Shown: positions 1 to 64,000 of the stretch, one piece after another
Layout: the number at the start of each line of letters is the position of its first letter
Position numbering within the stretch: position 1 is the stretch's first letter
Assembly: GCA_001899635.1 (NCBI GenBank)
Contig: MKVQ01000004.1
Coordinates: forward strand, 500,023-564,022
Reading direction: 5' to 3'
Length of the DNA: 64,000 bases
Source of the DNA: Myxococcales bacterium 68-20
GTDB lineage: Bacteria > Myxococcota_A > Polyangia > Polyangiales > Polyangiaceae
Position numbers and translations under genes: made by a program
Notes under the pieces: model-generated
The model's database searches: none
What the model was told of the DNA's origin: nothing
What the model saw: only the letters and a program-made list of their open reading frames with translations

Positions 1-398
1 ATCGCGTAGCGTGGCAGGAAGAAGAAGCTCGTATCGATCGTCGGGTTGTAGTCCTGCGTCTGACCGCGGAAGACCGTCCCGGTCGTCATGCTGCTCTGGA
101 CGAACAACGCCGAGCCGGCGAACGGGCGCGGCGCGGGCTTGGCCGCCGGCGCAGGGGCGGACTCGGCCGGCGTGTCGGATGCCGGCGGCGTCGTTCCCGT
201 CCCCGTTCCGACCGACACGGCGGGCTGCGCGGTCGGCGTCGCCCCATCGCCCGAACCGGCGCTCGGAGCCGGCTGAGCCTGCGCGACCTGCTTGACCGGC
301 TGGTTGTCGGTCGCGGTCGGCGGAGCCGCAAGGGCTGCGGTGGCGGTGGTCAGCGACAGGCCAACCAGCAACGCCGACAGACAGGACGAACGCTTCAT
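1..398 (-). CDS. N-terminal part of a secreted, probably envelope-associated protein (cut by window edge)
   Basis: A reading frame opens at ATG 398-396 and runs off the window start, leaving 132 codons. Residues 1-26 form a clear Sec signal peptide: a KR-type start, a hydrophobic core and a LAA-type cleavage site near Ala26. A Pro/Ala/Gly/Thr-rich low-complexity linker follows to about residue 95. The last visible part turns hydrophobic and aromatic (SALFVQSS near 97, then TSFFFLPRY at the edge), which suits the first strands of an outer-membrane barrel or a lectin-like beta domain. The family cannot be named from this fragment. It is transcribed away from the gene at 840-2729 on the same strand, with a 441-base gap between them. 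Seen: signal peptide and linker. Inferred: surface or outer-membrane location. Confidence 0.7.
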   Translation of the reverse strand, partial: MKRSSCLSALLVGLSLTTATAALAAPPTATDNQPVKQVAQAQPAPSAGSGDGATPTAQPAVSVGTGTGTTPPASDTPAESAPAPAAKPAPRPFAGSALFVQSSMTTGTVFRGQTQDYNPTIDTSFFFLPRYA

Positions 399-839
399 TT
401 CGGGCTCCGCAAACAGACGATGGGGTGATCGATCGAGGGCTCGAGCCCAGGAACGCATTGGCGCCTATGCAAACAGCGTGCTCGACAGCGACAGGGCCAA
501 GTGGTTGATTTCAGTTACAAGTTTCTGACCCGAAGCGCCTCGTCAGCTTGTTGACGGGCGCGCCCGCGCCATCCCGAACGGAGAACGCACCAGGGAGCGG
601 CCTCGAAGGACACCCCCATGCTGCACCCCCTCCCAGGGGCACGCCGCATCTACTGCCGGAGCCGTCCCCGCGCAACACTGAACCCCTCTCGAGGGGCGCC
701 TTGCTCGAGCTTCGCCCGGGAGGGCCCCCTCCCCCGGACGGGAAGCGCTCCCGACCGCTCGGATGACCGCGGCCGGGACGTCGGGAACTGCGCCCGAGCG
801 GCGCCGTGCAGCGCCTTCCTCTGGCGAACCTCCCGCTCC
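399..839. other. Gene-free stretch between the truncated secreted gene and the FadL-like gene
   Basis: No convincing coding frame on either strand; the frames present are Arg/Pro-rich shadows. It should carry the promoter of the minus-strand gene starting at 398 and the 3' end of the FadL-like transcript. A 5-bp perfect inverted repeat (CGTCA, 6-base spacer, TGACG) lies at 541-556 and could be an operator. Two GC-rich hairpins lie at 683-733. No recognisable -35/-10 pair was found. Confidence 0.5.
683..733. repeat. Two GC-rich inverted repeats downstream of the FadL-like gene
   Basis: CCCCTC/GAGGGG (683-696) and GGGAGGG/CCCTCCC (718-733) are perfect inverted repeats with 2-base centres. They lie 110-160 bases past the stop of the minus-strand FadL-like gene. 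They could fold in its mRNA 3' end, but neither has a U tract, so intrinsic termination is only a possibility. Confidence 0.35.
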
Positions 840-2729
840 TCATTCCGGCTCTTCCCACCACTCCTTCCGGCGGGTGGGCGGCTTCTCCTCCTTCTTCGGT
901 GGAGGCGGCGGCGGCGGCCTCTTCACCACCGGCTCGTCGTCGTCCTCTTCCTCCTCGTCATCATCGGTCGAGGACGGCGGGGGCGGCGGCGGCGGTTTCG
1001 GAGGCTTCTTCACCTCCGGCTTCTCCTCGACCGGGGGCGGCGGCTTCTTCTCCTCCGGAGCGTCGGCCTTCTTCGCTTCGTCGGCCTTCTTCGCTTCGTC
1101 GTCGGCCTTCTTCGCTTCGTCGTCCTTCTTTTCCGTGCTCTCCGCCGGCTTGCTCTCCTCGCCGTCTTCGATGGGGCCGGCGTAGCCCGGCTCGTAGGAG
1201 TTACCGTAGTGGACCGGACGCGGCGGCCCGAAGAAGCCGTCGAACGAGACCGAGATTCCGAGCGAGAGGATGTGCGTGAAGCCTCGGTAGCTTCCCTCGT
1301 TCACCGCGGGGAGCAGGTCGCCGTCGGCGCCCTCGGAGGTCCCGTTCGCGGCGCCGTTCACCGGCCGGATGTCGCCCTGGCCCGTTCCGACCGTACGCGG
1401 AATGGAAGCGACGGCCGCGTAGCCGAGGTCGAAGCCGATCGAGCCGAGCTTGTATCCGATGCCGAACGTGCCAGCGACCTTCGCGAGGGTGTCGAAGTCG
1501 AGCCGCGTGAACTTGAAGTCGCTCGCCGACGAATCGAAGTAGGCGCCTCCGCGCACGGAGAGGATCCCGTCGCCGGTGTCGATGTTGTACGCGCCGCCGG
1601 CGCGGAGACCGATCGTGTTCTTGTAGCCGTGCTGAACGATGGTCTGGATGTCCTTGAAGACGCCAAGATCGGGCACCGACACGATCGGACCGAGCTTCTG
1701 CGCCGTTCCCCATCCCTCGTAGGTGACGTCGAGCTCGAGGTCGTAGAGCTCGAAGTCGGCGTCCATCCCGACGTAGCGTCCGCCGACGCGAAGCGCCCAC
1801 GGGAGCTGGAGCGCGAGGTTCGCCGCGCCGGGCTCGAGCTCCTGGCCTTCAGGCAGCGCGCGCGGTGCACGCGGCGAGAGCGTACCGTTCGCGCTGATGT
1901 TCGTCGGCGTGCGGAAGGACGCGCCGAATGCGAGCGAGGGCTTTGGACGGGCCATCACGCCGAACGTCGCGGCAAACGACGATCCGGATGCCTGGAGGGT
2001 GCTCCGCGAGTCGCAGCGGAAGTCCTCTTTCTTGTTCTCGCCGTCCTGCTCGTTGTCCTTGCAGACGTCGGGACCGAGATCCGTATACGAGATCGTCGTC
2101 TGATCGAAGTTGGCGAGGACGAGGTGACCGGAGACGCCGACGTCGAGCCATCGCGTGAGGCGGAACCCGGCCGAGAGCGTCGGGTAGATGAGCGACGAGC
2201 GCGACTGCACGAAATCGTAGCGCGACGCCGACGGCTTCCCCGCGATGCCGAGCGGGAACGTCCGATTGCCGATCGTAGGCGGACCGAAGACGCCTGCACC
2301 GACCGTGAGGCGATCGAAGTACCCGAAGTCGGTCGTCAACGCGAGGAACGGCGTGAAGAACGGCCCCGCGATGTTCGACACCAACGGATAGGGAGCGCCG
2401 CCCCATGGCGTCTGTGGATCGTCGGGGTTGTCGGGGAACGTGCCGATGCGCTGGAACTCGAAGGAGTGGACGAAGAGGTTGCCGTTGGCGAGGAGGTGCG
2501 TGCCCCGCTGGCGCGCGAGGCCCGCGGGGTTGTGATAGATGGCCGTCCCGTCGCTGGCCTTGGCGACGAACGCCGCCCCACGGCCCATCGCCTCCGCGCC
2601 GTTGTCGGGGATCTCGAAGCCACCCGCGGAAGCCGAGGCCGACTCGAGCGCGATCGTAGCGATGATCGCCGCTCGAAGGAGGTCACGCCTCGACGTCTTG
2701 GCTCCAAGAACGGAGACGCGCCCGTGCAC
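840..2729 (-). CDS. FadL/OmpP1/TodX-family outer-membrane transport protein with a long C-terminal tail
   Basis: 629 residues, GTG start at 2729. Predicted beta-barrel for uptake of hydrophobic compounds such as long-chain fatty acids. After the signal region the mature start reads SAGGFEIPDNGAEAMGRGAA, followed by IYHNPAGLA, the classic FadL N-terminal signature (G-A--MGRG-A, then YNPAG). Alternating hydrophobic strands continue to about residue 500, ending SLGISVSFDGFF like a terminal barrel strand. Residues about 502-629 are not part of any FadL barrel: KKADDEAKKADEAKK repeats, poly-Pro runs and an Asp/Glu block. The signal region contains SRRDLLRAA, resembling a twin-arginine motif, which is unexpected for a barrel protein. 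FadL proteins usually have 400-470 residues, so the extra length is this tail. The family call is firm; the substrate is unknown. Confidence 0.88.
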   Translation of the reverse strand: MHGRVSVLGAKTSRRDLLRAAIIATIALESASASAGGFEIPDNGAEAMGRGAAFVAKASDGTAIYHNPAGLARQRGTHLLANGNLFVHSFEFQRIGTFPDNPDDPQTPWGGAPYPLVSNIAGPFFTPFLALTTDFGYFDRLTVGAGVFGPPTIGNRTFPLGIAGKPSASRYDFVQSRSSLIYPTLSAGFRLTRWLDVGVSGHLVLANFDQTTISYTDLGPDVCKDNEQDGENKKEDFRCDSRSTLQASGSSFAATFGVMARPKPSLAFGASFRTPTNISANGTLSPRAPRALPEGQELEPGAANLALQLPWALRVGGRYVGMDADFELYDLELDVTYEGWGTAQKLGPIVSVPDLGVFKDIQTIVQHGYKNTIGLRAGGAYNIDTGDGILSVRGGAYFDSSASDFKFTRLDFDTLAKVAGTFGIGYKLGSIGFDLGYAAVASIPRTVGTGQGDIRPVNGAANGTSEGADGDLLPAVNEGSYRGFTHILSLGISVSFDGFFGPPRPVHYGNSYEPGYAGPIEDGEESKPAESTEKKDDEAKKADDEAKKADEAKKADAPEEKKPPPPVEEKPEVKKPPKPPPPPPPSSTDDDEEEEDDDEPVVKRPPPPPPPKKEEKPPTRRKEWWEEPE

Positions 2730-2902
2730 GGTTCGACTCTAACAAGCTCGGGCGCAAAAACGCAGTGAAGTGATGCACGTGCGGTGAGCCCGGGGCGGTT
2801 CCGAGCTCTCCGCCAGCGACCGCCTCGCCGGAAGGACGATGGACAGGCGATGCACTCCCGTCCACGGCCTCGGTCGCCGAGCGAGCGTCAGGGTCGGTCG
2901 AA

Positions 2903-4222
2903 TCAAGTCCCCGGGCAGCCCGGCGCGCCGGTCGGCTGGCCGTTTCGCTCGCACGGCGCGCAGGTGAACCCCTTCTGGCAGTTCCCCCGCGAGGTGCCGA
3001 GGTTCTCGATGAAGCTCAGCTTGATGCAATCGCTGATGCACACGCCCGAGTACTGCCCCTGAAAGAAGTTGTCGGCGGTGCAGGGCGGCGCCTGGAAGCT
3101 CGGATCGAGGTTCTCGTTCGGCGCGCAGAGCTCGGCGCCCTGCGTGCAGTTCTCGTCCTCGTCATCGAGCTTGCTCTGACGTTCGGCAGGGACGGTCGCC
3201 TTGGGAACGCACTTGCCGCGACCGACGCCGCTCTTCTTGTCGATGCAGCAATCCTTGAACTTGGTCGCCGGCTGCTTGGGAGCATCGCACGAGACGGTCT
3301 TGCAGGCCCCGGTCTCCTTGCCGTCGAGCGGGTTGAAACACGGCGTGCAGCGCTCGTTCGAGTCGCAGACGTCCTGCGGAAGCGAGGCCTTCTGCTTGTC
3401 GACCTCGGGGATGTTCACGTTGAGGCAACGCCCCTCGGCGTTCGCGAGCGACTTGCAGGTCTTCGGCAGGTACTGCCCGCCCGCGGCGATCGACTTCTCG
3501 GGAGCGCATAGGCCACCGCTGCAGGTCGCGAGGAGCTTCGCCGCGTCGGCAGGAACGAGGTTCGAGGGGACACAGCGGGCGCCGTCCCCGCACGTCGGGA
3601 ACGTGCTCACGTCGACGACCGGCGGTCCACTGTACGGGCACGAGAGCGCGGGTGCCCCGCCGGCCCCGTCGCCGGGGGAGCTCGTGCACTCTGCGGGCGG
3701 CGCCTTGCCGATCTCGCAGACGCCAGTCGGCTCGCCGCCCTTGAGCGGATTGTTGCAAGGCACGCAGCGCTCGTCGTCCGCGCACACGTCACCTTCGCCG
3801 CGGTTGAGGAGCGTGCCGTTCTTCGCGACCTCCGGTACGCAGAGGCTCATGCAGCGACCTTCACCGAAGGCCGACTTGCACGTGGTCGGCGCCGCGCCGC
3901 CGCTCTTCACGAGCGTGTCGGGAACGCACACGCCGGCGCCGCCCTCGGTGCAGGTGTCGAGCTGCGAGGAGACCGCGCTCGGGACCTTGTCCTTCGGGAT
4001 ACATCGAGCCTTGCCGCCCGACGCGCACGCGCACTTCGGGAACTTCCCCGGGTCCTCGGGCGTGATCGCCGGGGCGCCGCCGCACTCGACCGAGTCTCGC
4101 TTCGAGCTCGCCGTGGAGCCGCCACGAGTCCGGATGTTGTCGCCCTCGAACTCGGGCGCAGCGCACGCGATCAGCAAGCACGCGGACAGCCCCGCCACGA
4201 CCACTGCCTTCGTTCGGCTCAT
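2903..4222 (-). CDS. Cys-rich lipoprotein with three tandem modules
   Basis: 439 residues from ATG 4222; an alternative ATG lies two codons upstream at 4228. A lipoprotein signal peptide ends in LLIAC, with Cys20 as the lipidated residue. The mature protein has three homologous modules of roughly 100 residues (about 62-168, 208-307 and 323-437). Each contains an F--C start, a (R/K)C(I/V)P turn, a TCK or CT segment and an ERC-PC-NPL-G--TG-C end, so about ten cysteines per module. The even cysteine number suggests disulphide-bonded surface modules. Reading could begin much further upstream in the same frame, but the lipobox fixes the start. No family name recognised. The next gene in the same direction is the FadL-like gene, 173 bases away, so co-transcription is possible. 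Function unknown. Confidence 0.8.
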   Translation of the reverse strand: MSRTKAVVVAGLSACLLIACAAPEFEGDNIRTRGGSTASSKRDSVECGGAPAITPEDPGKFPKCACASGGKARCIPKDKVPSAVSSQLDTCTEGGAGVCVPDTLVKSGGAAPTTCKSAFGEGRCMSLCVPEVAKNGTLLNRGEGDVCADDERCVPCNNPLKGGEPTGVCEIGKAPPAECTSSPGDGAGGAPALSCPYSGPPVVDVSTFPTCGDGARCVPSNLVPADAAKLLATCSGGLCAPEKSIAAGGQYLPKTCKSLANAEGRCLNVNIPEVDKQKASLPQDVCDSNERCTPCFNPLDGKETGACKTVSCDAPKQPATKFKDCCIDKKSGVGRGKCVPKATVPAERQSKLDDEDENCTQGAELCAPNENLDPSFQAPPCTADNFFQGQYSGVCISDCIKLSFIENLGTSRGNCQKGFTCAPCERNGQPTGAPGCPGT

Positions 4223-4538
4223 CGTCATCGACCCCGAACGTGTCGAGTTCAAGACTCGGGCCACGCTGCGCGATCTGCGCAGCGTCTCGCGCACGACGAA
4301 CCTCCTCCGGGGATGGTCGGTCAACGCTGCGAGTTTGTCGGGACACTCTGCGGGTTTGTTGACCCTCGCGAAGCGTGCCGACAGTGTGCGACCGCTCTCG
4401 CTCGCCATCGCTCCCGAGCCCGCAGCTTCGATGTAGCCGCGATCCAACCTGGGCTGGAGAAAGCCCACGGGCTCTCGATGCACCAGGAAACAAACGTGTT
4501 CCTTTGCGTGGAGCCAAAAGAGTTCGTATTACTCTTTC
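4223..4538. promoter_or_regulatory. Divergent promoter region between the Cys-rich lipoprotein and the ADP-ribosylglycohydrolase
   Basis: About 315 bases with no convincing gene; it must contain promoters for both directions. The last 40 bases are AT-richer than their surroundings and contain a perfect 7-bp inverted repeat next to the plus-strand start codon, listed separately. No other clear motif. Confidence 0.55.
4517..4537. promoter_or_regulatory. Perfect 7-bp inverted repeat abutting a start codon
   Basis: AAAGAGT (4517-4523), 7-base spacer, ACTCTTT (4531-4537); the ATG of the ADP-ribosylglycohydrolase gene begins at 4539. No Shine-Dalgarno sequence is present. The repeat could be a protein operator, for example for the TetR regulator encoded downstream, or an mRNA hairpin controlling initiation. 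Confidence 0.45.
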
Positions 4539-5573
4539 ATGGTCCGAACGGATGGAGCGAGCGAGGGTGCGGCGCGGGCGGAAGCCGCGCTCGGAGCGGT
4601 GCTGGGCGCCCTGGTCGGCGACGCGGCTGGCGCCGTCCTGGAGTTCTTCGGAAGGCCGATCGAAACGGCCGACGTCGCGCACGCGATGACGATGCCGGGC
4701 GGAGGGACATGGGCGGTCGCTCCGGGACAGATCACCGACGACGGCGAGCTCACGATGAGCCTCCTCTCCGCGCTTGCGGCCGAGCCCGACGCACCGACCG
4801 AGCGCGCCGCTCGCCACTACGCGCGCTGGGCTCTCTCGAACCCATTCGACATCGGTGCCACGACGGCCGCTTCGCTCGGCTGTCTCCGCGACCGTGACCG
4901 CGCCGCGCAGGCGTCGGTGAACGGCGCCGCCGCCGTGATGACGGCGACGGCGCGCGAGCGGTGCATGGGGTCGAAGGCGAACGGCAGCCTGATGCGCGCA
5001 ACGCCGCTCGGCGTGTGGGGAGCAGCACGCGGTCAGACCGACGTCGAGGCAGCGGTGATGAGCGACGCACGGCTCTCCCATCCGAACGACGCATGCGTCG
5101 GCGCGGCGGTCGCCTACGTGCTCGCGATCCGCCATCTCATCCGCGAGCCGGGCGACGTTGCCGGTGCGATCGCGCACGCGGCGGGCGCGCTACTCGCCGA
5201 CCCCTTCGCCGAACCGCGACGATGGCTCGAGGAGGCGCGGGCGAACCAAGCAGTCCCGTACACACCGATGGACGGCTTCGTACGGATCGCGTTCACCCAT
5301 GCGTTTCGTCACCTCGCGCTCGGCACCACCTACGAGGAAGCTCTTCGCGAGACGCTCGCCGGCGGAGGAGACACCGACACCAACGCGTGCATCGTCGGCG
5401 GTCTGCTCGGTGCTCGCTGGGGCGTTGGGGCAATCCCTCCTGCGATGACGGAGAAGGTCCTCTCCTGCGATACGACCGCAGGAGCGAACCCACGCCCCGC
5501 CGAGCTCCATCCGCGCTCGGCTCCCGATCTCGTCCGCTCAGTCCTCCACGCATCGCACGCGCGGACGAGCTGA
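4539..5573 (+). CDS. ADP-ribosylglycohydrolase family protein (DraG-like)
   Basis: 344 residues, cytoplasmic. The family removes ADP-ribose from proteins or hydrolyses related ADP-ribosyl substrates using two Mg ions. The N-terminal motif is ALVGDAAGA (about 24-32), then TDDGELT (66-72), equivalent to the family's metal-binding TDDTxM. The C-terminal GGGDTDTNA (275-283) supplies the other metal-binding aspartates (Asp278 and Asp280) and is canonical. Length suits the family. ATG 4539 was chosen because the family N-terminus (AEAALGAVLGALVGD) begins shortly after it. No ADP-ribosyltransferase partner is visible nearby. A TetR regulator follows 89 bases downstream on the same strand and may share its transcript. 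Substrate unknown. Confidence 0.9.
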   Translation: MVRTDGASEGAARAEAALGAVLGALVGDAAGAVLEFFGRPIETADVAHAMTMPGGGTWAVAPGQITDDGELTMSLLSALAAEPDAPTERAARHYARWALSNPFDIGATTAASLGCLRDRDRAAQASVNGAAAVMTATARERCMGSKANGSLMRATPLGVWGAARGQTDVEAAVMSDARLSHPNDACVGAAVAYVLAIRHLIREPGDVAGAIAHAAGALLADPFAEPRRWLEEARANQAVPYTPMDGFVRIAFTHAFRHLALGTTYEEALRETLAGGGDTDTNACIVGGLLGARWGVGAIPPAMTEKVLSCDTTAGANPRPAELHPRSAPDLVRSVLHASHARTS

Positions 5574-5662
5574 GCCGCGAGGACGCGAAGCCGAGCCGGT
5601 AAGACGATGGAAGGAAACGCCGATGGCTCCACATCGGAGCCTCGGCGATACTCCCGTGCGCA

Positions 5663-6415
5663 ATGGTGAGGGAAGCGACGAAGCGCGCGTCGACACGCCG
5701 GCCGACACCGAAGGCCGCGCGGACGCGGAGCAAGACGACCACGAGCGGCATCGTGGCGAAGGCGGACGCCAGTCGCGCGCCAGGACGCGGCAAGTACGAT
5801 CGCTCGCGCACCGCCGACCAACGTCAGAAGGAGCAGCTCGCTCGCTTGCTCGAAGCAGCCGGGCACGTCTTCTCCGAGATGGGCTGGGCCGATGCAACCG
5901 TCGAGGCGATCGTGAACCGCGCCGGGATGAGCCGGCGGACGTTCTACGAGCACTTCGACGATCTCAAGGACTGCCTCCTCACCTTCCATCAGAAGGCGAC
6001 GCGCCGCGCGTTCCGCGCCGTCGAAGCGGCGGTGACGAACGCCGACGCGTCGCGACCGGGAGAGATGCTCGACCTCGGCGTGAAGGGCTTCCTCGGCGGG
6101 ATCGCGATGTTCCCCCATGTCGCCCGCGTCATCTTCCGCGTGGTCCGTGCCGCCGGTCCCGAGTTCGAGATCGTGCACGAGCAGATGATCGGACACTTCG
6201 TGAAGCTGATGCAGGATGGCGTCGCGCGCGCGCACAAGCTCGGCCGCACCCTGCTTCCGCCCGACGAGCTCCGCACGTTCGCGCTCGTGTCCGCGATGGA
6301 AGCGGTCGCGATGCGCTACGTGATGCGCGGTGAGGAGGCGAAGGCGATGGAGGCCGCGCCACTCCTCATCGACATGGTGCAACGCACGTTCGGCGTGACC
6401 CCTCCTCGGTCCTGA
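5663..6415 (+). CDS. TetR-family transcriptional regulator
   Basis: 250 residues from ATG 5663. The first 50 are Arg/Lys/Thr-rich and probably disordered, so a GTG at 5753 is an alternative start. The DNA-binding helix-turn-helix spans roughly 58-105: RLLEAAGHVFSEMGWADATV, then IVNRAGMSRRTFYEHFDDLK, which matches TetR proteins at the recognition helix. The remaining 145 residues are the ligand-binding/dimerisation domain with no recognisable subfamily. It sits directly downstream of the ADP-ribosylglycohydrolase gene and is followed by a hairpin. The ligand is unknown; autoregulation or control of the upstream gene is inferred from position only. Confidence 0.9.
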   Translation: MVREATKRASTRRPTPKAARTRSKTTTSGIVAKADASRAPGRGKYDRSRTADQRQKEQLARLLEAAGHVFSEMGWADATVEAIVNRAGMSRRTFYEHFDDLKDCLLTFHQKATRRAFRAVEAAVTNADASRPGEMLDLGVKGFLGGIAMFPHVARVIFRVVRAAGPEFEIVHEQMIGHFVKLMQDGVARAHKLGRTLLPPDELRTFALVSAMEAVAMRYVMRGEEAKAMEAAPLLIDMVQRTFGVTPPRS

Positions 6416-6419
6416 TGCT

Positions 6420-6439
6420 CGAGCTCGACCTCGAGCTCG
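6420..6439 (+). terminator. Hairpin directly after the TetR gene
   Basis: GAGCTCGA (6421-6428), CC, TCGAGCTC (6431-6438), extended by one C-G pair, begins 5 bases after the TGA at 6413-6415. No U tract follows, so this is a terminator-like hairpin rather than a textbook intrinsic terminator. Confidence 0.45.
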
Positions 6440-6781
6440 CTGGGCCCAGGCCCCGAGCTCGGCGCGACGGTCGAACCAGGCCCACACCCACCCATATCGA
6501 CGCCGTACGTTTCGAGTCCTGGAATCTCGTAGAAACGAGTATTTCGTCCGCTGTCGCCGCTAGGACCGCCGCACGTCGGTCGTTGCCGCGATGGCGAAGT
6601 CCGTGTCATGGAGTCACACTGTTTACACCGAAATCTCGTTTTTAACAGAACGCGTCTCGCCGGCATTGCGTATGAAGGCGGCGAGCGAGAGGATCAGCCC
6701 GACGTGGCGGATCGCTCACGCACGGGTCTCGCCCGCATGAGCACCGCTGTTCCGGAGTGATCGTTGCAATCGACATCAGCA
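6440..6781. promoter_or_regulatory. Gene-free leader region upstream of the hybrid histidine kinase
   Basis: About 340 bases without a credible gene. It contains a small hairpin CTCGT/ACGAG (6526-6539) and a notably AT-rich patch around 6618-6650 (GTTTACACCG, then CGTTTTTAACAG), probably the promoter of the downstream kinase gene. No -35/-10 pair with correct spacing could be fixed. Confidence 0.4.
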
Positions 6782-8164
6782 ATGGTTCGCATCGCGCTGG
6801 TTGACCAGTGCGAGCACAGCGAGGAGATCGGTCAGGCGCTCGCGAACGCGGGCTACGACGTCACGCACGTGCCCGACAGCGGCGCAAGCAGCGACGCGCA
6901 CGTCGTCGTGCGTGTCACGGCGGAGCGCTCGAAGTCGGGGATCACGTCGCTGGCGCCGGATGCCGAGCGCGGGTCTGGCGAGCACGCGCGAGTCGACGTG
7001 GGGACCGCTCCTCCCCAGGGAGCTCAGGGAATGGAAGCGATCGCGCGACTCGCAGGCGGCATCGCCCACGACTTCAACAACATCCTGTCCGTGATCGCGA
7101 TCTGCACCGACGAGATCGGCAGCACGAACCCGTGCGACGCGACGCGCGCATGTCTCGACGACATCCGCAATGCCATCGAGCGCGGCTCCTCGGTGACGAG
7201 GGACCTGCTCGCCTTCAGTCGTCGCGACATGATGAACCCGCAGAACATCGACTTCAACGACGTCCTGACGTCGTGTCGTCGGACGCTCGAGCGCATCGTC
7301 GGAGACGAGGTCACGCTCGAGACGACTCCGGCGGAGTGCGAGGCGCGTGTTCGTATCGACTCGAGCCAGTGGTCGTCGGTCTTCATCAACCTCGCGCTCA
7401 ACGCGCGAGCGGCGATGCCGCACGGCGGATCGCTGAAGCTCCGGACGCGCGTCCTCACGATCGATCCGGCCGAGCACGGGCGCGCCAACGTCAAGGGCAG
7501 CTACGTCGAGCTCGAGGTGAGCGACACCGGCTGCGGAATGCCCAAGAGCGTCCAGGCACGCATCTTCGAGCCGTTCTTCACGACCAAGGACCGCGGGCGT
7601 GCGACCGGCCTCGGCCTCCCTGTCGTCTCGGCAATCGTCGAGCAGAGCGGCGGATGGATCGAGGTCACGAGCGAGGTCGATGCCGGCACGACGTTCCGCA
7701 TCTACGTCCCCTCCACGAGCGAAGCGCCCGGCGCCCTGTCGCGCGCTCGCCCGACTCTCGTCGAGCCGCCGCGGGAGCAATCCGTCCTCGTCGTCGAGGA
7801 CGAGGTGCCCCTGCTCCGGTTCGCCGTGCGAGCGCTCCAGCGAAGCGGCTACCGTGTCTTCCAGGCCGTCAGCGCCGAGGATGCGCTGGCGATGATGCCG
7901 GAGATTGGCACGCTCGATCTGCTCGTCACGGACATCGTGTTGCCTGGCCTGAGCGGTCGCCGTCTGGCCGAGATGCTCGTCGAACGGGATCCCGATCTGG
8001 CGGTCGTCTACACGAGCGGATACACGGACGACGAGGTCGTGCGCCACGGAGTGTCGCGCGCGCAGCTCTTCTTCCTGCAGAAGCCCTACTCGACGACGGT
8101 CCTCGTCCAGCGCGCCGAAGACGCGCTCGCCTCGAGGAAGGCGAAGCGCGCGCTCGCGCGGTAG
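6782..8164 (+). CDS. Cytoplasmic hybrid sensor histidine kinase with C-terminal receiver
   Basis: 460 residues from ATG 6782; a TTG at 6764 would add six. The N-terminal 45 residues (MVRIALVDQCEHSEEIGQAL and on) look like the first strand and helix of a receiver, but the acceptor-Asp region is absent. The dimerisation/phosphoacceptor helix follows with LAGGIAHDFNNILSV; the phosphorylated His is about residue 96. The ATPase domain shows the N box (NLALNARAAMPHGG), the G1 box (SDTGCGMP), the F box (IFEPFFTTK) and the G2 box (GLGL). A full receiver occupies about 335-455 with VVEDE, the acceptor Asp in TDIVLPG, YTSGY and the conserved Lys in LQKPY. No membrane segment, so it senses a cytoplasmic signal or a partner protein. 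No cognate response regulator is adjacent. Confidence 0.92.
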   Translation: MVRIALVDQCEHSEEIGQALANAGYDVTHVPDSGASSDAHVVVRVTAERSKSGITSLAPDAERGSGEHARVDVGTAPPQGAQGMEAIARLAGGIAHDFNNILSVIAICTDEIGSTNPCDATRACLDDIRNAIERGSSVTRDLLAFSRRDMMNPQNIDFNDVLTSCRRTLERIVGDEVTLETTPAECEARVRIDSSQWSSVFINLALNARAAMPHGGSLKLRTRVLTIDPAEHGRANVKGSYVELEVSDTGCGMPKSVQARIFEPFFTTKDRGRATGLGLPVVSAIVEQSGGWIEVTSEVDAGTTFRIYVPSTSEAPGALSRARPTLVEPPREQSVLVVEDEVPLLRFAVRALQRSGYRVFQAVSAEDALAMMPEIGTLDLLVTDIVLPGLSGRRLAEMLVERDPDLAVVYTSGYTDDEVVRHGVSRAQLFFLQKPYSTTVLVQRAEDALASRKAKRALAR

Positions 8165-8198
8165 GCGGAAGCCGCTCCCCCGCCCTCGTCCTTGCCGG

Positions 8199-9473
8199 TC
8201 ACGGTGAAGGACAGCTCGATGCGATCGGCGGCAGCGCACGCCACCATGGCGTCGGTCCGGGATCGAGCGTGGGCTCCGCAGGCTCGCCGAGCCGTGGCGT
8301 GACGAGCGAGACGCCACGCGTCGCGGCGAGTGCGGTGAGCGTCTCGGGTGGCTCGGACCACGCATGCATCGCGAGCTGGAACGTTGCCCAGTGGATCGGG
8401 AAGAGCCGCTTCGCGCCGAGGCGCTCGTGAGCTTCGATCGCGCCCTCCGGTCCGAGATGGATGTCGCCCCAGCTCGCGTGGGCCTGACCGATCTCGAGGA
8501 GCGCGACGTCGAACGGACCTTCACGCTGGCCGATCTCGCGGAAGGCCTCCATGAGCCCGGTGTCGCCGCTGAAGAAGACGCGATGCTCGGGCCCCACGAT
8601 CGACCAGGACGTCCAGAGCGGTCCGACGCGAAACGGGACGCCACGGCCGTTGAAGTGACGCGACGGCGTCGAGACCACCTCGACTCCGCTTCCGGTCGCG
8701 CGACGCTGCCACCAGTCGTGCTCGAAGATCTGCGTGCTGGGCACACCCCATGCCTCGAGATGCCCCGAGATGCCGAGCGGGACATGGAACGGGATCCCTC
8801 GCGCCGAGAGGGCTCGTACCGTCTCCATGTCGAGATGATCGAAGTGCTCGTGCGAGACGAGCACCGCGTCGATGTGCGGAAGATCCGCGAGCGCGAGCGG
8901 CGGCGGGTGGAACCGCTTCGGCCCGACCCAACGCGACGGCGACGCGCGCTCGCTCCAGTTCGGATCCGTGAGGACGCGTGCGCCGTCGATCTCGATGAGC
9001 GTCGTCGAGTGGCCGAGCCACGTGATCCGGAGGCCGCTCGACGGCGGCGTCGCGAGGCGTGTCGCAGCGTCGGTCAGGATCGGCAGCGGGCACGTCGGCG
9101 TGCGCATCTCGCCGCCGGCGACCCATTGCTTCATCGCCTCCCACTGCCCCTGCTTCATCATCTCGGTGGGCTCCGCGTTGACGAACTGCCCTCCGACGAA
9201 TTGCGGTGACGCCTTCATCCGCGCGAGCGCTGCCTCGCTCGGGCTCCCGCCGAAGGCACGGAAGCGATCGGTGCTGACGAACATGAGCACGAGCAGCAGC
9301 GCGACGAGCGCTCCGATCACGCGAAGCGCGATGCGCATGCGTCTCCAGCGGCGAGCTGGCTTCACGGCCGGAGGTCGAGCACCGGTGCGCGCGCTGTCCG
9401 CCTCTGCATCGGACGCATCGTCCTCCGGGCCGCGCGCCTCCTCGGGCTCTCGTTCGCGTGACGGCTGAGACAT
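8199..9473 (-). CDS. Membrane-anchored metallo-beta-lactamase-fold hydrolase (UlaG / NAPE-PLD-like)
   Basis: 424 residues from ATG 9473; a GTG two codons upstream is possible. A charged N-terminus (1-46) precedes one membrane segment (about 47-68). Then comes a metallo-beta-lactamase fold: WLGHSTTLIEIDG, a TDPNWS strand, the zinc motif SHEHFDHLD (His208, His210, Asp212, His213), and further metal ligands in FSGDTGL and near the C-terminal FPIHWATFQ. The order GHST, then LTDPNWS, then HxHxDH is typical of N-acylphosphatidylethanolamine phospholipase D-like and UlaG-like enzymes. A lipid or phosphoester substrate is a guess. It converges with the histidine kinase gene (34-base gap). No operon partner is evident. 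Confidence 0.88.
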   Translation of the reverse strand: MSQPSREREPEEARGPEDDASDAEADSARTGARPPAVKPARRWRRMRIALRVIGALVALLLVLMFVSTDRFRAFGGSPSEAALARMKASPQFVGGQFVNAEPTEMMKQGQWEAMKQWVAGGEMRTPTCPLPILTDAATRLATPPSSGLRITWLGHSTTLIEIDGARVLTDPNWSERASPSRWVGPKRFHPPPLALADLPHIDAVLVSHEHFDHLDMETVRALSARGIPFHVPLGISGHLEAWGVPSTQIFEHDWWQRRATGSGVEVVSTPSRHFNGRGVPFRVGPLWTSWSIVGPEHRVFFSGDTGLMEAFREIGQREGPFDVALLEIGQAHASWGDIHLGPEGAIEAHERLGAKRLFPIHWATFQLAMHAWSEPPETLTALAATRGVSLVTPRLGEPAEPTLDPGPTPWWRALPPIASSCPSP

Positions 9474-9764
9474 GCTCACGAGGCCTGCTGCCCCGAGTCC
9501 ATCGTTCGCGGCTCGATCACGCGGCTCCGGATGGACTGCAGGCCGACTGACTCGCCGGCAATGCCGACCTCTGACTCAGCACGCTCTTCTCTTCTTTTCA
9601 CTTCTTTGTACTTCCACGCCCGTGCCCGAGCCTCACCAGGGGGGAGACACCGCGCGGGTCGAAACACTACCAGATGTCGGCTCCGCATCACGTCACGCGG
9701 CCTCCCCGGCCGCTCGCGCGTACCGCGCTACCCGACGCCGAACACGACGAGCTGAAGCGCACCT
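9474..9764. other. Gap holding the metallo-hydrolase promoter
   Basis: About 290 bases with no supported gene. The plus strand carries a pyrimidine-rich tract (CTCTTCTCTTCTTTTCACTT and neighbouring bases, about 9580-9610), which reads as purine-rich in the minus-strand 5' leader of the metallo-hydrolase. No clear promoter motif. Confidence 0.4.
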
Positions 9765-10208
9765 TCAGAACGACAGCACGATGCCTCCCGCGCTCGTCGA
9801 GATGCCGGACGCAGTCGTCGGAGCGCGAAAGAGGGGCCGCTCGTCGCCGACTCCACGTACGAGGAGGTCGACGCTCCACGCAACAGCGAGACCGACGATC
9901 GTTCCGGCGACGTCCGCGGCGAAGTCCTTCCACGACGGCGAGCCGTAGCCCGCGAGGTCGAGCATCTCCTTCCCTGCCCCGATCGCGATCGTGACACCGG
10001 CCGCCGTGAGCAGCGCATGTCCGCGCGCCTCGAAGAGCGCCGCCGACGCGGCGTAGGTCCCGCCGGCGATCCCAGCGGAGATGCCGAAATGGAGGGCCTT
10101 GTCCTTCGCGAGCCACGGATCGGGGTCCGCCGCCGCTGCCTCTCGTGAGGACAGGAGGAGACCGAAGAGAACGGCCGCTGCGCCTGCGCGGATGCGCCTC
10201 CCGCTCAC
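9765..10208 (-). CDS. Small membrane protein resembling the YfiM/DUF2279 group
   Basis: 147 residues if translation starts at GTG 10208; an in-frame GTG at 10286 would give 173 but adds an Arg-rich, non-signal-like start. The N-terminus is a signal peptide or membrane anchor (RIRAGAAAVLFGLLLSSREAAAA). The rest has two or three short hydrophobic helices with DKALHFGISAGIAGGTYA, then GAGKEMLDL and WKDFAADVAGTIVGLA. The DKxxHF--G and KExxDxxG patterns are characteristic of YfiM-type small envelope proteins and of VanZ-like helices. Function is unknown in that group. It lies 124 bases downstream of the large metzincin gene on the same strand and may be co-transcribed with it. Confidence 0.72.
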   Translation of the reverse strand: MSGRRIRAGAAAVLFGLLLSSREAAAADPDPWLAKDKALHFGISAGIAGGTYAASAALFEARGHALLTAAGVTIAIGAGKEMLDLAGYGSPSWKDFAADVAGTIVGLAVAWSVDLLVRGVGDERPLFRAPTTASGISTSAGGIVLSF

Positions 10209-10332
10209 GCGGCAGCGCCCGTGGCCCGAGTCGAGACCTGCTGATGTCGCTCTGTGGTCCGCCACCGATCGCCTCGTCGACCTCACACTCGAGATCGCTC
10301 GTGACGACGTAGCCTATCTCGGACCAGCGCCG

Positions 10333-13300
10333 TCAGGGATTCGGCAGCGCCTGGTCGAGCGGGCGCACGAACGTCGAGACGAGCTGGCGCATGACGTCGA
10401 GATTCGCGACGTAGCGGCGGAGCGCAGCGACACCGCCGGGGAAGTCCGGGTTCTCCTGGATCTTGCCGCCCGAGAGCTTGAGCTTGGGCGTGCCGTCGGC
10501 GTTGAACACGTAGTAGCCCTGTGCGTCGGTCTCGCAGACGTAGGCCTCGAGGACGAGGTTGTTCGCCCAGTCGAGCATGCGCGCGCCGATCGTCTTCTGC
10601 TTGTCGACGCCGAAGATCTTCTCGGTGCCGGTCGTATGCGCCCGGTACGTGATGCTCGTGACCGGATCGACGAACGTGATCGTCTCCGCCGCGGGCCAGG
10701 AGAGCTGCTCGTTCGCGAGCGCGGTGATGCGGGCGTCGTTGATGAACGCGTTCGACCAGCTCGTCGGGAAGAACATCGTGCCCCACACCATCGCGTAGAG
10801 CTGCTCGTTCCAGCCGAAGGCCGGGTCGACGATCTTGGGTGACGCCGGGCGCGTGCCGACGCCGTCGACGAGGTGCCACTGCGGGTAGACGAGACCGGCG
10901 CTCGGAGTGCCCCCACCGGAAGCATCGGCGTGCGGTGCGAACGACTCGACGTCACCGGTCATGAGCGCGGCGAAGAGGCGGCGCGTCTGCTCCGGATAGA
11001 CGGTGGCGAAGTTGACGTTCTTGTACCGCCCGTCGATGAAGTCATCCTTCGAGTTCGAGATGAACGAGTCGAACGCCTCGGAGAGATAATAGACCGCCCA
11101 GGTCTTGTCGTAGAACGAGCCGACCTGCTTCTGGTAGTCGGACCACCAGTATCCCTGGTCGTAGTCGAAGTCGTTGTGGACATAGCGACCGTTGCCGAGG
11201 CCGAGCGAGAAGTCGTACGCCGTCGTCGCCGGAAGCGGATACGGGTCCGCCGTGTAGATGTAGTCGTAGAGGCCCGGCGGCTGGATCCCCGGGCACTCGG
11301 CGCTCGCGGTCGAGCAGTACATCCCCGGCTCCGGCCTCGTGAGCATCCGCGTGAAGAGATCGAAGGCGACGCTCGTGGCGGTCGCGAGCGGACCGTACTG
11401 TCCGTCGGCGAGGAGCTCCGGCGGCGGCTTCGTCGGGTCGTCGACCTCGAGGACCATCGCGAAGGCATAGGTCTTTGCGATGAGCTGGATCGGATCGAGG
11501 TAGTGGCTCTGCGTGCGAAGGACCACGTCCCAGGAGTTGAACTGGGTGCGGTTGCGACGGAACGCGTCGAGGAGATAGCGGTTCTCGTAGGCGCTCTCGA
11601 GGAAGCGGACCTGCTCGTACGGATCGGCGCCGGCATCGTAGGAGAACGACGGGACGTTGCCGCTGTCGGCGTACTCGTCGGACGAGAACATGTAGCCACG
11701 TCGCACGCGGCCCTTCCCGTCGAGCGCCTGCTTCGTCGTCAGGAACGCGGCGTATTCGGGGATGGGGACGAAGTCGCGGAGGTCGCGGTAGTCGACGACG
11801 TCCATCTGTGCGCCACGGCAGCTCGTGCCGATAGGCGACTCGGGATCCTTCTTGCAGTCGCCGATGAGCCCGAACTCCGACTGATAGCGCGAGTAGTGGA
11901 GGTGCTTGTACTCCTCGCTGTTCGGCTGCGGGAACGCGGCGACGCCGAAGAGGCCGGGCGAGCTCGTCATCGAGGTGAGCGCATAGGCCTTCGCCTGGCC
12001 CTCGCCGGAGCCGTCGACGGAGACACCGGGCGCAGCCCACACGTCGACGACGCCACCGTAGCCGAAGCGCACCGCAGCGCGGTCGTACTTGCCGATGACG
12101 AACATGTCGAGCTGCTGATCGCCCGGGTAGTCCATCACGCTCGACGTCGCGAAGCCGCCGATGCCCTTGTCGATCTCCTCCTGGGTGATCGGATCGGAGT
12201 AGCGCGGGCCGATGCAGTCGCTTCCGTCCGTGGTACCGGCGGCGCACGCCTTGGTGACCGAGCCGTCCTTCGTGCGGAGCTGCCAGTACCTGTCGTCGTA
12301 GTTCAGCGAGTCGAAGGTGCCGGCGAAGTTGTGCCGTAGGCCGACCGAGTGCCCGAACTCGTGCGAGTAGACGCTCGCGCTGTACTTCTCCCGCGCCCAG
12401 GCGAAGACCTTCGCCTTGTGCTCCTGGATCGCGATCGGATCCTTGGGGTCGACCTTGCCGAAGAGGACCTGGGCCGTCTTCGCGAGGCCGATGAGGTGAT
12501 CGGTCTCCGGCGCCTCGCGGCGGCAGGAGTGACGACGCGCGCGGCCGAGCGAGGCGCGCCTCTCGAGCGCGTGACGCATCATCGGCGCGGTGCGCGCGAA
12601 CGGCGATGCACGCTCGATCGTCGCCTTGGTGAGCGCGGCGCTCGGATCGATCCCGGACATCTGCGCGATCTCGGGCGTGATCAGCTTCGCCTCGATGTCG
12701 CTGCCGCGAAGCCGCTGGAGCCGCTCCGCGATCGCGCCGTTGCCCGCGCCGAGCTTGCCGGCGTCCGCGAGCTCCTTCATTCGCTGCTTGTGGCGCAGGG
12801 TCGCCGGTCCCTTGCGCGCCCCCTTCGACGCGCCGGTCGCGAACGGCGCCATCGCCTTCGGATCGAACGCGCCGAGGCGCCCGGCGAGCTCGGTGGCGCT
12901 CATCGAAGCCGGTCGGCTCTGCGCGCCGCCGGGCCGGTTGGCCTGCACCCAGTCCGAGACGTCCTTGCCGCGGATGAACTGGTCGGTCGGCGTGACGCCG
13001 TTGAGGAGATCGACGAGGTCGACGAGCTGGCCGGCGGCCTTGTCGAGTGTGCCGCCGTACATGTTCACGCTGCCGGCGATCTTCTCGCCGCTCAGCGGAT
13101 CTTCCGCGTCCATCATGATCCCCCACGGCGCGGAGGCCTGCGGGGACGTGACGTAGGTGTAGAGGTTGTAGCGGAGGTCGCCGAGGCGCGGGCTCGTCCC
13201 CTCCTTGCCGCAAGCGGGGTCATCACCCTTCGCCGGGTCGACCGGGTTGTGGCAGAGCACGAAGACCTCGGGCACCTCCGCGGTGGTCGCGGCGCCTAGC

Positions 13301-14700
13301 GGCGGGACGAAGTCGTCCGACCAGCGCGAAGGCCAGCCCATCGCCTCCTCGCAGTCGCCGTCCTTCGTGCGGCGGCACTCGGCGAGACGCCCGGAGACGA
13401 CGGCGACGCGCACGGCGTCGCTCCATGTCTTGATCACCTTGCGCGACGACTCGAAGAGGTCGTCTGGGAAATCGCGGTTCACATGCCACGGGATCGTCCG
13501 GATCTTCCGATCGCGGAGCGGGAGCGTGCATGCCTGGTTGAACTCGTCACAGCGCGATCCGCGACCGACCGATGCGCACTCGTCCTCGGTGCCGTCCTTG
13601 TCGTCGTCGCGGTGCGGGCTCGCGCCTGCTGGAGTGGTCTCGGTGGTGGCGCAGGCGACGATCGGATCGACGTGCGACTTCTCGAAGAGGTTCCAGCGCG
13701 AGACGAAGCGATGCCACTTCTCGTCCACGACGCCGTAGCGGCGGTCGTAGCCGTAACGATCGTTCGTGAAGTACCCGAACATCTCCATCCGGCTGCCGTC
13801 GAAGTCGAGCGGCTCGTAGTCGGTGGGGGTGATGCGGCGGAACGCGAGGCGCATCTTCACCTCGCTCGGGTTGCAGCTGATCCGCGGGAACGCGCCGGTG
13901 AGCATACACGCCGGGAAGTCGCCGAACTCCTCGTCGTGCACCATCTGCGGCGCGGCGTAGGCCTTGTTCGTGATGTCGAGATAGCCGCTCTTGATGTCGA
14001 GCGCGGGCGCGTCGGCGCTGTCGGGATCGCTGATGTGGTACGCGATCGGGTCCCACTTCACGCCGCCCCAGAGGCCGAGCTGCGAGGCCGCATCGAGGTC
14101 GTAGGCGTCGGTGACGAGGTTCGCCGACCAGTCGACGCGGAGGTACTCGCGCTGGTGCCATGGGCGATCGAGATCGTTCTCGACGATGACGTTGGACTCT
14201 TCGCCGGTCTCGCGGTTGTAGCTGCGGCGGATGTCGAAGTGCTTCTGGATCGCGAAGCTCGCGACGATCTGGCCATCGGTCGTCCGCCGGGCCGGCGCCT
14301 TCTTGTCCTTCCCTGCACGAGGCTCGTCGTCGCGTGGCGCGCCGTTGGTGCCCTTCGCGTCGGTGCCCGAGACGAGCTCGTAGGCGAGGCGGCCGATCAG
14401 CTTCGTCTCGGTGACCTCCCACCGGATGCGAACGGTGGGCTGGGCATCCGAGCTCGTGAAGAGGCTCTCCGAGCCAGCGCCGGCCGAGACGTCGACGACG
14501 GTGGTCCGGAAGTAGAACTCCGGATCGTCGGAGGCGTCATCGAGCTTCGCTCCGACGAAGAACGACTTGGGGAGCGCGCCGACCTGGACCTGGTTGATCG
14601 GGTCCCGCTCCGCGGCACACCCCTGCCCCAGGACGATCGAGGCGAGAGCGGCCACCGCGAACAGATGACGAGCGTTGGCCCACGTACGTCGAAATCGCAT
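10333..14700 (-). CDS. Very large metzincin-type zinc metalloprotease lipoprotein
   Basis: 1455 residues from ATG 14700, which gives a lipoprotein signal (RHLFAVAALASIVLGQGC; Cys about 28). The catalytic zinc helix is HEFGHSVGLRH (780-790), a perfect metzincin HExxHxxGxxH. About 66 residues later SSVMDYPG supplies the Met-turn (Met856), so this should be an active extracellular or surface endopeptidase. Roughly 750 residues lie before the active site; they include beta-rich segments and an acidic/Arg linker (GAPRDDEPRAGKDKKAPARR), with no named domain recognised. Around 600 residues follow. Most bacterial metzincins are far shorter. Likely role: degradation of external protein at the cell surface, as suits a predatory or saprophytic lifestyle (inference). 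Divergent from the small lipoprotein gene at 14959. Confidence 0.88.
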   Translation of the reverse strand: MRFRRTWANARHLFAVAALASIVLGQGCAAERDPINQVQVGALPKSFFVGAKLDDASDDPEFYFRTTVVDVSAGAGSESLFTSSDAQPTVRIRWEVTETKLIGRLAYELVSGTDAKGTNGAPRDDEPRAGKDKKAPARRTTDGQIVASFAIQKHFDIRRSYNRETGEESNVIVENDLDRPWHQREYLRVDWSANLVTDAYDLDAASQLGLWGGVKWDPIAYHISDPDSADAPALDIKSGYLDITNKAYAAPQMVHDEEFGDFPACMLTGAFPRISCNPSEVKMRLAFRRITPTDYEPLDFDGSRMEMFGYFTNDRYGYDRRYGVVDEKWHRFVSRWNLFEKSHVDPIVACATTETTPAGASPHRDDDKDGTEDECASVGRGSRCDEFNQACTLPLRDRKIRTIPWHVNRDFPDDLFESSRKVIKTWSDAVRVAVVSGRLAECRRTKDGDCEEAMGWPSRWSDDFVPPLGAATTAEVPEVFVLCHNPVDPAKGDDPACGKEGTSPRLGDLRYNLYTYVTSPQASAPWGIMMDAEDPLSGEKIAGSVNMYGGTLDKAAGQLVDLVDLLNGVTPTDQFIRGKDVSDWVQANRPGGAQSRPASMSATELAGRLGAFDPKAMAPFATGASKGARKGPATLRHKQRMKELADAGKLGAGNGAIAERLQRLRGSDIEAKLITPEIAQMSGIDPSAALTKATIERASPFARTAPMMRHALERRASLGRARRHSCRREAPETDHLIGLAKTAQVLFGKVDPKDPIAIQEHKAKVFAWAREKYSASVYSHEFGHSVGLRHNFAGTFDSLNYDDRYWQLRTKDGSVTKACAAGTTDGSDCIGPRYSDPITQEEIDKGIGGFATSSVMDYPGDQQLDMFVIGKYDRAAVRFGYGGVVDVWAAPGVSVDGSGEGQAKAYALTSMTSSPGLFGVAAFPQPNSEEYKHLHYSRYQSEFGLIGDCKKDPESPIGTSCRGAQMDVVDYRDLRDFVPIPEYAAFLTTKQALDGKGRVRRGYMFSSDEYADSGNVPSFSYDAGADPYEQVRFLESAYENRYLLDAFRRNRTQFNSWDVVLRTQSHYLDPIQLIAKTYAFAMVLEVDDPTKPPPELLADGQYGPLATATSVAFDLFTRMLTRPEPGMYCSTASAECPGIQPPGLYDYIYTADPYPLPATTAYDFSLGLGNGRYVHNDFDYDQGYWWSDYQKQVGSFYDKTWAVYYLSEAFDSFISNSKDDFIDGRYKNVNFATVYPEQTRRLFAALMTGDVESFAPHADASGGGTPSAGLVYPQWHLVDGVGTRPASPKIVDPAFGWNEQLYAMVWGTMFFPTSWSNAFINDARITALANEQLSWPAAETITFVDPVTSITYRAHTTGTEKIFGVDKQKTIGARMLDWANNLVLEAYVCETDAQGYYVFNADGTPKLKLSGGKIQENPDFPGGVAALRRYVANLDVMRQLVSTFVRPLDQALPNP

Positions 14701-14958
14701 GCGCGCTCCACTCCTCGGTCGGACCGGCGCCCCGCTGCACGCCGCGGCCACGAGGGCGGCGGCATGTAGCACGCGGTGGAAGAGCTGCCAGGGACGACCA
14801 CGCCGACGGCACGCAGTCGAGGCGCGGGTAGTTCGTAACCGCGCGAGATACCGGGAGAAGATGGGGATCCGCGACCTGGACAGGAAGTCGCACGCATCCG
14901 CGACGCGATGACAGAAGAGCCGCGCCGCCGCCCCACTTTCGGACTAGCCTTCCGCGCG
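14701..14958. promoter_or_regulatory. Divergent promoter region between two lipoprotein genes
   Basis: 258 bases between the minus-strand metzincin start and the plus-strand lipoprotein start. No gene and no clear motif seen; it must serve as promoter for both. Confidence 0.45.
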
Positions 14959-15801
14959 ATGAACCCTGCCCGCCCCTTCTCCCTCAGGTCTGTTCTTTCC
15001 CTCTCCGCCCTCGCGGCCCTCGTCTTCACCTCCGCGTGCAAGGAGAAGACGACCGAAGCCTTCGACGCCGGCCTGGTGCCCACGGCTCCGACCCAGACCG
15101 CCTCGGCTGCGCCGCTCACGGACTTCTCGCAGTGCGTCGGCTGCCAGCTCGCGACGCAGCAGAACTGGACGTTCCAGGGCATCTTCCGCGACGACGCGTG
15201 CACCGATCCGGTGGTCCAGCAGGCGCCGTCGGCGTGCTCCGCCGTCCCCGGGCTCGGCAGCGCGAGCGTCACCTACGTCGAAGAAGTCGGCGGCCGCAAG
15301 GCAGGTGAGATGGCGACCGTGGAGCTCACCGAGCAGATCGCGCCCACCGCCGCGCGCTACCGGAAGTCCGGCACCAAGTGCGTGCGCGCGGACGAGAGCG
15401 CCGTCGACCTCACGCCGATGGGCTGCGCGGGCCAGAAGGTCTGCCGCGACGCGAGCGGCACCCTCGCGTGCACCAACTGCAGGACGCTCCAGAACGGCTG
15501 CCCCGACTTCGAGGAGACCCGCATCTACGCGGCGGTCAACGACCCCGCCATCAAGAAGACGGCGGGCGGCGGCGGCGGCGGCGGCGGAAACCTCGCGCGC
15601 CTTCGCCAGTGCTGCACCGCGCTCGGCGCGGAGGCCAAGCGACTCGGCAGCTCGCCCGAGGCGGGCATGATCGCCACCGCCGCCACGCAGTGCACGGCGC
15701 TCGTCAACGCGGCCGGTCCGAGCGGCAACGCCCCCGAGCTCGGCGCCATCCGCGCCGCGCTCGCCGGACGCAACGTCCCCGCGATCTGCGCCGGCTTCTG
15801 A
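14959..15801 (+). CDS. Cys-containing lipoprotein of unknown function
   Basis: 280 residues from ATG 14959. The signal peptide ends LVFTSAC with the lipidated Cys about residue 29, followed by KEK. The mature part is moderately Cys-rich (paired CVGC, CTNC and QCC segments) and contains one run of eight or nine glycines near residue 210, before an Ala-rich C-terminal segment (NLARLRQCCTALGAEAKRLG, then an ATQCTALVNA segment) that looks helical. The glycine run falls between the two parts and is probably a flexible hinge; at DNA level it is a GGC repeat and could vary in length. No known domain recognised. Convergent with the ECF41 operon. Confidence 0.8.
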   Translation: MNPARPFSLRSVLSLSALAALVFTSACKEKTTEAFDAGLVPTAPTQTASAAPLTDFSQCVGCQLATQQNWTFQGIFRDDACTDPVVQQAPSACSAVPGLGSASVTYVEEVGGRKAGEMATVELTEQIAPTAARYRKSGTKCVRADESAVDLTPMGCAGQKVCRDASGTLACTNCRTLQNGCPDFEETRIYAAVNDPAIKKTAGGGGGGGGNLARLRQCCTALGAEAKRLGSSPEAGMIATAATQCTALVNAAGPSGNAPELGAIRAALAGRNVPAICAGF

Positions 15802-15970
15802 TCCGGCCGCGCCCTCCGGCGCTGGTCGGCTCCACTCGTCGAGCGAGCAACAGCAGCGCGATTGCGTCGCTGTCGCTCGCTTCGACGAGCGTGCACCGTG
15901 ATGATGCGCTCGACGCTGGGGTCGCAGCTCGACACGCTCGGCATCGGACGTAGGCGCTGAAGGCGGGCCT

Positions 15971-15989
15971 CGCGACGACTCCCGTCGCG
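15971..15989. terminator. Bidirectional terminator-like hairpin between convergent genes
   Basis: CGCGACG (15971-15977), 5-base loop, CGTCGCG (15983-15989): a perfect 7-bp stem in the 209-base gap between convergent genes ending at 15801 (+) and 16011 (-). No U tract on either strand. Confidence 0.4.
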
Positions 15990-16010
15990 CGTCGCGCGCG
16001 GCGAGAGTGC

Positions 16011-16874
16011 TCAGAGCCGCGCGAGCTTGTCCGGGTTCAGGGTCGCGCGGATCGCGTGAATCGCCGTGCCGTCGGTCTCGAGCTGGACGACCGTGAACGG
16101 CTTCGAGCCCACATGGACGACGAGCGCGGGCCAGCCGTTCATTTCCAGAATCTCCACCGTCGTATCGTCCGGAGCGAGCCGCGCGAGCCCGGCGTAGAAC
16201 CGCGCGACCGCAGCGCGTCCCTCGATCGGCTTCCGCGCGGCGGTCGCCTTGCCACCGCCGTCGGAGAAGGCACGGACGTCGTCGACGAGGAGCTGCTCGA
16301 GCGCGGTGGCATCCCCCGTCGTCACCGCGGCAGCGAAGTGACCGAGCATGCTGCGATGGGCCTCCTTGCTCGGAGCGAAGCGCGGCCGTCGCGCGACGAT
16401 GTCCTTCCGCGCGCGCTCGAGGATCTTGCGGCAGGCCGCGGCGTCTCGACCGACGATGCTCGCCACCTCGTCGTGGCTGTAGTCGAACACGTCGTGGAGG
16501 AGATGCACCGCGCGCTCGAGCGGCGTGAGGCTCTCGAGGAGGACGAGGAACGCGAGCGAGATCGACTCGGCGGCCTCCACCGCGTCGCTGTCGCCGTCGC
16601 CTTCCGTCAGGAGCGGCTCGGGCAGCCAGGGACCGACGTAGTCGACGCGCGTGGTGTGAGCCTCCTTGAGTCGGTCGAGGCAGATGCGCGTCAGGATCGT
16701 CGCGAGGAAGGCGCGCACGGATCGGACGTCGCTCTTCTCCGCCGCCTGCCAGCGCACGAACGTCTCCTGCACCATGTCGTCGGCGTCGGCCGCCGAGCCC
16801 AGCATCCGGTAGGCGATCCCGAAGAGATACCGTCGGTGCGGCTCGAAGGTGTCGGGCTGCACGTGCACGCTCAC
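16011..16874 (-). CDS. ECF41-group RNA polymerase sigma factor with fused SnoaL-like regulatory domain
   Basis: 287 residues from GTG 16874. Sigma region 2 is at about 12-75 (YLFGIAYRMLGSAADADDMV and on) and region 4 at about 108-165. The linker holds WLPEP (83-87). The C-terminal NTF2/SnoaL-like extension (175-287) holds DGGGK (205-209) and ends with NPDKL (280-284). These three motifs are the published hallmarks of group ECF41, in which the fused domain replaces a separate anti-sigma factor. The start overlaps the stop of the upstream oxidoreductase by 4 bases (GTGA), so the two are translationally coupled. ECF41 genes are typically paired with oxidoreductase, epimerase or carboxymuconolactone-decarboxylase genes, and the paired gene is the usual regulatory target. 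The inducing signal is unknown. Confidence 0.95.
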   Translation of the reverse strand: MSVHVQPDTFEPHRRYLFGIAYRMLGSAADADDMVQETFVRWQAAEKSDVRSVRAFLATILTRICLDRLKEAHTTRVDYVGPWLPEPLLTEGDGDSDAVEAAESISLAFLVLLESLTPLERAVHLLHDVFDYSHDEVASIVGRDAAACRKILERARKDIVARRPRFAPSKEAHRSMLGHFAAAVTTGDATALEQLLVDDVRAFSDGGGKATAARKPIEGRAAVARFYAGLARLAPDDTTVEILEMNGWPALVVHVGSKPFTVVQLETDGTAIHAIRATLNPDKLARL

Positions 16875-18121
16875 GATCCTAGTGCCTTGCCCGCGAGGCT
16901 GCCATGCGGCGAACGCGACGGGAGCGACGGGAGCGACGGAAGCAAGGGCACGTTGCCGGTACGGAACACCGCATAGCTCGACAGGCCGTAGCGCTCGAGC
17001 ACGAAGGCCGTGATGGTGCTCTTGCAGATGATCTCCTTGACCCACGCCGCTAGACGACCGCGCAGGATCGGGCCGGTGAGACTTCCGTCGGCGCGCGTGC
17101 GCTGGACGACTCCGTCTCTGCGGCCGAGGCTCACGCAATAGACGGGCGTAGCGAAGTCCAGCGGCGCGAGCGGGCGACTGAAGAGCTCGGCGTGGAGGTT
17201 GTCGGCGACGTGCGCTCCGCTGGGCCCGGCGCTCTTGCAGCCCATCGGTATCGGGATCGCGCGCGGGGCGGCATGCGCGGCGAGGTCTCCGGCGACGTAG
17301 ATCGCAGGCTCGCTGACGGAGCGAAGGAACGGATCGACGAGCACCTGTCCGCGCGCGTTCGTCGCGAGCGAGAGGCCCGCCGGCAACGAAGCGCCGACGA
17401 CCCCTACCGTCCAGAGGCACAGATCGAACGGAACGTTCTCTTCGTCCGCCGCGGACCGCGTCACGACGTGATCGCGCTCGACACGCACCGCCGATGCGCT
17501 CCTTCGGACGTGTACCCCGAGCCGCTCGAGGACCTCGCCGAAGTGGCGACGTGCAGCGACGGAGAAGCCTGCCCCGATGGTGTCGTGGGACACGATCGTG
17601 ACGTCGAGCTCGGGCCATGACTCGGCGATCTCCGTCGCCGCTTCGATCCCCGTGAGGCCACCGCCGACGACGACCACGCGAGCACGTTCGGCAGCGAGAC
17701 CGGGAAGCCGCGCAGCCAGGAGCTCGGATCCGGCGACGTCGAGCGTGAGCGCGTGCTCGCGGACTCCTGGGTGACGGGTGTCGGAGCGTGAGCCGAGCGC
17801 GAGGACGAGACGATCCCAGGCGATGGGCGCCTCCGTCACCTCCCCTGCATCGGAGACATCGGCCACCGTGACGGTGCGTGCGTCCGAGTCGACCGCGATC
17901 GCGCGGCCGATGACGAGCTCCACGCCGGTGCCTTCGAGGAGGGCTGCGATGGATCGCGCGTTGGGTGCTCGGCCACCCGCGCGCTCGTGGAGGCGGATTC
18001 GTTCGACGAACCGATCGGTGGCGTTGACGAGGGTGACGCGCGCCTGTCCGCGTGACTTCCGTGCAAGGCGGATGGCCGCAGTGATGCCCGCGTAGCCCGC
18101 GCCGAGAATGACGACCTTCAT
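16871..18121 (-). CDS. NAD(P)/FAD-dependent oxidoreductase (type II NADH dehydrogenase-like)
   Basis: 416 residues from ATG 18121. The N-terminal FAD-binding Rossmann motif is VVILGAGYAGITAA (3-16). A second GxGxxG (VVVVGGGLTGIEAATEI, about 165-182) binds NAD(P)H, and an AGD motif (IYVAGDLAAH, about 290) precedes the C-terminal segment, as in NDH-2 and ferredoxin-reductase-like flavoproteins. A hydrophobic C-terminal patch may allow membrane association. It is the first gene of a two-gene operon whose second gene is the ECF41 sigma factor; the 4-base overlap says they are co-expressed. The last 15 codons include a 9-bp tandem repeat (16915-16941). Substrate unknown; likely quinone or a small oxidant. 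Confidence 0.92.
   Translation of the reverse strand: MKVVILGAGYAGITAAIRLARKSRGQARVTLVNATDRFVERIRLHERAGGRAPNARSIAALLEGTGVELVIGRAIAVDSDARTVTVADVSDAGEVTEAPIAWDRLVLALGSRSDTRHPGVREHALTLDVAGSELLAARLPGLAAERARVVVVGGGLTGIEAATEIAESWPELDVTIVSHDTIGAGFSVAARRHFGEVLERLGVHVRRSASAVRVERDHVVTRSAADEENVPFDLCLWTVGVVGASLPAGLSLATNARGQVLVDPFLRSVSEPAIYVAGDLAAHAAPRAIPIPMGCKSAGPSGAHVADNLHAELFSRPLAPLDFATPVYCVSLGRRDGVVQRTRADGSLTGPILRGRLAAWVKEIICKSTITAFVLERYGLSSYAVFRTGNVPLLPSLPSLPSRSPHGSLAGKALGS
16915..16941. repeat. 9-bp tandem repeat, three units
   Basis: GCGACGGGA repeated at 16915-16923 and 16924-16932, with a third copy (16933-16941) differing at one base. It is inside the 3' end of the oxidoreductase gene, encoding a Leu-Pro-Ser repeat. 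Period 9 and GAC-containing units resemble repeats at 47097 and 52227. Confidence 0.7.
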
Positions 18122-18230
18122 GCCCGGGAGACGAGCCAGCCAGGCCGCGTGTGACATGCGACGGTCGATTGTGGCGATCGAGCGCATTTTTCGGGCGACG
18201 CCGGCGGCTGGGCTAGAGTCGCCCGACGAG

Positions 18231-18803
18231 ATGGCCGCCACGAAGAAGGCGCTCGCAACGAGCACGGACAAACCAAGCCGGACCTTCGAGGTCACCGTCG
18301 CTCCGGCAGGCGAGAACTTCCTCGTGCGCCTTCCGTTCGATGCCAGAGCGGTCTTCGGGCAGGCGCGTCCGCCCGTCGTGGTCACCGTCGACGGCTACAG
18401 CTTTCCCTTCACCATCGCCGTGTACGGCGGAGAGTACTTCATCGGGATCCGGCGCTCGCATCGCGAAGCCGCCGGCCTCGAGCCGGGCCGCCGGGTGTCG
18501 ATCACGATCACGCGCGACGATCAGCCTCGCGTGATCGAGCCTCCGGCCGACCTCGCACGCGCGCTCGCGAAGAACGCGATCGCCCGCGCCGCATGGGAGG
18601 CCCTGAGCTTCTCGCACAAGCGGGAGCACGCGCAGGCGGTCCTCGAGGCGAAGAAGCCGGAGACACGCGCCCGACGCATCGAGAAGACGATCGAAGCGCT
18701 CACTGGATCGAAGAAGGCGACGTCCAAGAAGAAGGCCGCGGCCGAACGTCCCGCGAAGACCACGTCGAAGAAGACGACATCGCCGGGGCGCCCGCGGCCG
18801 TAG
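18231..18803 (+). CDS. DUF1905/OmdA-like (YdeI family) protein
   Basis: 190 residues from ATG 18231; the coding-like region starts here rather than at the upstream in-frame ATG. Residues about 18-95 form a DUF1905-type beta domain (FEVTVAPAGENFLVRLPFDA, then a VDGYSFPFTIAVYGG segment and IGIRRSHREAAGLEPG). Residues about 115-158 match the bacteriocin-protection OmdA/YdeI C-terminal helices (AWEALSFSHKREHAQAVLEA). The tail is a Lys/Thr/Ala-rich extension (SKKATSKKKAAAERPAKTTS), a likely nucleic-acid or polyanion-binding tail. Cytoplasmic; the biochemical role of the family is unresolved. Divergent from the oxidoreductase/ECF41 operon, so a shared regulatory region of about 110 bases lies between them. 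Confidence 0.87.
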   Translation: MAATKKALATSTDKPSRTFEVTVAPAGENFLVRLPFDARAVFGQARPPVVVTVDGYSFPFTIAVYGGEYFIGIRRSHREAAGLEPGRRVSITITRDDQPRVIEPPADLARALAKNAIARAAWEALSFSHKREHAQAVLEAKKPETRARRIEKTIEALTGSKKATSKKKAAAERPAKTTSKKTTSPGRPRP

Positions 18804-18878
18804 GGGAATCTCTCCCTTCTTCGGGCACGGCTCGGAGCGCTTCACCAATCACGTCCACCGCGCGAGACTAGGGATGTG

Positions 18879-19622
18879 ATGACGACCCATGGCCTCACAC
18901 TCGTCGGCGAAGGCTTCTCCCCGTGGACCGAAAAGGCTCGCTGGGCGCTCGACCATCATCGGATCCTCTATCGCTACGAGGAGTACACCCCGCTGCTCAG
19001 CGAGCCGTGGTTGCGGATCCGCGCCGGGCGCGGGAGCGGAACGATCAGCGTGCCGTACCTCCTCGGAGGAGACGGGCTCTCACTCGGAGACTCGTTCGCC
19101 ATCGCGCGGGAGGCCGACCGACGCGGCAACGGGTCTCTCGTGCCCGAGGACCAGATCGACGAGATCACGACCTGGAACGAGCGGAGCGAACGGCTCATGC
19201 GCGCGGGGCGGGCTCGGATCCTCGCGCAGACCGAAGAGAACAGAGAGCTCCAGATCGAGAGCCTGCCCTCACAGCTCCCGCAGGCGCTTCGCAGCATGCT
19301 CGCGCCGACGGTTCGGATCGGTACGGCCCACCTGCGAAAGAAGTACGCCGTCCGCCCGGTGCCCGACGAGGAGCTCGAGCCCGACCTCGCGGCGATTCGC
19401 GCCGCGATCGCCGGCGATCCATCGCGGCCGCTCCTCGGACGCTTCACGCTCGCGGACATCGCGATGGCGACGGCGCTGCAAGCCGTGCGTCCGCATCGGT
19501 CGGAGCCCGCGGGGCTCCTCCCCGCACAGCGAGAAGCCTGGGCACGCCCCGAGCTCGCCGCTCGATGGGAGGACGTCCTCGCGTGGCGCGACGCCATGAT
19601 CCGACACCGGTCGGAGGCGTAA
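18879..19622 (+). CDS. Glutathione S-transferase family protein
   Basis: 247 residues from ATG 18879 (GTG 18876 immediately before). The N-terminal thioredoxin-like domain begins LTLVGEGFSPWTEKARWALD, the expected position of the catalytic Ser/Cys/Tyr loop (Ser/Pro here), followed by the cis-Pro region (ISVPYLLGGDGLSLGDSFAI). The C-terminal half is all-alpha, with PLLGRFTLADIAMATALQAV close to the canonical GST C-terminal motif. It is 13 bases from the convergent ABC permease gene. Role: probably detoxifying conjugation; substrate unknown. Confidence 0.88.
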   Translation: MTTHGLTLVGEGFSPWTEKARWALDHHRILYRYEEYTPLLSEPWLRIRAGRGSGTISVPYLLGGDGLSLGDSFAIAREADRRGNGSLVPEDQIDEITTWNERSERLMRAGRARILAQTEENRELQIESLPSQLPQALRSMLAPTVRIGTAHLRKKYAVRPVPDEELEPDLAAIRAAIAGDPSRPLLGRFTLADIAMATALQAVRPHRSEPAGLLPAQREAWARPELAARWEDVLAWRDAMIRHRSEA

Positions 19623-19634
19623 GCGAGATTTTCC

Positions 19635-20321
19635 TCAGCGTGGACGGCGCGCCAGGCGCACGGCCAGCGCGAGGTACACCAGCATCAACACCACGAGCAT
19701 GATCGAGCTCACACGGCGCGAGAGCTCGAACGCCGTGGAGCCTCCGAGAAGGCTCATCAGGTGTCCGCGCGGCGTGAAGAGCGAGCCGAAGCCGCCCGGC
19801 GTCCCGATCAGGTAGTCGACCGCGAGGAACGCTCCGCGCATCGCGCCGCGACCGATCGCCGACCCCGCGCAGAAGTACGCCGCGTAGGCTGCGCCGCCGA
19901 CGAAAGCGACGCCGAACGACGCCGGGACATCCCAGACGAGCGGCGGATCCGAGGCGCCATGCGCGATGACGCACACGAGCCCCGCGAGGACGCCGCACAC
20001 GACGGCCGATGCCGCCATCGCGACGGCGATCGACGCGAGCGCGGCGCGCTGGGGCGACGCGCCGAGCGTGACGAGACCGCGCACGGCGGGTCGGAGACCG
20101 ACTCCTCCGAGCGTCGCACTGACGACGCCGTACGTGAGGAGCGGGACGATCACGACCCCGAACGTGCCGCGCAACACGTGATCCGCGCCGCTCGTGAGCC
20201 CCGTCGTGCGCGAAGAGAGCGCCGAGACGATCGCGAGCAGCGACCATCCCACGATCGGCAGCCATCCGCGCGGCGCGCGCAGGAGGCGCGCGAGCGGCAG
20301 CCGTAAGAGCGCCGTCATCAT
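19635..20321 (-). CDS. ABC-2-type permease (third gene of degenerate ABC operon)
   Basis: 228 residues from ATG 20321, whose ATGA overlaps the stop of the upstream ATPase-like gene. Five to six predicted membrane helices (for example GWLPIVGWSLLAIVSALS and SSIMLVVLMLVYLALAVRLA at the C-terminus), with no cytoplasmic domain. The fold and gene order suit the membrane subunit of an ABC-2 exporter such as GldF/CcmB-type proteins. With the other permease (21433-22272) it would make a heterodimeric channel. The partner ATPase lacks catalytic residues, so transport by this trio alone is doubtful. A 13-base gap separates it from the convergent GST gene. Confidence 0.78.
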   Translation of the reverse strand: MMTALLRLPLARLLRAPRGWLPIVGWSLLAIVSALSSRTTGLTSGADHVLRGTFGVVIVPLLTYGVVSATLGGVGLRPAVRGLVTLGASPQRAALASIAVAMAASAVVCGVLAGLVCVIAHGASDPPLVWDVPASFGVAFVGGAAYAAYFCAGSAIGRGAMRGAFLAVDYLIGTPGGFGSLFTPRGHLMSLLGGSTAFELSRRVSSIMLVVLMLVYLALAVRLARRPR

Positions 20322-21436
20322 CGCGCGCCTCCCGAAGGCGGCATCGACCCTGGCGGCACTGAACCGGGAGGCAGCGACGCGGGCGGCATCGAGCCCGGCA
20401 ACGGGGGGATGCCCGCCGGCGGGAGCACTCCGGGCAGCGCGCTCGGCGGGAGCGACGCGGGCCCCGGCGGGAGCGAGCCCGGCGGGGGCGACATCGCACG
20501 CGCCGCGAGCGCTGCGCGGATCGCGTCGAGCGAGAGCGTGCTCGCCTCGACGAGCTCCACGTCGACGCGTGCAGTCGCGATCGCGTGCGTGACCGCCCGC
20601 GAGAGACGCGCCAGATCGCGGCCGGAGACGACGACGGAGACCGCCTCCGACGGCGCCGCGTAGGTCGCGGTCTCGACGCGCGCGACCGCGTCGTCGCCGC
20701 CGAGGATGCCCGCGAGCGCCGCCGCCCCGCTCTTGCCGTGAGTCGGCGCGACCACCACGCGGATCGATGCGCCGCCCTCGGGCCCGAGGCTCATGTGCGC
20801 GAGCTCCGGCGGGAGCTGCGAGTAGATCCCCGACGTCAGGACGCCGAGCCGATCCGCGAGGCGCGTCGCATCGCGAGGCGAAGCGGTCGTGACGATCACA
20901 CACGCCGACGCAGCACGCGCGCGCAGTGCGTCGACGACGAGGCGCGGCGCAACCGGATCGAGCAGGGCGAGCGGCTCCTCGATCAAGAGCACCTCGGCCT
21001 TCGAACCGACGGCGATCGCGAGCGCTACGGCCCGCCGCTCCTCGAGCGCGAGCGACCGGACGCGACGACGTGCGAGCGCTCCGATCCCGAGCGCGCCGAG
21101 GATCTCCTCTGCCGAGCGTCGCGGCTCTCCGCGAAGGTCGGCGGCGAGATCGCAGACCTCGTCGACACGAAGCGCGTCGGGGAGCGGAGCTTCGAGAGAG
21201 ACACGTGCGAGCCGGGCCCGCACGGCATCGGGGCTGCCACCGAGGACGACGACGCGACCGGACGCCGGCGGCGCCGTCCCGTCGATCAGGTCGAGGAGCA
21301 GCGAGGTCCCGTCTTTCGGCGCACCGACGATCCCGAGGACGCCGGCGCGCTGCTCGAGGCTCACCTTCGTGAGCACCACGCGCGGTCGCCCGCGCTCCGC
21401 CGGGCCGCGAGCCGAAACGCCGGCGAGCTCGATCAT
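20318..21436 (-). CDS. ABC-transporter nucleotide-binding-domain homologue with all catalytic motifs degenerate
   Basis: 372 residues, ATG 21436, overlapping both neighbours by 4 bases. The ABC fold is recognisable from VLTKVSLEQRAGVLGIVG to ADRLGVLTSG. Walker A reads GAPKDGTS (38-45): Thr44 replaces the essential Lys of GKS. The Q-loop Gln is replaced (VSLEAPLPDAL). The signature LSGGQ reads LALEE (129-133). Walker B reads LLIEE (150-154), with Glu for Asp. The H-loop His is Ala (VTTASPRDA). The final 60 residues are a Pro/Gly/Ser repeat (PPGSVPPGSMPPSGG at the end). It probably binds partners without hydrolysing ATP, or it borrows a second ATPase. Operon: permease, this protein, permease. 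Confidence 0.85.
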   Translation of the reverse strand: MIELAGVSARGPAERGRPRVVLTKVSLEQRAGVLGIVGAPKDGTSLLLDLIDGTAPPASGRVVVLGGSPDAVRARLARVSLEAPLPDALRVDEVCDLAADLRGEPRRSAEEILGALGIGALARRRVRSLALEERRAVALAIAVGSKAEVLLIEEPLALLDPVAPRLVVDALRARAASACVIVTTASPRDATRLADRLGVLTSGIYSQLPPELAHMSLGPEGGASIRVVVAPTHGKSGAAALAGILGGDDAVARVETATYAAPSEAVSVVVSGRDLARLSRAVTHAIATARVDVELVEASTLSLDAIRAALAARAMSPPPGSLPPGPASLPPSALPGVLPPAGIPPLPGSMPPASLPPGSVPPGSMPPSGGAR

Positions 21437-22272
21437 ACGTCCTCCCGCTCGACGGCGGCGGCGTCACGCCGGACGAGCGCCAGCGCGATCCCCGTGAAGA
21501 TTGCGAGCGCCACGAACGCGCGGAGGAACCGGACCGGCTCGACCGATCCCGGCGCGAGCGACGAGCGAAGCGCAGCGAGCGCCGACGGGATGGCAAAGAG
21601 CTCGGTCACCTCGCTCGGGAGCGCTCCGGCGAGCGTGCTCGCGACGAGCTCCGGGACGACGAGGAAGAGGAGGAGCACGAGGTAGCCCGACATCCGCGTG
21701 CGCGCTCCGAGCGCCGCGAACGCGACCGGCGCCATCACCACGGCGAACGCGAGCGCGAACACGAGCGCGCCGAGCGTCGTGTGGACCGTGCGCAGCACCG
21801 CCTGCGTCTGCGTGGCGGCGACGATCGCGAGCGCGGAGACGAGCAGCGTGCCGCCCCCGACGACGACGGCGAGGACCGCGGCGAGACCGCCGACACGTGC
21901 GACGAGATAGCCCCGAAGCGACGTCGTCCGCATCACGAAGAGATGACGGATCCCCTCGACGCGATCGCGCCGTAGCGCGCCCATCGCGACGACGACGGCC
22001 TGCAAGAAGCCGCCTCCCCACGCGATCGCGCTCGAGGCGAGCACCGGCACGCTCGCCACCGGAGCGTCGCCCCCACGACGCGCGAACGCGAGCGCGAGGA
22101 TGGCGAGCACGAGGGCAGTGAGCGCCGATACCACCATCGATACCGTCGTGAGGACGCCACGTCGGGCGAGCGTCGCTCCGAGCGCGAGCAGCGCGGCGAG
22201 CCCGGTGTGAGCGCGCGCGTTCATCGACGCCGGCGCGGAGACTCCGTCGGGGCTCGCCGTGGACGCTGCCAT
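21433..22272 (-). CDS. ABC-2-type permease (first gene of degenerate ABC operon)
   Basis: 279 residues from ATG 22272; an in-frame ATG at 22290 and one at 22224 are alternatives. Six predicted membrane helices (including LTTVSMVVSALTALVLAILA, LAAVLAVVVGGGTLLVSALA and SGYLVLLLFLVVPELVAS) with Arg-rich cytoplasmic loops. The arrangement is typical of ABC-2 export permeases. The stop overlaps the start of the ATPase-like gene (ATGA). A divergent promoter region separates it from the pseudo-NtrC membrane protein. Confidence 0.78.
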   Translation of the reverse strand: MAASTASPDGVSAPASMNARAHTGLAALLALGATLARRGVLTTVSMVVSALTALVLAILALAFARRGGDAPVASVPVLASSAIAWGGGFLQAVVVAMGALRRDRVEGIRHLFVMRTTSLRGYLVARVGGLAAVLAVVVGGGTLLVSALAIVAATQTQAVLRTVHTTLGALVFALAFAVVMAPVAFAALGARTRMSGYLVLLLFLVVPELVASTLAGALPSEVTELFAIPSALAALRSSLAPGSVEPVRFLRAFVALAIFTGIALALVRRDAAAVEREDV

Positions 22273-22519
22273 TAGCCTCGAAAAGACCACAGCTTTGCGC
22301 CGTCCGAAAGGAGAGAGTCCACCGAGGACGCGGGCGCGACACCGGCGACACGGGCGAGACGGCGACAGCTGAGGAGAAGGCGCGGCCGCAGTCTAGTCCG
22401 GCTTCAATCTTGACGGCTCCACGGACGCAGGCCGCTCCAGTCAGGGGTGGCATGCCCGAGCTTGCCACGCGGCATGCTATAGGGCCGCTGCTCGCGCTAG
22501 GCTCGAGCGCCCGCGTTCG
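22273..22519. promoter_or_regulatory. Divergent promoter region with a 6-bp inverted repeat
   Basis: 247 bases between the ABC operon and the plus-strand pseudo-NtrC gene. It contains GTGGCA (22447-22452), 10-base spacer, TGCCAC (22463-22468), a plausible operator. Two GGCATGC copies flank it. No sigma-54 site with correct spacing is present. Confidence 0.45.
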
Positions 22520-24877
22520 ATGCTTTCCCGACGACGCCTCCCGCTCCTCGTCGCGTTTCCCGCGCTCTACGTCGGCGTGGCCGCGGTCCGCGCGGGCGAA
22601 GCGCGACCGTCGGCGTGGCTGCTCGTCGCGATCGCCGTCGTGATCGCGCTCATCGGAGGGCGGATCGACGAAGGCACGGAGCCCGTCGCAGCGCGCCTGA
22701 GGCTCTGGACCGCCACCGGCCTGTCCGTCGCCGTCGCGACGGCAGCCCTCTCGACGCGTCCCTTCTGGGCGGCGTTCGCGCGCGAGCTCGGCACGCTCGT
22801 GGCCATGCTCGCTGCGCTCCGCGCGATCCAGCGGATCGACGCTGAGGTCGGGCTCGCCGCCAAGGCCACGGAGGCGGCCTCGCAGCCCGGCTTCAGCCCG
22901 CGGGCGCTCTACCGCGCGGGGGTCGCCGCCGTCACGCTCGCGTGGGGCGCGCCGGCGTTGTTCGACGGGCTCGCGCTCTTCGGCGTGATCGGTGAAGCCA
23001 CCGCGTCGTCGGGCGCCCCGGTCGTCGCGGCCGGCTGCGGCGCGGTCGCGCTCTTCGCGCTCGGCGCAACCGCGCTCCTGATCGGCGGCGCCAGGCGTCT
23101 CGAGCTCGCTGTTCCACCACGAGCGCTGGCGTGTGCGGGCGCTGCCGGAGCGGGGCTCACGATCGGCGTCACGCTCGCGCTCACGAGCGTCGTGCCCGCG
23201 GACGCCGCCGCCGCGCTCGGGGGAGCGATCGCCTCGGCCCTAATCGTTCGTCTCGCAGGCACGCGCGATGCGCTCGGCCTCGCGCGCCGTGGCCGCCGCG
23301 CGCTCACCCTCGTCCTCTTCGGCGGCCCGGTCGCCGCGCTCGCAGCCATCGCGGTCGAGAGCAGGGCGTACGGCGGCAGCGGCGTCGCCCTCACGCTCGC
23401 AGCCGTAGCGCTGCTCGTCGGCGCGATCTCGCAGAAGCTCGAGGAGCCGCTGTTGCCCGTGAAGGGGATCCTCCTCGATGCCCTCGCCGAAGCGCGCAAC
23501 GCCGCTGGCGAGCGCGAGGCGCGCACCGCCATGGCCCACGCGCTCGTGCGCATCCGCGAGGCCTCCGCGGTGGGCCTCGGCCCGACCGCCTCGCCTTCGC
23601 CCGAGCTCTGGCTATTGCATCCTACACGCGTCATCACGGTCGATGCCGCCGGCTACCTCCAGGAGCGGGTCACCGCTCTTCCTGACGGGATCTTCGACGT
23701 GGCGCTCGGAGAGCCGGACGGCACGCTGCGCACCTCCGTGCTCCGCGCCCTCGAGGTACGGCGCGCGGACCTTCGGCCGATCCTCTCGTGGCTGGAGCAG
23801 CGCGACGCGCTCTTCGCGACGGTGATCGCCGATTCCGAGGATCCCGATGGCCTCCTCATCGTCCCCGCCGGCACGCGGACCGAGGAGCTCACCCTCGAGG
23901 AGGTCCGCGCCGCGAAGCTCCTGGCAGACGCATTCGTCGCCGTCTCGCAGGCCACGAGCGCGAGGGAGCGTCACCGCGAGCGCGAACGCGAGCTGCAGCA
24001 TCGCATCGATACGCTCGACGACGAGGCCGCGCGCCTCCGTCACACGATCGAGCTCGAGGCTGGCCGCCACGCGCTCGCCGCGACGCGCCTCGCCCGCCCC
24101 GCGACGGTGGGGATCTACTCCGCGGCGGCCCGCATGGCCTACGACGCGCTCGAGCGGCGCGTGTCGCATGAGGCTCCGACCATGCTCGTCGCCCGGGCCG
24201 GGATCGATCCGGTGCCCTACGTCGCGCGCGCGCACCTGTCGGGGACACGCAAGAGCGGGCCGCTCGTCGTCGTCGACGGCACTGCCTCGCGCGAGCACGA
24301 CGTCGATCGATGGAACGACGAAGAGACGAGCCCGCTCGCGCTCGCCGATCGTGGCCTCCTCTTCCTCGTCGACGGCGCAGCGCTCCCGCGCGAGGTCCAG
24401 GTCCTCGTCGCGCGCACGATCACCCAGCGCCGCGCTCCGTGGGAGCGCGCCTCACCGCTCGACATCGCGGTGGCGTTGAGCGCGACGAAGACCCTCGAAG
24501 AGCTGATCGAGTCCGGCCTCCTCGCGCCCGAGCTCGCGGCGCGCTTCGACGGCGGCGAGCCGATCATCCTTCCAAGGCTGCGCGATCGCGCCGAAGACCT
24601 CCACTCCATCGTCGCCGACCGCCTCGCCCGCGAAGGCCTCCGCGTCCACGGACGACCGATCGGGATCGACCACGCCGCCTTCAGCCGTCTCGTCGAGTAC
24701 CCGTTCGACGGCGAGGACGCGGAGGTCGCGTCGATCGTCACGCGGCTCGTCGCGCGCGCCCAGGGTGACGTCATCCGTGCCGCCGACGTCGACGCGCTCG
24801 GCCTTCTCCACGTCGACGAAGCCGAGCCGCCGAAGTGGCCCGAAGGCGCACGCGCCGCGAACCGGAATGACGGCTGA
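22520..24877 (+). CDS. Polytopic membrane protein ending in a degenerate sigma-54-activator (NtrC-type) AAA+ domain
   Basis: 785 residues, ATG 22520. About ten hydrophobic helices fill residues 1-315. A GAF-like stretch follows, then a coiled coil (about 475-522, RERERELQHRIDTLDDEAAR). From about 540 the sequence tracks a bacterial enhancer-binding-protein AAA+ domain: MAYDALERRVSHEAPTMLV, VARAHLSGTRKSGPLVVVDG, SPLALADRGLLFLVDGAALP, ELIESGLLAPELAARFD, LPRLRDRAEDLHSIV and VEYPFDGEDAEVASIV. The Walker A stretch is destroyed (ARAGIDPV; Val565 at the Lys position), the GAFTGA segment is deleted, Walker B DE has become Val617-Asp618 and there is no C-terminal helix-turn-helix. It cannot be a normal sigma-54 activator; a membrane-bound regulatory pseudo-AAA is more likely. 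Divergent from the degenerate ABC operon. Confidence 0.85.
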   Translation: MLSRRRLPLLVAFPALYVGVAAVRAGEARPSAWLLVAIAVVIALIGGRIDEGTEPVAARLRLWTATGLSVAVATAALSTRPFWAAFARELGTLVAMLAALRAIQRIDAEVGLAAKATEAASQPGFSPRALYRAGVAAVTLAWGAPALFDGLALFGVIGEATASSGAPVVAAGCGAVALFALGATALLIGGARRLELAVPPRALACAGAAGAGLTIGVTLALTSVVPADAAAALGGAIASALIVRLAGTRDALGLARRGRRALTLVLFGGPVAALAAIAVESRAYGGSGVALTLAAVALLVGAISQKLEEPLLPVKGILLDALAEARNAAGEREARTAMAHALVRIREASAVGLGPTASPSPELWLLHPTRVITVDAAGYLQERVTALPDGIFDVALGEPDGTLRTSVLRALEVRRADLRPILSWLEQRDALFATVIADSEDPDGLLIVPAGTRTEELTLEEVRAAKLLADAFVAVSQATSARERHRERERELQHRIDTLDDEAARLRHTIELEAGRHALAATRLARPATVGIYSAAARMAYDALERRVSHEAPTMLVARAGIDPVPYVARAHLSGTRKSGPLVVVDGTASREHDVDRWNDEETSPLALADRGLLFLVDGAALPREVQVLVARTITQRRAPWERASPLDIAVALSATKTLEELIESGLLAPELAARFDGGEPIILPRLRDRAEDLHSIVADRLAREGLRVHGRPIGIDHAAFSRLVEYPFDGEDAEVASIVTRLVARAQGDVIRAADVDALGLLHVDEAEPPKWPEGARAANRNDG

Positions 24878-24937
24878 CGGCATCGTCCGTCGACGAGCTC
24901 TCGCCAAGGATGATCGCGTTCGGGCCGACGGCGTTCC

Positions 24938-25585
24938 TCAGATGGCGTTCGCGGCGCGATACGCGAGCGTGTGGACGGCGCCGTTCGAGGATCCCTTCAC
25001 GAGCGCGGTGAGCGCGATCCCCGTCTCCGGCGCGTTCGGCAGCGGGCCGCTCGTGATCGAGCAGAGATCGCCCGAGTTAGTCGTGGTGAAGCTGGCACCG
25101 GCGTCGACGCCGGAGGTGTCCCAGAACATCAGGTTGATCTGGTTCCATCCTCCGCATGCGATCGGGTACGGGACCTCGCGGAGTGCCTTCATCCAAAGCG
25201 AGACGCGGCCGATCCCACCGCCACACGTGGCGTCGATTTCGGCCGTCCACTGGTTGCCCGGCGCCGCCAGTGGCGTCACGTGCTCGTTCGTGACCGCGCA
25301 CGAGACTCCATCGACCTCGAATCCCGCCTCGATGAGCGGAGTGGGAAGTGAGCCCTCTCGAGATGTGGAGGACGGCAGACCGCGCGGCGACTCCGAGGGA
25401 TCCGAAGCCGGCAATGTCCCCTCCCCGCTCGCAGTTCTCTGCTCGTCGGCATCATCGCCCGGGCCCCTGCTGCCTTCGGAGGAGAGCGACCCGAGATCGT
25501 CCGCCGTGGTGAGGCCGCCACACGCCGCGATGCCCATTGCGATGCCGAGACCGAGGAGGAGGAGCGGTTGCCGGGGCGCCTTCAT
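24938..25585 (-). CDS. Lipoprotein of unknown function
   Basis: 215 residues from ATG 25585. The signal peptide LLLLGLGIAMGIAAC lipidates Cys about 22. An acidic, Gly/Ser-rich linker of some 70 residues (GPGDDADEQRTASGEG and on) follows, then a beta-rich globular domain of about 130 residues with four cysteines (VSCAVTN, DATCGGG, IACGGWNQ, DLCSITS) that probably form two disulphides. No family recognised. Convergent with the pseudo-NtrC gene (60-base gap); 251 bases downstream of the DUF4336 gene. Confidence 0.78.
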   Translation of the reverse strand: MKAPRQPLLLLGLGIAMGIAACGGLTTADDLGSLSSEGSRGPGDDADEQRTASGEGTLPASDPSESPRGLPSSTSREGSLPTPLIEAGFEVDGVSCAVTNEHVTPLAAPGNQWTAEIDATCGGGIGRVSLWMKALREVPYPIACGGWNQINLMFWDTSGVDAGASFTTTNSGDLCSITSGPLPNAPETGIALTALVKGSSNGAVHTLAYRAANAI

Positions 25586-25836
25586 GATCGTCTGCCAAAG
25601 CACGGAACGTGCCGCCTCGATCGTCGCGCTATCACGGGGACGGTTCTCGATCTGTGCCACGGTGATGGCACAGACTCTGAAATTCGTTCAGGCCGCGCGC
25701 TGAAACTTCGCGAGGTCCATCCCGCGATGGTGAGGACACGACGACGCTGACCACGCCTTCGTCCGCGTCTGCGCTCTCGGCTGCCGGCCCCGCGGACCCC
25801 AAGCCGTGCGCCGAGAAGCAACCGGGCGAACGGAGG

Positions 25837-26523
25837 TCACTTGGGATGAAGCCAGCGATAGCCATTCTGCAATACGGCAGCTCCATTCGTCGGGACGATA
25901 TCTCCATGCGCGAGGACGATGCGCTCCGGACTCCATTCGACCATCCGTGCGACCTGCTCGCGCGCCGCGTCGCGATCGCGAATCAAGAGGCGCTCGAGGA
26001 TGGTCGGTCCCGGCTCCCGATGGCCGATCATGAACGCAAGCGCACGCGTCAACGCCGACCCGTGGCTTGCGAGGTTGAAGACGAGATCGCTCGTGATGAG
26101 CGTCCGGCTCCTGCGATGAAAGAAGACGACCTCGTTCTGCATCGGCAGCGCCGAAAAGAAGAGCTGCTCGAGGTCGGCTCCCCACTCGGCGTCGGCGGGA
26201 GCCTCATCGCCGAGCACCCTGCTCCATGAAAGATCCGAGCGCTTCTTCTCGAGCCCTGGGCAGGCCGAGACGGATGCGTTGGGATAGGCCTTCGTCCACT
26301 CGCCGACATACAGATGATGGAACAAGCTCGGCGCGACGATCGCGACGACCGGACCGAGCGCGTCGATCGCCTCGCGAGTCGCGTCATCGAGCGCGACCGG
26401 CGAGTGCACGAAGAGACCGCCGCCCTCGAGGCGCACGACCGTCATTCGCGTCCCCGTCTCGACACCGAAGAATCGAAGCGGACGAGCAGCCCCCCACACA
26501 CCTTCTGCGATCGAGTCGAGCAT
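25837..26523 (-). CDS. DUF4336 family protein (metallo-beta-lactamase-like fold)
   Basis: 228 residues, ATG 26523. Matches DUF4336 proteins: GVETGTRMTVVRLEGGGLFV, then VAIVAPSLFHHLYVGEWTKAYP, a HRRSRTLITSDLVFN strand and the C-terminal IVLAHGDIV. These correspond to strands and metal-site positions of the metallo-beta-lactamase fold (SLFHHLY at the HxHxDH position, TSDLVFN, AHGD). The Asp of HxHxDH is absent, so a standard dinuclear zinc site is unlikely. Cytoplasmic. The biochemical function of DUF4336 is not established. Single gene, upstream of the lipoprotein at 24938-25585. Confidence 0.85.
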   Translation of the reverse strand: MLDSIAEGVWGAARPLRFFGVETGTRMTVVRLEGGGLFVHSPVALDDATREAIDALGPVVAIVAPSLFHHLYVGEWTKAYPNASVSACPGLEKKRSDLSWSRVLGDEAPADAEWGADLEQLFFSALPMQNEVVFFHRRSRTLITSDLVFNLASHGSALTRALAFMIGHREPGPTILERLLIRDRDAAREQVARMVEWSPERIVLAHGDIVPTNGAAVLQNGYRWLHPK

Positions 26524-26636
26524 CCGCTCCGGGTAGGACCATTCGGTGGAAACGTCCAGCCTCGTCGAAGACTTCGCTCCGAGGCGACGCCAGCTGAACG
26601 GCGAGGACGCCGAGGTCGCAGCGCTTGTAAGAGCCG

Positions 26637-26668
26637 GAGGTCGTCAGCCGGGGCGAGCTGACGACCTC
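26637..26668 (-). terminator. Strong 12-bp hairpin after the five-lipoprotein operon
   Basis: GAGGTCGTCAGC (26637-26648), 8-base loop, GCTGACGACCTC (26657-26668), perfect. It begins 7 bases beyond the TAG (26678-26676) of the last gene of the minus-strand operon. The following bases (CGGCTCTTAC on the minus strand) contain only a short pyrimidine stretch. The position and perfect stem make a transcription terminator or 3' mRNA stabiliser likely. Confidence 0.65.
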
Positions 26669-26675
26669 GGTCTCG

Positions 26676-28487
26676 CTAATTCACGGGGGGAAGCGCCGTC
26701 TCGACCAGCTTGCGGATCGCCATGCCGCCGGGGTAGGCGTAGCTCGAGTAGGAGCCCCAGCCCCAGAGGGTCGCGGAGAACGCCCCGTCGCTCCGCATGC
26801 GCTGGAGGCCCGTCCTGCACCGCTTGTCGCCGAACGAGTCACCGGGGCCGAAGTTGCGCGAGAGGTCGACACGCCTGTATTCGTACTGCCCCGCGCTGTC
26901 GATCGGCTTCCAGTCCGGCAGGTTGCCGGCGCACTCGAGCCACACGTCCTTGAAGTCACCGTGCGTCTTCTTGCGGACGATCACGAGCGAGTGCTCCGAG
27001 AACGACGAGTCCGCGTAGAAGCTATAGGAGCTCATGTACTGCCCCGACGCCACGACGTTGACGAACTCCGGATCGCCCATGCCTCCATAGCTGGGCGAGA
27101 CGTTCGTCTCTCCGTCGCCGCTCGACATGTGCATTCCGAGGTAGAACGGATGTTCGGCGTCGCGCGATCGGACGACGAACGCGTCGTTCGAGCGTGCACG
27201 GAAGAGGACGAGCTCGCCCGCGGAGATCGTGAGGGGCGCCCCCGCCGGTTTGACCGGGTCGTACTCGAGCTCCGTACCGTCGCGAGCGCCCACCATGCGG
27301 TACCAGACGATCTCCTCGGTGTTCGCGGAGCGCGGGCGGTAACCAACGCCGACGTACTCCGAGCCCCACTGTTCGTAGGGCGGGATCTGCTGCGCGAGCG
27401 TGTCGCAAGGCCCCGACCTGCTCGGCAAGAAGGCGCATCCATTTCCGCCGACCGTCACAGTCGGCTTGTCGGAGTAGACGAGGCTGCCGGTGAGCTCCTG
27501 CGTCTGGACGAGCTGCGCGAACTGGCCCTTCGCCAGCTTGATCTTCGCCGGCTTTCCGGCCGCGGCGCCCGTGAAGCCTGCACCGTTGGCGACGTCCTTG
27601 CTCCCGACGATGGTGACCTCTGTATCGTCCTCAGCCGCAAAGATCTGCGTCATGGGGATTCCGAGGTTCGCCTCCCAACCGTCGACGACGAGGTGCTCCT
27701 TCGCCCATGCGCTGACGGGGAGGACGAGGGTGGCCGTCGGGAAGTGCGTTCCGGCTCCGCCGTACGGATACATCCAGGTGACGCCGACCGGGACGTTGCT
27801 CTTCAGGCGGAACGCGTCTCCGATGGTGGAGCCGCGGGCCCAGGAGTCCGACTCGACCGCAGGCTTCGCGCCAACCGGACAAGCCGAGTGGTAGAGCATC
27901 TCGCCGGGCGTACGCGCTTTCCCCGACTCCCAATCGGCTACGAAGAGGATCGCGCTCTCTCCGGGAGCGATCGGTCCTTCGAGCGGCTCGAGGTCCGTGC
28001 TGTTCGGCAGGGCCCGGAAGAGCGCACGCGACACGTCGAGCGCCTCACCACGCAACTCGAGAGATACCGTGGCCGGCTGGTTCGACGCATTGACGACGAA
28101 CGTCGCGAAGCACGACATCGGATACGCGAGGGGGTCGGTAACCGGCCTCTGGAAATAGAAGTCACAACCGTTCGAGCTTCGGTCGGCCTCCGCCGCTGCG
28201 CACGGCTCCTGGCACTTGGCCGCGCCGCAGGCGAGGTCGTCGGCGCATGTGTCGACCACGGCGCCCGTGCACGAGTCGATGATCGTGCGACCGTCGAGCG
28301 AGCATTGGAGGTAACAGGCCTCGGCGTCGGGAGCGCCAGCCTCGGGCTTCGTGTCGAAGCCAGGGGCGGGCTGAGTGAAGCCACCTCGATCGTCGCCGCA
28401 GGCGCCGATCAATGCAACGAAGCCACCGACGAAGGCCACGGCGCCGAGCGCGCCGTGCGCACGGAACAAGGGCCGCGCGCGCCTCAT
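26676..28487 (-). CDS. IgGFc-binding-protein-like lipoprotein (last gene of five-lipoprotein operon)
   Basis: 603 residues from ATG 28487, which overlaps the preceding gene's stop by 4 bases. A lipoprotein signal ends in ALIGAC. A short Cys-rich segment (about 50-95: CYLQCSLDGR, CTGAVVDTC, CGAAKCQEPC) follows, then a large beta-rich domain with features of the IgGFc-binding N-terminal family: FVVNASNQPATVSL, TWMYPYGGAGTHFPTA, DTEVTIVGSKDV, FAQLVQTQELTGSLVYSDKP, VTVGGNGCAFLP and QIPPYEQWGSEYV. Such proteins in bacteria are presumed adhesive surface proteins; the name does not imply antibody binding here. The end of the protein is aromatic and Gly/Tyr-rich. Anchored by Cys about 30. Confidence 0.83.
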   Translation of the reverse strand: MRRARPLFRAHGALGAVAFVGGFVALIGACGDDRGGFTQPAPGFDTKPEAGAPDAEACYLQCSLDGRTIIDSCTGAVVDTCADDLACGAAKCQEPCAAAEADRSSNGCDFYFQRPVTDPLAYPMSCFATFVVNASNQPATVSLELRGEALDVSRALFRALPNSTDLEPLEGPIAPGESAILFVADWESGKARTPGEMLYHSACPVGAKPAVESDSWARGSTIGDAFRLKSNVPVGVTWMYPYGGAGTHFPTATLVLPVSAWAKEHLVVDGWEANLGIPMTQIFAAEDDTEVTIVGSKDVANGAGFTGAAAGKPAKIKLAKGQFAQLVQTQELTGSLVYSDKPTVTVGGNGCAFLPSRSGPCDTLAQQIPPYEQWGSEYVGVGYRPRSANTEEIVWYRMVGARDGTELEYDPVKPAGAPLTISAGELVLFRARSNDAFVVRSRDAEHPFYLGMHMSSGDGETNVSPSYGGMGDPEFVNVVASGQYMSSYSFYADSSFSEHSLVIVRKKTHGDFKDVWLECAGNLPDWKPIDSAGQYEYRRVDLSRNFGPGDSFGDKRCRTGLQRMRSDGAFSATLWGWGSYSSYAYPGGMAIRKLVETALPPVN

Positions 28488-29947
28488 GGGAGCTTCACTT
28501 CCACCGGCGTGAGAACGGACTTCTTCGGAAGTCCGGCGCCGAGCTGGCCGTAGAAGTTGCTGCCCCAGCAGTACACCTTGCCATTCGTCAGGATGGCACA
28601 CGTCGAATAAGGCATGACCTTCACCTCGGCTGCCGGCGCCGGAAGACCGGCGACACGGACCGTTTGAATCGCAAACTGTTTGGTGCCGTCCCCTGCCTGC
28701 CCCGCGTTGTTCAGTCCCCAGCAGTAGACCTCGCCGGTCACCGACGTCGCGCACCAGCGATGCTTCTCGCGGTACGTGACGGTGTTCTCCGTCACGTTCC
28801 ATGATTCGGTCGTCGCGATGCGCGTGATCGGCTCGGGGATGTCGACCGCGGCTGGCAGCGCGCGTGCGTACTGGTCCTGGACGAGGGAGCCCCCAGCCAG
28901 GTCCGGAGCCCCCCAGCACCAGCCGATGCCGTTCGCGACGGCGCATGCCTCGTCACCGACCGTATCGACCATCGAGACGTGGTCGAGCGCCACCTTCGTG
29001 GGCCATCCGTCGGAGACGAGCGCCACCGGACGTCCGACGCTGAAGGACGACCCCCAGCTCATCAGCGTGCCGTTCTCGTGGATCGTGAAGGTCGCGGCGC
29101 CGACGGCGATGTTCTTGGCGCCGGCGGCGAGCTCGAGTGTCTTGGGCTGGGCGTTGCGCTCCGAGGTCGGGATCGCCAACCCGACCTGGCTAAAGCGGTT
29201 ATCGCCCCAGCACACGACGCTCTCGTCGCGCAGGATCGCGCAAGCGACGAGGCCGTCGGGGCTGACGGCGACCTTCGTTGCGGAAGCAGGCAGCGGGAGT
29301 TGAACCGGGCTCTTCTGGATCGTCGTCGCTGACGCCTCGCTCTGGAGGAAGGGCCCTCGTCCCCAGCAAAAGGCTGCTCCATCGCTGTCGACGGCGCACG
29401 TGTGATCGAGCGTCGTGACCTTCGAGAGGCCTGGCACGCGCACCGGCACCGGACTGTCACCGATCGTGTTGGGATCCCCGAGCTGCCCGGCGTTGTTCGC
29501 TCCCCAGCAGGCGACCGCGCCGTCGTGGAGCAGGGCGCAATAGCCCTCCTCGCGCGTGCCGGAGCCCGATTTCGAGGTCGTGCTGAGCGCGATCGCGCAC
29601 GGAGGATCGCTGCACTCGATCGGCAGCGGCGCACTGTCGACGACGGTGACGTCCTTGATGCCGGCATCGTTCACGTCGTCTTCACGATCGGCCTCGGGCG
29701 CGGCATCCGCCCCGCCGTCCGCGTCACTCGGGACGGGCTCGCGCGCGTCGTCACTGCTCGAGCAGCTCGTGGTCATTGCGCCCACGGTCGAGAAGCTCGT
29801 GAGGAGCGCGAGGAGCGGGGGGAGCGCGATGACACGGCCGGCGATCCGGTGATGCGTTCGCCGAGAGGTATCGGAGTCCCGAGGGCTCGGTCGAAGAGCG
29901 CTGGCTCGGGTCCCCTCCGCTTCAAGGAGTCGTCTTGTGGTACGCAT
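28484..29947 (-). CDS. RCC1-repeat beta-propeller lipoprotein
   Basis: 487 residues from ATG 29947, overlapping the upstream gene's 3' end by 26 bases. A hydrophobic signal (residues about 36-60) ends MTTSC, a weak lipobox. An Asp/Ala-rich linker (about 65-100, SDADGGADAAPEADREDD) follows. Seven or so RCC1/BLIP-II-type repeats fill the rest; the diagnostic pieces are ALLHDGAVACWGANNAGQLG, AVDSDGAAFCWGRG, AILRDESVVCWGDNRFSQVG, YCWGLNNAGQAGDG and YCWGSNFYGQLG. Each blade carries a Cys-Trp-Gly, and the cysteines probably pair between blades. Extracellular RCC1 propellers act as binding scaffolds. The long N-terminal extension before the signal is unusual; no closer start codon is available. Confidence 0.86.
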   Translation of the reverse strand: MRTTRRLLEAEGTRASALRPSPRDSDTSRRTHHRIAGRVIALPPLLALLTSFSTVGAMTTSCSSSDDAREPVPSDADGGADAAPEADREDDVNDAGIKDVTVVDSAPLPIECSDPPCAIALSTTSKSGSGTREEGYCALLHDGAVACWGANNAGQLGDPNTIGDSPVPVRVPGLSKVTTLDHTCAVDSDGAAFCWGRGPFLQSEASATTIQKSPVQLPLPASATKVAVSPDGLVACAILRDESVVCWGDNRFSQVGLAIPTSERNAQPKTLELAAGAKNIAVGAATFTIHENGTLMSWGSSFSVGRPVALVSDGWPTKVALDHVSMVDTVGDEACAVANGIGWCWGAPDLAGGSLVQDQYARALPAAVDIPEPITRIATTESWNVTENTVTYREKHRWCATSVTGEVYCWGLNNAGQAGDGTKQFAIQTVRVAGLPAPAAEVKVMPYSTCAILTNGKVYCWGSNFYGQLGAGLPKKSVLTPVEVKLP

Positions 29948-31232
29948 GGCGGGCTCCGATTGCCCAGAGGTTTTGGTTCGAGGTGCCCCGGATCCTGTAG
30001 AACGGGGCGTTTACCGGCGCGCCGGCGCGGGCGATCGTCGAGATTGCAAGCGTGCCGTCGTCGGAGCGACGAACGACGAGCCCCCACGCCGTGAACCACG
30101 TCTCGTCGTTGCCTCGCCAGAGCGACGTCGCTACTTTGGGCGCGGCACTGTTTGCGCTCTTCAGCGGCAGAAGCGACTGCTCGGACGAATAGCCACTCTC
30201 CGTGACGCGAATCGTCGTGAGGTAGACGCCCTCCAGGGCTCCTCGGTTCGTTCTGTTGTGAACCGCGACGTACTCGGTCGTCGACGACGGGGCGATGTCG
30301 ACGAGCCACCCGCCCCTGCCGCTGCCGATGAAGAGCGTCCCGGGACGTTGGGCACACGGCGAAACGGCGCTGCTCGCGGCGACGCCGTCCGCGACGCGGT
30401 CCCAACCGGCAGCCGACTTCCGGACGACGAGGGGGCAGTTGGTCAACGTCCGAGCGCGAGCGCCGACGAACCAGACGTCGTCCGGTCCGCTACCGTGGAC
30501 GGACGCGAAGAAGATGTGCTCGTCGGCGGCTTCGAGGTCATCCGCGACGTAGACCGGCGCAAAGGTTCCGTCTACCGGGTCGCGGTGAAAGATCGTGTTG
30601 CTGTAGTACGCATAGACGTCGTCCGCACCGGTTCCCCAGACGCCGAGCGTCGCGATCGGCAGCCGGCTACCGCTCTCCAACGGATTGCCGTGATCGTCCG
30701 TGTGGCCGCCGATGCCGTCGGGCAGCGACTGGCTCGTCCACGTCCACGCGCTGCCCGGCGTGCTCGAGCGCTTGCCGTGATAGACGCGCGACGGCCCAAC
30801 CGTGAAGTACACCTCATCGGCGTTCGGCGCATAGATGCGACCGGCGAACGTGCCGATCCCCGCCATGTTCTGCGTCCCGTCGTCGATGTACTCCCACGCG
30901 TTCGTCGATTTGTTCCACTCGAGGACCTTGAGGCCCTCCGTCCTGCTCTCGCCGATCGCGAAGGCGACGTCCTCGAAAGGCGCGATGTCGCGGAAGACGA
31001 GATCCTCGTCCGGGAAGCCGGTGATGCACCAGCCGGCGGAGCTGCAGTCGGGCAGACGAGTGTCGGGGACGTCGACATCGGGGACGTCGGCCGCGTCGCC
31101 GGCTCCGGCGTCGGGGATGGTCACCGGCGGCGGTTGTTCCGGAGCCTGCGGGGTCGCGTCTTCCGAGCTCGCGCACGCGCCGATGATCGCGAGCGACGCA
31201 GCTGCTGACGCGAGGACGATGACGCTTCTCAT
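29922..31232 (-). CDS. Beta-propeller-like lipoprotein A
   Basis: 436 residues from ATG 31232, overlapping the upstream stop by 4 bases (ATGA). The signal peptide IVLASAAASLAIIGAC gives lipidated Cys about 20. An Asp/Pro/Val-rich linker (PDAGAGDAADVPDVDVPDTR) leads to a beta-rich domain. Repeated Asp-Val/Asp-Glu-Val-aromatic elements (GTGADDVYAYYSNTIFHRDP, GSGPDDVWFVGARART, NADEVYFTVGPSRVY and SNQNLWAIGARHAY) resemble the blades of the neighbouring protein encoded at 31229-32431, so the two are probably paralogues. Likely surface-exposed binding protein; ligand unknown. Confidence 0.8.
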   Translation of the reverse strand: MRSVIVLASAAASLAIIGACASSEDATPQAPEQPPPVTIPDAGAGDAADVPDVDVPDTRLPDCSSAGWCITGFPDEDLVFRDIAPFEDVAFAIGESRTEGLKVLEWNKSTNAWEYIDDGTQNMAGIGTFAGRIYAPNADEVYFTVGPSRVYHGKRSSTPGSAWTWTSQSLPDGIGGHTDDHGNPLESGSRLPIATLGVWGTGADDVYAYYSNTIFHRDPVDGTFAPVYVADDLEAADEHIFFASVHGSGPDDVWFVGARARTLTNCPLVVRKSAAGWDRVADGVAASSAVSPCAQRPGTLFIGSGRGGWLVDIAPSSTTEYVAVHNRTNRGALEGVYLTTIRVTESGYSSEQSLLPLKSANSAAPKVATSLWRGNDETWFTAWGLVVRRSDDGTLAISTIARAGAPVNAPFYRIRGTSNQNLWAIGARHAYHKTTP

Positions 31233-32431
31233 GGTTTGCCTCCGAGGGACACGAGCACTCCTTGTCCTGCGATCCACACCTTTCCCGGCGACGGCATCCA
31301 GATGTGGCGGAAGCTCGGGCGCCTTCCGCCGAGGCCGGCGACCTTGAGCCGGCTCCAGGCGGCGCCGTCGTAATGAAAGACCGTGCCTTCGTCTCCGGCG
31401 ATCCAGATGTCGCTCGGCGACGATCCGGTGATCGCGCGGAGGTGCTGCTTCGTCGGCACCTCGTCGTAGGCCTCGAAGAAGCGCGGATCGCCGCGCCACC
31501 GGCGGACGGTGCCGGTCGAGCCGACCGCCCAGACGTCGTTCGTCGCCGCGGCCCAGACGCCATGCAGCGCGATGACGGTGTCCGTGTTGAAGCCGGTGAG
31601 CGTCGGCTCGGCGGCCTCGGCGTTCGTGACGCGGAACGCGGCACCTCGCGGGCCGACCGCCCAGACCTCGTCGGCGGAGCGACCGCCGATTGCATACACC
31701 TCCCGGCACGGAATCGGCCCACATTTGTCGAGCGTCACAGGCGTGGCCGCGAAGCTTCCGTCCTCGGCCTGTCGCAATCGCCAGAGCCCGCCACGGCTAC
31801 CTTGCGTCGTCAGGCCGATCCAGAGTGAGCTCGAGTCAGCGTGAGCCCACGACGTGTAGACGCGGCCGCCGGAGTCGCCCCACGCGGGGTGAGTGGTCGC
31901 CGGGCCGAAGAACGACCACCCGCCGACAGACGGAGCGCCCGCGTCGCCAGCGAGCCCACGCGTGTAGAGCCGGCGTGGATCATCGAAGGCGATCTCGGCA
32001 TCGCCGTGGAGCCAGAGCGCGTAGAGCGAGTGCTGCGTGTCCGTCACCGAGCGCTTCCACGACGTACCGTCGAAGTGCGCGGCCGAGCCGACGGTGCCTA
32101 CCAGCCAGGCATCGGTCGGCGAGCGGGCGGCGATCGCCTGGACGTGCGTACGTAGGTCGAGCGTCTCCGCCGACGCCGACGGTCCGAAGAGCGGATTGGC
32201 GCAGAGGGCGTCATCCGTGCACTCGTCCGGATAATACTCGCAGTCCTCGACGCAGACCGAGGCGTCCTCGTTGCTGGCGTCGGCGCCTCCGTCGCCTTCA
32301 GTCGCGGGCACGGGAGTGTTCGTCTCTTCCGAGGGAAGGGCCGCCGTTTCTCCGTCGTTGGCACATGCCGCGAGCAGGGCGAGCGCCGAAGCAGCCGTCC
32401 CCGTGACGGCAACGACCCAGCTAGTTTTCAT
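31229..32431 (-). CDS. Beta-propeller-like lipoprotein B
   Basis: 400 residues from ATG 32431; both ends overlap neighbours by 4 bases. The signal ends LALLAAC (Cys about 22), then an acidic Gly/Asp/Ala linker and a small Cys cluster (CVEDCEYYPDECTDDALC). At least five blade-like repeats share the pattern S--D-W-VG--G----(F/W)-G--W: SPTDAWLVGTVGSAAHFDGT, SADEVWAVGPRGAAF, TNDVWAVGSTGTVRRW, SPSDIWIAGDEGTVFHYDGA and PGKVWIAGQGVLV. These look like YCF48/BNR-type or Kelch-type propeller blades. Such secreted propellers bind sugars, proteins or metal; the target is unknown. Part of the translationally coupled five-gene set. Confidence 0.82.
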   Translation of the reverse strand: MKTSWVVAVTGTAASALALLAACANDGETAALPSEETNTPVPATEGDGGADASNEDASVCVEDCEYYPDECTDDALCANPLFGPSASAETLDLRTHVQAIAARSPTDAWLVGTVGSAAHFDGTSWKRSVTDTQHSLYALWLHGDAEIAFDDPRRLYTRGLAGDAGAPSVGGWSFFGPATTHPAWGDSGGRVYTSWAHADSSSLWIGLTTQGSRGGLWRLRQAEDGSFAATPVTLDKCGPIPCREVYAIGGRSADEVWAVGPRGAAFRVTNAEAAEPTLTGFNTDTVIALHGVWAAATNDVWAVGSTGTVRRWRGDPRFFEAYDEVPTKQHLRAITGSSPSDIWIAGDEGTVFHYDGAAWSRLKVAGLGGRRPSFRHIWMPSPGKVWIAGQGVLVSLGGKP

Positions 32432-33618
32432 CGAGCCGGTCCTCCCGCATCCTGAATCTCGTCGCAGGGCTCGACCATGCACTGACCGTCGACGCACGCC
32501 TGGCCCGCGATGCCGTCGCAGACGATCCCGCAGCCGCCGCAGTTCTTCGGATCCGACGCGATGTTCGTCTCGCATCCGTCATCGCGGTTCCCGTTGCAGT
32601 CACCCGAGCCGGCATTGCACGACCAGTCGCATCTTCCGTAAACGCAAGCGTCGCTGGCGTTCAGAATGTTGCGTACGCAGCCAACTCCGCAGGCGCCGCA
32701 GTTGTCGAAGTCCGAAGACAAATCCTTGCAGCTGCCGAAGCCGATGGATCTGTCCCCCAACACGATGTGGCTCTCCCCACAGAGCGTCTGACCCGCGGGG
32801 CACATGCACGTCGGCATCATCAGCTCGTTCAGGAGGCACTTCATGCCGTCCTGGCATTTGCTCCCGCAGCCGCCGCAGTTGTCATCGTCCACGGTACTGG
32901 TCTCGCAGCCGTTCTGGGCGACGCCGTCACAGTCTGCGAAGAACGCCGCGCACTTCAACGCGCCGCACTTGCCGTCCCAACATCCGAAATACGTGTTCGG
33001 CCGCGCCTCTGCGCTGCCGTCGCCCCCGGGCGGACAGGCGTTGCCGCATGCGCCGCAGTTCGCGTCATCGTAGGCAGGGTTCCGGCAGGGCGCGAGGCCA
33101 CCGCAATTGATCTCGCCCGGCTTGCAACCGCACGTGAAGACGTTGGCTCCGCTCATGATGCACGGCTCACCTGCGGGACATTTGTTCCCGCAGTATCCGC
33201 AGTGCTCATCGTTCATGGGACTCGTCTCGCACCCGTTGTCCGGGATGCCGTCGCAGTCGAGCGCTGCGTTCGACCTGCAGCTCAGGACGCACCGGCCCTC
33301 GACGCAGACGTACTGGTCCCCGCCGCGGCTCGGGGGACACATGTGCCCGCACTCTCCGCAGTTGTTCGGATCCGTGCGGAGATCGGTCTCGCAGATGAAC
33401 CTCGAGTTCGGACACGTGGTGTGGCCGGGCGGGCAGCGATCCGACGGGCAGTAGGACCTGAGGTCGTTCCCTTCGTCGGTAAACGCGGCGTCGGGGTTCG
33501 TGAAGGACGGCGGCCCGGCTTCGACCGTCTCGGCGACGAGCACCTCGCGGCTACAGGCGATCAATACGAATACGATTGGAGTCAAAGACGCGCTGAAGCG
33601 CGCAATACGTCGGAGCAT
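32428..33618 (-). CDS. Cys-rich NCGxCG-repeat lipoprotein (first gene of five-lipoprotein operon)
   Basis: 396 residues from ATG 33618. The signal peptide ends FVLIAC with Cys about 22. The mature protein contains six copies of a D--(N/H)CG-CG--C element (DPNNCGECGHMC, DEHCGYCGNKC, DDANCGACGNAC, DDDNCGGCGSKC, DFDNCGACGVGC, DPKNCGGCGIVC), interleaved with C(D/N)G--(D/Q)NGCET segments. Over forty cysteines suggest a rod of disulphide-bonded modules, common in myxobacterial surface proteins but without a known function. It heads a run of five genes joined by 4-, 4-, 26- and 4-base overlaps. A 128-base gap separates it from the anti-sigma-like gene and carries a possible operator (33661-33687). 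Confidence 0.85.
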   Translation of the reverse strand: MLRRIARFSASLTPIVFVLIACSREVLVAETVEAGPPSFTNPDAAFTDEGNDLRSYCPSDRCPPGHTTCPNSRFICETDLRTDPNNCGECGHMCPPSRGGDQYVCVEGRCVLSCRSNAALDCDGIPDNGCETSPMNDEHCGYCGNKCPAGEPCIMSGANVFTCGCKPGEINCGGLAPCRNPAYDDANCGACGNACPPGGDGSAEARPNTYFGCWDGKCGALKCAAFFADCDGVAQNGCETSTVDDDNCGGCGSKCQDGMKCLLNELMMPTCMCPAGQTLCGESHIVLGDRSIGFGSCKDLSSDFDNCGACGVGCVRNILNASDACVYGRCDWSCNAGSGDCNGNRDDGCETNIASDPKNCGGCGIVCDGIAGQACVDGQCMVEPCDEIQDAGGPAR

Positions 33619-33660
33619 TTCGGACCGCCCTCTTCGAAGAAGCCTTGGCGTCGTGTTGAT

Positions 33661-33687
33661 TTGGGATGTCGAACCCAACAATTTGGG
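33661..33687. promoter_or_regulatory. Alternating TTGGG / CCCAA repeats upstream of the lipoprotein operon
   Basis: TTGGG (33661-33665), 8-base spacer, CCCAA (33674-33678), 4-base spacer, TTGGG (33683-33687). They lie 43-69 bases upstream of the ATG of the first lipoprotein gene, in an AT-richer patch of an otherwise GC-rich gap. Could be an operator or a pair of mutually exclusive RNA hairpins. Nothing recognised. Confidence 0.35.
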
Positions 33688-33746
33688 GCTCGCGCGCCAA
33701 CCACCCACAGCGGTGCGCCTTCGGCGCGCGTTGAATTCGATGTTGG

Positions 33747-34496
33747 CTAGCGCGTTTCTCCGAGCACCATCTCGATTCGCGCGGCGTACGGCGTACGCGG
33801 ATATCGCTGGAGGAGCGCACGTGCACGACGCAAAGACTCCTCCTTCTGGCCAAGGCGCGAGAGCGCCTCGACGGCGATCACCTCTCGTTCCTGAACGAAC
33901 TCGCCAGATGGGAAGGCACGCTCGTGATCGCTCGTGATCGCGAGCGCGCGCGCGGGATCCGAGGCGAGGGTGGCCTGCGCACGTTGAACCAGCTCGAGCT
34001 CCGTCGTCGACGGATTCGAGCCGGGGCTTCCCGAAGGCGACTTCGCGCTCCGCCTGGCGACGGTCGCAGCCGATGCTGGGCCCGCGGCGGGCGCCGCTGG
34101 CGGTGATGCGGACGGAAGCTCGTCGACCGAGATCGCGTCCAGCTTGGGACGGTCCGCGGAGAGAGCGTCGGGCGCCATCGTGCCCGCAGGCTCTCGAGCC
34201 GCGGCGGAGGAAGCCACCACCGGCGGGTCGGGGGTGCGAACGGCTTCCCACGTGAGCAAGAGGCTGCCGGCGACGAGCAAGGCGACACCGCCGAGCTTGG
34301 AGTACGCCAAGCTCTTCTCGCCCCGCCCCCCAACACTCGACGGCTTCCCCATCACGCCCGCCGATGCGAGGCGCTCCGACATCTTGGCGATGTCCGCGGC
34401 CCCCGGGCCCTCCCGGCGCGCGCGCACCAGCTTGCGCAGCGCTTCGGGGCCTTCGTCGTCGAGGCGGCGAGGATCATCGAAGCGATCGGTCTTCAT
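33747..34496 (-). CDS. Single-pass membrane protein with TPR-like C-terminus, candidate anti-sigma factor
   Basis: 249 residues from ATG 34496, whose ATGA overlaps the stop of the ECF sigma gene. N-terminal 65 residues are charged and cytoplasmic (RRLDDEGPEALRKLVRARRE, with an AADIAKMSERLASAG helix). One membrane helix is at about 67-86 (KLGGVALLVAGSLLLTWEAV). A long Pro/Ala/Ser linker follows (90-175), then a helical region (about 178-249: LELVQRAQATLASDPARALA, EAFPSGEF-like turn, AVEALSRLGQKEESLRRARA) resembling tetratricopeptide or tol-pal YbgF-type repeats in the periplasm. There is no zinc anti-sigma HxxxCxxC motif. Position immediately after an ECF sigma gene plus the topology make an anti-sigma or sigma-regulator role likely but unproven. 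Confidence 0.8.
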   Translation of the reverse strand: MKTDRFDDPRRLDDEGPEALRKLVRARREGPGAADIAKMSERLASAGVMGKPSSVGGRGEKSLAYSKLGGVALLVAGSLLLTWEAVRTPDPPVVASSAAAREPAGTMAPDALSADRPKLDAISVDELPSASPPAAPAAGPASAATVARRSAKSPSGSPGSNPSTTELELVQRAQATLASDPARALAITSDHERAFPSGEFVQEREVIAVEALSRLGQKEESLRRARALLQRYPRTPYAARIEMVLGETR

Positions 34497-35038
34497 GTCC
34501 CCTCCTCGAGCGCGCGAGCGAGCTCGCGGCGCGCGGCGTAGAGACGCGCATACGCGGTCGGGAGCGAGCACTGGACGACTTCGGCAACTTCACGCATCGT
34601 CATCTCTTCGACCTCGTACAGAACGAAGACGGATCGCTTGTCCTCGTCGAGCGCGTCGAGGGCGCGGTTCAGGCGGTCCATCTCCATGCCAGCCGCCAGA
34701 TCTCGCGTGTCACTGCCTTCGGGCACCGCCTCGACTGTGCGCTCGTGACGGCGATGGCTCCGCCGCCGATAGCTCGCCGCACAGCGGCGCGCGATGGCGT
34801 AGAGCCATGCTCGCGGTTGCTCCCCGTCCCACTCCGGCAGGCGGCGATGCGCCACGATGAAGACTTCTTGGGTCTGGTCGTCGAGGTCCGCCCTCGCGAC
34901 ACCGAAGTGCCGGAGGATCCTCCACACGAACTCCACGTGGGCAGTAAAGAGTGCCTCGATCGTCGCCGGCGCGGACGTCACGTCCTCAGGGTCTCCGCGC
35001 AGGGCGAAGCGGACCGTGCGCGAGATCGAAGCGTCCAC
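34493..35038 (-). CDS. ECF-type RNA polymerase sigma factor (RpoE-like)
   Basis: 181 residues, GTG 35038. Region 2 (about 28-95) includes LFTAHVEFVWRILRHFGV, DLDDQTQEVFIVAHRRLPEW and PRAWLYAIARRCAASYRRR. Region 4 (about 122-176) includes LDALDEDKRSVFVLYEVEEM, then TMREVAEVVQCSLPTAYARLYAARRELA. No regulatory extension. The stop overlaps the start of the candidate anti-sigma gene. Upstream by 60 bases lies the predicted barrel protein gene, so barrel, sigma and regulator form one unit. Expected to direct RNA polymerase to promoters of an envelope regulon; the adjacent lipoprotein operon is the obvious candidate. Confidence 0.93.
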   Translation of the reverse strand: MDASISRTVRFALRGDPEDVTSAPATIEALFTAHVEFVWRILRHFGVARADLDDQTQEVFIVAHRRLPEWDGEQPRAWLYAIARRCAASYRRRSHRRHERTVEAVPEGSDTRDLAAGMEMDRLNRALDALDEDKRSVFVLYEVEEMTMREVAEVVQCSLPTAYARLYAARRELARALEEGT

Positions 35039-35098
35039 GGAAGCGCCTATGCTCGGCCCCCGGCATTTTTTTAACGCGCATCAGTACTTTTGTGGCGG

Positions 35099-36127
35099 CT
35101 AGCGGAATTCGTAGCCGAGCCCGAGCGAGAGCCGGCCTCCGAAGGGCGCCGGACGATGGATGTCGAGCTTCTCGCCGTCCCGAATCCGGAACTGATCGCG
35201 GATGAGGATGCCGTCGATCTCGGGAAGCGCTTCCGCAAAGAGGTGCGGCGCGAGCTTGGCACGGATGAGCACGCCGGGGCCGGCGAGCAAGGCCGCACTT
35301 GTCTCGCTCCGAACCACGGCAAAGCCGGTCGACGAGGTGCGGATCACGCCAGCGCGCAAGGCCGTCGTGAGGCTGAGCTCGACCCGCGGCATGCGAAGCA
35401 CCTGAAGGCCGAAAAGCGCGGACGCTCCGACGAACTGGAATCCGACCTCACCCGTGCCGGCGCGAACGGAGCCACCACTCTCGAAGCTCGCCTCCAGCCC
35501 GACGAGGAGCGGTCCTCGCGCGTACGTCGCGCGGAGAGCGCCGCCGAGCCCCGCGTCCGGAAGCAGACCGAGCGAAGCCACGCCCGCGACGCCGATCGCG
35601 ACACGTGAGGGCGGCGAGCTCGTTCGAGTGGGTCGCTCCGACGGAACGGGCCCCGTCGTTGCGGGCGGCGCGGTTGGCTCGGACGGCGGCGGCCGTGGTG
35701 CGTCGACTGGCTCGACGCGAGAACGCTCGTCGGGGGCCTCGGGCGAGGGCGGCGCCTCTTGCGGCGGCTGCGGAGCGTCGGCCGGACGCGTCGCGATGAT
35801 GAGCGCGAGTAGGAGCGCCGCGGGCTCTTCGACCGCCCGGCACTGCGCCCCTTCGACGCGCACCTCACGCTCGCCGATGGAATGGCCGAGCTTGTCCTTC
35901 AAAGCCAGCGTGATGAGGAACCCTCCGCGTTCGGCCGTCACCGTCCCCTGCACGAAGAGCTCGGCGGGCCCTCCGGAGCGGGACTCTCCGAGACGTGCTC
36001 GCGTCGCGTCGACGATCGCCTTGCGCGACGGGCAGCCGGCCGGCGCGGACCATGTGAGCTCGAAGTCGGCGGGGGCCGCACGCGCGGACCGCGACGCAAG
36101 GAGGAGCCCGGCCGCGCTCGCCACCAT
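35099..36127 (-). CDS. Secreted two-domain protein with predicted C-terminal beta-barrel
   Basis: 342 residues from ATG 36127; in-frame TTG codons just upstream would lengthen the basic N-region and may be the true start. Signal peptide AAGLLLASRSARA, then mature APADFELTWSAPAGCPSRKA, a small domain (about 22-110) with two cysteines. A Pro/Glu-rich linker follows (about 118-165), then a beta-rich C-terminal domain of about 175 residues (VAIGVAGVASLGLLPDAG, LLVGLEASFESGG, FGLQVLRMPRVELSLTTALR, FGGRLSLGLGYEFR) with alternating residues and an aromatic end, as expected for an outer-membrane barrel. It heads the ECF sigma and anti-sigma genes. By analogy with barrel/sigma/anti-sigma surface signalling it could sense an external cue (inference). 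Confidence 0.75.
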   Translation of the reverse strand: MVASAAGLLLASRSARAAPADFELTWSAPAGCPSRKAIVDATRARLGESRSGGPAELFVQGTVTAERGGFLITLALKDKLGHSIGEREVRVEGAQCRAVEEPAALLLALIIATRPADAPQPPQEAPPSPEAPDERSRVEPVDAPRPPPSEPTAPPATTGPVPSERPTRTSSPPSRVAIGVAGVASLGLLPDAGLGGALRATYARGPLLVGLEASFESGGSVRAGTGEVGFQFVGASALFGLQVLRMPRVELSLTTALRAGVIRTSSTGFAVVRSETSAALLAGPGVLIRAKLAPHLFAEALPEIDGILIRDQFRIRDGEKLDIHRPAPFGGRLSLGLGYEFR

Positions 36128-36623
36128 CCACGCTCGAGCGCGCGCGCCGCGCAATCCCAACGGCAAACCGAGACCTCTGCGCGATGGTACTGACCGGACA
36201 ACGAAACGGCCACTGAAGCCGACCCCAGGTGGAACAGTCGTCGCTCGCAGCGTGGTGCTCGGACGGTCGCGCGAATCAAGGACGCGACCGCGAGCTCGCG
36301 CGAAGCAGCCTTGGGGATCGCTCGGAGCGGCCACAAGCTCGACAGTTGGCAGAAGGTAGTCTCCGCCGCTCTCGCCTTTCCTCGAGGACCTCGTACCTGA
36401 CTCTCGTGTGCCGCTGAAGGGCCGATCACCCCTCGGTGACAGCGCGAAGCTGAGTCGAGGCTCGGTGAACGCCTCGCGAAGAGCCGCTGGCCGCTTGCCG
36501 ACGAAGGTCTCGCAGCACTTCTGCTGGTGCTCGTCGCTTCGAGCTCGCCTTCGCATCGTCCCCCGCATGCGCACACCCGAGGCGGGACCGACCCTGCGCT
36601 TACGGCCGGAGCGGTTACACGGT
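36128..36623. promoter_or_regulatory. Divergent gene-free region between the barrel/ECF operon and a plus-strand lipoprotein
   Basis: 496 bases with no supported gene; frames crossing it read as Arg/Ser-rich shadows. It should hold promoters for the minus-strand barrel-sigma-regulator genes and for the lipoprotein at 36624. A GGAAC element occurs on the plus strand at about 36231, resembling an ECF -35 box, but no matching -10 was recognised. Confidence 0.45.
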
Positions 36624-38060
36624 ATGCGATCAACAATGCCGCGCCGAGCCGTCATCGTCAGTGTTCTCGTCTGCGCGTGCGGGTCCCTCGCAGACGCTCC
36701 GTCATCGACGCTGCCGCGTGATGGAGCGGACGCATCCACGGACGGTGACGCAGGCATCGACCCGCGCGCGGGCGAGCCTCCGTATCCAGGCACGTGTCGC
36801 CCCTGGCCAGACACGGCAGAAGCGATACCGATCGCGCCCGTCCCCGCAGGGGTCGTCGCAGACTTCGCCGTGCGCGGTAGATACGCTTCCACCGCCATCG
36901 CTCCGAACGGCGATGCCGCGCTCGCATGGCAGGTCGACGCGCAGCTCCACACGCGCCTGTTTCGTGGCTCGAACTGGCTCGACGTCGAGACGATCGTCAC
37001 CGCGGGCCGGCACGGAGATCTCGGTGACCGAGCATCGAAGGTCGCCATGCGGCCGGACGGAAGCCTCTTTGTCGCCTACGATCTCCCTTCGAAGGCGCGG
37101 CGGATCGTCTGTGCTCGAGAACGAGAGCAGACCGGCGTGTGGTCGAGCCCCTCGACGCTCACCGAGACGGGCATCGGTTGGTGGCAGGAGCCTCAGTGGC
37201 CCGCATTCGAGCTCGCGTCGGATCGTTCGGGAAACGTCACGGCTCTCGTTCGGGTGCTCTCGGATCCTCCGGATCTGCCCACCACCGGCTTGCTCGCGTT
37301 CCGAGTCGATGCAAGGAGCCACCACTTCGACGGTCCGCACGTTCTCACGACCGACCCTCCGGACCGGATGCCTCTTGCCGTGACGGACGGAGAGGCCTTC
37401 GCCGTCTGGGCTCGAGGTTGGAGCGACTCGCGAGCACAGGCTGCGGCATTCACGGAAGAAGCGGGTTGGAAGGACGCCCTGCCGCCATCGCTCGGCGCAT
37501 ACGTGCTCAGCGCCACGGCCGAGAGGGACGGAAGCGTCAGCGTCCTCGGAGCTCGCCGTGTGGACGAGATGTACCGGATCGAGACGGCGAGACGTCGACC
37601 GGACGGTACCTGGGCGGCCCCGTTCGAGCTCGGTGCCGTTTCCGACCTGAGCAGCGCGCAGCTCGTCGCCGGCGACACTGGACAAGCCTTCGCGACATGG
37701 ACGACCTGGTCGCGCGACTGCACCTTGACGGCCAACATCGTACGACGCGACACCAGCGGCACCTGGTCGTCTGAGACCATCCCAGGAGCGCCGGCGAACG
37801 CGAAGGTGATCGACGCGATCGCGCTCTCGGAGAGCGGTCACGCACTGATCGCCTGGAGGCCGCTCGACCGAGACGGGAAAAGCTGCCACGCCGGCGCGTC
37901 CCATCTCTCATGGCTCTCTCCCTCGGGCGTCTGGTCTCCCCCCGTGCCGCTCTCGTCAGGGACTCTGGTCGGCCCGCCCCTTCTCACATCCGCAGGCCGA
38001 GCGCTCGTCGCGTGGCATTACGACGACCTCGTGCTCGTCCGATGGATCGATCCACCGTGA
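36624..38060 (+). CDS. Lipoprotein of unknown function with beta-repeat body
   Basis: 478 residues from ATG 36624; ATG 36636 is equally placed. The signal VIVSVLVCAC lipidates a Cys at about 19. An Asp-rich linker (RDGADASTDGDAGIDPRAG) follows. The body consists of roughly 45-60-residue beta units with the pattern IA-NGDAALAWQVD, VAMRPDGSLFVAYDL, ASDRSGNVTALVRV, VAGDTGQAFATWTTWSRD, IALSESGHALIAWRPLDRDG and LLTSAGRALVAWHYDD. This is a repeated (A/S)-(D/S)-G-A-(V/I)AW motif, typical of sialidase/BNR-like or VCBS-like propeller blades. Not assignable to a named family. Divergent from the barrel/ECF operon; by architecture it resembles the lipoproteins at 29922-32431. Confidence 0.8.
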   Translation: MRSTMPRRAVIVSVLVCACGSLADAPSSTLPRDGADASTDGDAGIDPRAGEPPYPGTCRPWPDTAEAIPIAPVPAGVVADFAVRGRYASTAIAPNGDAALAWQVDAQLHTRLFRGSNWLDVETIVTAGRHGDLGDRASKVAMRPDGSLFVAYDLPSKARRIVCAREREQTGVWSSPSTLTETGIGWWQEPQWPAFELASDRSGNVTALVRVLSDPPDLPTTGLLAFRVDARSHHFDGPHVLTTDPPDRMPLAVTDGEAFAVWARGWSDSRAQAAAFTEEAGWKDALPPSLGAYVLSATAERDGSVSVLGARRVDEMYRIETARRRPDGTWAAPFELGAVSDLSSAQLVAGDTGQAFATWTTWSRDCTLTANIVRRDTSGTWSSETIPGAPANAKVIDAIALSESGHALIAWRPLDRDGKSCHAGASHLSWLSPSGVWSPPVPLSSGTLVGPPLLTSAGRALVAWHYDDLVLVRWIDPP

Positions 38061-38352
38061 CCACGCGTAGCGGGCCGCCATCGAGCGAACGTGACGAAGC
38101 TCGGCGCCGGCCACGCAACGCATCGCGTGATGACGCCACTCGCGCGGCTCGCCGCGCTACGTAACGCGCAAATTCCGCAGCTGCGTGCAAACCACGCGCG
38201 CCGTTCGAGCGCAGCACAAGCTGTACCGAAAGGAATAACGAGTAGGAAAGCCATTCGACCTTGACGAAAGGATGCCCGCCAAGCGAACGGTAGATTGAAC
38301 ACGTGCCGACGTGCCGACGTAAGGGGGAGGTAGCGAGCGGAGTACCCACCAG
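38061..38352. other. Gap with a hairpin and the HD-GYP gene leader
   Basis: 292 bases, no gene. GCGCGG (38142-38147), CTCG, CCGCGC (38152-38157) is a perfect hairpin 80 bases after the lipoprotein stop and may act in termination. Close to 38315-38340 a purine-rich stretch (AAGGGGGAGG, later GCGGAG) lies upstream of the HD-GYP start. Confidence 0.45.
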
Positions 38353-39102
38353 ATGATTCAGGCTGGCACCAACCACGAAAGCCACCAGCGTTCGTCCGCG
38401 ACCGAGTTCTTGCGCGAGCTCGATACCCTTGCGGCCGACAGCGCCCTTGCCCCCGCGCTCCGCTCGTTGCTCATCGCCTCTGCGCTGCATGACGACAATA
38501 CGGGCCGTCACACGGTGCGCGTCGGATACATCGCCGAGGTCCTCGGTCGCGCGATGGGCCTCGACACACGACTCTGCGGCTCGCTGCGTGTCGCCGCGAT
38601 GATGCACGACGTGGGCAAGCTGACCGTCCCTGACGCCATCCTGTTCAAGCCCGGTCCCCTGACGGACGACGAGATGGCGATCATCCGTCTGCATCCCGAG
38701 CACGGCGCGCGGATCCTCGGCATTGGTGACGATCCGCTCGTCCGTATGGCAGCAACGGTCGCCGTTGGGCATCACGAACGCTTCGACGGCAAGGGCTACC
38801 CCTACGGCGTCGCAGGTGAGGACATTCCGCTCGTCGCACGGATTACCGCCCTCGCCGACTGCTACGACGCACTTCGCACGGCGCGGTGCTATCGGCCCGC
38901 CGTCGAGGAGTCCGCGGTGATCGAGTGGATCCTCCGCGAACGCGCACGCGCCTTCGATCCGGACGTGGTCGATGCCTTCCAGCGCTGCGTCACGCAGCTG
39001 GCCGACGTGCACTCGACGGTCGACCAGCACGCGGTGGGACTGTTTGACGACCTTCGGCACGGTACTGCCGGTCTCGTCGCGGACGGGCAGCGCGCGGCGT
39101 GA
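38353..39102 (+). CDS. HD-GYP domain protein, predicted cyclic-di-GMP phosphodiesterase
   Basis: 249 residues, ATG 38353; almost the whole protein is the HD-GYP domain. Key motifs: HDDNTGRHTVRVGYIAEVLG, MMHDVGKLTVPDAIL (the HD pair), HPEHGARIL, AVGHHERFDGKGYPYGVAGE (HHE plus the GYP signature) and ITALADCYDALRTARCYRP (the DxxDALxxxRPY-like metal motif). All the metal ligands expected for catalysis appear present, so it should linearise and hydrolyse c-di-GMP. It has no sensory domain or receiver; residues 1-35 are a short helical cap. Soluble. Such stand-alone enzymes influence surface attachment and motility. No c-di-GMP cyclase is nearby. Confidence 0.93.
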   Translation: MIQAGTNHESHQRSSATEFLRELDTLAADSALAPALRSLLIASALHDDNTGRHTVRVGYIAEVLGRAMGLDTRLCGSLRVAAMMHDVGKLTVPDAILFKPGPLTDDEMAIIRLHPEHGARILGIGDDPLVRMAATVAVGHHERFDGKGYPYGVAGEDIPLVARITALADCYDALRTARCYRPAVEESAVIEWILRERARAFDPDVVDAFQRCVTQLADVHSTVDQHAVGLFDDLRHGTAGLVADGQRAA

Positions 39103-39193
39103 ACGCGGTGCCCGAGTCATGGAGCTCTCCGCCGTGACCGCGTAGCGTTCTTCCGTGTCTCGGTCGTGAGCCCGCGCTGACCTCCGTCAGGGT

Positions 39194-39295
39194 TCAGCCA
39201 CCGTAGCGAAGGCAGCCCTGAACCGTGCCCCCGCTCTGGCACACGAGATTGAACCAGGCGACGAAGCGGGTGAGCGTCGCCTGATCGGAGCGGCC
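39194..39295 (-). pseudogene. Possible 3' remnant of a lipoprotein or secreted-protein gene
   Basis: Between an in-frame TAG (39298-39296) and a TGA (39196-39194) lies a 33-residue peptide containing LTRFVAWFNLVCQSGGTVQG, followed by CLRYGG. It has two cysteines, good aromatic content and none of the Arg/Ser bias of shadow frames, and looks like the C-terminal end of a secreted protein. No start codon or signal is present. It lies just downstream of the lipoprotein gene at 39301-39912 and could be the original end of that gene or of a lost neighbour. Weak evidence; base order only. Confidence 0.28.
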
Positions 39296-39300
39296 CTAGC

Positions 39301-39912
39301 CTAAGACTTCGGCCGATTCGACAGACTCTCGCAGTAGGTCGCGTGAATGCGGCCCTTCGCGGTGCCCTGGTCGAAGGTCGCGTCGACCTCGATCTCGACC
39401 GACGAGGTTCCGTCGATCGCGACGAACGTGATCGTCACCGCCGTCGCGTCCGCCACCGGCCCTCCCCCCTGCAGTAGATCACCCTCGAAGTCGAGGAGAC
39501 CGACCGTGATGCCGTCGGCTTTCGTGAAGACGTCGCCGGGCGCCCCGATGGGTAGGTCGCTGACGATCAACGTACGCTTCGTCGCTGAGCTATACGCCGG
39601 ACATCCCGGATCGCCGCCCTCGTGCGCCTCGATGTAGAGCACCTGCCCCGCGTCCCCCTTCTCGCTCACGAACTCACCGAGATCGAGCGTCCGAGCGACG
39701 TCGCCGATCGTGACCTCGAGCGACGTCCGCTTCGTCGGAGCAAGGCCAGCGTCCCCCGCGTCCGCTGTCCCTGGCTCGGACTCCGAGCTCCCCGAATCCG
39801 CTCGCCTGCCGGCCTCGTCCGGAGTTCCACGTGTCGGCGACTCGCCCGAGCACCCCGCGAGGCTCCCAAACACGATGAACGGAATCACCAATGTGAACGC
39901 CGAACGCACCAT
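39301..39912 (-). CDS. Lipoprotein of unknown function
   Basis: 203 residues from ATG 39912. The signal ends FGSLAGC (Cys about 21), followed by a Ser/Glu/Asp-rich linker (DSGSSESEPGTADAGDAG) to about residue 58. The remaining 145 residues form a beta-rich domain: TSLEVTIGDVARTLDLGEFV, YIEAHEGGDPGCPAYSSATK, RTLIVSDLP and VTITFVAIDGTSSVEIEVDA. Two cysteines near both ends of the domain (PGCPAY and TYCESL) may pair. Family not recognised. Divergent from the repeat lipoprotein at 40137; a 33-codon coding-like fragment lies just past its stop. Confidence 0.78.
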   Translation of the reverse strand: MVRSAFTLVIPFIVFGSLAGCSGESPTRGTPDEAGRRADSGSSESEPGTADAGDAGLAPTKRTSLEVTIGDVARTLDLGEFVSEKGDAGQVLYIEAHEGGDPGCPAYSSATKRTLIVSDLPIGAPGDVFTKADGITVGLLDFEGDLLQGGGPVADATAVTITFVAIDGTSSVEIEVDATFDQGTAKGRIHATYCESLSNRPKS

Positions 39913-40136
39913 CTGACCGACCCTAGCATCTCGCTGTGCGCCTGCGTCAGCTCGAACCGCACTCTCACCCGGCCGTCGAAGGTAGAGCTCGTCCGACTCA
40001 CCATTCGGACCGTGCGCGATTGCAAGTAGACGGTTGACGCGATGAAGTTCGTCCCTTAGCGATGGTGGCCCGTCGGCGCGAGAGTGCGGCCCGCCGACGT
40101 GAACACACTTACTCCTACGATCGCCTGAGACACGAG

Positions 40137-41237
40137 ATGAAAGCGAAGTTGTTTGCGTCGTTGATGCTGTCGCTGTTTGCAATTCCCGTCGGGTGCACGA
40201 ATAGCGACAGCGAAGGCAATCGGGGGACTGTGGATCCGGGCCACGATGGGGGCGGCGGCGGATCGTCCCCCGAGGGCGGCACACCTCGCGCTCCGGTGGA
40301 TGCAACCTACAAGTTCACCAAGTTCTTCCAGGAGCGAGCCTCGGGTGAAGATGTAGCCAAGCGCGTGAACGATTTCGTGGCGGCACTCAACACCGACGGA
40401 GCCGCCGGCTATCGCTACATCGACGGCGCCGAAACGGGCGGCGGCATCGTCACGTTCGGCGAAGACGTACTTCTCGTGAAGGACTCGGCTTCGACATACA
40501 CCTATCAGGCATTGCCGCTACGGTTCGACGTCGTCTCACCGAGCACGATCGACGTGCACGCCGAGCTGCTCCAGCAGATGAAGACCCAGGGCGCCGCGGG
40601 CTTCGTGTTCGTGAAGATCTTGGCTGCCGGCCTCGAGCAGGGAGACGGCCGCGCGAGCGAGTTCGCCACGCTCTACCGCAAGGACAACGGCTCGAACGCT
40701 ACCTACGACTATACGTCGGCGCCGTTTCCGAAGACCTCGACCGAATACGAGAGCCTTGGGAATGCACAAGGAGCCAACGGCTTTCGATACTGGGCCTCGC
40801 CCTTGATGGCCAATCAGGGCCAGAAGCTCTATTTCATCAAAGATGCGAGCTCGGACGCGAAATATGCCGTTCGCGCTCTCGTCGACCCGCGGAGCGAGAT
40901 CGGCGGCGATGACGACGCCGTGAAGGCGCAGTTCCGCGATCAGGGCGCGCAGGGCTACCGCGTCCAGCTCGGCTTCAGCTTCGAGGAGGATCGAGGGCGC
41001 TTCAGCGTGCTCTACGTCAAGGACACGACGCAGGCCGCCGTCTTCGAGTACGAATCCCTCAGCCCTCCCGGGACGATCTTCGTGACGCAGGAGCTGGCAG
41101 ACCAGGCGAACGCTCAGGCCCGGAACGGCCTGCGGTATCTCAGGGAGCCGGGCAGCCCGATCTACTTCAGCGCGCGCCAGTGCACCGGCCCGCTCTGCCT
41201 CACGCCCACGGAGAGCGAGCTCACCTTCCGGAACTGA
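40137..41237 (+). CDS. Lipoprotein with five ~60-residue internal repeats
   Basis: 366 residues from ATG 40137. The signal ends FAIPVGC (Cys about 20), then a Gly/Asp/Ser linker to residue 50. The body is five repeats whose anchor motif is GA-G(Y/F)(R/V), at about residues 87 (DGAAGYRY), 151 (QGAAGFVF), 211 (QGANGFRY), 269 (QGAQGYRV) and 327 (QARNGLRY), spaced 58-64. Between anchors each unit has a (L/Y)--KD segment (LLVKDSASTYTYQAL, LYRKDNGSNATYDYT, YFIKDASSDAKYAV, LYVKDTTQAAVFEY). The repeat resembles domains found in other bacterial secreted proteins, but I cannot name it. It is preceded by a divergent lipoprotein gene. Likely a surface-exposed repeat protein. Confidence 0.84.
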   Translation: MKAKLFASLMLSLFAIPVGCTNSDSEGNRGTVDPGHDGGGGGSSPEGGTPRAPVDATYKFTKFFQERASGEDVAKRVNDFVAALNTDGAAGYRYIDGAETGGGIVTFGEDVLLVKDSASTYTYQALPLRFDVVSPSTIDVHAELLQQMKTQGAAGFVFVKILAAGLEQGDGRASEFATLYRKDNGSNATYDYTSAPFPKTSTEYESLGNAQGANGFRYWASPLMANQGQKLYFIKDASSDAKYAVRALVDPRSEIGGDDDAVKAQFRDQGAQGYRVQLGFSFEEDRGRFSVLYVKDTTQAAVFEYESLSPPGTIFVTQELADQANAQARNGLRYLREPGSPIYFSARQCTGPLCLTPTESELTFRN

Positions 41238-41311
41238 CGGCCCGCCCCTCCTCCTCGCCAGTTGGCAGTCTCGCAGGCGCGTCGCGCTCGTGCCTCGAGC
41301 AACGCGTGGCG

Positions 41312-41551
41312 CTACTTCGGCTTCGAGGCGACGAAGATGTCCGACTCGTTGCCGTCTGGCTGCACGAACGCGTAGTAGAGGCGGCAGCCGTCGGGAGACA
41401 GCCAGCTCGGGAACTCGAGTCCACCGTTCGTGTTCAACTCGCCGACGGGACGGACGTTCGAGAAGGGCTCGCTGGTGCTCATGCGGGTCGCGACGAAGAT
41501 GTCGTATGCCCCGGAGGCGATCCTCGACCAATAGATGGTCCGCTCGTCCAT
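41312..41551 (-). pseudogene. C-terminal fragment of a PD40/WD40-like beta-propeller (TolB-type) protein
   Basis: 79 residues. The peptide contains IYWSRIASGAYDIFVATR and SWLSPDGCRLYYAFVQPDG, then ends DIFVASKPK, the pattern of two PD40-like (WD40-like Asp-box) blades at the end of a secreted propeller protein. It starts at ATG 41551 without a signal peptide, and an in-frame stop lies 12 bases upstream, so the N-terminal blades and export signal are missing. It is most simply the surviving 3' end of a decayed gene. It could instead be a short cytoplasmic gene, but a two-blade propeller would not close. Confidence 0.55.
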
Positions 41552-41697
41552 AGCTCGAGCGTATCAACAAACTCGAGTCGAGAACGGGCGCCGTGAGCGC
41601 GCAGCGGGAGCCGCGGCTACGGCGGCGATCTTCCAGGGCGCCGTCGCCGATGCGCTCGCACTCGCCCGAGATCACGAAGGTGGATGGAGCGGCGCCC

Positions 41698-42330
41698 TCA
41701 GGCGATCGTCTTCGGGATTCGCTGCGACTGCACCACCGCGTCGTCGTCGAACCTGAGGAGCCCTTGGGTGACGAGACCGAGGACGATCGCGATCGTGTCG
41801 CTCAGTGAGAACGACGTCTCCTCGGCGATCTGGGCAAGCGACGCAACGCCGTCGACATAGAGGAGCACGTACATCTGCTCGCCCGTGATCGTAGCCGGCG
41901 GCTCCGCCGATGTGCGGATCGGCACGCACGCGTCCAGCGGCACGTTCCCGCTGGTATCCCTGTAGCCGGCCACGCTCGCGACAGCAGCCATCTCGAAGCT
42001 CAGCCGCTGAGACGGAGGAGCCGTGTCGTTCGCCTCTTCGCAGAACGAATCTCGATACAGGGGATGGAGGTCGAAGCCAGCTCGCATGGTGTCCGCCGAC
42101 AGAGCAAAGGTCGCGCCGACGCGTGAAGCTGCCTCGCGAGCCCGGAACGCGCGCTCCACTCGTCGTTCGACCTCGCGGCGAACGACTCCCGCGCGAGCGA
42201 GCAACGCACATGCCTTCGCGAACGAGGGATCGCAAGGAGCGACCTCTGAGCCGAGGACGCGAGTCTGCACTGCGGGCAGCCTCCAGCAAGACGAAGCGGT
42301 CGAGCTTGGGTGCCAGTGTAGCTCGCACAA
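41698..42330 (-). CDS. Hypothetical protein with a C-terminal winged-helix-like domain
   Basis: 210 residues if the TTG at 42330 is used; the true start is uncertain. Residues about 45-75 are an Arg/Glu-rich helix (ARAGVVRREVERRVERAFRA). The C-terminal 60 residues (EQMYVLLYVDGVASLAQIAE, ETSFSLSDTIAIVLGLVTQG, LLRFDDD) resemble the helix-turn-helix/winged-helix module often appended to myxobacterial regulatory proteins. A Cys-containing middle part (SFCEEAND) shows no known motif. No signal peptide or membrane helix. Placed upstream of the PD40 fragment and downstream of a membrane-protein gene, with no functional hint. Confidence 0.6.
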   Translation of the reverse strand: MCELHWHPSSTASSCWRLPAVQTRVLGSEVAPCDPSFAKACALLARAGVVRREVERRVERAFRAREAASRVGATFALSADTMRAGFDLHPLYRDSFCEEANDTAPPSQRLSFEMAAVASVAGYRDTSGNVPLDACVPIRTSAEPPATITGEQMYVLLYVDGVASLAQIAEETSFSLSDTIAIVLGLVTQGLLRFDDDAVVQSQRIPKTIA

Positions 42331-42467
42331 ACCACCTTCTGTCCCTCCCGGCTCGACGCTCTCGGCTCCAGCCTCCTGGCAGTACCGGTGGAGCTTGCAG
42401 CCCCGGGGTCAGGCGAGCGCGAGCCTTCTTGCTCGAGCGCTCGCCATGGGCGCGTCATGCGGTGCAC

Positions 42468-43649
42468 TCACAGCAGCGCCTTGAAGACGCCGCGGAGGAT
42501 CTCGTCGATCGGCGCGATGAATGACAATACGGGAAGCATCGGAATGATGGCTGCCAACAAGACGATGGACACCTGGGCCCGACGATAGGGAATGATCTGC
42601 ATCGTTCGGACGACGTCGTAGACGGAGTTCAGATCCGTGAGCGAGCTCGACTCCTCGCTGGTGACGTGAGCCGGAAATGGCCGCCGGAACCATTCGCGCT
42701 CGACGTTCCTTGCGTGGCCCTCGACGACCGCTCGATAGTGACGGAGGCCGGAGCGCTTGGCCTGGGCGAAATGGAACGCGAATCCGAGCAATGGAAAGAA
42801 CGCGATCAATACGGACAAGATCAGAATCCCAAGCATGGGCTTCGTGACGGCCGCGGCGGGAACACCGTCGCAAACGACCGCGAAGAGCCACCGAGCACTC
42901 ACGAGGCTCGACGCTCCTGCGATGACCCATGCAAACTGCCCCGGCGCACGGGAGACGAAGGAAAACCCTCCGCAACGATCGCCGTGGGACACGATGGGGC
43001 GAAGCAGCGAAGCACTCCGCGCGAAGACCAGCATGAGAACGAGCCAGCGCCAGAGCCATCGGAGCAGGAGGAAGACGTAGACGGGAACGACCACGTAGGC
43101 CTGCCACGTTCCGGCTGCAGTGAGGGTGGGTCGAGCGCCGTTGACGAAGATCCACGTCTCGCGCCCGGATGTGTGATGTCGAATCCAGGTGGGGACGATG
43201 AGGAGCGCGAGCAGGACGAGCCCTGCTCCCACGAGAGGATGTTCGATCAGCGGCCGGAGCGAACGAACTCGCGCCCGGAGCCCTTCTGAGTTGCGACAGC
43301 GCCGAGGGCTGCCGAGCGAGCGCACGATGTACTTCACCTCACGATCGACCCGGCTCTCGGCGAAGAGAAGGAGCGGAATCGCGACGAGGGAGCGCAGGTG
43401 CGTCTCGAAGTCGGCCATGAACGAGAGCGCGCCGTGGCGTGCCGGCTCGACGGACGCGAGGACCATGGGCGCGACCCAGGTGATGAGGAGGTACGACGCA
43501 ACGCGCGCACCTTGCTGCGCGATCGGGTGTTTCCGAGGATCGAAGCCCAGCCGCGACTCGAGGCGTGTGAAGAAGCCGCCCGTCGGAAGAAGGCTGAAAG
43601 GCTCCTCTGCGGCGTGAGCGGTCTCGGTGCCCTCGGTCGCAACGGACAT
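42468..43649 (-). CDS. Integral membrane protein of unknown function
   Basis: 393 residues from ATG 43649. About six or seven membrane helices: VASYLLITWVAPMVLASV, LVGAGLVLLALLIVPTWI, AYVVVPVYVFLLLRWLWRWL with LVLMLVF, FAWVIAGASSLVSARWLFAV, MLGILILSVLIAFFPLLGFA and a C-terminal VSIVLLAAIIPMLPVLSFIA. Charged cytoplasmic loops include ESRVDREVKYIVRSLGSPRR and an RNVEREWFRRPF segment. A 393-residue, multi-helix protein without a nucleotide-binding or transport signature; the family is not recognised. Single gene, about 210 bases downstream of the lipoprotein at 43862. Confidence 0.75.
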   Translation of the reverse strand: MSVATEGTETAHAAEEPFSLLPTGGFFTRLESRLGFDPRKHPIAQQGARVASYLLITWVAPMVLASVEPARHGALSFMADFETHLRSLVAIPLLLFAESRVDREVKYIVRSLGSPRRCRNSEGLRARVRSLRPLIEHPLVGAGLVLLALLIVPTWIRHHTSGRETWIFVNGARPTLTAAGTWQAYVVVPVYVFLLLRWLWRWLVLMLVFARSASLLRPIVSHGDRCGGFSFVSRAPGQFAWVIAGASSLVSARWLFAVVCDGVPAAAVTKPMLGILILSVLIAFFPLLGFAFHFAQAKRSGLRHYRAVVEGHARNVEREWFRRPFPAHVTSEESSSLTDLNSVYDVVRTMQIIPYRRAQVSIVLLAAIIPMLPVLSFIAPIDEILRGVFKALL

Positions 43650-43861
43650 GGCGTACCTCGCGCAGCAGGGCTCACGCATCCTACGTGCCCACCAGGGGCA
43701 CATGCCTTGCTGCAGACACGCCGTCTGCGTCGACCTCGACTGCGGATCTTCCCGACCACGCCTCGATCGAGACCGCGCGCCAGTGCCCGCTCCCGAAGTG
43801 AGCCGAGCTCACGCCGGCTCACGCGGTTCGAGGTCTCCCGATCCGTCGTAATCCGCTTCCG

Positions 43862-45031
43862 TCAGTACCGGCAGCTACCGGCCGAGCAGTAGTAGCTCGT
43901 CGGGCAGACGTTGCCGCACGCGCCGCAGTTCTTCGCGTCGGTCTGGAGGCTGACGCACTGGTCACCGCAGATCGTCGCGCCCGTCCCGCAGCTCGCGAAG
44001 CTGTGCGACTCCGTCGATTGCGTGACGAGCTCGATCCAGCCCTCCGGCTGAATCGTCTGCCCGCCCGAGAGCTCGCCGAACGTCTTCTTGTTCTTGTGCA
44101 CCTCGCGCCGCTCGCGCGTGACCGAGATCGAGAGGCTCCCGCCCTCGCTGTCCGAGCTCACCTCGCGGATGACGGCGCGCGGAAGATCGAACGTCCCACT
44201 CGCGTCGTCGGCCAGGCACCTGGCGCTGCCGCCGAGCCCGCTCGCCTGGACGTAGACCTTGTCCTCACCGGGGACCCAGCCGATCGTCACCGCTCCCGAT
44301 CCGAAGACAGTCCCGCGCGAGAGCTCGCGCAGCGGCGGATCCGTCTCGAGGAACGTCGTCGACGTGAACTTCTCGTCGAACTTCTCGAAGCCGGCAGACG
44401 CACCGCCGGTGGCCTGCACGCGGATCTCGGTGCGGGCGAGGAACGGCGCGCCATTGCCATTCGGCGTGATGCTGTAAGGCGGGAAGAGCGTGATCGCCTG
44501 CGTCGTCCCGGCGAAGGCGAGGGCTCCGGCGTCGAAGCGATCCTTCTTCGTGCAGGTCATGTCGTCTTCGGTGCCCTTGCTGGAGCCCTTCTTCGAGAAG
44601 GTGCATACCTCACCGGCGCTGCACGATTTGGTGCAGACCTTGACGCACTTGGCGGTGCACTCGTCGTCGAAGGTGCATACCTCACCGGAACCGCAGCCCT
44701 GCACGCCTCCGGTCGTGCACTTCGGCGTCTCGGTGATCTCACAGGCGCCGAGCTTCTTCGTGCAGGACTTGACGAGCTTGGCGTCGGGAACGAACGACGC
44801 GGAGATGAGCGGGTTGGAGTCTCCCGTCGCCGAGGCCCGGCTCTCGCCGAGGATGATCGTGCCGAGCGCATGCGGTGATGCGCTCTCGGCCTCGTCGGCG
44901 TCGGCCGCATCCCCACCGTTCGCACCAACGCTCGGATCGACCGGCGCCGAGTCCACCGACTGAGTCCTCCCCGCGGCGCAGGCAGCAGAGAGAGCGAGGA
45001 AACCAAGGCCGAAAAGACGTAAAGGGCGCAT
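43862..45031 (-). CDS. Cys-rich lipoprotein with C-terminal NCGACG element
   Basis: 389 residues from ATG 45031. The signal LFGLGFLALSAAC lipidates Cys about 18. An Asp/Ala/Glu linker (25-50) is followed by a Cys-rich head (about 80-160: CTKKLGACEITETPKCTTGG, CGSGEVCTFDDECTAKCVKV, CTKSCSAGEVCTF) with two VCTF copies. A beta-rich middle (170-330) has few cysteines. The end is DAKNCGACGNVCPTSYYCSA, the same element found six times in the lipoprotein at 32428-33618. Located directly downstream (in transcription order) of the Ser/Thr kinase gene (78-base gap), so the two may share a transcript. Function unknown. Confidence 0.82.
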   Translation of the reverse strand: MRPLRLFGLGFLALSAACAAGRTQSVDSAPVDPSVGANGGDAADADEAESASPHALGTIILGESRASATGDSNPLISASFVPDAKLVKSCTKKLGACEITETPKCTTGGVQGCGSGEVCTFDDECTAKCVKVCTKSCSAGEVCTFSKKGSSKGTEDDMTCTKKDRFDAGALAFAGTTQAITLFPPYSITPNGNGAPFLARTEIRVQATGGASAGFEKFDEKFTSTTFLETDPPLRELSRGTVFGSGAVTIGWVPGEDKVYVQASGLGGSARCLADDASGTFDLPRAVIREVSSDSEGGSLSISVTRERREVHKNKKTFGELSGGQTIQPEGWIELVTQSTESHSFASCGTGATICGDQCVSLQTDAKNCGACGNVCPTSYYCSAGSCRY

Positions 45032-45109
45032 CGTCGAAGGTGTCTCCGGTCCGCTCATACGGCGGGCGTCCGGAGAGTCTTCCTCGCTGCGTCTCGACGG
45101 CCCTTCGGG

Positions 45110-46132
45110 CTATTCGATGCGATTACCCGGGAAGCTCACGTCCACGATGATGCTCGGCTCGAGCATCGCATCGAAGAGCGCGCTGACCTCGCGCGACGGA
45201 TCGAACTCCCCCGGAGGAGGCGGCGCAAGCGACGGACGGATGCGCGCGGCTTCCTCGCGGAGCTGCGCGAACGTCGACCGCACGGCGACCCGCATGTCCG
45301 AAGCGGAGGCGAATCGATCTTCCTTCTTGAACGCAAGCGCCTTGTCGACGACGCCGACGACCCACATCGGCATCTGCGGCGCAACGACGCCGAGCGACGG
45401 CGCGCGATCCTTCATCGCCTGGAAGAGGCGGTCGGTGGGGGTTCGGCCATCGTGGATCGCGCGGCCCGTGAGCGCGCGGAACATGACGGCTCCGACGGCG
45501 AAGACGTCCGAGCGCGCATCGATCTGATCGCTCTTCCCCTGGGCCTGCTCCGGCGGCATGTACGAGGCCGTCCCGAGGACGATGCCGGAGGCCGTGGGCG
45601 CACCGCCGACTCGCGGATCGCGCAGCCGCGCGAGGCCGAAGTCGAGCACCTTCACGATCCCGGCCTTGGTGACGTAGAGGTTGCCCGGCTTGATGTCGCG
45701 ATGGATGACGTTGCGCGCGTGGAACGCGGAGAGAACGTCGAGCACCTGATCGGCGACCGCGAGGACGTCGGCGAGCGGAAGCACCTCACCGGTGCGCGCC
45801 ATCCATGCGTCGAGCGACTCGCCCTCCAGCAGCTCCATGACGAGGAACGGCGCGCCGTCCTCCGAGAGGTCGTCGTCGAGGATGCTGACGGCGCCGGGAT
45901 GCTCGACCTGATTGGCAACGTAGCCTTCCCGGAGGAAGCGCTCGCGGACATCCGCGTGGGTCGCGATGAACGGGTGGAGCATCTTGATGGCGACCTTCTT
46001 CCCGTTGCGATGGGTCGCTTGGTAGACGGCAGCCATCCCGCCGACATCGACGAGCCGGTCGATGTGCCACTTGTTGTTGAGGGTCTGCCCGACACGCTTC
46101 AGTGCAGCGTGGCGCGGATCGGACGACTGCAT
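45110..46132 (-). CDS. Cytoplasmic Ser/Thr protein kinase (Hanks type, PKN-like)
   Basis: 340 residues from ATG 46132. The kinase domain covers about 22-300. The Gly-rich loop reads VDVGGMAAVYQA, with Asp where the first Gly is normally found. The ATP-binding Lys is in KKVAIKMLHP, the catalytic loop is HRDIKPGN, the metal motif is LDFGLA, the activation segment ends MPPEQAQGKSDQID and ARSDVFAVGAVMF is subdomain IX. All catalytic residues are present. No membrane helix or extracellular sensor follows, so it is a soluble kinase. A short C-terminal region (PSLAPPPPGEFDPSREVSAL) may bind a partner. Such kinases regulate development and metabolism in myxobacteria. Targets unknown; the adjacent lipoprotein at 43862 may be co-transcribed. 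Confidence 0.93.
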   Translation of the reverse strand: MQSSDPRHAALKRVGQTLNNKWHIDRLVDVGGMAAVYQATHRNGKKVAIKMLHPFIATHADVRERFLREGYVANQVEHPGAVSILDDDLSEDGAPFLVMELLEGESLDAWMARTGEVLPLADVLAVADQVLDVLSAFHARNVIHRDIKPGNLYVTKAGIVKVLDFGLARLRDPRVGGAPTASGIVLGTASYMPPEQAQGKSDQIDARSDVFAVGAVMFRALTGRAIHDGRTPTDRLFQAMKDRAPSLGVVAPQMPMWVVGVVDKALAFKKEDRFASASDMRVAVRSTFAQLREEAARIRPSLAPPPPGEFDPSREVSALFDAMLEPSIIVDVSFPGNRIE

Positions 46133-46403
46133 CGTCGTCAAGCATATCAGCCCAGGCCAGCTACGGACAGCGCGACGCACACGCCCCAAACGACGAGCTG
46201 TGTGCCGTACTCGATCGCAAGAACGCGCGACGTCCTCGCCCCCCGTTCTGCGTGGGCAGGTCGTGGAGGCGAGTCCCGAGGCCGTTTTCGCCCAGATCGC
46301 GATCGAGACCGCGACCGTAGGACCGATGAGCTCTGTCGAGCACAGCCCGGGCCGGCACCGCCGGCGACGCGCCGATGAGTGTCGCGAGCGCGACGGCCCT
46401 GTC
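46133..46403. other. Gap upstream of the Ser/Thr kinase
   Basis: 271 bases. No complete gene. The minus strand has a short hydrophobic run ending at 46147 (AIEYGTQLVVWGVCVALSVA in one frame) that resembles a membrane segment, but it lacks a start, a signal or a neighbour in frame. The kinase promoter is expected here. Confidence 0.35.
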
Positions 46404-46844
46404 TCAGTCGTCGTCCTCGTCGCCGTCCGGATCCTCGTCGGCGGTGACGTTCGCGACTCCGGGCGTTTGGACCCCGACGAGCTTCACGTGATCGAGGTAC
46501 CACGTCGTGGTGGTCGTCCTGCGCTTGTAGCCAGTGGTCTTCGACGTGGACGAGTATTTGAACTCGATGTCGCCCTCGCAGAACGCGGGCGTGCCCGCGG
46601 CGAGCCAGGGCGTCCCGCGCACGTGAGCGACGCCGGTGTTGTCGGCTTTCTTCGACGTCACGGTGATCGTCGCGTTGCTCAGACCGCGAACCTTCGCCCC
46701 GCACATCGCCAAAGTCGTTCCGGGAGCGTGACTGCGAAGCGCCCCCTTCAGCGTCTTCTGGACGATGTCGTTGGGAACCTGCTTCTTGCAGCCCAACAGC
46801 GACATCGCAGCGAGAACGACCGCTCCCATCAGCGCCTTCCGCAT
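46404..46844 (-). CDS. Small lipoprotein
   Basis: 146 residues. ATG 46844 is preferred over ATG 46850 because AGGGAGG sits 7 bases upstream of it, a strong Shine-Dalgarno sequence. The signal KALMGAVVLAAMSLLGC lipidates Cys about 19, followed by KKQVPNDIVQKTLKGALR. A beta-rich body follows, with two cysteines (LAMCGAK and AFCEGDI). The C-terminus is acidic (ADEDPDGDEDDD). No family recognised. Single gene, divergent from the plus-strand lipoprotein at 47149. Confidence 0.78.
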   Translation of the reverse strand: MRKALMGAVVLAAMSLLGCKKQVPNDIVQKTLKGALRSHAPGTTLAMCGAKVRGLSNATITVTSKKADNTGVAHVRGTPWLAAGTPAFCEGDIEFKYSSTSKTTGYKRRTTTTTWYLDHVKLVGVQTPGVANVTADEDPDGDEDDD

Positions 46845-47148
46845 GACCATCCCTCCCTTTTCCGCCCCATCCGGCTGCGGCGCTGGCGCGCCACACGGCC
46901 GAAGAAACGAGGCTACACGAGGACGAGCTCATGCATGAACCACCGAACGACCGATTCGAGCGTGGCAGGCGGCACACCGAGCGCTCGAAGACGACCTCCA
47001 CACACACATTTGGCTCCCCTAAATCCCCCTCATGAGGCAGGATTCCAGCCTCGCCGGACGGTGTTTGCCAATCGTGCTCCACTGTTCGGGGCGGACGTCG
47101 CGTTCGTCGCGTTCGTCGCGTTCAGCCATTTGCAACGGAGTCGGGGTC
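46845..47148. promoter_or_regulatory. Divergent promoter region with a perfect 9-bp triplicate repeat
   Basis: 304 bases between two lipoprotein genes on opposite strands. Contains the Shine-Dalgarno of the minus-strand gene and, at 47097-47123, three perfect tandem copies of GTCGCGTTC about 25 bases before the plus-strand start. No gene. Confidence 0.5.
47097..47123. repeat. 9-bp tandem repeat, three perfect units
   Basis: GTCGCGTTC at 47097-47105, 47106-47114 and 47115-47123 (reverse complement GAACGCGAC). It is intergenic and ends 25 bases before the start codon of the plus-strand lipoprotein. The GAACGCGAC unit also precedes the 9-bp repeat near 16912. Confidence 0.8.
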
Positions 47149-48066
47149 ATGTGGAGACGACTTGGAGTCGGCGTGCTCGTGTCGCTGATGCTCGGTTGCA
47201 GCGCAAAGCCCAAGCCCGGATTCGATCCCGTGGGCTCGTCGGGCTCCTCGAGCGGCTTCGGATCGAGCGGCGGCTTCGACATCGACGGCGGCAAGCCTTC
47301 GGTCGACGGCTGCTCGGACGCAGCGCGGCTCGTCTATGTCGTCTCGCAGGAGAACGACCTCTATAGCTTCACGCCGAACACGACGACGTTCCAGCTGATC
47401 GGCCGGCTCGAGTGTCCGACGAACGGCCTCGCCACTCCGAACTCGATGGCGATCGATCGCCAAGGCATCGCGTGGGTGAACTACAGCGACGGCTCGCTCT
47501 TCAAGGTGAGCACTGCCGACGCGAGCTGCTCGGCCACCACGTTCGCGCCGAACCAGCACGGCTTCCTGAGGTTCGGGATGGCCTTCGCTACGAACAGCGA
47601 AAACTCGACCGACGAGACGCTCTACATCTCCGGCCTCGAGCTCTCCGGGAGCAACGGCAAGGGCCTCGGCAAGATCGATCTCCAGACGATGAAGATCACC
47701 ATGCTCGGTGACTACTCGGGCGACCTGACCGGAAAGGGCGCGGAGCTGACCGGCACGGGCGACGGCCACCTCTTCGGGTTCTTCACCACACAGCCGAACG
47801 CCACGCTCGCCGAGATCGACCGGGCCAACGGATCGACGTCGAACGACAAATCGCTCGACGGCGTGAACACCGGCAACGCTTGGGCGTTCTCGTTCTGGGG
47901 CGGCGACTTCTGGTTCTACACCTCCGACGGCGTGAACCCGTCGCGCGTGACGCGGCTCGAAACAAGCGCAAGCGGAGCCATCAGCGTCGCCAAGAGCGAC
48001 GTCGGCGGATTCCGGATCGTCGGTGCCGGCGTCTCGACGTGTGCACCGACAGCTCCGCCGAAGTGA
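47149..48066 (+). CDS. Lipoprotein with beta-propeller-like body
   Basis: 305 residues from ATG 47149, with CGGAG 8 bases upstream. The signal LGVGVLVSLMLGC gives Cys about 18. A long Gly/Ser linker (GSSGSSSGFGSSGGFDIDGG) follows. The body has repeated elements of a Trp/Phe-Asn/Asp-Gly type: RLVYVVSQENDLYSFTPNTT, LATPNSMAIDRQGIAWVNYS, DGSLFKVSTADASC, ETLYISGLELSGSNGKGLGK, GDGHLFGFFTTQPNATLAEI and DFWFYTSDGVNPSRVTRLET. These are typical of SMP-30/NHL/YVTN-like propellers. The following gene (48113) lies 46 bases downstream on the same strand, so they are likely co-transcribed. Confidence 0.8.
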   Translation: MWRRLGVGVLVSLMLGCSAKPKPGFDPVGSSGSSSGFGSSGGFDIDGGKPSVDGCSDAARLVYVVSQENDLYSFTPNTTTFQLIGRLECPTNGLATPNSMAIDRQGIAWVNYSDGSLFKVSTADASCSATTFAPNQHGFLRFGMAFATNSENSTDETLYISGLELSGSNGKGLGKIDLQTMKITMLGDYSGDLTGKGAELTGTGDGHLFGFFTTQPNATLAEIDRANGSTSNDKSLDGVNTGNAWAFSFWGGDFWFYTSDGVNPSRVTRLETSASGAISVAKSDVGGFRIVGAGVSTCAPTAPPK

Positions 48067-48112
48067 CGTGCGGAGTCGGCTCGGATCCGTGTGCTAGATC
48101 CGACCTACCGGC

Positions 48113-49126
48113 GTGCGTCGAGCCTTCCTCCTCCTGATCGTCCTCTCGCTCGCGGTTGCCGGCGTCGGCTGCCCGTGCACGCGCGGCGCCGTCAACGCGA
48201 GCCCCGAGCTTCGCTGGTGGCTCTTCTCGAGCTTCGGCGCCTCGAAGATCTGCCCGGAGATGTTGAAGCGCGGCGTCCCGCTGAAGCTGCCTCAGCTCGG
48301 AGCGGCGAGCGTCGGGCGGTTCTTCCCGAGCCAGTGCAACGTCGTGGTCGACGACGCGAAGAAGGCGATCGTCATGAGCGCGTCGGGCACCGGCTACGTG
48401 ATGATGCCGTTCACGAGGCGCGTCGGCTTCTACGTCGGGATGTCCGTCGAGTACCTGCCTGACTTCCGCATGGAGACAGACGCGATGTACGTCTGGGGCA
48501 AGTTCAATCGCTTCATCGCGCCGCCCGATCTCCGCATCCTCGGCGTCGAGAATCCGGTCGTGAACCTCGCGACACAGACGCCGTTCGGCAACGTGGCGAC
48601 CGTCATCGGCAACGGCATCGTCGAGGGCGAGATCGGCCGCGGCTTCACCGTGGTCCGACAGGAGGACGGTGACGACTTCGCGATCGGCCATCTCGATCCC
48701 CCCGCGAAGCCGAAGCGTCAGTTCCAGGCAAGCGAAGGCCGCGTCGTGCTCGCCAGCGATCTCACGAGCGTGTACACGCGCTCGCGCGAGTTCCTCGGCC
48801 CGTTCGAGGTCGCCCAGGAGAAGTCCGCGCTCTATCTCCGCGCGCGGGCCTCCGGCGCGCCGATCAGCTACGCGATCGTCGAGCGCTCCGTGGGTGAGAA
48901 CTGGCGACGCCAATACGAGACCGCGCAGCCGCTCGGCCCGCCTCCGGGCGTACTGGTCGCATACGGGCCCATCGCGCCGGGCGAAGCGAAGCTCGGCTTC
49001 CCGGTCAACCCCGGCACCTACTACATCGTGCTCGAGAACACCGCTGCGCCTCCGCTCCTCGGCGGAGCGCTCGGCGAGCCGGTCGCGCAGATCGCTTATA
49101 GCGTCGAGGTCGGCGACCGGCGCTGA
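48113..49126 (+). CDS. Lipoprotein of unknown function
   Basis: 337 residues from GTG 48113. The signal LLLIVLSLAVAGVGC lipidates Cys about 20, followed by PCTRG. No disordered linker, unlike its neighbours. The body is beta-rich with aromatic segments (WWLFSSFGASKICPEMLKRG, FRMETDAMYVWGKFNRFI), a central ENPVVNLATQTPFGNVAT segment and a C-terminal beta sandwich (ISYAIVERSVGENWRRQYET, LGFPVNPGTYYIVLENT). Two further Cys (SKIC, SQCN). No family recognised. Probably the second gene of an operon with the propeller lipoprotein; convergent with the gene ending at 49166. Confidence 0.76.
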   Translation: MRRAFLLLIVLSLAVAGVGCPCTRGAVNASPELRWWLFSSFGASKICPEMLKRGVPLKLPQLGAASVGRFFPSQCNVVVDDAKKAIVMSASGTGYVMMPFTRRVGFYVGMSVEYLPDFRMETDAMYVWGKFNRFIAPPDLRILGVENPVVNLATQTPFGNVATVIGNGIVEGEIGRGFTVVRQEDGDDFAIGHLDPPAKPKRQFQASEGRVVLASDLTSVYTRSREFLGPFEVAQEKSALYLRARASGAPISYAIVERSVGENWRRQYETAQPLGPPPGVLVAYGPIAPGEAKLGFPVNPGTYYIVLENTAAPPLLGGALGEPVAQIAYSVEVGDRR

Positions 49127-49149
49127 AGGAGAGTCGAGCTGCGGTCGGT

Positions 49150-49171
49150 CGCGATCAGAGCGCGATCAGAG
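49150..49171. repeat. 11-bp direct duplication over a stop codon
   Basis: CGCGATCAGAG occurs twice in tandem (49150-49160, 49161-49171). It covers the TGA of the minus-strand gene at 49166, between convergent genes. Likely a replication-slippage duplication; functionally neutral as far as visible. Confidence 0.6.
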
Positions 49172-50296
49172 CGTGTTCTCGGTCGCGCCCATCGCCGCCC
49201 GGAGGATGCGGTCGGCCTCATCGGAGCCCGAGGACTTCGCCTCCCGCTTCGTCACCTTCGGCTCCGGAGCGGGCTCCTTGGTCTTCGGCTCCTTCGCGGG
49301 CTTCGATGCCTTCGGCTCGTCGTTGGTGGCCGACGCGACCCTGTAGCCGTCGTCCTTCTCCTTCGCGGGCTGGCTCACCTTCGCGCTGGGCGACGGGTGC
49401 GCGCCGCCCGCGGGCTTGCCCGACGACGCGTGCTTCGGCTGCGCCTTCGGCTGAGGTGCGACCGCAGGAGCGGGCGCCGCGGAGACCTGAGCGACCCGAG
49501 CAACGTGCGCGGGCTGCGCGGGCTGCGCGACCGGCGCGGGCTGCGCGACCGGCGCGGGCTGCGCGACCGCCGCGACCTGCGGAGCGTGCGGAGCCTCGGG
49601 CGCGACCTGCGGCTGCGCCGGCGCTTGTGTGACGACGAGCGATCCGAACGGGACGTTGGCGTAGGACGGAGGCGGAAGCGCTGCGGGACCTTGCGGCGCC
49701 ACGACCGGCGCTTGGACGTTGGGCGCAACGACGACCGGCGCGACGGGCGCGCTCTGCTGCATCGCGAGCGCCATGTGCTGCTCGGTTTGAGCCTGCTGCG
49801 CGGCGAACGCTGCATCGGCCGCGTTCTGGCGTGCGCGCATCGCGACGCCGCATAGCGCGCCGATGAGCGCGCCGGCGGCGAGGATCATGGATCCGGTCCG
49901 CACGCTCGGCCGCGACCGGATGACGACCGTGGATTGAACGCGGTGCGAGCCGGTTGCTGCCGCATCGCGCAGCGAGCTCATCGCCATCGGCGCGAGCGAG
50001 TGCGGAGCCGGCGGAGGGCCGGAGTAGTGCGCGGGATAGCCGCCGCCGCTTCCGAACCCGTAGCCCTGCGCCTGCGGTGCCATCGAGCGATGGAACACCT
50101 GCTCACGAGGAGCATGCGGGGCCACTGGGGAATGGACGTAGCCGCCGTAGCTGACGGCCTCGAAATCGCCGGTCCCGAGGGCCAGTGGTTCAGCAGGAGG
50201 CGGTCGCTTGGAGTACGGGTGCACGGTGCTCCTTGGCGCTTCCCGGATGAAGCGGGACGGCTCGATGCTCTGCGATGCGAATCCCGAGCCAGGCAC
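49166..50296 (-). CDS. Single-pass membrane protein with long Pro/Ala-rich repeat region
   Basis: 376 residues from GTG 50296; the start is uncertain. The N-terminal 130 residues are Pro/Ser/Gly/Tyr-rich and low-complexity (GYGFGSGGGYPAHYSGPPPA). One membrane helix lies at about 134-154 (TGSMILAAGALIGALCGVAM). Then come Gln/Ala-rich and Pro/Ala-rich stretches with hexapeptide AQPAPV repeats, a Lys/Glu/Pro-rich segment and a short conserved-looking C-terminal helix, SDEADRILRAAMGATENTL. The layout (disordered cytoplasmic tail, one helix, periplasmic Pro-rich spacer, terminal helix) resembles TonB/AgmX-like spanning proteins but lacks their domains. Function unknown. Confidence 0.66.
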   Translation of the reverse strand: MPGSGFASQSIEPSRFIREAPRSTVHPYSKRPPPAEPLALGTGDFEAVSYGGYVHSPVAPHAPREQVFHRSMAPQAQGYGFGSGGGYPAHYSGPPPAPHSLAPMAMSSLRDAAATGSHRVQSTVVIRSRPSVRTGSMILAAGALIGALCGVAMRARQNAADAAFAAQQAQTEQHMALAMQQSAPVAPVVVAPNVQAPVVAPQGPAALPPPSYANVPFGSLVVTQAPAQPQVAPEAPHAPQVAAVAQPAPVAQPAPVAQPAQPAHVARVAQVSAAPAPAVAPQPKAQPKHASSGKPAGGAHPSPSAKVSQPAKEKDDGYRVASATNDEPKASKPAKEPKTKEPAPEPKVTKREAKSSGSDEADRILRAAMGATENTL

Positions 50297-50459
50297 CGAC
50301 CACGGCCAAGACGATGGACGAGGGCTGTTTCCCAGGGGTGGAATTTTCGGGCTCGCGCCCCAACCCCCCGCACTGGTCGCGACGCGACGGCCGGCTGGGG
50401 GTCCATCGATCCATGCTCGTCGAGCTGCCGCGGAGCGTCAGGCTCTCTATCGATCGCGG
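50297..50459. other. Short gap downstream of the SDR-like gene
   Basis: 163 bases between the Pro/Ala-rich protein start and the 3' end of the SDR-like gene (both minus strand). No gene or clear motif; promoter of the membrane protein is expected here. Confidence 0.4.
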
Positions 50460-51392
50460 TCAGTACGTTGCCGGACGCGGGAACGCTTCGCGATAGGCGC
50501 GCATCGCCGTCCGCTCGTCGATCGTGTGCGACCAGCGCGTCGCCCGCTTGAAGGACGAAGCATCCACGGTGATCGGGTAGCGGATGTGCTCGAGCGCCCC
50601 GCGCGGGAGGCGCGGTAGGCCGAAGCGTCCGAGTGCTGCCGAGAGCAGCGGCCCAGGGACCGGCACGTTCGTTCGTCCGGTCTCCCCGATGATGACGGAG
50701 AGCGGCACGGGCTGCGGGCCGGCGACGTTGAAGACACCTCGCGGCCGCGCGTCGAGCGTCGTGATGAGCGCGCCGACGACGTCCTCCTCGTGCATGAAGT
50801 GGAAGAGCGGGTCGTAGCCGAGGATCGTCGGGACGCGCGCACCGCGCAGGAACGTCGCGAGCGTGCCGTGCCCGGTGGGTCCGAGCGTGTAGACCATCCG
50901 CAGCACGCTCGTGGTGAAGCTCGAGTAGCGCCACAGCGCCGAGCCCGCGTACAGATCGGCGGCGACGAGATCGGCGAGCTGCGGGAACGACGACAGCCCC
51001 ATCGGAGGCTCGTCCTCGACGTGGAAGAGCGGCGAGTCCGCGGCCGCTCCGTAATAGGTATGGCGACCGACGAAGACGACGTGGTCGACGCCGTACGTCG
51101 CCGAGTGCTCGAACACCGCCCGTGTTCCGCCGAGGTTGATGCGATAGCGATCCTCGCTCTGGACCACGAGGTGAGTCACCGTCGCCAGGTGGATGACGGC
51201 GTTCGGGCGAACGCGACGGAAGACGTCCTCCGCGGCGCGTTTGCGGATGTCGAGCTCGTGCACCTCGACGCCCGCGGGCGGATCGTGGAACGGGCGGCGA
51301 TCGATGCCGATGACGTCGTGGCCCTTCTCGAGCAGGCGCTCGGCGAGCATGCGCCCGAGCCGGCCGGCGATGCCGGGGACGAGGACCTTCAC
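50460..51392 (-). CDS. SDR/NAD-dependent epimerase-like protein with an atypical active site
   Basis: 310 residues from GTG 51392. The N-terminal Rossmann motif [20 protein letters not shown] (GxxGxxG) binds NAD(P). IGIDRR, an HLATVTH segment and [12 protein letters not shown] fit extended SDRs (epimerase/dehydratase). The catalytic YxxxK should fall near [13 protein letters not shown], where the Tyr and Lys positions read Gln and Leu, so normal SDR chemistry is doubtful. The C-terminal half shows [20 protein letters not shown], typical of the substrate-binding half. GTGA overlap with the acyltransferase stop indicates translational coupling. It may act in lipid or envelope sugar metabolism, or as a regulatory pseudo-SDR. 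Confidence 0.8.
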
Positions 51393-52201
51393 GGCTCACC
51401 TCGCCGGCGCTTCTTGCCGGTCTCGATGAGGCTCGCGATCCTGTCCTTCACCTTCTCGACGTTCGCGGCCACGACCTCGTCCTCCTCCGAGCCGGTTCCC
51501 TCGAAGAACATCGGCTCCGAGTAGTAGACCTCGAGCTTCGCCGGCAGGGGAACGGCGACGAGCCACGGCGTCACCGGGATGTACGGCAGGCCGAGGAGCT
51601 TGCCGAGCGTCACCGCGTTCGAGATCGTCGGCACCGCTTCCCCGCCGCCCATGAACGCGAACGGCACGATCGGCGTCTTCATCTTCTGGGCGAGGCGCAT
51701 GAAGCCGGTGCCGAACTGCACGAGCGAGTAGCGCTCACGATAGAGCTTCGCCGTCCCGCGGGTGCCCTCGGGGAAGACCATCAGCATGCGCTCGTCCGCC
51801 AGCAGGCGCTCGGCGTGCTCGGGGATACCCGTGAGGTGACCGAGCCGGCTCGATATCTGCGAGGCGAACGGGAACTTGTTGAGGAACTTCTCCACCATCC
51901 CCTGCGCGAGGCGCGGAGGATGCATGTCGAAGAACATGGAGGCGATCACCATGATGCCGTCGAGCGCGAACCCTCCGGAATGATTGCCCACGAGCATCAC
52001 GCGACCGCGCTTCGGCACGTGATGGAGGCCGTGCGACTCCACGGAGAAGTAGTGCTTGTAGAAGAAGCGCAGCGCGGTGAAGTTCGCAGCGAGGTAGTCC
52101 TTCGAGACCCCATACGGATCGATCCCGAGCTCGTTCCACGGCAGCTCGAGACGATCGACCCGTGAGCGGACCTCGGGATCGATGGGCAGAGGCAGTCGCA
52201 A
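51389..52201 (-). CDS. PlsC-like lysophospholipid/glycerolipid acyltransferase
   Basis: 270 residues from TTG 52201, chosen because GAGAGGA lies 7 bases upstream and the sequence before it is a tandem repeat. A longer in-frame start at 52363 would add 54 Arg-rich residues. Motif I is [11 protein letters not shown] (HxxxxxxD), motif III is MVFPEGTRG and motif [16 protein letters not shown], as in 1-acylglycerol-3-phosphate acyltransferases and the DGAT-like subgroup. Probably an inner-membrane peripheral enzyme. It is coupled to the downstream SDR-like gene (4-base overlap), suggesting a lipid-modifying pair. Likely substrate: acyl-CoA or acyl-ACP plus a lysolipid; not resolved. Confidence 0.88.
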
Positions 52202-52437
52202 GAAGGAATCCTCTCTTCTCTGGCGGATCGGACGAATCGGACGAATCGGACGGCCTTCGGACCGAAGCGCCCGGCGCGTTGCTCGACGGCAAGCGTATCG
52301 GATCGCGCGTCGCGACGGTCGACGATGTCGAGCAGGTCGCGACGCCTTCGGCCCGGCGTGCACGTCGGCGGACGCACGGGCCCATGCGACACGGGCAGGT
52401 TGACGGGCGGCCGCACGCGCGCGATGAAGTCCACGCG
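52202..52437. promoter_or_regulatory. Divergent promoter region holding a 9-bp tandem repeat
   Basis: 236 bases between the acyltransferase (minus) and the peptidase lipoprotein (plus). Carries the acyltransferase Shine-Dalgarno and a triplicated 9-bp unit at 52227-52253. No gene. Confidence 0.5.
52227..52253. repeat. 9-bp tandem repeat, three units
   Basis: ATCGGACGA at 52227-52235 and 52236-52244, then a third copy (52245-52253) differing at its last base. Located in the divergent promoter gap, 26 bases upstream of the acyltransferase start. Same period as the repeats at 16915 and 47097. Confidence 0.8.
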
Positions 52438-54513
52438 ATGATCAAGTCCCGCCTCTCTCTCTCCCTGGTCGCGTTCGTCCCGATGCTCGCCGCGCTCGGC
52501 TGCGAGAACAAGTCGGCGCAGCCCGATCCCAAGGTCGCCACCTCGGATCCCTCGAGCGCGTCCAATCCCGCGACGAAGGCCACCAGCCCCAAGCTCGACA
52601 AGCTCTCGCGCGCCGAGTTCAACCGCCTTGCACCGGAGCTCGCGCTGCCGCTCTTCTGGGCAGAGGACGCGAACAAGGACGGCGCCCTCGATCCGAGCGA
52701 GCTCGCCGTCTACTGGGGCCTCGACCACAGCGCCACGCTCGCGACCTACGTCGCGAAGGAAGGGGTTGCGCCGGCTTTCACCCCGAAGATGCTCGAGACC
52801 TACGAGCGCCTCGTGAAGCAGAAGGAAGAGGGCGGGAAGAACGACGATGCGCGCCGAGCCGCGGTGAAGAAGGAGCTCGTGCAGGGCCGCGTCACCCTGG
52901 TCGCGACGGACCTCTCGAAGGTCGATCCGGCGGAGCGCCGCTTCGTCGCCGGGATCATCAAGGCGTCGGAGCTGATCGAGGACCTCTACGCCAAGCAGCA
53001 GGCAGTGACGGCGCTCGCCGCGAAGGTCCCCGCCGATGACCTCGCGAGCAAGACCCTGTTCTTCCGCGGCCAGGGCCCGAAGTGCGAGGCTCCTCTCACG
53101 CAGAACGATCCGGCGTGCGGCGCGCTCCTCCCGGCCGACATGCCGAAGACGAAGCTCTCCGGCCTCTACCCCGCCGACCTCCTCGCCTCGAACCCGAAGT
53201 TCTGCGACGAGCTTCAGAAGAAGAAGGACAAGGCGCTGCTCGATCCGTTCACCGCGGTCGTGAAGGGCGAGAAGGGCGCGCTCGCCGCCAAGCCGTTCCA
53301 CGAGGTGTGGCCCGCCGAAGTGCAGGCAATCGCGAAGGAGCTCGAAGGCGCCGCACAGGCGCTCGGCGGTCGCGAGCCGGCGCTGAAGGAGTACCTCCTC
53401 GCCGCCGCGAAGGCCTTCGGCGACGACAACTGGTGGCCCGCCGACGAGGCCTGGGCGAAGATGGATGCGAAGAACTCGAAGTACTACCTCCGCATCGCGC
53501 CCGACGAGGTCTACGACGAGCCGTGCAGCACGAAGGCGCTCTACCACGTCAGCTTCGGCCTGATTAATCAGGGCTCGCTCAAGTGGCAGCAGAAGCTCGA
53601 TCCGCTGAAGACGGAGATGGAGAACGCGCTCGCTGCCCTCGCGGGCAAGCCGTACACGGCGCGCGCGGTGAGCTTCAAGCTCCCCGACTTCGTCGACATC
53701 GCGCTCAACGCCGGCGACTCGCGCAAGGCGTTCGGCGCGACGATCGGGCAGTCGCTCCCGAACTTCGGCCCCGTCGCGAACGAAGGCCGCGGCCGCACCG
53801 TCGCGATGACGAACTTCTACACCGACCCCGACAGCATCGCGACGGCGAAGGAGCAGGGCGAGTCGCTCTTCTGCAAGGACGCGATGGCGAAGTGGTCGAG
53901 CGAGCAGGAGCCGCAGATCATGAGCACGGTCCTCCACGAGGCCGCCCACAACCTCGGCCCTGCGCACCAGTACAAGGCGAACGGGAAGATCGACCGAGAG
54001 GCGTTCGGCGGCCCGCTCGCGAGCACGCTCGAGGAGCTCAAGGCCCAGACGGCCGCGCTCTACTTCACCGAGTGGCTGACCGAGAAGAAGGAGATCACGC
54101 GTGAGCAGGCCGACAGGGCCCACGTGCGCGACGTGTTCTGGGCGTTCGGTCACATCTCGCGCGGCATGTACGGCGAGAACAACCACCCGAAGAACTACAG
54201 CCAGCTCGCCGCGATCCAGCTCGGCTGGCTCGTGAAGGACGGCTCGGTCTCGTGGAAGGCCGACGAGATGGCCGCGAACGGGAAGGACAAGGGCTGCTTC
54301 TCTCTCGACCTCGCGAAGATGCCGGCCGCGATCAAGTCGCTCATGACCGAGGTCGCCCAGATCAAGGGCCAGGGCAACAAGGCCCGCGCCGAGGTCCTCA
54401 TCAAGGCGTACGTCGGCGCGCCCGGCGAGAAGAAGCCGCTCCACGACGTCATCACCGAGCGCTTCACGCGCGCCCCGAAGGCGAGCTTCGTCTACTCGGT
54501 GAAGCTCGACTGA
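52438..54513 (+). CDS. Lipoprotein with EF-hand and HExxH zinc-peptidase domain
   Basis: 691 residues from ATG 52438. The signal LVAFVPMLAALGC gives lipidated Cys22. At residues 77-88 a perfect EF-hand loop (DANKDGALDPSE) predicts calcium binding. The large C-terminal part is a metallopeptidase: HEAAHNLGP (His500, Glu501, His504) on a helix, with Glu532/Glu533 in LEELKAQTAALYF, 28 residues on, as third zinc ligand, a gluzincin-like arrangement. The overall shape (about 700 residues, HExxH late) recalls dipeptidyl-peptidase III (M49) or related families, but the M49 HELLGH insertion is absent. Likely a calcium-responsive periplasmic or surface peptidase. The long frame upstream of ATG 52438 has no signal peptide. 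Confidence 0.85.
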   Translation: MIKSRLSLSLVAFVPMLAALGCENKSAQPDPKVATSDPSSASNPATKATSPKLDKLSRAEFNRLAPELALPLFWAEDANKDGALDPSELAVYWGLDHSATLATYVAKEGVAPAFTPKMLETYERLVKQKEEGGKNDDARRAAVKKELVQGRVTLVATDLSKVDPAERRFVAGIIKASELIEDLYAKQQAVTALAAKVPADDLASKTLFFRGQGPKCEAPLTQNDPACGALLPADMPKTKLSGLYPADLLASNPKFCDELQKKKDKALLDPFTAVVKGEKGALAAKPFHEVWPAEVQAIAKELEGAAQALGGREPALKEYLLAAAKAFGDDNWWPADEAWAKMDAKNSKYYLRIAPDEVYDEPCSTKALYHVSFGLINQGSLKWQQKLDPLKTEMENALAALAGKPYTARAVSFKLPDFVDIALNAGDSRKAFGATIGQSLPNFGPVANEGRGRTVAMTNFYTDPDSIATAKEQGESLFCKDAMAKWSSEQEPQIMSTVLHEAAHNLGPAHQYKANGKIDREAFGGPLASTLEELKAQTAALYFTEWLTEKKEITREQADRAHVRDVFWAFGHISRGMYGENNHPKNYSQLAAIQLGWLVKDGSVSWKADEMAANGKDKGCFSLDLAKMPAAIKSLMTEVAQIKGQGNKARAEVLIKAYVGAPGEKKPLHDVITERFTRAPKASFVYSVKLD

Positions 54514-54657
54514 GCGTCACACGCGCACCGGGCGAGGTGGAGAGCGCCCTCGCCCGACGCGCGCCGTAACGGTCGAGCACACGCCGTCCCCCGACCGGCG
54601 GTCGTCATCGAGCACGAGTGTTCGAGGATCGCGCTCGTTGAACTAGACTGAACGCGC
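54514..54657. other. Short gap before aat
   Basis: 144 bases, no gene. Promoter of aat and end of the peptidase transcript expected; no clear motif. Confidence 0.35.
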
Positions 54658-55377
54658 GTGACCGCGCGGGTACCTCATCCTCCCATCGAGCCTCCGGGGA
54701 CACGGGTTCGCTTTCCCGACCCGGTCTTGGCGCCGTCGCATGGCGTGCTCGCCATGGGGTGCGACTTCACACCGGGAACGCTGCTCCGCGCGTACCGGAG
54801 CGGCATCTTCCCGTGGCCGCATGGGGACGAGGAAGACGAGGGCGGCTCTCCGCTCGTGCTTTGGTTCTCGCCCGAGCCGCGCTGCATCTTCCCGCTCGAG
54901 CAGGAGCCGCACTGGTCCCGGAGCCTTCGCCGGACGCTGCGCATCCACCCCTACGAGGTGACGGTCGATCAGGACTTCGCCGGCGTCATGCACATGTGCG
55001 GCGAGACACGGAAGGACGCGACGTGGATCATCCCCGAGCTCGAGCGCGGCTACCGCGAGCTGCACCGGCTTGGATGGGCTCACAGCGTGGAGGTCTGGGA
55101 CACGTCCACGGGCGAGCGCGAGCTCGTGGGAGGGATCTACGGCGTCGCCGTCGGAGGGGCGTTCGCCGGCGAGTCGATGTTCCACACGCGGACGGACACG
55201 TCGAAGATCGCGTTCGCGACGCTCGTCACCAAGCTCCGTGCCGCCGGCTACGTCCTCTTCGACGTGCAGGTCGAGAACCCGCACCTCGCCTCGCTCGGCT
55301 GCGTCGAGATCCCACGACGCGAGTACCTCGGCCGCCTCGACGACGCCCTCGAGGTCACGCCGGGGCCGCTTCTCTGA
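54658..55377 (+). CDS. aat: Leucyl/phenylalanyl-tRNA--protein transferase
   Basis: 239 residues, GTG 54658. Transfers Leu or Phe from aminoacyl-tRNA to N-terminal Arg or Lys of proteins, marking them for ClpS/ClpAP degradation (N-end rule). Conserved motifs: YRSGIFPWP, LVLWFSPEPR (the WxSPxPR signature), LRRTLRIHPYEVTVDQDF, TWI, RGYRELHRLGWAHSVEVWD, GGIYGVAVGGAFAGESMFHT and the C-terminal HLASLGCVEIPRREYLGRLD. All family motifs are present and length is typical. ATG/GTG alternatives upstream are absent, so GTG is accepted. Single gene. This is a housekeeping marker and its partner clpS is not in the window. Confidence 0.97.
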   Translation: MTARVPHPPIEPPGTRVRFPDPVLAPSHGVLAMGCDFTPGTLLRAYRSGIFPWPHGDEEDEGGSPLVLWFSPEPRCIFPLEQEPHWSRSLRRTLRIHPYEVTVDQDFAGVMHMCGETRKDATWIIPELERGYRELHRLGWAHSVEVWDTSTGERELVGGIYGVAVGGAFAGESMFHTRTDTSKIAFATLVTKLRAAGYVLFDVQVENPHLASLGCVEIPRREYLGRLDDALEVTPGPLL

Positions 55378-56083
55378 GGAGCGCGCTCGCGCGCTGCGGC
55401 CCGCGCTCGATCGGCTCGGCGCTCCGTGCGGCCCGCGGCCGGGCGTGAGCCGGCATGCGCCGTCGTGCGAGCGTTGCGGGCCTCTGCGCGCGCAGCAGCA
55501 GCCCCGGAATCGCGCGGTTTGTGGGCCAGCACGCCCGCTCGCCGGCCATATGGCTCATCGATGGAAGAGCGCGAAACGGACGCCAATGCGAGTCATCCGG
55601 GGCAAAATTCCATGGCTGAGCTCGCAGGCGACAGAAGCGCGATCTACGTCTCGCGCCTCGGAAGCCTGGGAAACTCTTGAACAACACCCGCGTCAACGCG
55701 CCGCAACGCCGGTTTCTCGAGGCTTCCAGCCCATGTAGGGCAAGCTCCGACCTTGGCCCGATGCTTTGGGACGTGCCAGACTTCGTGACGGCACCCGAAA
55801 TCGGGCGATTCGGCGTGTCTTTGCTGGTCGATGTGGTTCCGCGGATGAGCGTCGGTGCTCCACGCCGCCCGGGTGGAGCGATCGAAGGAAGATCGCGTGG
55901 GTTTCGGGTGTTCCTAGGCCCGCGTGCTCTCTCGAAGCGTTTTGCGAGATCAAACGCCCCCATCGAACGTGAATAGAGCGAAGCGAGCGAACGGCAATCT
56001 TGCTTGAAGAAGTCGATGGTCTGTCCTCGAGCGTGGTCGTGGACAGGAGCGAGACCAAAGGGCCACGCGGAGTCGATTAGCCT
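55378..56083. other. 706-base gene-free region upstream of the sigma-70 factor
   Basis: No supported gene; all frames are short, lack Shine-Dalgarno sequences or have shadow composition. Base composition falls toward the end (A/T-rich patches near 55600-55680 and 55960-56010), suggesting promoters. I looked for RNase P RNA, tmRNA, SRP RNA and tRNA and found no convincing core. It probably contains the promoter and a long 5' leader of the sigma factor, including the leader ORF listed separately. Confidence 0.45.
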
Positions 56084-56087
56084 TTGA
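56004..56087 (+). CDS. Possible 27-codon leader ORF overlapping the sigma factor start
   Basis: A TTG at 56004 opens a frame encoding [20 protein letters not shown] and a few more residues. Its TGA (56085-56087) overlaps the TTG start (56084-56086) of the sigma-70 gene, as in translational coupling. The first 11 bases (TTGAAGAAGTC) are an exact copy of the sigma gene's own first 11 bases (56084-56094). No Shine-Dalgarno is seen for either start. It may be a regulatory leader peptide or only a by-product of a local duplication. Confidence 0.3.
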
Positions 56088-57409
56088 AGAAGTCCGAAGC
56101 CCCCAACCTCTCCAAAGCGCCCCTTGCGACCACGTCGCCGCCGGCAGTAGCCGAAGAAGCGGTCGACATGTACTTCCGCAAGATGGCCCAGGTGTCACTC
56201 TTGACCCGCGAGGGCGAGGTGATGCTCGCCCAGAGGATCGAGGAGGGCGAACGGAGGATCATCGAGGCGATCGTGGAGTCGCCGTTCGCGGCTGCCGAGC
56301 TCGACCATATCGGGCGGCTCCTCTACAAGGGCCGGCTCAAGGTCCGAGACGTCGTTCGCAACGTCGACGACGAAGACGCCTTCGACGAGGGCACGATGCT
56401 CAAGATCGCGCGCCTCCTCGAGCGTCCGCTCAAGGAGCTTCACGGGCCGAAGGTGAGGAAGCCCGAGCCCAAGGCGAAGCCGCGGGCGAACGCGAAGAAG
56501 ACGAAGTACGAGCTCTCGCGCGACGACATCGTCTCCGTGCTCGAGGAGATGCGTCTCGATCGCGGCGTCATCGAGCGCATCGAAAAGAAGCTGCGCATCG
56601 TCCAGCGCGAGATGCCCGCCGCAAAGAAGGCGACGGGCGCGACCCTGGAGACGATCTCGCGTGCCCGCCGCGTGGCCGACCGCGCGAAGGCCGAGCTGGT
56701 CGAAGCGAACCTGCGCCTCGTCGTCTCGCTCGCGAAGAAGCACGTCAACCGCGGCCTCCAGCTGCTCGACCTGATCCAGGAGGGCAACATCGGCCTCATG
56801 CGCGCAGTCGACAAGTTCGACTACAAGCGCGGCTACAAGTTCTCGACGTACGCGACGTGGTGGGTCCGCCAGTCGATCTCCCGCGCGATCGCCGACCAGG
56901 GCCGCACGATCCGCGTGCCCGTGCACATGTACGAGTCGCTCCAGAAGCTGACGCGCATGAGCCGCTCGCTCCTCCAGGAGTACGGCCGCGAGCCCACCCC
57001 CGAGGAGCTCTCCGAGTCGACGGGCATCCCGGTCGAGAAGGTCCGCGCCGTGATGAAGATCGCGCGCGAGCCGATCAGCCTCGAGACGCCGGTCGGCAAC
57101 GACGGCGAGTCGCACGTCGGCGAGTTCATCCCCGACGACTCCGCGATGCCGCCGGACGAGGCCTACGCGCAGATGCGCTTCAACGACCAGACGCGCCAGC
57201 TGCTCAAGACGCTCACGCCGCGAGAGGAGAAGATCCTCCGTATGCGCTTCGGCATCGACGAGCCGCGCGATCACACGCTCGAAGAGGTCGGTGAGAGCTT
57301 CTCGCTCACGCGCGAGCGCATTCGCCAGATCGAGACCAAGGCGCTCCGCAAGCTCCGCCTCCCCTCTCAGCACCGCAAGCTGAAGACGTACATCGGCGGC
57401 GGCGGCTGA
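56084..57409 (+). CDS. Sigma-70 family RNA polymerase sigma factor with regions 1.2-4 (RpoD-like)
   Basis: 441 residues, TTG 56084; an in-frame TAG at 56078-56080 rules out any earlier start and the next ATG falls inside region 1.2. Region 1.2 begins [21 protein letters not shown] Lys/Arg-rich non-conserved spacer (about 125-145) follows. Region 2 has [40 protein letters not shown] and [18 protein letters not shown]. Region 3 has [20 protein letters not shown]. Region 4.2 has [20 protein letters not shown]. The region 2.4 and 4.2 sequences match primary and group-2 sigma factors. At 441 residues it is shorter than typical myxobacterial SigA (over 700), so it may be a second, RpoD-like factor. 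Start codon use and the overlapping leader ORF suggest translational control. Confidence 0.95.
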
Positions 57410-57468
57410 CCGTTCGCCGTCCCTGAGATGGCAACGCCCGTGGGGCCCGGTGGCAGCGCCGGAGCCCC

Positions 57469-58350
57469 CTACCCTTCCCGCGTCCGCTGACCGAACCGCG
57501 CGAGCACCGCGTCCGGGGCGACACCTTCGGCTACGAACAGCGCGTCGAGCGCAGCGTCCGTCGGTGACTCGCCGAGCACGTCGCGATGCACGCCCGTCGT
57601 GACCAGCACGGAGGCGATCGATGCTCGGCGCGCACCCGCGATGTCCGTCTCGAGCATGTCGCCGATGGCCACGACCCGGTCTGGCGCGCAGCCTAGGCGC
57701 GCGAGGGCGGCCCGGTAGATGGGCGGATGCGGCTTCCCGAAGAGGAACGTCGCGCCGCCGAGCTCCGCGTACGCGTGAGCGATGGCGCCGGGGCCGATCC
57801 CGAGGCCACGTCGCGACGGGATCAGGCGGTCGGGGTTCGTACACACGAGCGGCACGCCACGCGGCGCCAGCGGGGCGAGGCGCGCGCGGACCTCCGCGAG
57901 CGCCGCCTCGCCCGAAGAGGAGCCCGTCGCGATGACGAGCTCTGCGCGCTCCGCCTCGAGGACGATCTCGAGCCCCGTCTCGTGGAGCCATGGCACGTAG
58001 GCGAGGTTCCCTACGTGCAAGACGCGCGGCGACGCCGGGCAGCGCGCAAACACGGCCTCATCCCGGGACACGAGCGCCTCGCGCGTGACGTCGCCCGACG
58101 AGACCACATCGAGGAACGCGTCGCGCGGGATCCCCATCGTGACGAGCTCGGCCGCCACGTCGCTGCCGAGGCGCGAGGTGTTGCTGAGAAAGCAGATCCG
58201 CGCGCCGCGCGCTGCGAGCTCGACGATGGCGTCGCGTACACCTTCGCCGAGCGCCTCGCCGTCGTGCACGACGCCCCAGAGATCGATGAGAAACCCCTCG
58301 CGCTCGCCCACCAGATCGGTCACGGCCGCGAGCCTGCGTACGCCGGGCAT
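57469..58350 (-). CDS. HAD-superfamily class IIA phosphatase-like protein
   Basis: 293 residues, ATG 58350. The HAD motif I is FLIDLWGVVHDG (IIA variant, nucleophile Asp), motif II SNTSRLGSDVAAELV, the C2-cap segment lies between, motif III GKPHPPIY, and GDMLETDIAGARRA supplies motif IV. These match the TIGR01459-type HAD-IIA subgroup (sugar-phosphate or nucleotide phosphatases related to NagD). Cytoplasmic. It is divergent from bolA with only 56 bases between starts, so the two genes share a compact promoter region. Substrate unknown. Confidence 0.92.
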   Translation of the reverse strand: MPGVRRLAAVTDLVGEREGFLIDLWGVVHDGEALGEGVRDAIVELAARGARICFLSNTSRLGSDVAAELVTMGIPRDAFLDVVSSGDVTREALVSRDEAVFARCPASPRVLHVGNLAYVPWLHETGLEIVLEAERAELVIATGSSSGEAALAEVRARLAPLAPRGVPLVCTNPDRLIPSRRGLGIGPGAIAHAYAELGGATFLFGKPHPPIYRAALARLGCAPDRVVAIGDMLETDIAGARRASIASVLVTTGVHRDVLGESPTDAALDALFVAEGVAPDAVLARFGQRTREG

Positions 58351-58406
58351 GCACGCACCCTAGCGCAGCCGAGCGTTCGCCGTCGCCGGGATGCTATGGT
58401 CCGGTC

Positions 58407-58718
58407 GTGACCATCCAGCAGCGCATCGAGACCAAGCTGAAGGATACGCTCGATCCCTCACACCTCGAGGTCATCAACGAGAGCCACATGCACAACGTGC
58501 CGAAAGGCTCGGAGACGCACTTCAAGGTGGTCGTGGTCTCCGGACGCTTCGATGGCATGTCGCCGGTGAAGCGGCATCAGCTCGTCTACGGCGCCCTCGC
58601 GGACGAGATGAAGAGCGGCGTCCACGCGCTCGCGATCACCTCGCGCAGCCCGTCGGAGTGGGCCGCGAGCCCCGAGGCGAACGCCTCACCGAAGTGCCTC
58701 GGCGGCAACGGCAAGTAG
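58407..58718 (+). CDS. bolA: BolA family protein
   Basis: 103 residues, GTG 58407. The fold is a single class II KH-like domain: IETKLKDTLDPSHLEVINES, HFKVVVVSGRFDGMSPVKRH and QLVYGALADEM, with the VKRHQLVY motif typical of BolA/YrbA proteins. An HxH/Cys-type [2Fe-2S] or glutaredoxin-interacting position is represented by the His residues near 28-30 (SHMHNV). BolA proteins act with monothiol glutaredoxins in iron-sulphur handling and in stress/morphology control. The last 20 residues (EANASPKCLGGNGK) are a Gly/Lys tail with a Cys. Divergent from the HAD phosphatase gene. Confidence 0.95.
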   Translation: MTIQQRIETKLKDTLDPSHLEVINESHMHNVPKGSETHFKVVVVSGRFDGMSPVKRHQLVYGALADEMKSGVHALAITSRSPSEWAASPEANASPKCLGGNGK

Positions 58719-58852
58719 CTCCTGTCGCTTCGGGGCCTTCGCCCGAACGCCGACTGCTTCGCTCGTTCGACGAGCCGAGCGGGGCGAAGAGGCCTGCAGC
58801 TCGCAAGCCCCAGTCGCCGCTTCCGCGTCCCGCTCTGCCAAGCTCGACCCGA

Positions 58853-59332
58853 TCACGCCTCCGGGTCGTAGTCGCCGATCGGCTCCCAGCGCGCCTCGAC
58901 GGACGCGCGCCGGAACGCGGGGCCATCCGCCGAACGCGTGAGCTCTTCGAGCGACGGATCCATTTCGAAGACGAGCGACAGCGGGCACACGAGGCAGTTC
59001 TTCGGATCTGCCAGGAACGTCTCCGATTCGTCGCCACGGAGGAAGCGCCAGCCGGAGTCGTTATCGTTGTCGGGCTCCTGGCGGTACGCGAAGAGCACCT
59101 CCTTTCGCTTCGGCCCGACTACCCGGGACGAACAGAGAGCGGCCTTCTCGGCCGGACGCGGCGCCTGCTTCGACGGCGCGAGCTTCTTCTTCGCGGTCGT
59201 CTTCTTCTTCGACGGCGCGAGCTTCTTCTTCGCGGCCGTCTTCTTCTTCGACGGCGCGAGCTTCTTCTTCGCGGCCGTCTTCTTCTTCGCGGCCATCTTC
59301 TTCTTCGCGGTCATCTTCTTCTTCGCTGCCAC
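58853..59332 (-). CDS. DUF2185 (Imm33-like) protein with Lys/Ala-rich repeat N-terminus
   Basis: 159 residues from GTG 59332; an upstream ATG frame would add about 30 residues ending YPGC, but it lacks a proper lipobox. The N-terminal 65 residues repeat AAKKK, TAKKK and LAPSKKK units, three near-identical LAPSKKK/TAAKKKL copies, as in DNA-binding histone-like tails. The remaining 95 residues match DUF2185: RKEVLFAYRQEPDNDNDSGW, RFLRGDESETFLADPKNCLV and EMDPSLEELTRSADGPAFRR. DUF2185 is used as an immunity protein against toxins in some polymorphic-toxin loci, but no toxin gene is adjacent here. Role unknown; fusion to a Lys tail is unusual. Confidence 0.82.
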   Translation of the reverse strand: MAAKKKMTAKKKMAAKKKTAAKKKLAPSKKKTAAKKKLAPSKKKTTAKKKLAPSKQAPRPAEKAALCSSRVVGPKRKEVLFAYRQEPDNDNDSGWRFLRGDESETFLADPKNCLVCPLSLVFEMDPSLEELTRSADGPAFRRASVEARWEPIGDYDPEA

Positions 59333-59475
59333 GCGGCCAGCACACCCCGGATACGAGCCGACGGCAAGCGCCGCGAGTCCGGCCGCACGCAACACGCGCG
59401 GTGACATGCGCGTCAGCGGGCGATCGAGCATGAGCTCCACGCGCGTACGCGGGTCCGCAGCGTTTCGATGGAGCG

Positions 59476-60843
59476 TCAGGGGGCGGTCGTGAACGATCGA
59501 AAGGACGACTGCGCTTCGTAGAGCACGGGTAAGGCGTTCTTGTCCGCCGCGTCGTTGCCGGCGTACGCGTCCACCGACGCAAATGGGGCGAACGCTCCCA
59601 CCACCCAATTGTAGGTCGTTCCCGGCGGCAGCTGAATCCCGGCCGACGCCAGGTCGGGGAGGCGGGCCTCGGTCGCGGCCGTGACGATCTGATAGTGCGG
59701 ATTGCCCGGCCCGGCGAGGAGCACGAGCACGTGGACTCCCCCATCGAGCTTCGTCCATGAGAACGACGTGCTCATGTTCACGCCTGTCGCCTTGTCCACG
59801 GGAAGCACGAGGGTCGGTGACGGCAGAATCCCGATCGTGGCATTCACGGCATCGAGCGCGAGCTCGTTCTTGGTCGTCGTCGACCTGGCTCCGGTACTTG
59901 CATTCTCGGCCGACACCGTGACCTGCACCTTGGCGTCGCCGATCGCGGGAACGGGATAGACAATGTTGGGGCCGGGTTCGGGGTCCTTGGGAAGTTCAAT
60001 GGCGATCTGACCGCCGATGGTGAGTCGCAGGGTCTTTTGCTTTACGGCATAGTCTGCCGGAGCGGTCGTGCTTGCACTGAAGCTCACCTTGCCAATTGGC
60101 TCTAGCGTGATCTTCGTCGGAATCTCGTTGTCGCCCTCGGTGATCGAGACGTTCGTCAGAGTCCCGTATCCCTTGTATTCGATCGGCTTCTGGTCGTTCG
60201 CCGCCTTGTACGTGTATTGAAGCGCGTGCAAGGTCCCGGGAATCGTCGCGGGTCCCGTCCAGCTCGTGGCCGGCGGCGCGAGAATGAACGTATTCTCACC
60301 GGGCTGCGAAAACCCCGGCGTCGCGCTGTAGAGCGCTTTGGCAGCGAGCTGCACGGACGTGCGAGTGAGCGCGGCTTCGGGATACCCGCCTCCACCGGCG
60401 AGTGTTCCTTGGATCCCCGCCTGGCGCAGCTGGGTGGACGGATCGACCGCCACGATCGTGGGGTCGGGGCGAGACAGCCCTTCGTAGATCACCACGGTCT
60501 TGCTCGTCCCGAGAAGCACCGTGACGGTGTAAGGCGGTGACACGTTCGGAACCGTGAACTGGCCGCTCGTGTCCGTCAGGGCCAGCGGATGATCGCCGAT
60601 GTGGACGGGTAGCCCTGCGAGCGGCCTCCTGCCCATGTCGAGCACCTTCCCGCGGACGGATATCGTCGCCGGAGCTGCATCGTCGTCTCCAACACCTCCG
60701 CTCGGTGTCTCGTCGTGAGCCTGCTCTCCGGACGACGCCGGTTGGCCGGGCTCGTCACTACATCCGGCGGCGGATTGAACGAGGGCCGAGAGCAAGAAGA
60801 GGAGTCCGAGTCCGTTCCGTCGATACGAGCTGTGAGTCGCCAT
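59476..60843 (-). CDS. Lipoprotein with carboxypeptidase-regulatory-like and beta-sandwich domains
   Basis: 455 residues from ATG 60843. The signal LFLLSALVQSAAGC gives Cys about 28. An Asp/Gly/Ser/Glu linker (30-58) is followed by a carboxypeptidase-regulatory-like (CarboxypepD_reg) beta domain (about 60-140): VRGKVLDMGRRPLAGLPVHI, LALTDTSGQFTVPNVSPPYT. A second beta region (190-360) has no named match. The last 90 residues (SPTLVLPVDKATGVNMSTSF, SWTKLDGGVHVLVLLAGPGN, GTTYNWVVGAFAPFASVDAY) look like a fibronectin-type or Ig-like sandwich with a C-terminal SSFRSFTTAP. Surface-exposed by prediction; ligand unknown. Single gene, flanked on both sides by gaps of 140-280 bases. Confidence 0.82.
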   Translation of the reverse strand: MATHSSYRRNGLGLLFLLSALVQSAAGCSDEPGQPASSGEQAHDETPSGGVGDDDAAPATISVRGKVLDMGRRPLAGLPVHIGDHPLALTDTSGQFTVPNVSPPYTVTVLLGTSKTVVIYEGLSRPDPTIVAVDPSTQLRQAGIQGTLAGGGGYPEAALTRTSVQLAAKALYSATPGFSQPGENTFILAPPATSWTGPATIPGTLHALQYTYKAANDQKPIEYKGYGTLTNVSITEGDNEIPTKITLEPIGKVSFSASTTAPADYAVKQKTLRLTIGGQIAIELPKDPEPGPNIVYPVPAIGDAKVQVTVSAENASTGARSTTTKNELALDAVNATIGILPSPTLVLPVDKATGVNMSTSFSWTKLDGGVHVLVLLAGPGNPHYQIVTAATEARLPDLASAGIQLPPGTTYNWVVGAFAPFASVDAYAGNDAADKNALPVLYEAQSSFRSFTTAP

Positions 60844-60993
60844 GAAGCTCCGAGTCCGAAGTCTCTTCGGGTGAGACGGTCGTCGCGCACGAGTCGCCGA
60901 AAGCCGTCGCCCCGGAGAGAAGCAACGGCGGTGCCCCGCGCGATTTCCCGTCGGAAGCAGGCGCATTCGTGGCGTGGCGCTCGAAATCTTGCT

Positions 60994-61019
60994 CGGCTCT
61001 CGAATTTTCGAGAGAGCCG
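60994..61019 (-). terminator. Hairpin downstream of the VOC gene
   Basis: CGGCTCTCGAA, 2-base loop, TTCGAGAGAGCCG pairs over eleven positions with one 2-base bulge. It lies 107 bases after the minus-strand stop of the VOC gene (61126); a short ATTTC run follows on the minus strand. Plausible terminator. Confidence 0.5.
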
Positions 61020-61125
61020 CTCGCGAAAAGTTGAGACCGCGCACGACCCGCATGAGGGCTTCGATGGCCCGCTGGTGCGGCCGAGAGAGCTGACCGTTCT
61101 CGACGAGCTCGCGTCTCGAGCTCGA

Positions 61126-61512
61126 TCAGCCGAGCGGGGCGAAGAGGCTCACGTGCGCGCCGTCGGGATCTTCGACGATCGCGTAGCGCTGACCCCAGAA
61201 CGCATCCCACGGCTCCCTGACGCTCTTGTGACCTGCAGCGATCACGGCGGCATGGGCCTCGTCGACCTCCTTCGGTGAGCCGCAGAGGAACGCGAGGCCC
61301 ACACGCTGGCCGCGCGGCTCGACCCATCCGGGCGTCAGCTGCTTGTCGAGCGCCGCCGAGTTGAGCGAGATGCGGTAGCCGTTCGACTTCACCTCGACGT
61401 AGTCCTGACCCGGCGCGGGGTCGGGAAAGTCGAGACCGATGAGGCGGTAGAAGCGGATCGCGCGCGGGATGTCGGAGGCGACGATCCCGACCATGTCGGG
61501 GACGATGGGCAT
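61126..61512 (-). CDS. VOC (glyoxalase/bleomycin-resistance) superfamily protein
   Basis: 128 residues, ATG 61512. A single VOC module: PDMVGIVASDIPRAIRFYRL, YVEVKSNGYRISLN, QRVGLAFLCGSPKEVDEAHA and the C-terminal AIVEDPDGAHVSLFAPL. A metal-binding Glu/His set is not fully visible; Glu in IVEDPDG is present, whereas the N-terminal His is replaced by Val-Gly, so a canonical glyoxalase metal site is uncertain. It lies 26 bases downstream of the AraC regulator on the same strand, so the two form an operon. Likely small-molecule binding or detoxification, controlled by the AraC protein. Confidence 0.9.
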   Translation of the reverse strand: MPIVPDMVGIVASDIPRAIRFYRLIGLDFPDPAPGQDYVEVKSNGYRISLNSAALDKQLTPGWVEPRGQRVGLAFLCGSPKEVDEAHAAVIAAGHKSVREPWDAFWGQRYAIVEDPDGAHVSLFAPLG

Positions 61513-61538
61513 GCTGGGCTCCTTTTCGGGCGCAGAAG

Positions 61539-62315
61539 CTAGGTCGATGCGGCCCCCGCCGTCTTGAACGAATCCGACACCACGGGCGGAGGACGGCGCT
61601 CCGCGACCAGCACCCGCGGGGTGACGCCGGCGAGCGCGCTCGCATCACGCGTGAAATGAGCCTGATCGGCGTATCCCGCGACCGCTGCCGCGACGGATGC
61701 GCGCTCACCCGCCGAGATGGCGGCCACGGCGCGCTGGAGCCGCGTCACACGGCCGAACATCTTCGGCGCGATCCCGACGCGCGCCTCGAACCGCCGTGTC
61801 AGCTGGCGTTCGGAGAGACACGCGGCCCTCGCCGCCTCGTGGACCGTCCCGCCGTCGGCAAGGAAAGCGAGCGCAGCGCGGATGCGAAGGTCGACCGCTC
61901 CGCCGCTGCGAGCGATGCGTCGAGAGAGGAGCTCATCGATGGAGGGGGCGGCAGCGAGGGGTTCGGTCGACGAGCGCTCGAGCACGCCGAGCAGAGTGTC
62001 CTCGAGCTCGGACGCTGAGTCCCAGAGATCGTCGAGCGGCGCAACGCCATCGGTGAGCTCTCGCGGCGCCGCCGGCAGGAGACGCGCGGCCTCGCCGGCA
62101 CGAAAGCGGATCCCGATCACTCCCTCGGAGCTCGCCGGCGACACGATCGCCCGCGTCATCGTTCCCACGACGATCCCTCGCGACGAGCCGCCGAGCAGCA
62201 CGTCGATGCATCCGTCCGGCAGGACGCGATGCGCAGCAGAGGGGCCCGAGATCGTCCAGTAGCACTCGACGAGCGAACGCAGCTCGGACGCGGGCGCGAT
62301 CTCGGCGTACGGCAC
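61539..62315 (-). CDS. AraC-family transcriptional regulator
   Basis: 258 residues from GTG 62315. N-terminal sensor domain (1-150) with SLVECYWTISGPSAAHRVLP and DGCIDVLLGGSSR, as in DUF6597-type regulators. C-terminal AraC DNA-binding domain (about 155-240) with two helix-turn-helix parts: VHEAARAACLSERQLTRRFE and AVAAAVAGYADQAHFTRDAS. The first gene of a two-gene operon with the VOC protein. The adjacent divergent gene (62435) lies 119 bases away and could be under shared control. Inducer unknown. Confidence 0.92.
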   Translation of the reverse strand: MPYAEIAPASELRSLVECYWTISGPSAAHRVLPDGCIDVLLGGSSRGIVVGTMTRAIVSPASSEGVIGIRFRAGEAARLLPAAPRELTDGVAPLDDLWDSASELEDTLLGVLERSSTEPLAAAPSIDELLSRRIARSGGAVDLRIRAALAFLADGGTVHEAARAACLSERQLTRRFEARVGIAPKMFGRVTRLQRAVAAISAGERASVAAAVAGYADQAHFTRDASALAGVTPRVLVAERRPPPVVSDSFKTAGAAST

Positions 62316-62434
62316 GCCGTCGTTCTAGCGTGCATGTCCCGAGTGGCAAGCGGCGTCGGGCTCGGGTGCCCCGTGCGACGAAGCGCGGCCATAGGCGACC
62401 CCGATCTCATCATGAGCTAAGGTATCCGGCCGTC

Positions 62435-64000
62435 GTGAACGGCCCGCTCGAGTCGGCAAAGCACGCCCGTCTGCTGCGCGCGGGGCGACTTGCGAGCGCC
62501 GCGCTGTTCGTCTCGCAGTTCGTCCTGCTCGACATCGTGCTCTCGGGCGGCGGCGCATGGGCCCATCGCCCTGGTAGCCTGCGGGCGACGCTCGGAAGCA
62601 TCGCCGTCTGGACCGCGCTCTTGGTGCTCGCACGCGCGGGACGGCCGGCGCGGGTGCTCCTTGCCGCGCTCGCCGCCACCGTTCTCGTGGTGCAGGCGTT
62701 CGTCCATCGCTTCGTTCACGTGCCGCTCGACGTCCAGGTCGCCGAGTCGGCCCGGCACACCTTCAGCATCATCCGCCCGGTCCTCGTGCGCATGCTGCCT
62801 GCGGTGGCGCTCGCGACGGCGGTCGTGACGATGATCGAGCTCGCGCTCCTCACCGTTGCGCGGTGGGACGCCGGCCGACGAGCCCGGGTCGTGTTCGTCC
62901 TCGCTGCGTTCGTGGCGATCGTGATCGGCCCCGAGCCTCGCCATTCGACGCCCGACGTCCGCGCATTCCATGCGTTGAGGGTCCTCGGTCACGACGCTCC
63001 GAGGCCGATCGCCGGCGCGGTCGCCCTTCCACCGCTCCACTCCGCTCGGAGCGAGACGCCGGATGTCCTCTTCATCCTCACCGAGAGCGTGCGCACCGTC
63101 GACTATGTCCCGCATGGGCCCGAGGCGACGGCTCCCGCCTCCGCGGAGGCAACTCCCGGCCGGCTCGAGCTCGACGAGCTCCGCTCGATCTCGAGCTACA
63201 CGGCGGTCTCGCTCTCGGCGATCATCACCGGCCTCTCGCAAGAAGGAGAACGCGACGACATTCTCCAAGCGCCGAACCTCTTCGACTTCGCCCACGCCGC
63301 ACGGGCGGACGTCGGGTACTACTCGGCGCAGTCGCGCGAGACGTTCGAGACGAAGGACGTGCGCGCCGCGGTGGACCACTTCGTCACCCTCGAGACCATC
63401 GCCGGCCGCGAAGTCGAGGACGAGGACCCCGAGTGGATCGGCAAGCCTCTCGACCACATGGTCATCGATCGGTTCATCGCCGAGCTCCCGGCTCGCCCGC
63501 ACCCGTCGATGACGGTCTTGCACCTGTACGGGACCCACGCGCCCTACTACTTCGAGGACGCAACGGCGAAGTTCAGGCCCTTCGAGCGCGTCGCCGGCTG
63601 GTCCGGGATGCCGAAGCTGCGCAACGCGTACAGGAACGCGATCGCAGAGCAGGACCGCCAGGTGGCGCGCGCGATCGAGGCGTTCAAGGCGCACGTCGGC
63701 CATCGTCCATGGCTGATCGTCTTCACCAGCGACCATGGCGAGTCGTTCGGCGAGCACTCGGCAATCCACCACGGGCAAAACCTCTACGACGAGCAGGTGC
63801 GCGTGCCGGGATGGTTCGCGGCAGGGGACGGGACATTGAGCGACGACGAGAAGCGCGCCCTCCACGACCACCGGCGGCGATCCGTGACGCATCTCGATTT
63901 GCTGCCGACGATGCTCGACGCGCTCGGGCTCCTGGAGAACTTCTCGGTGCGAAGCCACGTGGAGCGCTTGCCCGGGCGGAGCCTCCTTCGGCCCTACACG
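62435..64000 (+). CDS. Membrane-bound sulfatase/phosphoethanolamine-transferase superfamily protein (cut by window end)
   Basis: 522 codons visible, GTG 62435, frame open at the window edge. Five membrane helices in residues 1-180 (including ALFVSQFVLLDIVLS, AVWTALLVLAR, VLLAALAATVLVVQAF, LATAVVTMIELALL and VVFVLAAFVAIVIG). A periplasmic alkaline-phosphatase-superfamily domain begins at about 205: DVLFILTESVR (metal-binding Glu217), SSYTAVSLSAIITGL with Thr256 at the nucleophile position, TSDHGESFGEH (Asp433, His434) and HHGQNLYDEQVRVP (His445/446). A Thr in place of the sulfatase Cys/Ser motif points to a lipid-head-group or lipoteichoic-acid-type transferase rather than a sulfatase. Divergent from the AraC/VOC operon. 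Acceptor unknown. Confidence 0.88.
   Translation, partial: MNGPLESAKHARLLRAGRLASAALFVSQFVLLDIVLSGGGAWAHRPGSLRATLGSIAVWTALLVLARAGRPARVLLAALAATVLVVQAFVHRFVHVPLDVQVAESARHTFSIIRPVLVRMLPAVALATAVVTMIELALLTVARWDAGRRARVVFVLAAFVAIVIGPEPRHSTPDVRAFHALRVLGHDAPRPIAGAVALPPLHSARSETPDVLFILTESVRTVDYVPHGPEATAPASAEATPGRLELDELRSISSYTAVSLSAIITGLSQEGERDDILQAPNLFDFAHAARADVGYYSAQSRETFETKDVRAAVDHFVTLETIAGREVEDEDPEWIGKPLDHMVIDRFIAELPARPHPSMTVLHLYGTHAPYYFEDATAKFRPFERVAGWSGMPKLRNAYRNAIAEQDRQVARAIEAFKAHVGHRPWLIVFTSDHGESFGEHSAIHHGQNLYDEQVRVPGWFAAGDGTLSDDEKRALHDHRRRSVTHLDLLPTMLDALGLLENFSVRSHVERLPGRSLLRPYT

Follow-up and report, generated by a model that had tools for sequence, protein, structure and literature searches.

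Here, we describe a gene at 22520-24877 on the forward strand of the window, by which we mean the whole stretch of 64,000 nucleotides that was analysed; it is part of an 11.9 Mb genome in 52 contigs (G000:C4). The gene reads from ATG to stop in one frame and encodes 785 residues. The features referred to below are as follows.

22520-24877, forward strand: whole gene, 785 amino acids plus stop, a single open frame with full-length orthologues
22538-23425, forward strand: predicted membrane domain of ten helices (residues 7-302), from AF2 models and loop charges
23567-23893, forward strand: GAF-fold domain (residues about 350-458), VIA-align Z 10-11 to GAF chains
23894-24109, forward strand: 72-residue helix joining GAF to AAA+ (residues 459-530), from AF2 secondary structure
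24122-24805, forward strand: pseudo-AAA+ domain of NtrC type (residues 535-762), from sequence and structure matches and the motif alignment
24191-24214, forward strand: ruined Walker A loop ARAGIDPV (residues 558-565; Lys column Pro564), from phmmer and MAFFT
24293-24331, forward strand: site of the missing GAFTGA loop segment (residues about 592-604), from the 86-member alignment
24356-24373, forward strand: ruined Walker B LLFLVD (Asp column Val617, Glu column Asp618), from the 86-member alignment
24578-24805, forward strand: AAA+ lid with the best-kept motifs LRxRxED and GxxxEL, from Pfam AAA_lid_14 in relatives and alignment columns
24806-24874, forward strand: short loose tail where relatives carry a helix-turn-helix (HTH) domain; block pLDDT 41-56, no HTH
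21433-22290, reverse strand: putative ABC-type membrane subunit, divergent and conserved neighbour, weak matches to ABC2_membrane_5 (E 7.8) and PmtD (E 0.026)
20318-21436, reverse strand: degenerate ABC ATPase, divergent neighbour, Pfam ABC_tran 6.5e-9, Walker A GAPKDGTS with Thr in the Lys column
19635-20318, reverse strand: putative second membrane subunit, divergent neighbour, with the cassette in 10 loci, no Pfam match

A sigma-54-type site near the gene start (22463-22478, two mismatches) was discarded: the window holds 20 such matches where 13 are expected, and 3 of 100 shuffles reach 20. An ordinary glutathione S-transferase-like gene lies at 18876-19622 on the forward strand.

The C-terminal part of the protein resembles the AAA+ domain of NtrC-type enhancer-binding proteins (EBPs). 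By sequence, phmmer aligns it with an NtrC-type chain at E 1.7e-8, and the NCBIfam matches, led by DhaR (6.9e-13) and including NtrC (1.5e-7), all lie far below the curated cut-offs; Pfam reports a sub-threshold AAA_lid_14 only and gives no match to Sigma54_activat. By structure, Foldseek assigns the NtrC-type AAA+ fold at E 4e-11, and VIA-align places residues 526-763 on FlrC with Z 23.2 and an rmsd of 2.2 A over 232 residues. The underlying AF2 model of the 785-residue protein, built from a 44-row alignment, has a mean pLDDT of 90.1 and a pTM of 0.68, so that the mutual placing of its domains is unsure. Taken together, the similarity is far above chance and supports the descent of the protein from a sigma-54 activator. 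The original prediction had read an NtrC-type AAA+ region at about residues 540-770 and proposed an HMM search and a structure prediction as checks, and both are in good agreement with it. Of the 24 matches in its own genome, the window protein is the sole full-length one; the remaining 23 cover only the coil and the AAA+ part, and the seven of them that were opened are ordinary EBPs. The genome carries 79 Sigma54_activat matches at E <= 0.001, the window protein not among them, of which 68 reach E <= 1e-27. Weak matches to this model mean little, since it also matches in 14 of 14 control genomes.

The catalytic motifs were compared in a MAFFT alignment that sets 86 family members, each from a different genome, beside seven EBPs of the own genome as a control. 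These members were the ones retrieved near full length and constitute neither a random sample nor all 166 carriers; a duplicate gene (L045, identical to L022) and a repeat (L161, identical to L125) were dropped before counting. The Walker A lysine is found in none of the 86 members versus all seven controls. Its loss, claimed in the original prediction, stands, while the residue named there does not: phmmer and MAFFT both put Pro564 in the Lys column and Val565 in the next one. The Walker B aspartate is likewise absent from all 86 members and present in 7/7 controls, each of which reads Asp-Glu. The window protein has Val617-Asp618, exactly the VD in place of DE that had been noted before, and 72 of the 86 members carry Asp at the catalytic Glu column. 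GAFTGA, also claimed to be missing, is absent from the window protein and from the entire family (0/86); all seven controls have the loop (five GAFTGA, two GAFTDA by column). In the columns which we take, from PspF and NtrC1, to be those of the arginine fingers, the first Arg occurs in 0/86 members versus 7/7 controls and the second in 48/86 versus 7/7. The lid motif LRxRxED, by contrast, keeps its Arg in 85 and its Asp in all 86 members.

Not one of the 86 members has an intact Walker A or GAFTGA. A frameshift or assembly error, which the original prediction named as a possible source of the missing motifs, is thereby ruled out, because the losses are common to 86/86 members from 86 genomes. 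With the catalytic residues and GAFTGA gone, the protein should not activate sigma-54 promoters in the normal way, as was stated before. The Asp at the Walker B Glu column and the nearly fixed lid columns count against simple decay. Since Asp occupies that column in 72/86 members and the second finger retains Arg in 48/86, nucleotide may still be bound by another route.

The N-terminal half has the architecture of a receptor. In the AF2 model, ten long hydrophobic helices are followed by a GAF-like alpha/beta domain, the 72-residue helix, the AAA+ domain and the loose tail. About ten membrane helices had been claimed and ten are predicted, the first at residues 7-24 and the last at 286-302. 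The inner loops are the longer ones and hold about twice the Lys+Arg of the outer loops (10.4 vs 5.0, summed means of 50 orthologues), so that the pattern fits a cytoplasmic C-terminus. Residues about 315-485 of the N-terminal model superimpose on GAF chains at Z 10-11 (VIA-align), mostly with 3.4-4.7 A over 131-159 residues; the GAF domain of NifA (8jrc) scores Z 10.2. Foldseek returns nothing at E <= 0.001 for this model, its best rows being GAF or phytochrome chains, and Pfam GAF does not match the window protein by sequence. It does match five of 18 scanned members of the set A2 and one of the 44 scanned members of A1, which represents the window's family f1. By its fold, the protein is thus a predicted GAF-domain sensor. 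The earlier idea of a receptor with an N-terminal membrane domain is strengthened by the order of ten helices, GAF and connecting helix, of which the GAF fold had been overlooked. A reading of transmembrane helices 1-7 as a rhodopsin, GPCR or designed GPCR-like fold was set aside, as its Z of 10-11, tied with the GAF rows, lies below the caution level for helical bundles. A histidine kinase domain is absent from the Pfam and NCBIfam results for the window protein.

The same layout is widespread. With the whole protein as query, 98 of 108 genomes of the taxonomic family match at E <= 1e-15. The N-terminal part (membrane helices plus GAF) was also used alone, because ordinary EBPs should then not match. 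At E <= 1e-5, this module is found in 166 of the 183 genomes searched within the order, and none of the 134 from the rest of the class matches, which answers the survey for homologues of the membrane domain suggested in the original prediction. Among the carriers are Sorangium cellulosum (So ce26 and So0157-2), Minicystis rosea and Polyangium fumosum. A one-off degenerate paralogue is ruled out by the full-length orthologues and by this spread. In a sample of 377 genomes from the phylum, the threshold of E <= 0.001 is reached by 11 that lie outside the order, always with weak, partial matches (best 2.8e-5). Six of these were opened: five carry a histidine-kinase motif, three of them confirmed by NCBIfam and two by the H-box motif only, and the sixth (L189) is a short uninformative frame. 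The five (L181, 406-2799 on the reverse strand, L182, L184, L186 and L187) look like membrane GAF histidine kinases, and they weakly resemble the receptor in its GAF end and helix. An exchange of output domains between proteins with a shared sensor layout may lie behind this.

Selection was estimated as dN/dS by the Nei-Gojobori method for three orthologue pairs only. Versus the nearest orthologue, all parts lie between 0.12 and 0.26 (membrane helices 0.26, GAF 0.12, helix 0.13, AAA+ 0.20, tail 0.18). The two more distant orthologues give 0.39 and 0.32 for the AAA+ part, 0.58 and 0.59 for the membrane helices, and 0.34 and 0.72 for the tail, whose sequence is conserved least of all (39-78% identical to the three orthologues). 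In these three pairs the AAA+ part is maintained better than the membrane part, and values of 0.20-0.39 indicate that it is kept under purifying selection in spite of its predicted inactivity. This is evidence of a function, not of any docking or scaffold function in particular. A decaying gene without function would account for the lost catalytic motifs, the later loss of the HTH and the higher values of the distant pairs; we give it hardly any chance, given the low ratios in every part versus the nearest orthologue and the long open frames across the order.

What became of the DNA-binding end is recorded in the relatives. A Fis-type HTH profile, built from 17 of the 23 HTH-bearing members, matches 23 of the 86 members at E <= 1e-12, the next best at 0.014. 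None of the 52 members of f1 and neither of the two in f5 carries the domain, versus 23 of the 32 elsewhere. The nine without it among these 32 are seven members of f3, L164 and L159, the last being cut by a contig end, so that its missing HTH is no loss. The window protein scores E 1.2, in line with the earlier claim that it has no C-terminal DNA-binding domain. Pfam follows the same gradient at E <= 0.01: the A2 relatives match Sigma54_activat in 18/18 and HTH_8 in 17/18 cases, and the 44 scanned f1 members match Sigma54_activat in 3, Sigma54_activ_2 in 13 and AAA_lid_14 in 37 cases. An annotation by similarity alone could therefore call the HTH-bearing relatives sigma-54 activators, because 18 of 18 match that model. 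In a tree from a quick search with several long branches, f1 and f5 are split from the rest at SH-aLRT 100. The HTH labels in this tree were assigned by a motif that gave three false positives (L063, L167, L168); the counts above use the profile.

Compared with the original prediction, it is new that 23 of the 86 relatives bear a Fis-type HTH and that the losses are common to all 86 examined members of an order-wide family. EBPs commonly end in such an HTH, and for this reason the simplest history is an early loss of the ATPase and of the sigma-54 contact, followed by loss of the HTH two or three times. The order of events is inferred, as the tree is rooted at its midpoint only. The ancestor was probably a membrane-tethered, ATPase-dead EBP derivative with a DNA-binding end, since all 23 HTH-bearing members, which belong to other families, still have that end. 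A membrane-tethered DNA-binding regulator, and not an anti-activator, is the probable starting point of the family; the window's family has lost the HTH (0/52). No sign was found of an HTH split off as a gene of its own: with the HTH of one relative as query, the own genome yields 22 matches at E <= 0.01, all in frames of at least 351 aa. The receptor might instead still touch DNA through an Arg-rich tail in the position of the HTH. The last 15 residues have a net charge of at least +3 in 28 of the 49 f1 members scored, three of the 52 being left out through a false HTH label. The charges range from -3 to +9, however, and in the window protein the end of this least conserved part is almost neutral, which makes such a contact highly improbable.

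We favour, with a probability of about one half, a membrane/GAF receptor whose nucleotide-free AAA+ scaffold passes the signal on by contact with a protein. The ten-helix membrane domain and the GAF domain would sense a signal, the 72-residue helix would relay the change to the AAA+ domain, and the latter would offer a face for docking or assembly instead of working as a motor. The HTH-bearing relatives would be membrane-tethered one-component DNA-binding regulators working without ATP or sigma-54. Action of these relatives on sigma-70 promoters is plausible, because some EBPs without GAFTGA act there. In the HTH-less family of the window, the same AAA+ face would bind another protein, with a soluble regulator as the likeliest candidate; a protein partner would be the simplest output for the window protein. 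From intact EBPs through membrane-tethered, ATPase-dead relatives with an HTH to members without one, these proteins form a natural series along which a transcription motor has seemingly turned into a receptor. On this series, the role left to an AAA+ fold without ATP hydrolysis or contact to sigma-54 can be tested.

The docking face might, on the other hand, serve an anti-activator, as the original prediction had also considered: the dead AAA+ domain would join the rings of genuine EBPs, poison or sequester them at the membrane, and release them upon a signal. FleN, PspA and HrpV are anti-activators of EBPs. Proteins that bind the AAA+ domain of EBPs are known, and FleN-FleQ complexes are among the structural matches. 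The fold is that of EBP protomers, as the FlrC superposition indicates, the 68 strong Sigma54_activat matches of the own genome are possible partners, and no other output domain is seen in the window protein. However, the first arginine finger is lost in 86/86 members and the second column has Arg in only 48/86, the HTH-bearing relatives point to an origin as DNA-binding regulators, and no EBP appears among the Pfam-scanned representatives of recurring neighbours, several neighbour groups of which are without a Pfam match. We consider this reading possible, albeit unlikely. A catalytic role in a mixed ring, with a finger donated to an active neighbour, is less likely because the first finger is lost (0/86, in the columns taken from PspF and NtrC1).

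An operon partner common to the whole family was not found; the neighbours vary by clade and include PhoH, MATCAP, a Ser/Thr kinase and SmpB among the scanned representatives. One other clade (L053-L055, L058, L067-L072, L076, L077) has a PhoH-PIN gene in 10 loci, a MATCAP-like peptidase in nine at most, and a 1,300-residue Ser/Thr kinase-AAA_16 protein nearby in 12, each name resting on one representative scanned with Pfam. Nine loci (L044, L045, L046, L053, L054, L063, L065, L072, L073) share a gene pair (c6-c9) in the vicinity of the receptor gene; one member of c9 matches fvmX7 (E 2.5e-11) and another weakly bpX2, both domains of ternary systems.

In the window's subclade, the three-gene ABC-like cassette adjoins the receptor gene in 9 of 13 loci and is three genes away in one more; clustering did not place it beside the gene in any of the 28 other f1 loci. 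These counts depend on our own gene caller, which called no ATPase in L040, a locus that has both membrane genes. At E <= 1e-20, 11 of the 12 genus genomes contain a homologue of the cassette ATPase, compared with a single one of 17 others. In 10 of the 11 genus genomes it is located on the same contig as the receptor gene, within 7 kb, and in G064 on another contig. All nine aligned cassette ATPases are without the Walker A Lys and LSGGQ, and seven have Glu for the Walker B Asp. The copy in the window (20318-21436) combines GAPKDGTS at Walker A with a missing LSGGQ and this Glu. In the window's genus, two predicted pseudo-ATPases thus face each other. It is conceivable that receptor and cassette form an envelope complex that jointly senses a compound, in good agreement with their adjacency, with the near confinement of the ATPase homologue to the genus and with its degeneracy. 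We regard this as very doubtful: adjacency may mean co-regulation only, and the complex cannot explain the whole family because the cassette was not seen at the 28 other f1 loci. A wider scenario is rather unlikely as well. Here, two dead motors, the AAA+ receptor and the ABC assembly, both nucleotide-free, would make up one envelope sensor in the genus, while across the order a sigma-54 activator would have become a pure membrane signalling scaffold stepwise, losing the ATPase and sigma-54 contact first and DNA binding next.

The NtrC-type EBPs are among the closest known systems. In NifA-like activators, a GAF domain stands ahead of AAA+, as in the receptor. FlrC, FleQ, NtrC1, NifA and DmpR have the same AAA+ fold, lid included (Z about 20-23), and the Fis-type HTH recurs in 23 of the 86 relatives. 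Unlike these EBPs, the family has no Walker A Lys, Walker B Asp, first Arg finger or GAFTGA, possesses ten membrane helices and, in the window's branch, is devoid of the HTH. The window protein is thus derived from EBPs by its fold and stands outside the EBP family by the other features tested, namely Walker A and B, GAFTGA, Pfam Sigma54_activat and HTH.

TyrR, DhaR, HupR, NtrC of R. capsulatus and Caulobacter, and VpsR are soluble DNA-binding proteins, unlike the membrane receptor. DhaR, itself without GAFTGA, is the best NCBIfam match of the window protein. In the accessible parts of PMC3162934 and PMC10274813, these EBPs (VpsR probably) are tied to sigma-70 promoters and have, like our family, lost GAFTGA and kept the AAA+ fold. 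The former lists TyrR, DhaR and HupR as sigma-70 dependent; according to the latter, some bEBPs without GAFTGA regulate sigma-70 promoters without ATP hydrolysis, and Caulobacter NtrC relies in part on binding and hydrolysing ATP for its regulation. Full-text searches of open-access papers, subscription journals being outside this scope, turned up none that mentions a membrane-embedded ATPase-dead EBP family in its title or the start of its abstract, and none is described in the accessible parts of PMC4641369, PMC3162934 and PMC10269533.

PrsK-like membrane GAF histidine kinases offer a second comparison. Several transmembrane helices lead to a GAF domain and a helix there as well, as in five of the six opened matches outside the order; unlike in the receptor, the output is a histidine kinase, and what weak similarity there is lies mostly in the GAF end and helix. 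The third comparison is with transmembrane transcription regulators such as ToxR, TcpP, CadC and TfoS. In the searched part of PMC10269533, the term GAF is absent and AAA+ appears a single time, among the references. The window protein shares the membrane helices with this class and is without the DNA-binding domain. Its HTH-bearing relatives would act like these regulators, as one-component systems from the membrane; unlike in ToxR, TcpP, CadC and TfoS, their HTH is C-terminal, behind ten helices, a GAF domain and a dead AAA+ domain.
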